Below the pieces are notes generated by a model that was not told where the DNA came from, did not search any database, and saw only the letters and a list, made by a program, of their open reading frames with translations. The translations under genes and the position numbers were made by a program. Positions 1 to 41,147 of a stretch of 41,147 bases of DNA are shown piece after piece (positions within the stretch are counted from its first letter, which is position 1; each line of letters opens with the position of its first letter). Source of the DNA: Sphingomonadales bacterium (GTDB lineage: Bacteria > Pseudomonadota > Alphaproteobacteria > Sphingomonadales > Sphingomonadaceae); contig JAIXYC010000130.1 in the NCBI GenBank assembly GCA_027490455.1, positions 1-41,147 of the forward strand. Reading direction: 5' to 3'.

Positions 1-136
1 CGCGATATTCGCGTTCAAGGTCGAGCACGAGCGGCATAAGCGTTTCGGCTACATAGCGCCCACCGAACTGGCCGAAATGGCCGCGATCGTCGGGTTGGTT
101 GCGGAATGAGTTTGGAGTGGGTTCAGCTGTGGTCAT
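1..136 (-). CDS. trpB: Tryptophan synthase beta chain, N-terminal part only (runs off the left edge)
   Basis: Reverse-strand translation from ATG (complement 134-136) reads [45 protein letters not shown], typical of the TrpB N-terminus. Not in the ORF track because it is truncated. Overlaps the trpF stop by 14 nt. Confidence 0.9.
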
Positions 137-764
137 GGTTGCGGACCGCTTGGCAGAAGGCCGCAATCTTGTCCATATCCTTGATGCCTGGCGCGGATTC
201 AACGCCAGACGAGGTATCGACCAATATCGCGCGCGTTTGCCGCAGGGCTTCACCGACATTGTCCGGGTTCAGGCCACCGGCAAGGCCCCAAGGCAGCTTG
301 TGTTTGTGTTCCGTAAGTAAGGACCAGTCGAACCGCGTGCCTGTGCCGCCGGGCAATGCTTGTGCCGGCGCATCAAACAGGATGAGGTCCGCCGCACCTT
401 CATATTGGTCGGCATTTTTAAGCGTTGCGGCGTCTTTCACGCCAAAGGCTTTCCAGATTTCGATGTCGACCGTGCTTTTTAAGACGCGCAAATATTGATG
501 CGTTTCTGATCCATGAAATTGCACGACATTGGGTTTGACCACTTCGATTGCCTTGGCAGTAAAGCCCGGCTCGGCATTTACGAGCAGCAGGACGACCTTT
601 ACATTTGCGGGCGCGCGCATCCGCAATGCGGCGGCTTGGTCAAGCGCCACATGTCGCGGGCTTTTTTCGAAATGGACAAGGCCGACATGCGTGGCGCCAG
701 CTTTTGCCGCAGCATCAATGCTTGCCTCGTCTTTCAAGCCACAGATTTTGATTTGCGTGTGCAT
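123..764 (-). CDS. trpF: Phosphoribosylanthranilate isomerase
   Basis: 213 aa; [35 protein letters not shown] and [13 protein letters not shown]...VDTSSGVES motifs; next to trpB. Confidence 0.95.
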
Positions 765-844
765 GCTGGCTAACTAGCGAAGCCGAAGGCTTCCGTCATG
801 CTGAACTTCGCCGACCGCTGGTGATTTTATGCCAGCGCCTTGCT

Positions 845-1519
845 TTACAGCGAACCCATAATGGCCCGTGCAGCATCTTCCGGGCTTTCGGCCTTGGTAA
901 TGGGCCGTCCGATAACCAATATGCTAGCGCCGTCGTCGCGCGCCTGACGCGGGGTAACGGTGCGTTTTTGATCTGCGCTGGTGCCGCCCGCGGGACGAAG
1001 ACCGGGAACAACGAAAAACCCGTCCTTCCAATTCTTTTTAACCGCTTTCACTTCATGGCCCGAGCATACAATGCCATCCAGCCCGGCTTCCTGCGCCAAT
1101 GCCGCCAGTCGGGCGACCTGAAGATCTGCGGTGTCGGATACACCGACGCGGTTAAGATCATGGTCGTCGAGGCTGGTCAGGACGGTGACGGCGACGACTT
1201 TGGTGTGCGCGCCGGCCGCTGCCTTGGCATCTTCCATCATCGCGCGGCCACCGGCGGCGTGTATGGTGACAATGGCTGGTTCCAAGGTGTTAATCGCCTG
1301 CATTGCCTTGGCAACTGTATTGGGAATGTCGTGCAATTTAAGATCAAGGAATATCGGAAGGCCCTGCTTTTGCACTTCATGCACGCCATGATGTCCGTTG
1401 GCACAGAAAAATTCGAGGCCAAGTTTAACCCCACCGACTTGATCCTTAATGCGCCGCGTCAGTTCCAGCGCGTCATCCAGATAAGGGGTGTCGATTGCGA
1501 CGAAAATCGGGTTGGTCAT
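845..1519 (-). CDS. pyrF: Orotidine 5'-phosphate decarboxylase
   Basis: 224 aa; IFLDLKLHDIPNTV catalytic motif, VPGLRPAGG, VIGRPIT. Confidence 0.95.
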   Translation of the reverse strand: MTNPIFVAIDTPYLDDALELTRRIKDQVGGVKLGLEFFCANGHHGVHEVQKQGLPIFLDLKLHDIPNTVAKAMQAINTLEPAIVTIHAAGGRAMMEDAKAAAGAHTKVVAVTVLTSLDDHDLNRVGVSDTADLQVARLAALAQEAGLDGIVCSGHEVKAVKKNWKDGFFVVPGLRPAGGTSADQKRTVTPRQARDDGASILVIGRPITKAESPEDAARAIMGSL

Positions 1520-1821
1520 ATCGTATCCACAGCGGCATAGGCAGGGGGAGGGGACACCGGCGGCGGTGGCGGCAAAGTCGAACCGCGCTGGTTTGCTTCA
1601 AGCGTCATTATGCGCCGTTTCAGGCGCCAAACCTGCGTAAGGTGCACGAAATACAGCGGCAACAATCCAATGAGAAACGACGCAATTACAAGCGCGGGCA
1701 ATTTGGTGTCCAGGCGAAGGCCACCCCACAGGCTGACCGACACCGGCACCCAGTTGTTGGTCGCAAACACGATAAGCCCGATAATGATCGTTACCCAAAT
1801 GAGCATCTTCAAAAATCGCAT
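1516..1821 (-). CDS. LapA/DUF1049-type small membrane protein
   Basis: 101 aa; two hydrophobic segments and a Pro-rich tail; 4-nt overlap with the pyrF start. Confidence 0.75.
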   Translation of the reverse strand: MRFLKMLIWVTIIIGLIVFATNNWVPVSVSLWGGLRLDTKLPALVIASFLIGLLPLYFVHLTQVWRLKRRIMTLEANQRGSTLPPPPPVSPPPAYAAVDTI

Positions 1822-1925
1822 CGGTCCGCCGCTCCTTCTTATCTCACTACCTTATGGCAAGTTTAAGCCTTTGGGTAGCGCTATCCACTAGCTTTGCCGC
1901 CGCGCATTTTGGTGGCGGCCAAGAC

Positions 1926-3236
1926 TTAGCCAAATACGCGTTCGAAAATGGTGTCGATATGTTTGAAGTGGTAATCAAGATTGAACCGGTCTTCGATTTC
2001 TTCGGCGGACATTTTCGCCGCCACATCTGCATCGGCCTTCAAAAGCTCCATCAGCGATTCCGCGGCGTCGGATTCCCAAACCTTCATCGCGTTGCGTTGA
2101 ACGATGCGGTAGCTGTCCTCGCGGCTGATGCCAGCCTGGGTCAGCGCCAAGAGCACGCGCTGTGAATGAACAAGGCCGCCCATGCGGTCGAGATTCTTCT
2201 GCATCCGCTCAGGATAGATCAGCAGCTTATCAATCACGCCCGTCAGTCGGCCAAGCGCGAAATCGAGTGTGATTGTCGCATCGGGACCGATATAGCGTTC
2301 GACGCTTGAGTGGCTGATGTCGCGTTCATGCCACAAAGCGACATTTTCCAGTGCAGGCGTCACATAGCCACGCACCATACGGGCAAGGCCCGTCAGGTTT
2401 TCGGTCAGCACCGGGTTGCGCTTGTGCGGCATGGCGGAACTGCCCTTTTGACCCGGCGAGAAATATTCCTCCGCCTCAAGCACCTCGGTGCGCTGCAAAT
2501 GGCGCACTTCGGTTGCGAGTCGCTCGATGGACGAGGCGATGACGCCTAGCGTTGCGAAATACATGGCGTGGCGGTCACGCGGAATGACCTGCGTTGATAC
2601 AGGTTCAATCGCAAGACCAAGCTTTGCCGCGACATGGGCTTCAACGCCTGGATCGATATTGGCAAAGGTGCCAACAGCGCCTGAAATGGCGCAAGTCGCG
2701 ATTTCGGCGCGGGCAGCCACAAGGCGTTCACGACCGCGTGCGAATTCAGCATAAGCTTGCGCAAGCTTCATGCCGAAGGTGACTGGTTCCGCATGAATGC
2801 CGTGGCTGCGGCCGATCGTTGGCGTAAATTTGTGCTCCATCGCGCGCGTCTTAATCGCAGCAAGCAAAGCATCCATGTCCGCGAGCAAAAGATCGGTCGC
2901 TTGCGTGAGCTGTACTGCAAGGCAGGTGTCGAGCACATCGGAAGATGTCATCCCCTGATGCATGAAGCGGGCTTCGTCGCCCACTTGCTCTGCGACCCAT
3001 GTCAGGAACGCGATGACATCATGCTTTGTGACCGCCTCAATCGCGTCAATTGCGGCAACATCGATAGTTGGATTGGTGTCCCACCATTTCCAAAGCGCTT
3101 GCGCAGCAGAGGCGGGAACAACGCCGCGTTCGGCAAGCGCATCGGTGGCATGTGCCTCAATTTCGAACCAAATGCGAAAGCGGTTCTCAGGCTCCCAGAT
3201 CTTCACCATGTCGGGGCGGGAATAACGTGGGATCAT
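1926..3236 (-). CDS. purB: Adenylosuccinate lyase
   Basis: 436 aa; MIPRYSRPDMVKIWEPENRFRIWFEIE and the GSSAMPHKRNP fumarase/ASL signature. Confidence 0.97.
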   Translation of the reverse strand: MIPRYSRPDMVKIWEPENRFRIWFEIEAHATDALAERGVVPASAAQALWKWWDTNPTIDVAAIDAIEAVTKHDVIAFLTWVAEQVGDEARFMHQGMTSSDVLDTCLAVQLTQATDLLLADMDALLAAIKTRAMEHKFTPTIGRSHGIHAEPVTFGMKLAQAYAEFARGRERLVAARAEIATCAISGAVGTFANIDPGVEAHVAAKLGLAIEPVSTQVIPRDRHAMYFATLGVIASSIERLATEVRHLQRTEVLEAEEYFSPGQKGSSAMPHKRNPVLTENLTGLARMVRGYVTPALENVALWHERDISHSSVERYIGPDATITLDFALGRLTGVIDKLLIYPERMQKNLDRMGGLVHSQRVLLALTQAGISREDSYRIVQRNAMKVWESDAAESLMELLKADADVAAKMSAEEIEDRFNLDYHFKHIDTIFERVFG

Positions 3237-3323
3237 ATTGGTCGCTTTCTGCTGAAGTCGGGAGTCGTCGCCCCGTTAGCAGGCGCGCCGCAAGGCGTCA
3301 AAAATGACGCGCCTGAAGCGCAC

Positions 3324-3358
3324 AAAAAAGAAGGGCGCGGGTTTTACGCCGCGCCCTT
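3324..3358 (-). terminator. Rho-independent terminator for the TonB-dependent receptor gene
   Basis: On the minus strand AAGGGCGCG...CGCGCCCTT (9-bp stem, 3331-3339/3350-3358) followed by CTTTTTT. Confidence 0.85.
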
Positions 3359-3379
3359 GCTCATGAAAAAGCGATAAGT

Positions 3380-6001
3380 TTAGAAGTCGATAGATACTCG
3401 ACCGTACAAAAACCGTCCGCTGAAACCGAATGGCGACTGCGAGCTGTAAGGCAGGAATGAGTTGTTAAAGCCATAGCTCACACCGTCCACCGTTCCGAAC
3501 GGAAGGCGATCTGGATATACATCCAACACGTTGTTCGCGCCAAATGCAACTGAGACGGACTCAACGGGTTTGAAGCGGAACTCAAGGTCCGTAATCCATT
3601 TTGGCGACAGGAATATATCGCCTGGGACGATACCAGGGCCTATTGCGATGTTGCTATTGTTTGCCGCTGTCGAGAAGCCGCTTGGCAAGAATACTTCGCC
3701 GTAACGGTTCGTGCGCAGCGTCATGCCAAGATTGTTGTAATCCCAATCGAGCGTGGCGTTCAGCTTGTTTTTGGGCTGTCCGTCGGTCAGGCGGTAGCTT
3801 TCCTGCCGTGCGAACAAACGCTGTGCAGTGAAGCCGGAAAATACGCGGCGGTCGGTAATTTTGGTATTGTTCAAATTATACCCGACGCTGACGCGGAATT
3901 TGCCGAGGCCAAATTCTGGCACACGATAGCTGGCAACGATATCAAGACCTGTTGTGCGGGTATCAATGCCGTTGATGAAAAAGCGCGCCGAACTTACGCC
4001 CGTCACACCAGCTGAAGTCAGCAACGCCAGAACGTCCGTTCCTTGAAGGTTTTCGGTCAAGGTGATGCGGTCGTTGATTTTTATATTGTAGTAATCCGCA
4101 GTGATGCTGAGCCCGCTAATCGGCGTGAACGTAACGCCGCCGCCAATGTTAACCGATTTTTCTGGCGTGAGCGGCTGTGCACCCAGCGCAACGGCCACAG
4201 GCGATGAAACCGGGAATGTCCCGATTTCGATGAGCACGCCGCCTACGTTGTTGGTCGATGTGGTTGCAAATGATTGTTGGGCGAGGCTTGGCGCGCGGAA
4301 GCCGGTTGAAATTGATCCGCGCAAAGCCACGCCATCAACGATTTCATATCGTGCGGCGGCTTTACCGTTGATGGTATCGCCAAAGTCACTGAAATGTTCG
4401 TAGCGACCCGCCAATTGCATCGTTAAGCTGTCGGAGAGATCGGCATCGAGTTCGATGTAACCAGCAAAGCTATCGCGCGAGACGTCTGTTGCGTTTGCAG
4501 GGCGGAAGCCCGGGAACACCTGCGCACCACCGGCGGCATTAAACGGCGCAGCCGAGAAGGGCCCGTTGACGTAGCTCTGGAGCTCGCCTGGGACGATTTT
4601 GTAGCTTTCGTTGCGATATTCGCCACCGACGGCAAGCGACACGTTTTGGCCAATACCAATGTCCAAATCGCGGCGCATATCAAGGTTGATCGACGTCTGG
4701 CCTGAACGTAGGCCGCCAGCGTCAAATTCCCGCGCACTTACGGTGCCGCCCAAGGACGTGTTGACCGTATTTTCGATGTTATAATCCAGACGGTTGGACC
4801 CATAGACCACGGACAGGTCGTAATCCCATCCGCTCATGGCGCCACGAAGACCTGCCGCAGCAGAGATATCAACGATCTCGCTGGCGATAAGCGGGAGGAA
4901 GCCATCTGCGTAAATGGGCACAAAGGTCGTCGTGGACGCGGCCCAATCGCGGTTGCGTACGTCCGCGGAACGGCGATAGAAACCAGCGCCATTACCTTTA
5001 CGGATGCCGTAGCTGCCGAAGGTGTAGAATTCTGCTGAGTCAGAGAATTCAATGCCGCCGTTGACGAAGAAGTTCAGATCCTGCGACACGCCGTCACCAT
5101 AACGGTGCGCATAACGGTTGAAGGTCGCTTCGAGCGGATCACCTGCGTTGAAATAATTGCGGCGGATGTCTGGGCCCGAACGGTTGGTGGGTGAACGGTC
5201 CTTATATTCAGCTGTAAGGTTCACATAGCCATTGTCGCCCAAGGGTAGACCAAAGTTCGATGCGAAGGTGTATGTGTCACCATCGCGGCGTTTGCGGTCT
5301 TCGCCGGTGTATGTGATGACTGGGTTGTCAGAAAGGCCAGTGGTCAAGGAAACGGTATCAACCTGACCGACATCTTCCATCTCGGTAATATATTTGCCGA
5401 ACGTTGCCTGCGCACGTCCGCCAATGCTCTTTTTCAGCTGAATGTTGATCACACCCGCAATGGCATCGGAACCATATTGTGAGGCCGCGCCGTCACGAAG
5501 AACTTCGAGGCGTTCAATTGCGAGCGGCGGAATTGTGTTCAAATCAACCGCGGTTGAGCCGCGACCTACTGAACCGTTGAGGTTAACCAATGCAGACTGG
5601 TGACGGCGCTTGCCGTTGACGAGCACGAGCACTTGGTCTGGCGCAAGTCCGCGCAACGTTGCCGGACGAAGCGAGTCGGTGCCATCGGTCAAAGATGGCT
5701 GCGGAAAGTTGAATGATGGAACGAGCTGGTTCAGCAACTTGTTGGTTTCGGTTGTGCCGCTGTTCAACAGCGCTTCGCCGGAGATGACATCGATGGGCAC
5801 CGTGCTATCGGCAACGGTGCGGTCGGTCCGGCGTGTGCCGGTCACGATAATGGCATTTATACCAGTTGCCTCTTCGGCCTCGGCTGCCTGCGTGGAAGTA
5901 TCTTGCTGTGCAAATGCTGGATTGGCTGCTGCCACGAAGAGTGCGGTGGACGAGACCGTCACTGCAAGTGCAGAAATTAACTTATATGTTTTCATGATCA
6001 T
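3380..6001 (-). CDS. TonB-dependent outer-membrane receptor
   Basis: 873 aa; signal peptide ending NPAFAQQ, TonB-box-like INAIIVTGTRR, plug domain (RGLAPDQVLVLVNGKRRH, YGSDAIAGVINI), C-terminal ...FLYGRVSIDF. Start may be the second ATG (5995). Confidence 0.93.
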   Translation of the reverse strand: MIMKTYKLISALAVTVSSTALFVAAANPAFAQQDTSTQAAEAEEATGINAIIVTGTRRTDRTVADSTVPIDVISGEALLNSGTTETNKLLNQLVPSFNFPQPSLTDGTDSLRPATLRGLAPDQVLVLVNGKRRHQSALVNLNGSVGRGSTAVDLNTIPPLAIERLEVLRDGAASQYGSDAIAGVINIQLKKSIGGRAQATFGKYITEMEDVGQVDTVSLTTGLSDNPVITYTGEDRKRRDGDTYTFASNFGLPLGDNGYVNLTAEYKDRSPTNRSGPDIRRNYFNAGDPLEATFNRYAHRYGDGVSQDLNFFVNGGIEFSDSAEFYTFGSYGIRKGNGAGFYRRSADVRNRDWAASTTTFVPIYADGFLPLIASEIVDISAAAGLRGAMSGWDYDLSVVYGSNRLDYNIENTVNTSLGGTVSAREFDAGGLRSGQTSINLDMRRDLDIGIGQNVSLAVGGEYRNESYKIVPGELQSYVNGPFSAAPFNAAGGAQVFPGFRPANATDVSRDSFAGYIELDADLSDSLTMQLAGRYEHFSDFGDTINGKAAARYEIVDGVALRGSISTGFRAPSLAQQSFATTSTNNVGGVLIEIGTFPVSSPVAVALGAQPLTPEKSVNIGGGVTFTPISGLSITADYYNIKINDRITLTENLQGTDVLALLTSAGVTGVSSARFFINGIDTRTTGLDIVASYRVPEFGLGKFRVSVGYNLNNTKITDRRVFSGFTAQRLFARQESYRLTDGQPKNKLNATLDWDYNNLGMTLRTNRYGEVFLPSGFSTAANNSNIAIGPGIVPGDIFLSPKWITDLEFRFKPVESVSVAFGANNVLDVYPDRLPFGTVDGVSYGFNNSFLPYSSQSPFGFSGRFLYGRVSIDF

Positions 6002-6061
6002 CCCCAGTTTTGTAGGTATATTTCTTCTAACGCAGATGAATCTGGCACTTTGTTACGCTCA

Positions 6062-6089
6062 ATTCTAGCAAACTTGTGATTTATTACAA
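6062..6089 (-). promoter_or_regulatory. Predicted sigma70-type promoter for the TonB-dependent receptor, with an overlapping inverted repeat
   Basis: Minus strand TTGTAA-16 nt-TAGAAT; the near-palindrome TTGTGATTTATTACAA (6074-6089) covers the -35. Confidence 0.35.
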
Positions 6090-6205
6090 TTTTGTTCCTA
6101 AAATGTGTCTTTATTGCAACGCAACATATGTGCAGAGCGCATTAAGCTGTGGATTGCTGAAATCGTTGCTTTGCGACGGCGGGTTCGCTCGCTATCGGGG
6201 CAGAT

Positions 6206-8533
6206 ATGTCTGACATAGTTGATGCTCCAGCAGAAGATCCATTTGACGCGATTGTCGACGCGCCGTTTGATGCGGCTTTGTCGGAACGCTATCTGATCTA
6301 CGCCATGTCAACGATCACCGCGCGGTCGCTTCCGGATTTGCGCGATGGATTGAAGCCCGTGCACCGGCGTTTGTTATGGGCGATGCGCTTGCTCAAGCTT
6401 GACCCGGCGAGCGGATATAAGAAATGTGCGCGTGTTGTCGGCGATGTCATCGGTAAATATCATCCGCACGGCGACCAATCCGTTTATGACGCAATGGTCC
6501 GGCTCGCGCAGACTTTTTCGCTGCGTTATCCGCTGGTTGACGGGCAGGGCAACTTTGGCAACATCGACGGCGATAACGCGGCTGCGTATCGATACACAGA
6601 AGCGCGCCTGACGCGCACGGCCATTGAGCTCATGAACGGGCTTGATGAGAACGCAACGGACTTTCGCCCAACCTACAATGGTGAAGACGAAGAGCCCGAG
6701 GTTATGCCCGGTCTGTTCCCCAATTTGCTGGCAAATGGTGCGAGCGGCATCGCCGTCGGCATGGCGACCAGCATTCCGTCGCATAACGCGGCCGAGATTA
6801 TCGATGCGGCTATGCTCCTCATTGATGAGCCACAGGCGCGTCACGAGCAGCTGATGGAAATCGTCAAGGGACCCGATTTCGCAACCGGTGGCGTGCTGGT
6901 CGATAGCCCCGCGGTCATAAGCGCAGCCTATGCGAGCGGTCGCGGTGCCATGCGCGTGCGTGCGCGCTTTTCCAACGGCTGGCAGGACGGCGAGAAAATC
7001 TGGGAACCCACAGGCGTCGAAAAACTGCCCGGTGGCACGTGGCAGCTTGTTGTGTCGGAAATTCCTTATCAGGTGCAAAAAGGCAAGTTGATTGAGCAAA
7101 TTGCGCAACTGATTGCCGATAAAAAGCTGCCCATATTGGATGATATCCGCGACGAAAGTGACGAACGCGTTCGTATCGTACTTGTGCCCAAAAGCCGCAA
7201 TGTTGATCCCGAAGATCTGAAAAACGCTTTGTTCCGCCTCACAGACCTTGAAACGCGCTTTTCGTTGAACATGAACGTGCTCGATGCCGACCGGACGCCA
7301 AAGGTCATGGGCTTGGGCGAAGTTTTGCTGCGTTGGTTGGCGCACCAGATCGAAGTGCTGGTGCGCAAATCGCAGCATCGGCTGGAAAAGATCGATAGCC
7401 GCCTTGAATTACTTCAGGGGTATATCATTGCGTTCCTGAACCTTGATCGCATCATTGAAATCATCCGTAACGAAGATGAACCAAAGCCCGTTATGATGGC
7501 CGAGTTCCAGTTGAATGACCGGCAAGCAGAAGCCATTCTTAACATGCGTTTGCGGTCGCTTCGCCGGCTGGAAGAAATGGAGCTGCGGCGCGAGCTTGAG
7601 GGCTTGGAAGCGGAACGCGAAGAACTGGTGAAGCTTATCGAAAGCCCGGCGCGGCAGAAGACGCGTTTGAAAAAAGACCTGACTGCGCTGCGCAAAAATT
7701 ACGGTGAAGATACCGAACTTGGCCGCCGCCGCACAAGCTTGGAGGAAGCAGGGCAAGCGCGCGAGATTTCGCTCGAGGCATTTGTCGAACGCGAACCTGT
7801 TACGGTTATCATGTCCAAGCGTGGCTGGATTAAAGCCATGAAGGGCCATGCGGACCTGTCTGCGCGCGCCGATTTCAAGTTTAAGGAAGGCGATGGCCCT
7901 GCCTTTGCTTTCCATGCACAGACGACAGACAAAATCCTGATCGCAACAGCGAATGGCCGTTTTTACACCTTGGGTGCCGACAAGCTGCCCGGTGCCCGCG
8001 GTTTTGGTGAACCTGTCGGCACAATGATCGACATCGAAACCGGAAACGACATCGTTGCAGCGTTCCCTGCCGTGGCAGATGGGCGCATGTTGCTGGCTGC
8101 TTCAACGGGCAAGGGCTTTATCGCGCGGATGAGCGACATTATCGCCGAAACCCGCAAGGGACGCGGCGTCGTCACATTGAAACCGGGAACGAAGCTGTCG
8201 GTGGTTCGCCTTGCTCCGGCAGATTCGACAGACGAAGCGACGTTGAAGGACCAATATGTTGCCGTAGTGGGGGATAATCGCAAATTGGTGGTCTTCCCGT
8301 TGAGTGAAATCCCCGAAATGGCCAAGGGGCAGGGCGTTACCTTGCAGCGTTATAAAGATGGCGGCCTTGCAGATGCGGTCTGCTTTAATATGAGCGAAGG
8401 GCTCAGCTGGGCGATGGGCGGCGATAGCGGCCGGATGCGCACGGAAAACGACATGTCGTTGTGGCGCGTGGCACGGGGCGCAGCGGGCCGACTTCCGCCG
8501 CAAGGCTTCCCAAGGAATAACCGCTTCGATTAG
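6206..8533 (+). CDS. parC: DNA topoisomerase IV subunit A
   Basis: 775 aa; [71 protein letters not shown]; length and C-terminus fit ParC rather than GyrA. Confidence 0.95.
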
Positions 8534-8599
8534 GTTTGATGAAAACTAACCACGCACGGGGTGAGCATCATTTACAATCGCTGTGCTTAACGCCGCGTA

Positions 8600-8766
8600 A
8601 TGCTGAGCGACAGCCTGACCGGATTTTGCAACCGCATCGGTTTTGAAGAGCAGGTGGACGCCGCCTTGGCTGTTCCGTTGGGTAGGGCTATTATTATGCG
8701 CGGCCTTTGCCTGAAGATGCTGCTTATGCCTTTTTGGCCGCGGACATGGCTGCATCGACAAGCTGA
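8600..8766 (+). pseudogene. Candidate remnant of a GGDEF-EAL protein with an internal deletion
   Basis: Frame from 8600: MLSDSLTGFCNRIGFEEQVDAALAVPLG resembles a GGDEF-domain N-terminus; after a frame change, 8686-8766 reads GYYYARPLPEDAAYAFLAADMAASTS*, resembling the C-terminal end of EAL domains. Confidence 0.4.
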
Positions 8767-9953
8767 AGCGCCAATTCGGACTGGCGGTCCGAAAGCGGGA
8801 AATCCTCGGTAACCCAAATAGCTTCGAGTTCTTGCAAGGTTTTCGCGACAAGTGGGCCAGCGGGCAATCCCATTTTGATAAGATCGCCGCCTTTGATGTG
8901 CATGATCGGGCTATCCCAATTGTCCAAGCGGGCCAGACATTGCGGCAGCGCATTGTCGTCTGCAAACAACATGGCGACATCGCGCGCGGTATCGTGATCA
9001 AAACGATACGCGATGGCGCGGATATTGCCTTCCGTCGGCATGCCAGCGTTCAAACGGTTGGCGAGATTTTCACGCAATTTGTTCGACAGCTTCAGGCGTG
9101 CAGCCACTTTGTCAACCGCGACGGCATCCGTCACCAATATGCTGAGAAGCCGGGAAGGGAGCGGCAGCGATTGATTGAGCAACTGCTCTCGTTCCACCAG
9201 CCGCTGCAATCGATCATGGGCATCGCTGCAAAGTTCGGGAAGAAACGGTGCGAATATTCCGTTTTTGATCATAAGACCGACAGACGCGACTGGGTTTTTG
9301 AGCGACAGCAACCGGGCAAGTTCCTGCGCAATGCGTTCGCGTGACAACGCCGTCAGACCATGCGCACCTTGCGCGCAGGCATGGATTGCGTCTGCATCCA
9401 CCGGACCGCTGCCAAAGCGGGCCAAGAAACGGAAATATCGCAATATCCGCAGGAAATCCTCGGCGATCCGCTGCGTCGCGTCCCCAATGAAGCGAACGCA
9501 GCCGTTTTCGAGATCGCGTAAACCGCCGAAATAATCGAAAACCTCTCCCGTTTGGGGGTCAGCATATAACGCGTTGATCGTGAAATCCCGCCGTGCGGCA
9601 TCTTCTCGCCAGTCGGTGGCGAAAGCCACCGTCGCGCGCCGGCCATCGGTAGAGACATCGCGGCGTAATGTGGTGATTTCATAATTTTTGCCGTCAACCA
9701 CCGCCGTAATTGTGCCATGGTCCAGTCCCGTCGGAACGGCTTTGACGCCGCCCGCCTCCAATCGGTCCATAACCGTTTCGGGCAACAATGCCGTAGCAAT
9801 ATCAACGTCTGAAACGGGCAGTCCCAACAAGGTGTCACGCACGGCGCCACCAACATATCGGGGGCCGCCATAGGCATCGGCCAGCAGCGCGAGAACCTTT
9901 TTCAGGCCCGGTGCCTCTTGCCACTCCGCATGAGGAAGTTGTGCCGCAATCAT
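8724..9953 (-). CDS. cca: CCA tRNA nucleotidyltransferase / poly(A) polymerase family
   Basis: YVGGAVRDTLLGLPVSDVDIATALLPE, RRDFTINALYADPQTGEVFDYFGG, RIAEDFLRILRYFRFLARFG. Start set at MIAAQLPHAEW (9953), 4-nt overlap with the NUDIX stop, instead of the longer track ORF. Confidence 0.92.
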   Translation of the reverse strand: MIAAQLPHAEWQEAPGLKKVLALLADAYGGPRYVGGAVRDTLLGLPVSDVDIATALLPETVMDRLEAGGVKAVPTGLDHGTITAVVDGKNYEITTLRRDVSTDGRRATVAFATDWREDAARRDFTINALYADPQTGEVFDYFGGLRDLENGCVRFIGDATQRIAEDFLRILRYFRFLARFGSGPVDADAIHACAQGAHGLTALSRERIAQELARLLSLKNPVASVGLMIKNGIFAPFLPELCSDAHDRLQRLVEREQLLNQSLPLPSRLLSILVTDAVAVDKVAARLKLSNKLRENLANRLNAGMPTEGNIRAIAYRFDHDTARDVAMLFADDNALPQCLARLDNWDSPIMHIKGGDLIKMGLPAGPLVAKTLQELEAIWVTEDFPLSDRQSELALQLVDAAMSAAKKA

Positions 9954-10525
9954 GCCAGCCGCCGCACCAGATTGGCGATTATCCCCGCCGTTACGCCCCA
10001 TATCCGCCGTTCGCCCCATTGCATATCGTAATAGCTACGCTGCTGCCCATTCCAGTTTGCCTCTTTCTTGATGGAATTGGCAGGATCAAGCAGAAACGCA
10101 AGCGGGACTTCAAACCAGTCTTCAACCTCTTGCGGATTGGGCTGGAGCTCAAGGTCGGGCGGAATGATGCCCACAACGGGTGCAATGCTGTACCCGCTGC
10201 CTGAATAATAAGTGTCGGCCACGCCGATCACCTCGACACGAGCAGGCGGTATGTTCAGCTCTTCTTCCGCCTCGCGCAATGCAGCAAAGATCGAATTTTC
10301 GTCGCTGTCATCAACCTTGCCGCCGGGAAATGCGACTTGCCCTGCATGGCTGCGCAGCCATGTCGGGCGCTGGGTGAGAATAACGCCCGGTTCAGCGCGG
10401 TCGGTTATCGGGATAAGCACTGCAGCGGCACGGTGTTGCACCGTGTCACCCAAATAGCGCTCATCCTCAATCTCGATGTCCAGCGCGGGGTCGAGCGCCT
10501 TATGAATGCGGTGTCGCCAACTCAT
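9950..10525 (-). CDS. NUDIX hydrolase, CoA pyrophosphatase-like
   Basis: 191 aa; NUDIX box GGKVDDSDENSIFAALREAEEELNI. Confidence 0.93.
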   Translation of the reverse strand: MSWRHRIHKALDPALDIEIEDERYLGDTVQHRAAAVLIPITDRAEPGVILTQRPTWLRSHAGQVAFPGGKVDDSDENSIFAALREAEEELNIPPARVEVIGVADTYYSGSGYSIAPVVGIIPPDLELQPNPQEVEDWFEVPLAFLLDPANSIKKEANWNGQQRSYYDMQWGERRIWGVTAGIIANLVRRLA

Positions 10526-11073
10526 GCAGGCGCCATCAAGCTGAATTGCGCACCTTTACTGCAGATCGTGACACCTTCGACGTCCTCGGCAAGCGCAAGG
10601 TTGGCAAGTTCGTAATAAACGGGCCGTGCGAGCTTTGCCCAAAGTCCGCCGCGTACATGCAAATAGGGCAGGCCATTGCGCATCTCGATTGCGTGGTCGG
10701 CATCTGCAAATACCAGATCGTCGCTGTTTAATCGGAACGCGAGGGTCCGATTTTTGCCTTCGCCTTCACTTTGCAGTTCAACAGCAAGGAACGGCGCATC
10801 ATCGACCGCGATAGACAGCTTTTGTTGTGGGGTGACAAGCCAGTGCTTTCCATCGGCGTCGCATAACAACAAACTCGAAAAAGCCCGGACCATTGCGGGA
10901 CGCTTGATCTCACCGCCCTGATGATACCATGTGCCATCGGCAGCGATGCGCATTTCGCTGTCGCCCGTCGCGCCGGGCCTCCAGCTTTCGACCGGCGGCA
11001 GTTTTCGCGCCGCCACAAGTTCGGCAATATCCGAAAGGCTTAGGTTCGCGAGATCAGGGGCTTCATAAGGCAT
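10522..11073 (-). CDS. DUF1285 family protein
   Basis: 183 aa; IAADGTWYHQGGEIKRPAMVRAFSSLLLCDADGKHWLVTP pattern; coupled to NUDIX and cca as often seen in alphaproteobacteria. Confidence 0.85.
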   Translation of the reverse strand: MPYEAPDLANLSLSDIAELVAARKLPPVESWRPGATGDSEMRIAADGTWYHQGGEIKRPAMVRAFSSLLLCDADGKHWLVTPQQKLSIAVDDAPFLAVELQSEGEGKNRTLAFRLNSDDLVFADADHAIEMRNGLPYLHVRGGLWAKLARPVYYELANLALAEDVEGVTICSKGAQFSLMAPA

Positions 11074-11111
11074 GGACTGGCGATACGGCTAAAGCGGACG
11101 GTCGTCAAAGC

Positions 11112-11591
11112 TTAGTGGGCTGGACCGAGCGTGCCATGTTCCGGCAAGTCCAACATTGCCGGGTTGCGCAGCAAAAGTCGGCGCGGTTCCCAAGGGCCGG
11201 GCAAAGTCCAACCCGATGTGCGTTCAGCGGTAAATCCAAATCGCCCATAATATTCAGGGTCGCCAATCATCACCATCGGTGCATCGTCCGGCTGCATTGC
11301 GTCGAGCATCAGCTGCATCAGCCGCGTTCCAATGCCGGCGTTCTGACGGTGACTGGCGACCGCGACCGGGCCGACCAAAATCAACGCAGCGTCGCCGACA
11401 CGTATCGGCGAACATTGGATGCTTCCCACCAGTTCGTCGCCGTCCAAGATACCGAGCGACAAATGGTCAATGGCGTGCATGCCCTTACGCAGCAGATAGG
11501 CGGTGCGTTGATGGCGGTCGAGGCCAAAGGCATCATCCAGCAGTGCGTCTACAACGCCAGCGGCAAGGTTCGAGAGGGCCGTTGCGTGCAT
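11112..11591 (-). CDS. GNAT family N-acetyltransferase
   Basis: 159 aa; LILVGPVAVASHRQNAGIGTRLMQLMLD acetyl-CoA motif, GDPEYYGRFGF. Confidence 0.88.
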   Translation of the reverse strand: MHATALSNLAAGVVDALLDDAFGLDRHQRTAYLLRKGMHAIDHLSLGILDGDELVGSIQCSPIRVGDAALILVGPVAVASHRQNAGIGTRLMQLMLDAMQPDDAPMVMIGDPEYYGRFGFTAERTSGWTLPGPWEPRRLLLRNPAMLDLPEHGTLGPAH

Positions 11592-11764
11592 GATTAATCA
11601 CACAAGAGGGATGTTGGACGAAACATATGCGGGCCCCCTGTCATTGCAGCCAGCATTTGTCCAATCGATTATCGATGATGTTAACATATCATCTTGGCAA
11701 ATTGCGTTTGGCCGGAACATCGTTTAGCTTGGTCCGGTTACAAAAATGCAGCGCAGGAGAGAAT

Positions 11765-12625
11765 ATGGTGAACGAGCAAGACATTCCTCATGAGACCATG
11801 AATGCGCAAACGCCTCCGGCATCCGCGCAACAGGGTGACACAGTTCGTAAGTCGGTCGATTATTGGGGCTATATTGTCCTAGCCGCCGGCGTTGGCGCGC
11901 TCTTGTGGGGGCTTGTGTCGGCCGTTGGAACCGGTCGGGGCTATTGGGAATACACGTCGGGATTAAAGGGCGTGGCTGGGGCGTTTTTGCTGGGCCTTGT
12001 CGCGATATTGATCGGCGCAGTGCAAGGCTGGCGCACGCGTAAAGCCATCAACCCGCCGCGGCGTGCGCGTCGATGGGGAGGTATGGTTGTTGCGCTTGCA
12101 TATGTTGGGTGGGTTGGAACATTTTTGATATCGGCGTTGACCGTGCCTGCGATCCACGATGTCTCAACGGATTTGGCAGACCCCCCGGCATTTCAGACCT
12201 TGACCTTGCGCGCCGACAACCTCGACAATATTCCCGGCGCTGATGATAAAGATATGAGGGGCCTTACACCTCTGCAACGTTGGGCACTGGTGCACCAAAA
12301 AGCTTATGGCGATATTCGCTCGGTACGCAGTAATGACCCGGTTCCCGTGGTTATCGCCAAGGCGGAACGCCTTGCCAAAGCACGCGGTTGGGACCTTGCT
12401 ATATCGTTACTTGAAGAAGGGCACCTTGAGGCAACCGAGACCAGCGCATTCTTTCGGTTTAAGGATGATGTGGTGCTGCGCGTTCGTCCCTCTGAAACCG
12501 GCGAGGGCAGCATTGTCGATATGCGATCGGTCAGCAGGGTCGGGATAAGCGATCTGGGTATGAATGCAAAGCGCGTTCGGTCGTTTCTTGCGGACCTAAC
12601 AGGAACAGTAACGGCGGCGCCTTAA
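11765..12625 (+). CDS. DUF1499 family membrane protein
   Basis: Start at ATG 11765 (MVNEQD) after GGAGAG; three hydrophobic helices, then the DUF1499-like region RSNDPVPVVIAKAERLAKARGWDLA...FRFKDDVVLRVRP. Confidence 0.8.
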   Translation: MVNEQDIPHETMNAQTPPASAQQGDTVRKSVDYWGYIVLAAGVGALLWGLVSAVGTGRGYWEYTSGLKGVAGAFLLGLVAILIGAVQGWRTRKAINPPRRARRWGGMVVALAYVGWVGTFLISALTVPAIHDVSTDLADPPAFQTLTLRADNLDNIPGADDKDMRGLTPLQRWALVHQKAYGDIRSVRSNDPVPVVIAKAERLAKARGWDLAISLLEEGHLEATETSAFFRFKDDVVLRVRPSETGEGSIVDMRSVSRVGISDLGMNAKRVRSFLADLTGTVTAAP

Positions 12626-12633
12626 GCGCCGCC
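12613..12633. terminator. GC-rich hairpin between convergent genes, possibly bidirectional
   Basis: GGCGGCGC-cttaa-GCGCCGCC, perfect 8-bp stem containing the upstream stop codon; no clear U-tract. Confidence 0.45.
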
Positions 12634-12640
12634 GCACGGT

Positions 12641-13774
12641 TTACTTCTTTGGCGTAAGCTTCAGCAGGCGGCCCTGTGATCCGGCACGCTCGTCCTCAAG
12701 CAGCCAGATGGCGCCGTCTGGACCCTGTTCGACTTCACGAATGCGGGCGTCCATATTCCATTGGTCAGCCTTGGTCGCGTTCTCGCCATCCAATTTTACG
12801 CGGACCAACGCTTTTGCGCCAAGGCCGCCGATAAATGCGCTGCCCTTCCATTCCTTGAACATATTGCCCGAATAAATCATCAGGCCGCCGGGCGAAATCG
12901 CAGGGTTCCAGGATAGCTTCGGCGCTTCAAAACCATCGCCCGCAGAATGGTCGGGTATGTCGCGGCCGTCATAATGATTGCCGTTGGACACGGTGGGATA
13001 GCCATAATTGGCGGCTTTCCTGACAAGGTTTAGCTCGTCGCCACCTGCAGGTCCCATTTCCTGGTTCCACAAATGTCCCTGCGCATCAAAGGCGATGCCC
13101 AGCGGATTGCGGTGTCCATAGGACCAAATTTGCGATTTCACGCGGCCTTGGTCGTAAAACGGATTGTCCGATGGCACCATACCGCCATCGGTCAGACGGA
13201 CGATTTTGCCGAGATTTTGGTTGAAATCTTGGGCAGGATCGAATTTCTGGCGGTCACCGCTGCTGATGTACAGCATGCCATCAGGCCCAAATGCCAAACG
13301 GTGTCCAAAGTGGCCTTGGCCCGAAACCTTTGGTTCCTGACGCCAGATCACCTGAACGTCGGATAATGTCGGCGCGTTACCTGAAAGATCGAGCTTGCCG
13401 CGCGCGACAGCCGCGCCAAACCCGCCTTCGCCTGCTTCGGCAAAGCTGATATAAACGAACTTGTTATTCGCAAAGTCGGGATGGAGAATGACATCACCAA
13501 GTCCGCCTTGCCCGCCATAGGCGACTGCGGGCACGCCCGTGACGTCGACAGCTGCGCTGTCCTTTTTCCAAAGCTTCAGCTTACCCTTCTTCTCCGTCAC
13601 TAGCGCATATGGCGTGCCGGGAACGAACGTCATCGCCCAAGGCTCTTCAAAGTCTGCCATCACCGTGACATCGAACGGTTGCGATGCATTATCGGTGGGC
13701 GCTGCATCACTTACGGATGGCTGGCAGGCCGCTGCCAAAAAAGACGCGCCAATTAGGAATGATAATTTCGACAT
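12641..13774 (-). CDS. PQQ-dependent sugar (aldose) dehydrogenase-like lipoprotein
   Basis: Start at MSKLSFLIG (13774) preceded by GAGGAGCAC; lipobox LAAAC; GQGGLGDVILHPDF, GHRNPLGIAFD, LWNQEMGPAGGDELNLV typical of the soluble glucose/aldose dehydrogenase family. Confidence 0.9.
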   Translation of the reverse strand: MSKLSFLIGASFLAAACQPSVSDAAPTDNASQPFDVTVMADFEEPWAMTFVPGTPYALVTEKKGKLKLWKKDSAAVDVTGVPAVAYGGQGGLGDVILHPDFANNKFVYISFAEAGEGGFGAAVARGKLDLSGNAPTLSDVQVIWRQEPKVSGQGHFGHRLAFGPDGMLYISSGDRQKFDPAQDFNQNLGKIVRLTDGGMVPSDNPFYDQGRVKSQIWSYGHRNPLGIAFDAQGHLWNQEMGPAGGDELNLVRKAANYGYPTVSNGNHYDGRDIPDHSAGDGFEAPKLSWNPAISPGGLMIYSGNMFKEWKGSAFIGGLGAKALVRVKLDGENATKADQWNMDARIREVEQGPDGAIWLLEDERAGSQGRLLKLTPKK

Positions 13775-13826
13775 GTATACGTGCTCCTCAAATATCCGCT
13801 TAACGCAGTTGGGTACTGACCGGTGG

Positions 13827-13868
13827 ATATGCAAGAGGCTTGCATATAAGAGAGTTCCGCGCTATACG
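13827..13868 (+). promoter_or_regulatory. Predicted promoter of the rimP operon with a perfect 21-bp palindrome over the -35
   Basis: TTGCAT (13840-13845)-17 nt-TATACG (13863-13868); ATATGCAAG-agg-CTTGCATAT at 13827-13847. Confidence 0.45.
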
Positions 13869-13934
13869 GCTGTCATCCTTACATTGTGAGAACTTGGAAG
13901 GGCTAGCTCCACTCGGTGCTGGCAGCCAGAAGCT

Positions 13935-14522
13935 TTGCATGCCGTTCAAGAAAGACTGAATTTGCCTGACCTCAATACACTGACCGCGTTGATCGCACCC
14001 GAAGCAGAAGCGCTCGGCTTTGCGCTGGTGCGGGTCGCGTGGTTTGAAACCGGCGGGCAGGGCAGCGACGAGCCAACCTTGCAGGTGATGGCCGAGCGTC
14101 CCGATACGCGGCAGCTTGGTATCGACGACTGCGCGGCGTTGTCGCATCGTATATCCGACAAATTTGATGAGCTTGACCCAATTGTCGAAGCGTACAGGCT
14201 TGAGGTTAGCTCGCCCGGCATTGACCGCCCATTGACCCGTCTTGCCGATTTTACCGACTGGGCAGGCCATGAGGTTAAGGTTGAGCTGGCCGAACCAATG
14301 GACGGCCGCAAGAATATCCGTGGCGATATTGTTGGCGTCGACGGTGACAATATTCATGTCGATGACCGCAAATCCGGCCGACTGACATTCGCCTTTTCCA
14401 ATATGGGCAGCGCCAAGCTGCTCTTGACAGACCGCCTGATTGCGTCGACTGCCCCCATCAACAGCGATGGGGCCGACGAAGTTGAGGCAGACCCCATTCA
14501 CGACGAAGCACAGGAAGACTAA
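13935..14522 (+). CDS. rimP: Ribosome maturation factor RimP
   Basis: 195 aa; DDCAALSHRISDKFDELDPI...YRLEVSSPGIDRPLTRLADF; TTG start; directly upstream of nusA. Confidence 0.93.
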   Translation: MHAVQERLNLPDLNTLTALIAPEAEALGFALVRVAWFETGGQGSDEPTLQVMAERPDTRQLGIDDCAALSHRISDKFDELDPIVEAYRLEVSSPGIDRPLTRLADFTDWAGHEVKVELAEPMDGRKNIRGDIVGVDGDNIHVDDRKSGRLTFAFSNMGSAKLLLTDRLIASTAPINSDGADEVEADPIHDEAQED

Positions 14523-14526
14523 GAAC

Positions 14527-16170
14527 ATGGCTAACACGATTGCCGCGAACAAGGCTGAATTGCTTGCAATTGCCAATGCGGTTGCTGCCGAAAAGATGAT
14601 CGACAAGGCTATTGTCATTGAGGCGTTGGAAGAAGCCATCCAGCGCGCTGCCCGTGCACGTTATGGCGCGGAAAATGACATTCGCGCGAAATTGGATACG
14701 CAGACCGGCGATCTTCGCCTGTGGCGCGTCGTTGAGGTTGTTGAAAATGTCGAAGATTACTTCAAGCAAGTTGACCTGAAGCAAGCAGACAAGTTGCAAA
14801 AGGGCGCCGTTGTTGGCGACTTTATCGTCGATCCGCTGCCAGCTGTTGATCTGGGCCGTATCGATGCGCAGTCCGCAAAGCAGGTTATCTTCCAAAAGGT
14901 GCGCGATGCAGAGCGTGAGCGCCAGTTTGAAGAGTTTAAGGACCGCACCGGTGAAATCATCACTGGCGTCGTAAAGTCGGTTGAGTTCGGCCATGTCGTT
15001 GTTGACCTTGGCCGTGCTGAAGGCGTTATCCGCCGTGACCAGCAAATCCCGCGCGAAGTTGTCCGTGGTGGTGACCGCGTCCGTGCCCTGATCATGAAGG
15101 TGCAGCGCGAAAATCGTGGCCCGCAAATCCTGTTGAGCCGTGCGCATCCTGACTTCATGAAGAAGCTGTTTGCGCAGGAAGTCCCTGAAATTTACGACGG
15201 CGTTATCGAAATCAAGGCTGCCGCACGTGACCCCGGCAGCCGCGCCAAAATTGGTGTTATCAGCCACGACAGCAGCATCGATCCGGTCGGCGCATGCGTC
15301 GGTATGAAGGGCAGCCGCGTTCAGGCCGTCGTTCAGGAAATGCAGGGCGAGAAAATCGACATCATTCCATGGTCGGAAGATACCGCGACGTTCATCGTGA
15401 ACGCGCTGCAGCCTGCGACTGTGAGCCGCGTTGTCATCGACGAAGAAGAAGGCCGCATCGAAGTTGTCGTTCCTGACGATCAGTTGAGCCTTGCCATTGG
15501 TCGTCGTGGCCAGAATGTCCGCTTGGCTTCGCAGCTGACCGGCCGTGGCATCGACATCATGACCGAAGCGGAATCGAACGAAAAGCGTCAGAAAGAATTC
15601 GTTGAGCGTTCGGAAATGTTCCAGCAAGAGCTGGATGTGGACGAAACCTTGGCGCAGCTTCTGGTTGCTGAAGGCTTTAGCGAACTTGAAGAAGTAGCTT
15701 ATGTCGATCCGTCCGAAATCGCTGCCATCGAAGGCTTCGACGAAGGTCTGGCGGAAGAGCTTCAGAGCCGCGCACAAGAAGCGCTGGATCGCCGTGAGGA
15801 AGCCAACCGGACTGAGCGTCGTGAACTGGGTGTTGAAGACGCACTGGCGGAACTGCCCATTCTGACCGAAGCGATGCTCGTCGTACTGGGTAAGGCCGGC
15901 ATCAAGACGCTGGATGATCTTGCTGACTTGGCGACTGACGAACTGATCCAAAAGGCACGTGAGCCACGCCGCAACGAACGTAGCGATCGCGAAATGCGCC
16001 GCAATCGTTCGGAAGATAAGGCTGGCGTTTTGGCGGTGTTCGGATTGTCTGAAGAACAAGGCAATGAAATCATCATGGCCGCACGCGCACACTGGTTCGA
16101 CGACGAAGACAGCGCGCCAGCTTCGGATATCATAGAGGAGGACGCGGTTGCAGCGGACGACTCCCAATGA
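14527..16170 (+). CDS. nusA: Transcription termination/antitermination factor NusA
   Basis: MANTIAANKAELLAIANAVAAEKMIDKAIVIEALEEAIQRAARARYG; S1/KH region DPVGACVGMKGSRVQAVVQEMQGEKIDIIPWSED. Confidence 0.97.
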   Translation: MANTIAANKAELLAIANAVAAEKMIDKAIVIEALEEAIQRAARARYGAENDIRAKLDTQTGDLRLWRVVEVVENVEDYFKQVDLKQADKLQKGAVVGDFIVDPLPAVDLGRIDAQSAKQVIFQKVRDAERERQFEEFKDRTGEIITGVVKSVEFGHVVVDLGRAEGVIRRDQQIPREVVRGGDRVRALIMKVQRENRGPQILLSRAHPDFMKKLFAQEVPEIYDGVIEIKAAARDPGSRAKIGVISHDSSIDPVGACVGMKGSRVQAVVQEMQGEKIDIIPWSEDTATFIVNALQPATVSRVVIDEEEGRIEVVVPDDQLSLAIGRRGQNVRLASQLTGRGIDIMTEAESNEKRQKEFVERSEMFQQELDVDETLAQLLVAEGFSELEEVAYVDPSEIAAIEGFDEGLAEELQSRAQEALDRREEANRTERRELGVEDALAELPILTEAMLVVLGKAGIKTLDDLADLATDELIQKAREPRRNERSDREMRRNRSEDKAGVLAVFGLSEEQGNEIIMAARAHWFDDEDSAPASDIIEEDAVAADDSQ

Positions 16171-16858
16171 GAACCGACACTCCCCAATAAGGAAGTGCAT
16201 ATTGTCAGGTGAGCATGGGACTCGTGCCCAGCTCATCCGGCTTGCCCTCGGCCCCGATGGAAGCATCGCGCCTGATCTGTTTGCCAAGGCCCCGGGCCGT
16301 GGCGCGTGGATTGGTGTATCCGGCGAAGAACTGACGAAGGCGCAGGAAAAGGGCAAGCTTGCCGGCTTGCTGCGCCGCGCCTTTAAAACCGACAAGATTG
16401 ACATCATTGATGACCTGAGCGGGCGCATTGACCGAGGCCTTGAAAAGGCTTTTCTCGACCGGCTTGGGTTGGAAGCGCGGGCAGGGCACCTTATCTTGGG
16501 TGCCGAGAAGATCGATTCTGCATCGCGCAGCGGGCAAGTTCGTTTACTTCTGCATGCTTCCGATGCCAGCGCCGACGGCAGTGGCAAGCGCGACCAAGCG
16601 TGGCGCGTTGGTGAAGATGCCGAAGGGACCGGAAAGGGTGGCCTGAAGCTGCCCGTCGACCGTGACGCATTGTCTGGAGCGCTTGGACGGTCAAATGCCG
16701 TTCATGTCGCATTGATTGACCAAAAAGCGGCAGATAGGGTGATGCATCATCTTGGACGCTGGCTAAATTTCAAAGGATGCAGTAATGCGCCCCTCGATTC
16801 CGCAACTTCGGTTGCGGACGTGCGGGGCCATATTTCTGACGTCTCCGCAATTGATTGA
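16148..16858 (+). CDS. YlxR/DUF448 family RNA-binding protein
   Basis: RKCILSGEHGTRAQLIRLALGPDGSIAPDLFAKAPGRGAWIGVS; between nusA and infB; TTG start overlapping the nusA end (start uncertain). Confidence 0.88.
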   Translation: MQRTTPNENRHSPIRKCILSGEHGTRAQLIRLALGPDGSIAPDLFAKAPGRGAWIGVSGEELTKAQEKGKLAGLLRRAFKTDKIDIIDDLSGRIDRGLEKAFLDRLGLEARAGHLILGAEKIDSASRSGQVRLLLHASDASADGSGKRDQAWRVGEDAEGTGKGGLKLPVDRDALSGALGRSNAVHVALIDQKAADRVMHHLGRWLNFKGCSNAPLDSATSVADVRGHISDVSAID

Positions 16859-16879
16859 GTAAGGACGGGTTCTGTTTCG

Positions 16880-19414
16880 ATGAGTGATGATACCAACAAT
16901 AAACCGACATTAACGCGCAAGCCGCTCACTTTGAGCCGCTCGCTCGAGTCCGGTGAAGTCAAACAGACCTTTAGCCATGGCCGCACAAATAAAGTTGTTG
17001 TCGAGGTTAAGCGCAAGAAGCTTGTCGGTAAGCCCGGTTACGCGCCAGAGGCTGAAGTAGCCGCGCCACCTCCTCCTCCGACACCACCCGCTGCGCCTGT
17101 CGCGGCCGCACCTGCGCCGGCTCCGGCTGCACCAGCGCCGCGTCCGACGGGCAATGACATGCTGAGCCGCCAAGAGCGTCAGGCAAAGCTGCTTCGCGAA
17201 GCTGAAGAAGCGCGTTTGGCCATGCTGGAAGAAAGCAGCCGCCGGGAAGCCGAGCAGCGTGCACAGCGCACCGAAGAGGAGCGCCAGCGCGCGCAAGCCA
17301 ATCGTGAGGAAGCCGCCGCTCCACCACCGCCGCCAGCCGCTGTAGCGCCTGTTGAGCCTGAAATATTTGAACCTGTTGCTGAAGAAATCAACAACGATGG
17401 CGCAGCGCCTGCGCCGCGTCGCTTTACACCCGTTGAAGCGCCTAAGCGCCCAGAGCGCGAGCGTGAAGAGATCAAAAAAGCGCCGCATCGCCCAACGCGC
17501 GGTGCAGCGGATGATCGCCGTCAGTCGGGCAAGCTGACCGTTACCCGCGCGCTTGAGGGCGATGATGGTGCCCGTGCACGTTCACTCGCTGCGCTGAAGC
17601 GTGCGCGTGAAAAGGAAAAGCGTTTGCATGGCGGTGGTAACCGTCAGGCACAGGTCAAGCAGACCCGTGACGTCGTTGTCCCTGAAACAATTACCGTTCA
17701 GGAACTGGCCAACCGTATGGCGGAAAAGGGCAGTGACCTGGTCAAGGCACTGTTCAAAATGGGCATGCCCGTCACCATCAATGAGACCATCGACCAAGAT
17801 ACGGCGGAATTGCTCGTCGAAGAGTTTGGCCACAACATCACCCGCGTTTCCGACGCTGACGTTGACATCGTTCATGACGAAGATGTTGATGCCCCAGAAA
17901 CGCTGAAGGCGCGTCCGCCCGTTGTTACAGTTATGGGCCATGTCGACCATGGTAAGACATCGCTGCTTGACGCCTTGCGCGGCGCAAATGTCGTATCGGG
18001 TGAAGCTGGCGGTATTACGCAGCATATCGGTGCATATCAGGTGAAGACAAAGGATGGCTCGCTCATCACTTTCCTCGATACACCGGGCCATGAAGCGTTC
18101 ACGCAAATGCGTCAGCGCGGTGCGTCCGTCACCGATATCGTCATTCTGGTGGTTGCTGCTGATGACGGCCTTATGCCGCAGACGATTGAAGCCATTAAGC
18201 ATGCCAAGGCAGCCAATGTGCCGATGATTGTTGCGATCAACAAGATCGACAAGGAAGGCGCCAACCCACAGAAGGTGCGTGAGCGTTTGCTTGAACATGA
18301 AGTCGTTGTCGAAGCGATGGGCGGCGATGTTCAGGATGTGGAAGTTTCCGCGCTCAAGAAAACCGGCTTGGACGATCTGCTCGACAAGTTGGCACTTCAG
18401 GCTGAAGTTATGGAGCTCAAGTCCAACCCTGATCGCGCGGCGGAAGCCGTTGTGGTCGAGGCACAGCTTGATAAGGGCCGCGGCGCAGTTGCGACCGTGT
18501 TGGTAAAGCGCGGCACGTTGAAGCGTGGCGACATCTTTGTTGTTGGCGCAGAAAGCGGCAAGGTCCGCGCGTTGATTAATGACAAGGGTCAGCAGGTGCC
18601 CGAAGCAGGCCCGGCAACGCCGGTCGAAGTGCTCGGCCTGACCGGTGTGCCATCTGCTGGTGACGTTCTGACCGTCGTGGAAAACGAAGCGCGTGCCCGC
18701 GAAGTTGCCCTGTATCGTAAGGAACAGTCAACGAAGGTGCGCACCGCGCAAGTCACGCCAAATCTTGAAAACCTGTTTGACAATTTGTCCGCCACGCGGG
18801 CGAAGGAATATCCTGTCGTCATCAAGGGCGATGTGCAGGGTTCGGTCGAAGCAATTGTCACTGCGCTCAACAACATCTCCACAGACGAGATCAAGGTGCG
18901 CGTTCTGTTGGCTGGCGTTGGCGGTATTACGGAATCGGATATGCTGCTTGCTGCTGCGTCCAATGCGCCGCTGATCGGCTTTAACGTGCGTCCGAACAGC
19001 AAGGCTGCGGCGCTTGCGAAGCGTGACCGGGTCCGGTTGAAATATTTCGATGTGATTTATCATCTGACGGCAGACATCGCCAAGGAAATGGCGGGCGAGC
19101 TTGGTCCGGAAATCATCGAAACCGTCGTCGGACGTGCAGAGGTCAAGGACGTGTTCAAGTCCGGCAAGCGCGACAAGGCCGCTGGTTTGCTGGTCACCGA
19201 AGGCATCATCAAAAAGGGCCTTCATGCACGTCTTACCCGCGAAGACGTCATCGTGTCGAAAACCACGATTGCCTCGCTCCGCCGGTTCAAGGACAATATC
19301 GACGAAGTGCGTGCTGGTCTCGAATGTGGTGTCGTGTTGGCGGATACCAACGACGTCAAGGCAGGCGATATGCTCGAGGTCTTTGAAGTCGAGGAACGTG
19401 AACGGACGTTGTGA
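16880..19414 (+). CDS. infB: Translation initiation factor IF-2
   Basis: 844 aa; [39 protein letters not shown]; Pro/Ala-rich N-terminal region. Confidence 0.98.
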
Positions 19415-19443
19415 GCTTAGCTCGAACCTGAAAGGGGAGCTGT

Positions 19444-19863
19444 ATGGCCAAACATAACGACACTGGTACCGAGGGCCGTTCTGTGCGGTTGCTGCGCGTA
19501 GGCGAACAATTCCGGCACATATTGTCGGAACTGCTCGCGCGTGGCGAAGTGCATGATGATGTGCTTAACAGCCACAGCGTCAGCGTGACCGAAGTGCGCA
19601 TGTCCCCGGATTTGCGCCATGCAACGGCATTCATTAAGCCGCTGCTGGGGGCAAATGAAGAAAAGGTGCTGAAGGCACTGCGCACCAATACGGCGTTTTT
19701 TCAAAAGGAAGTCGCCTCGCGGGTGAGCATGAAATATGCGGCGAAGCTGAAATTTCTGGCCGACTATAGCTTCGACCAAGCCACACATATTGAAGGCTTA
19801 TTGGCGCAGCCCAAGGTCCAGCAGGACCTGACCGATGATGCGGACGGCGACGACGCAGAATAA
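19444..19863 (+). CDS. rbfA: 30S ribosome-binding factor RbfA
   Basis: 139 aa; [27 protein letters not shown]...[18 protein letters not shown]. Confidence 0.95.
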
Positions 19864-20444
19864 TGGCCAAGCTATATTTCTACTACGCGTCGATGAACGC
19901 CGGCAAATCGACGACATTACTGCAGGCGGCATTCAATTATGGCGAGCGCGGTATGCAGGTGATGCTGTGGACCGCCGCTATTGATGACCGCCCGGGTTTC
20001 GGCGCCATCAGCTCGCGCATTGGCCTTGCCGGTCATGCGAGCCGGTTTGAAAGCGACACGGACATCGAAAACGCAGTTCTCAATAAGCATGCAGAGACAC
20101 CGCTCGCGTGTGTGCTGATCGATGAAGCGCAGTTTTTGACCAAGCAGCAGGTTTGGCAGGCGGCAAGCTTAGCCGACAAGGCCGGTATTCCGGTCGTTTG
20201 CTATGGCTTGCGCACGGATTTTCAGGGTGAACTGTTCCCCGGCTCCGCTGCATTGCTCGGCATCGCGGACAGCCTGGTTGAATTAAAGGGCGTGTGTGAC
20301 TGCGGCCGCAAAGCGACGATGAATTTGCGCGTCGATGAGACCGGCAAAGCCGTTGTTGATGGCGCACAAACTGAAATTGGCGGCGATGATCGTTACGTTG
20401 CGATGTGCCGAAAGCATTTTAACGAGGCGCGCGGCTTAGGCTGA
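19863..20444 (+). CDS. tdk: Thymidine kinase (type II)
   Basis: 193 aa; P-loop MNAGKSTTLLQAAFNYGERGM, VLIDEAQFL, CYGLRTDFQGELFPGS, CDCGRKA; start overlaps the rbfA stop (TAATG). Confidence 0.95.
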   Translation: MAKLYFYYASMNAGKSTTLLQAAFNYGERGMQVMLWTAAIDDRPGFGAISSRIGLAGHASRFESDTDIENAVLNKHAETPLACVLIDEAQFLTKQQVWQAASLADKAGIPVVCYGLRTDFQGELFPGSAALLGIADSLVELKGVCDCGRKATMNLRVDETGKAVVDGAQTEIGGDDRYVAMCRKHFNEARGLG

Positions 20445-20487
20445 CTTTTTATGTGCCGTTCATCAAGAAAGGCATATCGTCTGGCCT

Positions 20488-20550
20488 ATGATGAAAAAAA
20501 CCATGCCCTCATTGTTGGTCGCAGCGTCAATCGCGGCGCCTTCAAATTGA
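20488..20550 (+). pseudogene. Short signal-peptide-like ORF, possible truncated gene remnant
   Basis: MMKKTMPSLLVAASIAAPSN* between tdk and truB: basic N-terminus, hydrophobic core, small-residue end, then an immediate stop. Confidence 0.3.
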
Positions 20551-20582
20551 CTTGATGCTACACCGCGCCCTAAAGGGCGGGC

Positions 20583-21542
20583 ATGCATGGCTGGATCATC
20601 CTTGATAAACCGCTTGGGCTGGGTTCAACGCAGGCCGTTGCAGCCGTAAAGCGCAACTTGCGCTCTGCCGGCTTTGGCAAGGTCAAGGTTGGGCACGGCG
20701 GTACGCTTGATCCGCTTGCCACCGGTGTTCTCCCCATCGCATTGGGTGAAGCGACCAAATTATGTGGCCGGATGCTCGACGCGTCCAAGACTTATGACTT
20801 TACCATATGCTTTGGGACAGAGACCAGCGGCCTAGATGCCGAGGGCGAGGTTGTTGCAACGTCTGACGTGCGGCCCACGCTGGAACAGGTGCAGCAAGCC
20901 CTGGCGCAGTTCACAGGGCCAATTGAACAGATTCCGCCGGCTTATTCCGCGATCAAAATCGATGGCAAGCGCGCGTATGATTTGGCGCGGGCAGGGGAAG
21001 TGGTCGAGATGAAGTCGCGGGGCGTGACGGTCTATCAACTCACCATCTGTCATGCTGAACCTGTTTCAGCATCATACTTTGACCGGGATGAAAGTAAGAC
21101 CCTGAAACAAGTTCAGGGTGACGCGCTTTTGGGTTCGGTCACACTGACAGCCGACGTTTCCAAAGGCACGTACATCCGCAGCTTGGCGCGAGATATCGCA
21201 TATGCTTTGGGTACCGTCGGCCATGTCTCTATGCTGCGCCGCGTGCGCGCAGGTCCGTTCGCCCTGAATGGCGCGATTTCGCTGGACAAACTCAATGCAT
21301 TCGGCCAAGGGGCAGCCCAAGAAGACATTATCTTGCCGATAGAGGCAGGGCTGGTCGACATCCCGGCTCTTGATCTCTCCCCGGAACAGGCAAGGGCGAT
21401 CCAACAGGGTCGCGTCTTGACCGGGATTGCCATGAAAGATGGGCTACATTGGGCGAGGGACGCAGATTTGCGGCCTATTGCACTGGTGGAGAACATCGGC
21501 GGTGCTTTAAAAACCGTCCGTGGCTTTAACCTAACTCCATGA
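20583..21542 (+). CDS. truB: tRNA pseudouridine(55) synthase TruB, carrying an in-frame repeat insertion
   Basis: 319 aa; [58 protein letters not shown]; extra segment [25 protein letters not shown]. Confidence 0.95.
21048..21122. repeat. 75-nt imperfect palindromic repeat element inside truB
   Basis: Left arm GTCATGCTGAACCTGTTTCAG (21049-21069) against reverse complement of right arm GTCACCCTGAACTTGTTTCAG (21102-21122): 18/21 identical; 25 codons, in frame (offset 465 from truB start). Confidence 0.8.
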
Positions 21543-21558
21543 TGTTCGAAGGAAAAAT

Positions 21559-21828
21559 ATGTCAATTACTGCAGAACGTAAAGCACAGGTCATCAAAGAG
21601 CACGCACGCGAGCCAAATGATACCGGATCGCCAGAAGTGCAGGTTGCAATCCTGACTGACCGTATCAATACGCTGACCAGCCACTTTAAAGACCACCACA
21701 AGGACAATCATTCGCGTCGTGGTCTTCTTCAGATGGTCAACAAGCGTCGTTCGCTTTTGGATTACCTGAAAAAAATCGATGGTGACCGTTACGCGACACT
21801 CATCGCGAAGCTCGGCCTTCGCAAGTAA
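21559..21828 (+). CDS. rpsO: 30S ribosomal protein S15
   Basis: 89 aa; [52 protein letters not shown]. Confidence 0.98.
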
Positions 21829-21832
21829 ATTT

Positions 21833-21861
21833 AAAAGCGGCCTCAATCGGGGCCGCTTTTT
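21833..21861 (+). terminator. Intrinsic terminator/attenuator after rpsO
   Basis: AAAAGCGGCC-tcaatcgg-GGCCGCTTTTT, perfect 10-bp stem with U-run. Confidence 0.85.
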
Positions 21862-21896
21862 GCATGGGGGGTCCGGCAATGAGGCTGGACTGCCAT

Positions 21897-21976
21897 GGGG
21901 GCTTTGAAATGCCCCGGCCGTTTGCGGATCGGATCATCCGCTCAATTGAGGCCCCGCATCGCATAGGGCATGCGGG
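21897..21976 (+). promoter_or_regulatory. Structured pnp leader with three consecutive hairpins
   Basis: GGGGC..GCCCC (21898-21902/21911-21915), GCGGAT..ATCCGC (21924-21929/21936-21941), CCCGCAT..ATGCGGG (21953-21959/21970-21976). Confidence 0.45.
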
Positions 21977-21990
21977 TCAAAGGAAAATCT

Positions 21991-24315
21991 ATGTTTAATA
22001 CGAAAACTGTATCAATCGAGTGGGGCGGACAAACCCTGACACTCGAAACGGGTAAGGTTGCCCGTCAAGCTGACGGCGCTGTTATGGCGTCTTTGGGCGA
22101 AACTGTTGTACTTTGCGCGGTTACCGCGGCGAAGTCGGTAAAGGATGGTCAGGATTTCTTCCCATTGACCGTTCACTATCAAGAAAAATATTCGGCAGCT
22201 GGCCGTATCCCCGGTGGCTTTTTCAAGCGGGAACGCGGCGCGACTGAAAAGGAAACTTTGGTTTCCCGTTTGATCGACCGTCCATTGCGTCCGTTGTTCC
22301 CAGAAGGTTTCTACAACGAAATCAACGCAATCGCGCAAGTTCTTAGCTATGATGGCGAGAATGAGCCTGACATTTTGGCAATTGTTGCAGCCTCGGCTGC
22401 GATGACCATTTCGGGCGTTCCTTTCATGGGCCCAATCGGCGCGGCACGCGTTGGTTACCTGAATGGCGAATATATCCTGAACCCAACAGATGAGCAGGTT
22501 GCCGAAGGCGACCTCGACCTCGTTGTTGCAGCGACATATGACGCCGTGATGATGGTTGAATCCGAAGCCAATGAGCTTTCGGAAGAAATCATGCTTGGTG
22601 CCGTCCTGTTTGCGCATGACGCATGTAAGGAAGTCGTTAAGGCAATCATCAAGCTTGCTGAACAAGCAGCCAAGGACCCTTGGGCAATGGCCGAGCAGGC
22701 TGACCTGTCCGCTGCCAAGGATAAGCTTAAGAAGCTGATCGGCAAGGATATTGCTGCAGCCTATAAGCTGACCGACAAGTCCGAGCGCAGCAACGCGTTG
22801 AACGCTGCACGCGCAAAGGCGAAGGAAGCGTTTGTTGACGCAGCGCCTCAGGATCAGCTGGCCGCAGGCAAGTTGATGAAGAAGCTTGAAGCTGAAATCG
22901 TTCGCGGCGCTATCCTAAAGGACGGCACCCGCATCGACGGTCGCAGCACCACGCAAATCCGTCCAATCGTTTCGGAAACGCATTTCTTGCCACGCGCACA
23001 TGGTTCTGCCTTGTTCACACGCGGCGAAACGCAAACCATCGCAACCTGCACCTTGGGTACCAAGGATGCAGAGCAGATGATCGACGGTCTTGGCGGTCTG
23101 CATTATGAAAACTTCATGCTGCATTATAACTTCCCACCGTACAGCGTTGGTGAAGTTGGCCGTTTCGGTGCGCCTGGTCGCCGCGAAGTTGGTCATGGTA
23201 AGCTCGCATGGCGTGCATTGCACCCCGTGCTACCATCCAAGGACGAGTTCCCGTACACAATCCGTTTGACCAGCGACATTACCGAGTCGAACGGCTCGTC
23301 GTCGATGGCCTCGGTTTGCGGTGGCAGCCTCGCCATGATGGACGCAGGCGTGCCTATCAAGCGTCCGGTTTCGGGTATCGCAATGGGCCTTATCCTTGAA
23401 GGTAAGGATTTCGCGATCCTTTCCGACATCTTGGGTGATGAAGATCATCTCGGCGACATGGATTTCAAGGTTGCTGGTACGTCAGAAGGCATCACCACGA
23501 TGCAGATGGACATCAAAATTGCCGGTATTACCCGTGAAATCTTTGAAGCTGCATTGAACCAAGCCAAGGAAGGCCGCGCGCATATCCTTGGTGAAATGGC
23601 AAAGGCTTTGGGCGAAGCCCGCGGTGAATTGTCGGCACACGCACCACGTATTGAAACCATGCAGATCGACAAAGCGAAGATCCGCGACATCATCGGTACC
23701 GGTGGTAAGGTTATTCGTGAAATCGTCGCCACCACTGGCGCCAAGGTCGACATCGACGATGAAGGTCTTATCAAGATCTCGTCTTCCGACGTTGCCCAGA
23801 TTGAAGCCGCTCGTAAGTGGATTTCCGGCATCGTTGAAGAAGCTGAAGTTGGCAAAATCTATGACGGCAAGGTCGTCAATCTCGTCGATTTCGGTGCGTT
23901 CGTAAACTTCATGGGTGGCAAGGACGGTCTCGTCCATGTCAGCGAAATGCGCAACGAGCGCGTTGAGAAGGTTACCGACGTCGTCAGCGAAGGCATGGAC
24001 GTTAAGGTCAAGGTCCTTGAAATCGATCCACGTGGCAAGGTTCGCCTGTCGATGCGCGTCGTAGATCAGGAAACTGGTGAAGAGCTGGAAGATACACGCC
24101 CGCCACGCGAAAAGAGCGAGCGCAGCGATCGTGGTCCCCGTCGTGAAGGCGGCGGTGGCGGACGCGGCGAAGGCCGTGGCGATCGCGGACCTCGTCGTGA
24201 TGGCGGTGGTCGGGGCGAAGGCCGCGGCGACCGTGGTCCACGCCAAGAGCGTTCAGAAGGCGGAAACAATGGCGGGGGCGATCCCGACCATGTTCCAGCA
24301 TTCCTGAAGGACTAA
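21991..24315 (+). CDS. pnp: Polyribonucleotide nucleotidyltransferase (PNPase)
   Basis: [32 protein letters not shown] ([25 protein letters not shown]) and S1 domains; start at MFNTK. Confidence 0.97.
24127..24245 (+). repeat. Imperfect tandem repeats encoding the RG/RGG-rich PNPase tail
   Basis: Units GATCGTGGTCCCCGTCGTGAAGGC.../GATCGCGGACCTCGTCGTGATGGC.../GACCGTGGTCCACGC... (54, 48 and a partial unit), encoding (G)[13 protein letters not shown]. Confidence 0.7.
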
Positions 24316-24358
24316 GCCTTCGCGGAACACAGAACATCCTGCAAAAGGATTGGAGAGG

Positions 24359-24387
24359 AAAAGGGGTCGCTTCGGTGGCCCCTTTTT
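24359..24387 (+). terminator. Intrinsic terminator after pnp
   Basis: AAAAGGGGTCGC-TTCG-GTGGCCCCTTTTT: continuous stem (with G-U pairs), UUCG tetraloop, U-run. Confidence 0.9.
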
Positions 24388-24530
24388 CGTTGTGGGCATG
24401 GGCGGCTGCCAATGGCAAGGCCTGTGGTAGCTGGGGCCGCCTCGGCTTCAGTTCATGCCCGATACAGCATCTCGCACTAACATGCGCAAAACCCTTGGCG
24501 ACGGCCCCAAGAGTATCTAAGGACAATCCC

Positions 24531-25325
24531 ATGAACAGAAAAATCCTTGTGTCCGCTGGCTTGCTGGCTTCGGTTTCCATGCTTTCGGGTTGCGCTATGC
24601 TCGGCCTTGGCGGCGGTGGCGCAAAGCCGGGGAGCAACACCCGTTATGTCGCGCGTGACGTCAACACCTTGTATACCGCAGCAAAGGACAAGTTGGATAA
24701 CAAGCAATATGAAGTTGCTGCCGCTTTGTTTGACGAAGTCGAACGGCAGCATCCATATTCGCCATGGGCCCGCCGCGCACAGCTGATGAGTGCGTTTAGC
24801 TATTACATGGCGCAGAAATATAACGAATCGATTCAATCGTCGCGCCGGTTTCTGTCGATTCATCCGGGTAACAAAGATGCGGCTTATGCCTATTATCTGA
24901 TCGCCTTGTCTTATTACGAACAGATGAGCGACGTGACCCACGATCAAAAGATTTCGGAGCAGGCATTGGCTGCGTTGGGTGAAGTGCAGCGTCGCTATCC
25001 CAATTCGCGCTATTCCGCTGACGCCACGTTGAAAATTGACCTTGTGCGCGACCATTTGGCGGGCAAGGAAATGGAAATTGGCCGTTTCTATCAACGTCGT
25101 GCTTTGTGGCTCGCATCCTCGCTGCGTTTCCGCGAAGTCATCGACAAGTTTGATACGACAACGCACACGCCAGAGGCGTTGTACCGCCTGATCGAAAGCT
25201 ATTTGGCGATGGGCGTGCCTGAAGAGGCGAAGAAAGCTGCGGCTGTGCTGGGTGCCAATTACCCCGGTAGCATATGGTATCAGCGCGCCTATGACCTGAT
25301 GCAGAAGAACGCGCCCGCCGCGTAA
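24531..25325 (+). CDS. bamD: Outer-membrane assembly lipoprotein BamD (ComL/YfiO family)
   Basis: MNRKILVSAGLLASVSMLSGC lipobox; TPR-like LYTAAKDKLDNKQYEVAAALFDEVERQHPYSPWARRAQLMSAFSYYMAQKY. Confidence 0.93.
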   Translation: MNRKILVSAGLLASVSMLSGCAMLGLGGGGAKPGSNTRYVARDVNTLYTAAKDKLDNKQYEVAAALFDEVERQHPYSPWARRAQLMSAFSYYMAQKYNESIQSSRRFLSIHPGNKDAAYAYYLIALSYYEQMSDVTHDQKISEQALAALGEVQRRYPNSRYSADATLKIDLVRDHLAGKEMEIGRFYQRRALWLASSLRFREVIDKFDTTTHTPEALYRLIESYLAMGVPEEAKKAAAVLGANYPGSIWYQRAYDLMQKNAPAA

Positions 25326-25329
25326 TGAC

Positions 25330-26981
25330 ATGCTAACGGGGCTGTCGATCCGCGATGTGGTGCTGATCGAGGCGCTGGACCTTGAATTCGCAAACGGCCT
25401 TGGCGTTTTAACCGGGGAGACGGGCGCTGGTAAGTCTATCTTGCTGGACGCGCTGGGCCTTGCGCTGGGCGCGCGCGCCGATAGCGGCCTGGTGCGTGCA
25501 GGCGCTGATAAGGCGCAAGTAACCGCAAGCTTTGATGCACCAGCCAATGTGGTCGCCTTGCTTGGCGAAAATGACATTGAAATCGACGTAGGCGAACCGC
25601 TGCTGATCCGCCGTTCGGTCAAGGCCGATGGCGGCAGTAAGGCGTTCATAAATGATCAGCCTTGCTCTGCGGCTTTGTTGCGCGATGTCGGTGCATCTTT
25701 GGTGGAAATACATGGCCAGCATGATGATAGGGGGTTGCTGAACCCGCGCGGACATCGGGCGCTGCTTGATGCCTTTGGCCGATGCGACACCGCAACGGTC
25801 GCGGCCAATTATACATCATGGCATGAGGCGAAAGTGCGGCTTGATATCGCACGCGAAGCGCTCGAAAATGCCGCGCGCGATCAAGAGTGGCTTGAACATG
25901 CCGTGGCGGAACTTGCTGCCTTTAATCCGCAGCCCGGCGAGGAAGAGGAACTGGCTGGCGAGCGGTCGGACATGCAAAAGGGCGAGCGCATCGCCGAAGA
26001 TTTGAAGGCCGTACTTGAAAGCTTTGACGGCCCCAAAAGTGGCCTTGCGCTTATCCGGTCTGCGGCACGCAAGCTTGACCGCTTGGCTGATGCCCATCCG
26101 TTGCTGGCAGAAGCGCTGACATCGCTTGACCGTGCCGTGATCGAAGCAAGCGAAGCCGAGGACAAGTTGAATGCGGCGGCGCGGGCGATTGAATATGAAC
26201 CCGCGCGTCTCGATGAAATTGAGGAGCGCCTGTTCGAATTACGCGCGCTGGCCCGTAAGCACAATGTCGCGCCGGACGGCATCATTGCCCTGCAGGAACG
26301 CCTGACCGCGCAGCTTCAGTCGATTGAGGCAGGAGGCGAGGGGCTCGCTTTGTTGGAGGCTGAGGTCGCTGCAAAACACGCGGCCTATGTCGCGTCCGCC
26401 ACGGCACTGTCGGAAAGGCGACGTGTTTCAGCAGCGAAGCTGGATGCCGCCGTTAAGGTGGAATTAGCGCCGTTAAAGCTGGATGCGGCGCAGTTCCAAA
26501 CGGCTGTCGAGCAGCTTCCCGAAGACCGCTGGGCCGCGTCGGGCATGGACCGCGTAGAGTTTCTGATTTCGACCAACCCCGGCGCGCCGTTCGCGCCGCT
26601 GGCCAAAATCGCATCAGGTGGCGAACTGTCCCGCTTCATCCTCGCACTGAAAGTCGCGTTGGCGGAAGAGGGCGGGGCAGCGACGATCATTTTTGATGAA
26701 ATCGACCGCGGCGTCGGTGGTGCGGTGGCGGCTGCCATCGGTGAGCGGCTTGCGCGCTTGGCGCAACATACGCAGTTGCTGGCGGTCACGCATAGCCCGC
26801 AGGTCGCGGCCAAAGGCAAAGCGCATTACTTTATCGCCAAATCCAGCCAAGGAACGGTGACGCGCACGGGCGTGGTCTTGCTGGATAATGAAGCGCGCAG
26901 CCAAGAAATCGCCCGTATGCTTTCGGGCGCAGAAGTAACGGATGAAGCGCGCGCGCAAGCAAAACGCCTTTTGGAGGTTGT

Positions 26982-26985
<4 letters not shown>
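25330..26985 (+). CDS. recN: DNA repair protein RecN
   Basis: 551 aa; MLTGLSIRDVVLIEALDLEFANGLGVLTGETGAGKSILLDALGLALG; SGGELSRFILALKVAL; FDEIDRGVGG. Confidence 0.97.
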
Positions 26986-29587
<2,602 letters not shown>

Positions 29588-29670
29588 CCGGGACTAGCAA
29601 GGCCTAGGAGCCGGATGCGATCGCTGCCAACGCGGTTGATGCAAAACGGTTTCAAGTGTAACTAATTCCC

Positions 29671-30558
29671 ATGGATAGCTCGAGCCATATTTATGACGCG
29701 CCGCCTGCCGGTGCCAATGCCGATTGGACCGTGCCCCAGAATTGGGACGCCTTTGGCGCTGATGAACATGCGATGTGGGACCGGCTTTTTGCCCGCCAAA
29801 CGGCGATGCTACCGGGCCGCGCGGCTGACGCATTTATGCGCGGGATCGATGTTCTAAAGCTAACGCGCCCCGGTATTCCCGATTATCGTGAATTGAACGC
29901 GCGGTTGATGGCGGCCACGGGTTGGCAAATCGTCGCTGTGCCGGGCTTGGTTCCCGACGCAGTGTTTTTTGACCATCTCGCCAATCGCCGTTTTCCGGCC
30001 GGCAATTTTATCCGGACGCCTGAGCAGCTGGATTATCTGCAAGAACCCGACGTTTTCCATGATGTGTTCGGCCATGTCCCCATTTTGGCGGATACCGTAT
30101 TTTCCGATTATATGGTTGCTTATGGCAAAGGCGGATTGCGCTCGCTTGGCTTTGGCGCGCTTGACCATCTCGCGCGGCTATATTGGTATACGGTGGAGTT
30201 CGGCCTTATTCAGCAGGCCGATGGTTTGCGGATTTACGGCGCTGGGATCGTCTCAAGCTATGCAGAGAGCATTTTCGCGCTGGAGGACCCAAGTCCCAAC
30301 CGGATCGCGTTCGACCTGCTGCGCGTGATGCGCAGCCATTACCGGATTGATGATTTTCAGCAGACCTATTTTGTGGTCTCCAGCATGGAACAGTTGCTTA
30401 AGGTGACCGTCGAGACCGATTTCGCGCCATTGTACGAGCGGCTCGAATCCTTGCCCGACATATTGGTTGGCGAAATCATTGCCGAAGATGCGATCATGAC
30501 CAAGGGCACTCAGGCATATTTTAAGGGCTACCAGGTTCCGAAATCACCCGGCGGCTGA
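29671..30558 (+). CDS. phhA: Phenylalanine 4-monooxygenase
   Basis: 295 aa; FIRTPEQLDYLQEPDVFHDVFGHVPILAD (Fe-binding HDxFGH); ARLYWYTVEFGLI. Confidence 0.95.
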   Translation: MDSSSHIYDAPPAGANADWTVPQNWDAFGADEHAMWDRLFARQTAMLPGRAADAFMRGIDVLKLTRPGIPDYRELNARLMAATGWQIVAVPGLVPDAVFFDHLANRRFPAGNFIRTPEQLDYLQEPDVFHDVFGHVPILADTVFSDYMVAYGKGGLRSLGFGALDHLARLYWYTVEFGLIQQADGLRIYGAGIVSSYAESIFALEDPSPNRIAFDLLRVMRSHYRIDDFQQTYFVVSSMEQLLKVTVETDFAPLYERLESLPDILVGEIIAEDAIMTKGTQAYFKGYQVPKSPGG

Positions 30559-31502
30559 CTGGTGCGGCCTGACGCGCGCAGCGGACTTTGCCAGCCATAG
30601 CTCCGCCGCTTGACGAGCCACAGGCATGGCCAATCACCCATATCCTTGCGTTTTTGCAGTCGAAAACCGTGAAGGCGATATGCGCGTGTGACCGCTTCCG
30701 CCTGCGTATTCAGCAAGCCAGCCAAGATGAGCGAGCCACCTTCGCGCAATATGGCTGATAGCGACGGCGCAAGTTCGATTAACGGGCCCGCCAAAATATT
30801 GGCGATGACCAAATCATAAGGTGCGCGGGCGGTGATAAGGTCGTGCGCTGTCCCTGCGGCCACACACAGCGCCAATTGGCCCTGCGCGACGCCGCAAGGG
30901 ACATTGTTGACCTCGGCATTAGCACCGGTGACATCAATGCTGACAGGATCGATATCCGATGCCGTCAAATACGCCTTGGGCCACAACGCATGGGCGGCAA
31001 AAGCCAGCAGGCCAGTGCCCGTCCCGATGTCGGCAATCAGGTCAAACCGTTTGCCGGCACGTTTCATTCTGTCGAGCATATCAAGACAGCCGCTGGTCGT
31101 TTCATGTCCGCCCGTGCCAAAGGCGCGGCTAGCCTCGATTTGGAACGGGGTTGCGCCGTATGGCACTGTGCCCTTGTTGGCCATTGTGTGGACGTAGAAG
31201 CGCCCGGCATGCACCGGCTGAAGCCCTTGCTGGCTCATCACGACCCAGTCGGCATCGGGGAGTTCCTCAACCACCGCCTTTGCTTTGACAGCGCTGGGCA
31301 AGCGGATTTGGATGGCGGCGATCACCTGAGCATTTGGTTTTTCGTTAAAATAGGCTTCAAGCCGCCATTTGTCGTCGTTGAAGGCTTCGACTTCGTCCGC
31401 GACGATGGTCGGCATGGGTTCCAATGCCGCAAACCACTCGTCGTCATGGTGCAGCGCTTCCGCTTCATTGCGGGTGCAGGGCAGGGTCACCTTCCAGTTC
31501 AT
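30528..31502 (-). CDS. prmA: Ribosomal protein L11 methyltransferase
   Basis: 324 aa; AFGTGGHETTSGCLDMLD, DIGTGTGLLAFAA, ANILAGPLIELAPSL. Confidence 0.93.
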   Translation of the reverse strand: MNWKVTLPCTRNEAEALHHDDEWFAALEPMPTIVADEVEAFNDDKWRLEAYFNEKPNAQVIAAIQIRLPSAVKAKAVVEELPDADWVVMSQQGLQPVHAGRFYVHTMANKGTVPYGATPFQIEASRAFGTGGHETTSGCLDMLDRMKRAGKRFDLIADIGTGTGLLAFAAHALWPKAYLTASDIDPVSIDVTGANAEVNNVPCGVAQGQLALCVAAGTAHDLITARAPYDLVIANILAGPLIELAPSLSAILREGGSLILAGLLNTQAEAVTRAYRLHGFRLQKRKDMGDWPCLWLVKRRSYGWQSPLRASGRTSQPPGDFGTW

Positions 31503-32398
31503 TGTGCTGCTTCTTTTGCTAATCGGGCGTCAAGCCGCTCCATCGCTGCTTTCGCATAATTTGCACAGCCTGCAGAGTCGGCCAGAGGTTCCTTGCCCGA
31601 AACGCGTTCAAAGAAACGCGATTGCGCGGGGTGCGGTGCGATCAGGACGTCGCATGGGTTTAGTTCAGCAACGCGCTTCATGGTCGCCCTTAATACGGCC
31701 ACATAAGCCGGGTGGTCGGTAAATCTGTAACCATCAGCAGACACAGCGCCAAGGCTGTCGGCGAAAACGAAGTGATGACAGGTCCCGCCCTTACATGATT
31801 TCCAGGTCCAACTGGTTCCGCCCGGGGCGTGGCCGGGCGTGGCGATGGCGGTCATTTTTATCGGGCCAAGGGAGATGGTTTCACCGTCGTGGACGATTTG
31901 GTCAACCTTTATGCCCGCGAAGGGCGGCAATATTGCCAATTGCGGGTCCGTAGGATCCGAAATACCCGTCTCCAGACTTTTGCGGGCTTCAGCTCGTGCC
32001 AGCATGCGGGCACCGGTAATGCCCTTCAGCGCGGCAAGCCCGCCAACATGATCCAAATGTTCATGACTGCTGACCAGATATTTTACATCTGTCGGTTGGA
32101 AACCAAGGTTGCGGATATTGTCGGCAATGAATGGGGCCGCTTCGGCGGTCGCGCCGTCGATAAGGATATGACCTTTGGGTGATGTGACGAGCAAAGACAC
32201 AATGCCACATGTGCCCACCATATACACATTGGCGAATATATGCGCGGGCGGGGCAGGGTCGCTCCAGCCGTCACGGCCTTGGCACTGTGACGCGAGTGTG
32301 GCTCCACTGCTAATGGTTTTGACCGCTGGCACCGGCGCGCAGGCCGTCAGGGCCAATACCAATATGGCGCCAAGCTTAGCGTACATAGCTCGCGCCAT
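31499..32398 (-). CDS. Subclass B3-like metallo-beta-lactamase fold hydrolase, predicted lipoprotein
   Basis: HEHLDH metal motif, TPGHAPGGTSWTW, FADSLGAVSADGYRF, LIAPHPAQS; lipobox LALTAC. True start may be the ATG at 32386 (MYAKLG). Confidence 0.85.
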   Translation of the reverse strand: MARAMYAKLGAILVLALTACAPVPAVKTISSGATLASQCQGRDGWSDPAPPAHIFANVYMVGTCGIVSLLVTSPKGHILIDGATAEAAPFIADNIRNLGFQPTDVKYLVSSHEHLDHVGGLAALKGITGARMLARAEARKSLETGISDPTDPQLAILPPFAGIKVDQIVHDGETISLGPIKMTAIATPGHAPGGTSWTWKSCKGGTCHHFVFADSLGAVSADGYRFTDHPAYVAVLRATMKRVAELNPCDVLIAPHPAQSRFFERVSGKEPLADSAGCANYAKAAMERLDARLAKEAAQ

Positions 32399-33068
32399 TT
32401 ATATCCAATACCGCGCCTGTCATCGACGGCGGCGCATCCAGTGCACAGAATTTCACCATGGCCGCGACTTCTTCGGGATCAGCGACCTTGCCGAGCGGAA
32501 TATCGGCGAGCAGCTTATCGCCGCCGCGGCTTGCGAGATAATCGTCCGCCATGCCGGTCATGGTAAACCCGGGGCATATGGCAAAGGCATAGATTTTTTG
32601 GGCCGCGTAAGCACGCGCAATCGTCTTGGTCATGGCGACCATGCCGGCCTTCGATGCCGCATAATGCCAATGGGCCGGGCTATCCCCGCGATGCGCGGCG
32701 CGGCTGGCGATGTTAACGATCCTGCCACTCGCGTTCGATTCCTGCCAATGCAGGACGGCGCGGCGACACAAGTCCGCACTTGCCGTCAGGTTGATCTGCA
32801 TGGTCCGGTTCCAATTGGCGAGCCATTCCTCGTCCGAGGCAGAAATCGGGTTTTGCTCAAATATCCCGGCATTGTTGATCAATACATCCACACGCCCGTC
32901 GAGGCGATCAAGTGCGTGGTTCCAAAGCCGCTGAGGCGTTGTGGGATCGTTTAGGTCGCCATCCTTGCTGGACAACGCCAGCACGGTAGTCGTTGCGGGG
33001 TCAAAGCTGGCCGCAGCGGCAGCGCCGATGCCGCGTGATGCGCCGGTGATAAGGATTTTCGTTTTCAT
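32376..33068 (-). CDS. SDR family NAD(P)-dependent oxidoreductase
   Basis: 230 aa; TGASRGIGAAAAASF, NNAGIF, YAASKAGMVAMTKTIA. Confidence 0.92.
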   Translation of the reverse strand: MKTKILITGASRGIGAAAAASFDPATTTVLALSSKDGDLNDPTTPQRLWNHALDRLDGRVDVLINNAGIFEQNPISASDEEWLANWNRTMQINLTASADLCRRAVLHWQESNASGRIVNIASRAAHRGDSPAHWHYAASKAGMVAMTKTIARAYAAQKIYAFAICPGFTMTGMADDYLASRGGDKLLADIPLGKVADPEEVAAMVKFCALDAPPSMTGAVLDINGASYVR

Positions 33069-33109
33069 CGCCGCTGCTTTTCACAGCGCCGACAAAATTT
33101 CAACCGAAG

Positions 33110-34450
33110 TTATCGGACGAGGTTTCCAACAAAGCGCGTAGCATTGGCTTGAAGCGATGAGATTTTCTCATTTACTTCGCTAAATCCGCCCTCAAGCTGC
33201 ATGATTTCCGACACCACATTTTCCGTATCGCTGCGGATGGCGGAGATAGTGTTCGACATTAAATCGGCGGCCAACGCGGTTTCGTCGACGGACGCGGTAA
33301 TCATGGTCACTGTTTGCGCTTGATCCTCCATCGCCCGCCGGATGCGCTCGGCAGACATGCGCACTTCGTCAACGGTTTCGCGGATGGATGCGTTTGATTC
33401 AACCGACGCCTTGGTTGCACTTTGAATGGCCGAAATCTTTTGCGCAATTTCATCCGTTGCCTGCGCTGTTTGATTTGCGAGGCTTTTTACCTCCTGCGCG
33501 ACCACGGCGAAACCACGGCCCGCATCACCTGCGCGCGCCGCTTCGATCGTGGCATTCAACGCCAGCAAGTTTGTTTGTCCCGCGATGTCGCGGATAAGGC
33601 CTAATATAGATTCGATGGATTGTGATTGTTCGGACAGCGTATCGGTCGCGACCGCACCTTTTGTTGCAACATCGGCAGCGCGGTTTGCAACGTCGGCGGC
33701 GGTCTCCACTTCTGTCCGTGCATCTTCAATGGCGCGGATGAGGCCAGCGGCCGTCTGGGCCGCTTCGCGCATGGCGATGGCAGATTGTTCAGACGCTGCC
33801 GCAACTTCAGATGCTTTGGACAGCATGCCGTTCGCCATTTGCGAGCTGCTCGCGGCTTGCTGGCGCAATACGGCTGTGCGGTCGGCAACCTCATGTGCAG
33901 TAACGCCGATGTCGGATTCAAACTGCGCCGATTGTTCTTGGCGGCGCGCCGCGTTCTGATTGGCGTGATATGCCGTGTGGCACATTGCCATGATGGACAG
34001 TTCCAGACCCGTCGCGGTCAGCACGGCAGCTGCGAGGTCCTGATAGTCTTCTTGCTCCACGCCATATACTTCACCGAGCAACTTTAGCGTGAAGGCGTTC
34101 GTCCGTATCGACGCTGCATTTAGAGCTTTGGGCGGGATGCCCCGCTGGCAAGAATCCATAATCTGGCGGGTTAGAAACTTGGACCATTCCGTGCCTTCGA
34201 TATCGTTAAGGCGTTTACCAATAAAGGCCGCTGTTTTGATCCGGGCTTTTTCTACATTTTCGGGATCCTGCATTTCAGGAAACTTGCCCATGCTGATCCA
34301 ATAATCCCAATAATAGCTGCTGATGTCGTATAGCCGGTCTTTCAACAGCTCACCGACTTTGCGGCAGCGGGGCGCAAAGTTTTTGTCTTCGACAAACACA
34401 TCAATAATCGCCTGGACGTCCGATTGTTCAATGTCCCGTTTTTCTGCCAT
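33110..34450 (-). CDS. Soluble methyl-accepting chemotaxis protein with a protoglobin-like N-terminal domain
   Basis: 446 aa; no obvious TM helix; signalling hairpin [46 protein letters not shown]-terminal helical ~170 aa. Confidence 0.85.
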
Positions 34451-34681
34451 TGTTGCGTTCCTGTGTCATGGTCTTCCGCAATGCGGACCGATTTTTCATG
34501 TTTAAGCGGTAAATGGTTAATAGGCGGTTATTGCCGGGGTGCCTCCGATGCGCTGGCGCAGATTTTTTGCAAAGTTGTGATTGAACAAATCCATCATCTG
34601 TATGCGCGATTCTGGCGGTGCAGGCCTTGCGCCACGCCATTAAACGATTAAAGAGCGACGCTTAATACAGGCCGCGCTTAA

Positions 34682-35140
34682 ATGAAGGACGCTGAAATCA
34701 TGGCGAAAAACCCGAACCGCCCATTATCACCGCATTTGCAGGTGTACCGCTGGTCACCGCAGATGGCGATTTCGATTTTCCACCGCGCAACAGGATTCAT
34801 TCTCGCGACGGTTGGTATGATCACTTTGCTTTGGTGGTTGTCCGCAATTGGCGGTGGCGCGGAAAGCTATGCGACCTTTCAAAAATATGTCGTCTCCGCC
34901 GGCGATAGCGCAACCGGTTTTGAAACTGCGGTCAACTGGTTCTTCCGGCTTTTGGGCCTGGCTGTAACCTTCAGCTTCTTCCAGCATCTCGCCTCGGGCA
35001 TTCGCCACCTCGTTTTGGATATTGGCGCTGGTTACGAATTGAAGGCCAACCGGACCTGGGCTTCGGCTGCATTCATTGCGGCCTTTTTTGCAACTGCATT
35101 CGTTGTCCTGTTTGTGGCATCGCGCTTTCTGGGAGTTTGA
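34682..35140 (+). CDS. sdhC: Succinate dehydrogenase cytochrome b556 subunit
   Basis: 152 aa; RPLSPHLQVYRWSPQMAISIFHRATGFIL; HLASGIRHLVLDIG. ATG at 34700 is an alternative start. Confidence 0.95.
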   Translation: MKDAEIMAKNPNRPLSPHLQVYRWSPQMAISIFHRATGFILATVGMITLLWWLSAIGGGAESYATFQKYVVSAGDSATGFETAVNWFFRLLGLAVTFSFFQHLASGIRHLVLDIGAGYELKANRTWASAAFIAAFFATAFVVLFVASRFLGV

Positions 35141-35532
35141 TGATGGACAGTAGAACATATATCGGGCGCGTGCGTGGGCTGGGTTCAGCAAAGCATGGCG
35201 GCGAACATTGGTTGAAACAGCGCCTGACCGCGATTGGCAATATCTTGCTGACCACGTGGTTGGTTGTCTCGCTGCTTCTCATGCCGAATTTTGATCAAGC
35301 AACCTTGGCGCAATGGCTGGCTCAGCCAACCGTTGCGGTCCCGATGATATTGATGATCGTCAACATTTTTTCGCACGCGCGCCTTGGTCTTCAGGTTGTG
35401 ATTGAAGATTATGTGCATGACGAAGGATTGAAGTTTGGCGCAATGGCACTTCTCAACTTCTATGTCGTCGCGAGCGCCGTGTTCGGCATTTTCGTCGTAG
35501 CAAAATTAGCATTTACCGGAGCATCCGCCTGA
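35140..35532 (+). CDS. sdhD: Succinate dehydrogenase membrane anchor subunit
   Basis: [53 protein letters not shown]; between sdhC and sdhA. Confidence 0.93.
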
Positions 35533-37334
35533 TGTCAGACGCTTACAAGATTATCGACCATACCTATGATACGGTTGTTGTCGGAGCCGGTGGCTCTGGC
35601 TTGCGCGCCACGATGGGCAGCGCTGAAGCCGGTTTGAAAACAGCCTGTATCACCAAGGTTTTCCCTACCCGTTCGCACACTGTTGCGGCACAGGGCGGAA
35701 TTGCGGCGTCGCTTGGCAACAACTCGCCGGACCATTGGACCTGGCATATGTACGACACCGTCAAGGGGTCCGACTGGTTGGGTGACCAAGACGCGATCGA
35801 ATATATGGTGCGTGAAGCGCCTGCTGCGGTGTATGAGCTTGAGCATGCCGGCGTTCCGTTTAGCCGCAATGCCGACGGCACAATTTATCAGCGCCCCTTT
35901 GGCGGCCATATGCAGAATATGGGCGAAGGCCCCCCCGTTCAGCGGACCGCCGCAGCGGCCGACCGGACCGGTCACGCGATGTTGCACAGCCTGTATCAGC
36001 AGAGCCTGAAATATGACGCTGATTTCTTCATCGAATATTTCGCGCTCGATCTGATTATGGAAAATGGCGAATGCCGCGGCGTGATCGCCATGTGCATGGA
36101 AGATGGCACCATCCACCGCTTTAAAAGCCACGCCGTCGTGCTGGCAACCGGCGGATATGGCCGTGCGTATTTCTCCGCCACTTCGGCGCATACTTGCACC
36201 GGTGACGGTGGCGGCATGGTGCTGCGCGCCGGGCTTCCGCTTCAGGATATGGAATTCGTGCAATTCCACCCAACCGGTATTTATGGCGCTGGCGTTCTCA
36301 TCACAGAAGGTGCGCGCGGCGAGGGCGGATATCTGACCAACAGCGAAGGTGAGCGCTTCATGGAGCGTTATGCACCGTCCGCTAAGGACTTGGCTTCACG
36401 CGACGTTGTCAGCCGTTCGATGGCACTCGAAATGCGTGAAGGCCGCGGCGTCGGCCCGCATAAGGACCATATCTACCTACATCTCGACCATATCGATCCC
36501 AAGGTTTTGGCCCAGCGTTTGCCCGGCATTACCGAAAGCGGAAAGATTTTCGCCGGTGTCGATCTGACACGTCAACCGTTGCCAGTGACACCAACGGTTC
36601 ACTATAATATGGGCGGAATTCCGTGCAATTATCACGGTCAGGTTGTCACCAAGGTTGGTGACGACCCCGAAGTCATCGTTCCGGGCCTTTACGCGGTCGG
36701 CGAAGCTGCATGCGTTTCGGTGCATGGCGCGAACCGGCTTGGATCAAACTCGTTGATCGACTTGGTGGTATTCGGACGCGCAACTGGTCTGCATTTGAAA
36801 GCGTCGTTGACGCCCGGTGCGCCGCACAAAGCGTTGCCGAAAGATGCTGCCGATTTGGCGCTGACCCGCGTCGACAAGTTCCGTGCGGCAAAGGGCGGTT
36901 CGCCGACTGCAGACATTCGTCTGCAAATGCAGCGGACAATGCAAAAGCATGCTGCGGTCTTCCGCGACACAGCATTGCTGGCCGAAGGCGTCACCGAGAT
37001 GCAAAAGGTCAATCAGCGTCTGGCCGACGTGCACGTCACCGACCGCAGCATGATCTGGAACACCGACCTCATTGAAACGCTCGAGCTCGACAATTTGATG
37101 GCGCAGGCAGTTTGCACCATCGAAAGCGCCAACAACCGCAAGGAAAGCCGCGGCGCGCATGCGCATGAGGATTATCCAGAGCGCGATGACGCAAATTGGA
37201 TGAAGCACACCGCTTCATGGTTTGAAGGTTGGGGCGGCTCAGGCGGCGCGGTGAAAATCGACTACCGCCCAGTGCATGATTATACGCTGACCGACGAGGC
37301 AGAGTATATCAAGCCGAAGCCACGCGTTTACTAA
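35532..37334 (+). CDS. sdhA: Succinate dehydrogenase flavoprotein subunit
   Basis: 600 aa; [63 protein letters not shown]. Confidence 0.98.
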
Positions 37335-38316
37335 GTTCCGCGAAAACGGAGGCTGTTATATCCAGGCTCCGTTTTCGTTTTCCATGATCAAAAACCGAAC
37401 AGGCGGCGATGATTTCGTCCGCTTGCGTGCGCGCCAAAAACGCTTTGACGCCCGCGTTTACGGTGTCAGCGGAACCGATTGCGCTGGCAGATAATATGTC
37501 GTTCAACGCCGAGATAAATTGCGGCGGCAGCGACGCCACATAGCCTTCGACCGGCGGTGGCATTTGGCGTGGGTTGCCTGTGCGAAGGGCTACGAAGCTT
37601 TGCATCAATGAGCTGGCCAAAAATTCCGCTTCTGCATCGGTTTCGCCAGCGATGATGTTGAACGCCGCCATCGCATAGGGCTTGTCCAATATAGCGCTTG
37701 GCCGGAAATGGCTGCGGTAAATATGCAGGGCCTCGTCGAGCATTTGCGGTGCAAAGTGGCTGGCGAATGCAAACGGAAGGCCCAATGCAGCGGCGACTTG
37801 CGCGCCATAAAGGCTGCTGCCCAATATGTAGAGTTGCACATTCGCACCCGCGCCGGGTGTCGCGACTATGCCGGTTTTGCCATCATCGGCGAAATAGCTT
37901 TGCAATTCTATCACGTCGCGCGGGAACGCGTTAGGGTCGCTGTCTAATGTGCGGCGGATCGCTGCGGCAACGCGTTGGTCGCTGCCGGGTGCACGGCCCA
38001 ATCCAAGGTCGATCCTGCCGGGGTAAAGGGCGTCCAAAGTGCCAAATTGCTCGGCAATGACCAATGGCGCATGGTTGGGCAGCATGATGCCACCTGAACC
38101 AACGCGGATAGATTTGGTCGCTGCGGCAATATGCCCGATGACTACGCTGGTGGCCGCGCTGGCGATTCCGCGCATCCCGTGATGTTCGGCAACCCAATAG
38201 CGGCTGAAGCCCAAAGTTTCTGCGTGGGCAGCAAGATCAGCGGCATTGGCGAGCGCGCCAGCCACCGAACCACCTTCGACAACCGGAACAAGATCAAGCA
38301 GGGAATAATTCGTCAT
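37309..38316 (-). CDS. LLM class flavin-dependent oxidoreductase
   Basis: 335 aa; [73 protein letters not shown]. Confidence 0.93.
37341..37382 (+). terminator. Intrinsic terminator after sdhA
   Basis: CGAAAACGGAG (37341-37351)...CTCCGTTTTCG (37367-37377) followed by TTTTCC; lies within the convergent LLM coding region. Confidence 0.8.
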
Positions 38317-38392
38317 AAGACTTAAATGGGTGTGTTCGCGCGTAAAGCCAAGCGCAATCGACTAACAATCCACGCCGTGGCATACACGTTGC

Positions 38393-39007
38393 ATGCTGAC
38401 CGATCTGTTCATCCCATTCCTCATCACAACGATGCTGATCGAACTGACCCCAGGACCGAACATGGCATGGCTGGCATTGACCAGCGCCACACAAGGGAAG
38501 CGGTCGGGTTTCGCCGCTGTTGCGGGCATCGCAACGGGCCTCGCCATCCTTGCTTTGGCTTCGGCAGTGGGTCTTGCCGAACTGGCGGCCCGTTCACCTT
38601 TTGCCTTTAGCTTGCTGCGATACGCAGGTGTGGCCTATTTATTATGGTTGGCATGGCAAACATGGGTTGGCGAGCAAGAAGTTGCAACCAATCACATAGA
38701 CGCCACGGCAATGGCGGCATGGTTCCGCCACGGCTTGCTGCTAAACTTGCTGAACCCAAAGGCTGCGGTGTTTTTTGTCACGGTCCTGCCAGCCTATATC
38801 GCAACGAATGCGCCAGTTGTTCCGCAGACCATGCTGCTGTCCGCCAGCTATGTTGCGATTGCGACAGCGGTGCACCTCGTCATCGTTGCGTTGGCGGCGC
38901 AAGCGCATGGATGGATGACCTTGGGCAACCGCCGCAACCAAGTGCGCCGTATATTTGCGGTGCTCTTGGCGATCGTCGCAATCTGGTTTTTGGTAAGCAC
39001 GCGCTAA
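38393..39007 (+). CDS. LysE/RhtB family amino-acid exporter
   Basis: 204 aa; TPGPNMAWLALTSATQGKRSGFAAVAGIATG; NLLNPKAAVFFVTVLPAYI. Confidence 0.92.
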   Translation: MLTDLFIPFLITTMLIELTPGPNMAWLALTSATQGKRSGFAAVAGIATGLAILALASAVGLAELAARSPFAFSLLRYAGVAYLLWLAWQTWVGEQEVATNHIDATAMAAWFRHGLLLNLLNPKAAVFFVTVLPAYIATNAPVVPQTMLLSASYVAIATAVHLVIVALAAQAHGWMTLGNRRNQVRRIFAVLLAIVAIWFLVSTR

Positions 39008-39056
39008 CGCTATTCTCCTGACATTGCAGGCGCGCGAAAACGCCTAGCGATAGCGC
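39001..39056. terminator. Inverted repeat spanning both stop codons of convergent genes, possible bidirectional terminator
   Basis: GCGCTAACGCTA (39001-39012) vs TAGCGATAGCGC (39045-39056), 11/12 complementary; inner AGGCG/CGCCT hairpin. Confidence 0.45.
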
Positions 39057-40192
39057 AACATAGAACGGTTAAGTTGCCCGACGGATTTGACACCCATCAA
39101 CCGCATGTCACGATCAATTTCGTCGCGCAATTTGCCAACGATACGTTCAACACCCGGTTGGCCCGCTGCGGCCAATGCGTAAAGATACAGCCGCCCGCCG
39201 GAGCATGCTGTGGCGCCTGCCGCCAGCGCCTTCAATACATGGCTACCGCGCTGCACGCCGCCGTCACAAATGATGTCGATCTTACCGCCCACGGCGTCGG
39301 CGATTTCGGAAATCTGGTCGAATGGCGACCGCGATCCATCCAATTGCCGCCCACCGTGGTTGGACACCATGATCGCCGTCGCGCCAATGTCGACGGCCCG
39401 CTTGGCATCATCAACGGACATGATACCTTTTAAGCAAAATTCGCCGCCCCAGTCGGACCGCACTTTTTCCGCCATTTTCCAATCCATCGAGGTATCGAGC
39501 ATGGTATTGAAATATTCGGCCACAGACACCGCGACATTGGTCCCGGCGTCCACATGCGTTTGCAGGTTCGGAAGCGAGAATTTCTCCCGAAACATATAGT
39601 TCAGCGCCCATGCTGGATGGATGGCGTAGCTGAGCACCGATGCAGGTGTAAATCGCGGCGGCGAGGTGAAGCCACTGCGCAGGCAGCGTTCCCGATTGCC
39701 TGAAACGATTGTATCGACGGTCAACGCGATCGCATCAAATTTCGCGGCTTTACAGCGTTCGATCATCGACGCGTTCAGGCCTTTGTCTTTGTGGATATAC
39801 AGCTGAAACATTTTGGGTGTTTTGATGCGTTCGCCGACTTCCTCAATGCTCACCGTGGCAAGCGATGAAATGCCGAACCATGTGTTAAACTGCTGCGCCA
39901 CAGCGGCAACGGCGCGCTCACCTTGCCAATGGAATAAGCGTTGCAACGCGGTCGGCGATAGCATGAGCGGCATGGCGATGTCTTTGCCCATAACACGAAC
40001 GCTCGTGTCGATATCCGAAACGCCCGCGAGCACATTGGGCACAAGGTCGCAGTCGTCGAACGACGAACTGTTGCGCCCTTTCGTTCGCTCATCATCGGCT
40101 GCGCCGTCGATATAGTTAAAGATAGGCGACGGCAGGCGCGACTTCGCCAGCTGGCGAAAATCGGCGACATTATGACAATCATTCAAACGCAT
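39044..40192 (-). CDS. lldD: FMN-dependent alpha-hydroxy-acid dehydrogenase (L-lactate dehydrogenase LldD-like)
   Basis: 382 aa; FNYIDGAADDERT, QLYIHKDKGLNASMIERCKAAKFDAIALTVD, AIMVSNHGGRQLDGSRSPFDQ, ICDGGVQRGSHVLKALAAGA; substrate not determined. Confidence 0.85.
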   Translation of the reverse strand: MRLNDCHNVADFRQLAKSRLPSPIFNYIDGAADDERTKGRNSSSFDDCDLVPNVLAGVSDIDTSVRVMGKDIAMPLMLSPTALQRLFHWQGERAVAAVAQQFNTWFGISSLATVSIEEVGERIKTPKMFQLYIHKDKGLNASMIERCKAAKFDAIALTVDTIVSGNRERCLRSGFTSPPRFTPASVLSYAIHPAWALNYMFREKFSLPNLQTHVDAGTNVAVSVAEYFNTMLDTSMDWKMAEKVRSDWGGEFCLKGIMSVDDAKRAVDIGATAIMVSNHGGRQLDGSRSPFDQISEIADAVGGKIDIICDGGVQRGSHVLKALAAGATACSGGRLYLYALAAAGQPGVERIVGKLRDEIDRDMRLMGVKSVGQLNRSMLRYR

Positions 40193-40317
40193 GCGGCGCT
40201 TATGACAGGCCTTTTAGATAATTGCACCTATTTGGTCTTGGCATTCTGCCATATTGTCCTGCACCAACATTGCGTTTAGCGATGTACAACGCAACCCTAA
40301 CGCAAAGGCTATCTCCC

Positions 40318-41103
40318 ATGTTCCTCCAAGGCAAAACGGCGCTTATCACTGGTTCAACATCCGGCATTGGTCTGGGTTATGCGCGTGCACTGGCTGCCGA
40401 GGGTGCCAATGTCATGATCAACGGTTTTGGTGATGCGGATGCTATACAAGGCTATGTGACGGAACTCGCCGCGGCAAGTGGTGGCAAAGCACTCCATTCT
40501 GGCGCGGATATGATGAAGCCAGATGAAATCAGGGCGATGGTCGCCGAATGTAGCGAGAAACTGGGCGCTCCTGATATTCTGATCAACAATGCGGGCATCC
40601 AGCATGTTGCACCGGTGGATGAATTCCCGGAAGACAAATGGGACGCAATCATGTCGATCATTTTGTCGTCCGCCTTCCATACCACAAAAGCTGCCTTGCC
40701 CGCGATGAAGGCAAAGGGGTGGGGCAGGGTGATCAACACCGGTTCGATGCACAGCCTTGTCGCGTCACCGTTTAAGTCGGCGTATAACGCGGCAAAGCAC
40801 GGCCTTGCGGGCTTTAGCAAAACCGTCGCGCTTGAGGTCGCGACGCAAGGCATAACCGTCAACAATATCTGCCCGGGATATGTGTGGACGTCATTGGTTG
40901 AAAACCAAATTCCCGACACGATGAAGGCACGCGGATTGACGCGCGAACAGGTCATCAATGACGTGTTGCTGGCGAACCAGCCGCAGAAAAAATTTGTTCA
41001 GGTCGAACAATTGGCTGCATTGGCGGTATTCCTGTGCCGGGATGAGGCCAGCGCGATTACCGGAACGAACCTATCGGTTGATGGTGGCTGGACCGCCCAA
41101 TAG
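40318..41103 (+). CDS. bdhA: 3-hydroxybutyrate dehydrogenase-like SDR
   Basis: Start at MFLQGKTALITGSTSGIGLGYARALA; NTGSMHSLVASPFKSAYNAAKHGLAGFSKTVALE; VNNICPGYVWTSLVENQI. Confidence 0.85.
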   Translation: MFLQGKTALITGSTSGIGLGYARALAAEGANVMINGFGDADAIQGYVTELAAASGGKALHSGADMMKPDEIRAMVAECSEKLGAPDILINNAGIQHVAPVDEFPEDKWDAIMSIILSSAFHTTKAALPAMKAKGWGRVINTGSMHSLVASPFKSAYNAAKHGLAGFSKTVALEVATQGITVNNICPGYVWTSLVENQIPDTMKARGLTREQVINDVLLANQPQKKFVQVEQLAALAVFLCRDEASAITGTNLSVDGGWTAQ

Positions 41104-41147
41104 ACCTTGGTTTCCGGGTTCACTGCGTAAGGGTGCGTTAGTCGCCA

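Follow-up and report, generated by a model that had tools for sequence, protein, structure and literature searches.

In-frame palindromic repeats of several families occupy one loop of TruB in sphingomonads

Comparison of truB genes indicates that the loop of one beta-hairpin in the tRNA pseudouridine-55 synthase TruB is a recurrent landing site for at least eight families of repeat in sphingomonads, a pattern that is apparently undescribed. The translation of selfish palindromes into protein has been proposed as one way in which new peptide sequence arises. The instance from which the analysis began lies in the window (the whole 41,147-nt stretch of DNA analysed), whose host, judged by its named relatives, is in or near Sphingorhabdus. 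The features of the gene and its insert are as follows.

20583..21542, + strand: truB, tRNA pseudouridine-55 synthase, 319 aa, frame intact (ORF, Pfam and fold match)
21018..21062, + strand: upstream beta strand of the hairpin, residues 146-160 (AlphaFold2 model)
21048..21122, + strand: insert of 25 codons (residues 156-180), fitting a head-head heterodimer of CGTC REPs
21048..21072, + strand: left REP unit, with TGTC (a decayed CGTC tag), stem ATGCTGAA/TTCAGCAT and loop CCTGT
21073..21098, no strand: 26-nt spacer with nearly complementary ends (CATACTT/AAGTAAG)
21099..21123, - strand: right REP unit, with CGTC tag (21120-21123), stem ACCCTGAA/TTCAGGGT and loop CTTGT
21126..21158, + strand: downstream beta strand, residues 182-192, running into SKGTYIRSL (AlphaFold2 model)

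The 319-aa product was assigned to TruB by Pfam matches to TruB_N (2.5e-48), TruB_C_2 and TruB_C, and it carries the motif with the catalytic Asp as well as the N- and C-terminal domains. Between the VTVYQLTI strand and the conserved SKGTYIRSL motif, the 75 nt form exactly 25 in-frame codons and leave the ORF intact, as the preliminary description had read them. The imperfect palindrome that it had reported was also confirmed: the left arm GTCATGCTGAACCTGTTTCAG and the reverse complement of the right arm GTCACCCTGAACTTGTTTCAG are identical at 18 of 21 positions, and RNA folding of 21040-21130 added to this (-34.7 kcal/mol, where shuffled sequences averaged -19.0; z = -4.9; 0/200 shuffles as low). 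The E. coli loop, given there as short, has about 8 residues opposite 31 in the window protein (1k8w alignment, query 156 to 188). The same insert was present in four further assemblies of close relatives (L081-L084; TruB 97-98% identical), which excludes an assembly artefact of this metagenome-assembled genome.

In an AlphaFold2 model of the window TruB, whose fold matches the E. coli TruB-RNA complex 1k8w, the insert is predicted as low-confidence coil between two confident strands (pLDDT <50 at residues 164-173, 89 overall, and high over most of the remainder). The model thereby supports the earlier proposal of a surface-loop extension, which according to that description might lie near the RNA-binding face. 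Variable codons among five carriers were 2 synonymous and 4 non-synonymous within the insert compared with 70 and 16 in the rest of the gene; given this difference (Fisher p = 0.019), constraint on the insert codons looks relaxed, on the strength of six variable codons.

By its sequence the insert fits closely a published class, the CGTC-tagged REPs defined by Di Nocera, De Gregorio and Rocco 2013 (PMC3733652), as a head-head dimer. These REPs were described there as having an unpaired CGTC (or TGTC/CCTC) at one end, a stem of 8-9 bp whose first residues are a complementary A-T, a loop of 4-5 nt and a 3-nt unpaired tail that in most, though not all, matches CCA; they are alphaproteobacterial, occur chiefly as head-head (HH) dimers, sometimes carry TGTC, and have no dedicated transposase (PMC3733652). 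We compiled 39 REP units around 23 places in the window's own genome. The tag was CGTC in 38 of them and TGTC in one, the truB unit. All had 8-bp stems and 5-nt loops, with 309/312 stem positions Watson-Crick paired, a figure to be read with the fact that the search pattern itself demanded parts of the stem. The first stem base was A and the second T in some units and C in others, and the inner tails were mostly CTT. All 13 dimers listed from this genome had their tags outside, with spacers of 10-41 nt (mostly 25-29 nt), and in many genomic copies the spacer ends were CTTACTT/AAGTAAG. Rfam search of the window returned zero matches.

The element is a dispersed repeat, as had been proposed. The own genome (a 1.8-Mb assembly in 166 contigs, 85.6% complete) gave 48 matches to a 77-nt query, equivalent to roughly 25-30 distinct places, of which over 20 are additional to truB and about a dozen hold complete dimers; many places matched on both strands because the element is palindromic. 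Dispersed copies of the window type were found in 40/41 genomes of the genus. Several own-genome ORFs that span other copies matched nothing in Pfam and are probably not real genes. Mobilisation by an IS200/RAYT route was considered and found unsupported: a search for Y1_Tnp (RAYT type) gave none in the own genome (85.6% complete) nor in 38/41 genomes of the genus. The Y1_Tnp genes of the genus sample were confined to three genomes, G023 (L161, L164), G026 (L163) and G029 (L162).

The same loop was then compared across 80 named sphingomonad genomes, retrieved by similarity to the window TruB and partly by a pattern from the insert itself. Its length ranged from 10 to 55 residues, always in multiples of three nt and stop-free. 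One of eight repeat families occupied the loop in 53/80 genomes, all in frame and some as remnants, a proportion that is not an unbiased frequency because of the way in which the genomes were chosen; the other 27/80 had no recognisable insert. Families were called by diagnostic peptide motif, followed by correction by eye for L053, L115, L125, L139 and L141, because single-linkage clustering of loop DNA, which was tried and rejected, merged A with B (both CGTC-like) and D with E. The loop peptides of the eight families, and of a ninth found in the genus search, are as follows.

Family A (window type): HAELVSAS..LKQVQGD
Family B: GLDPAS..DQVRGD
Family C: PELVEG..STSSGQA
Family D: ..GPPPRAGE
Family E: PLPFRGGVGVG..PSPEGEG
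Family F: SRFRGND-like
Family G: GEGRDP
Family H: PSPDG
Family I (ninth): LERSRE (L063, from the genus search)

In the genomes tested, families A to E proved to be dispersed repeats of high abundance, and several of the others recurred in DNA flanking other truB loci. The family E repeat (~130 nt) is unlike a CGTC REP in appearance, so that the common factor is the target and not the element. Most long loops were strongly palindromic at the DNA level (z-scores up to 25); short loops were not. In three genomes (L064, L065 and L066, from G011, G035 and G023), TruB reaches up to 456 aa and the loop stacks several palindrome peptides with tandem RHPEATH/RHPEATT, apparently through successive insertions plus expansion in one loop.

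The loop is variable at this position in all sphingomonad TruBs, which would be expected if it had been inherited vertically and had merely diverged, its palindromes being coincidental or convergent. We consider this highly improbable: in the five tested families the DNA of the loop is closely similar to dispersed repeats, copies elsewhere in the genomes that already contradict simple divergence; the palindrome z-scores speak against coincidence; and unrelated families occupy the loop in sister species on strongly supported branches (L137/L140 and L152/L159). The preliminary description had itself named two observations that would speak against an inserted repeat, a homologous non-palindromic loop in all relatives, distant ones included, and a lack of further copies in the host genome. 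Neither was found, the host copies being those counted above and the loop being short (10-16 residues) in 60/63 TruBs from other alphaproteobacterial groups plus one member of the window family; the three exceptions had loops of 23, 24 and 46 residues, the last belonging to the window's own family.

Turnover was evaluated by parsimony. On a 95-row tree (TruB core, RpsO and Pnp), 38 family changes were required, where the minimum was 9, and 36 on a tree of RpsO and Pnp alone; the trees were built quickly from neighbouring genes, and recombination of truB alleles would register on them as change too, so that 38 is not a number of transpositions and independent gains may be inflated. Strongly supported branches forced at least 10 changes for family D and at least 8 for family B, and sister species often carry unrelated families, the two pairs named above being examples. 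The insertion given in the preliminary description is real but not a singular event, the same loop having been colonised repeatedly by unrelated repeat families across the sphingomonads.

Decayed and empty states were observed as well. In L085, 36 nt had been deleted in frame from the middle of a window-type insert; L089, L090 and L094 retained just its two ends; and relatives that lack an insert had loops of 13-14 residues. Neither a clean target-site duplication nor an exact empty site could be read from the comparison, since divergence of the loop among relatives is too rapid. That many families arrived at one place, at points only a few codons apart, could be taken to mean that DNA structure or a target sequence here draws several unrelated palindromic elements. 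Such a mutational preference seems unlikely to us, as the empty loops are non-palindromic and have little sequence in common, the insertion points vary by several codons among families, and a single target rule for unrelated elements is itself unlikely.

Strong palindromes (score of 26 or more) were counted across the truB loci. All 34 in truB were inside the loop; the coding sequences of infB, rbfA, tdk, rpsO and pnp (294 kb) contained none, and the other DNA, 169 kb in which intergenic and unassigned coding sequence are mixed, contained 21. Density per kb was 0.448 in truB against 0.124 in the remaining DNA of the same loci. A second gene of the own genome, encoding CysS (507 aa; L002:435-1955, G000 C28), carries the same REP family in frame in a linker, and the element was also found there in at least 11 congeners (L168-L175, L178, L179, L181), as two spacer types at roughly one site. 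The CysS linkers of 29 other sphingomonad genomes had no clear palindrome, so that CysS, considered as a second hotspot, is instead a one-family site of the genus. Separately, long ORFs in two genomes (L176, 663 aa; L180, 545 aa) contain an in-frame REP of family A, similarly placed in both; by appearance their products may be AMP-forming ligases.

These densities bear on whether the insert is selected, that is, whether the peptide or a hairpin in truB mRNA is useful (through TruB binding, slower translation or protection of the truB-rpsO-pnp transcript) and the loop is refilled for that reason. The refilling by at least eight families whose common feature is palindromicity of the DNA, the excess in truB over the remaining DNA of the same loci, and a CysS linker that shows no such turnover would all agree with selection. 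Against it, 27/80 sphingomonads lack a recognisable insert, in-frame deletion removes the hairpins, the insert codons appear relaxed and the peptides have no common sequence; we therefore regard selection of the insert as doubtful. A related possibility, that the loop is a true hotspot favouring palindromes of any family, with a benefit from the hairpin or from loop length and the sequence free to vary, is also given a small, though not negligible, chance.

The reading that we consider very probable is that of a tolerated insertion. A non-autonomous CGTC-tagged REP dimer would have entered truB in an ancestor that the host shares with at least four sequenced close relatives; the length and phase of the 75-nt segment would have left the frame open, so that the hairpin is translated into 25 additional residues; and these, placed at the tip of a beta-hairpin, would make up a disordered loop without disturbing the TruB fold, which would be why the insertion was tolerated and not purged. 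More generally, insertion may occur everywhere, with selective removal where frame or fold breaks and survival in the disordered tip, such that the resident palindromic repeat of each sphingomonad repeatedly enters this loop while old inserts shrink by in-frame deletion. The insertion, its reading frame, the dispersal of the repeat, the turnover and the remnants are observed directly in the genomes, as is the predicted disorder in the model; what we infer from them is that the route was transposition, that the peptide is neutral and that enzyme activity is unchanged. Tolerance alone does not fully explain the excess of palindrome density in truB over the same loci, nor does it explain the single family in the CysS linker, although that linker tolerates the element.

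A single loop of a housekeeping enzyme thus preserves, among close relatives, a history of dozens of replacements of one repeat family by an unrelated one, and the coexistence of fresh, decayed and empty states provides a natural series for asking about the neutrality of inserts, their rate of gain and loss, and whether TruB is special at all. For annotation, HAELVSAS..LKQVQGD, GLDPAS..DQVRGD and similar loop peptides should be read as translated repeats and not as conserved domains.

REPs within truB were reported previously in Sphingopyxis alaskensis, Erythrobacter litoralis and Stenotrophomonas maltophilia, and within tRNA synthetase genes of S. alaskensis and E. litoralis (PMC3733652), so that the window case is a further instance and not the first. 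That paper names the three truB cases without a turnover of many families at one loop, and a description of such turnover was not found in the open-access full-text literature. The element itself agrees with the CGTC REPs (PMC3733652) in its tag, A-first 8-bp stem, 5-nt loop, HH heterodimer structure, spacer with complementary ends, alphaproteobacterial host, occasional intragenic copies and, from the Y1_Tnp search, lack of a dedicated transposase; it differs from their consensus in its inner tail (mostly CTT here, CCA there), and the host genus is new. With GTAG REPs it shares short tagged hairpins in inverted pairs that are mainly intergenic, but unlike the RAYT-mobilised (TnpA-REP) GTAG REPs its tag is CGTC and a RAYT gene was not found. 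The host protein shares its fold and active-site motifs with E. coli TruB (1k8w). RPE-4 and RPE-6 of Rickettsia have been assigned to the CGTC-REP superfamily, and an insertion of RPE-1 in truB of Rickettsia conorii is cited in the same work (PMC3733652); RPE-1 is described as a longer palindromic insertion outside the set equated with CGTC REPs, and its likeness to the present case lies in the mode of insertion. The comparison with Rickettsia drawn in the preliminary description is therefore apt, and its in-frame entry of a dispersed palindrome into truB is supported. Most copies here lie outside recognised genes, which sets them apart from the Rickettsia palindromic elements; in both, a palindromic repeat is translated in frame inside housekeeping genes.
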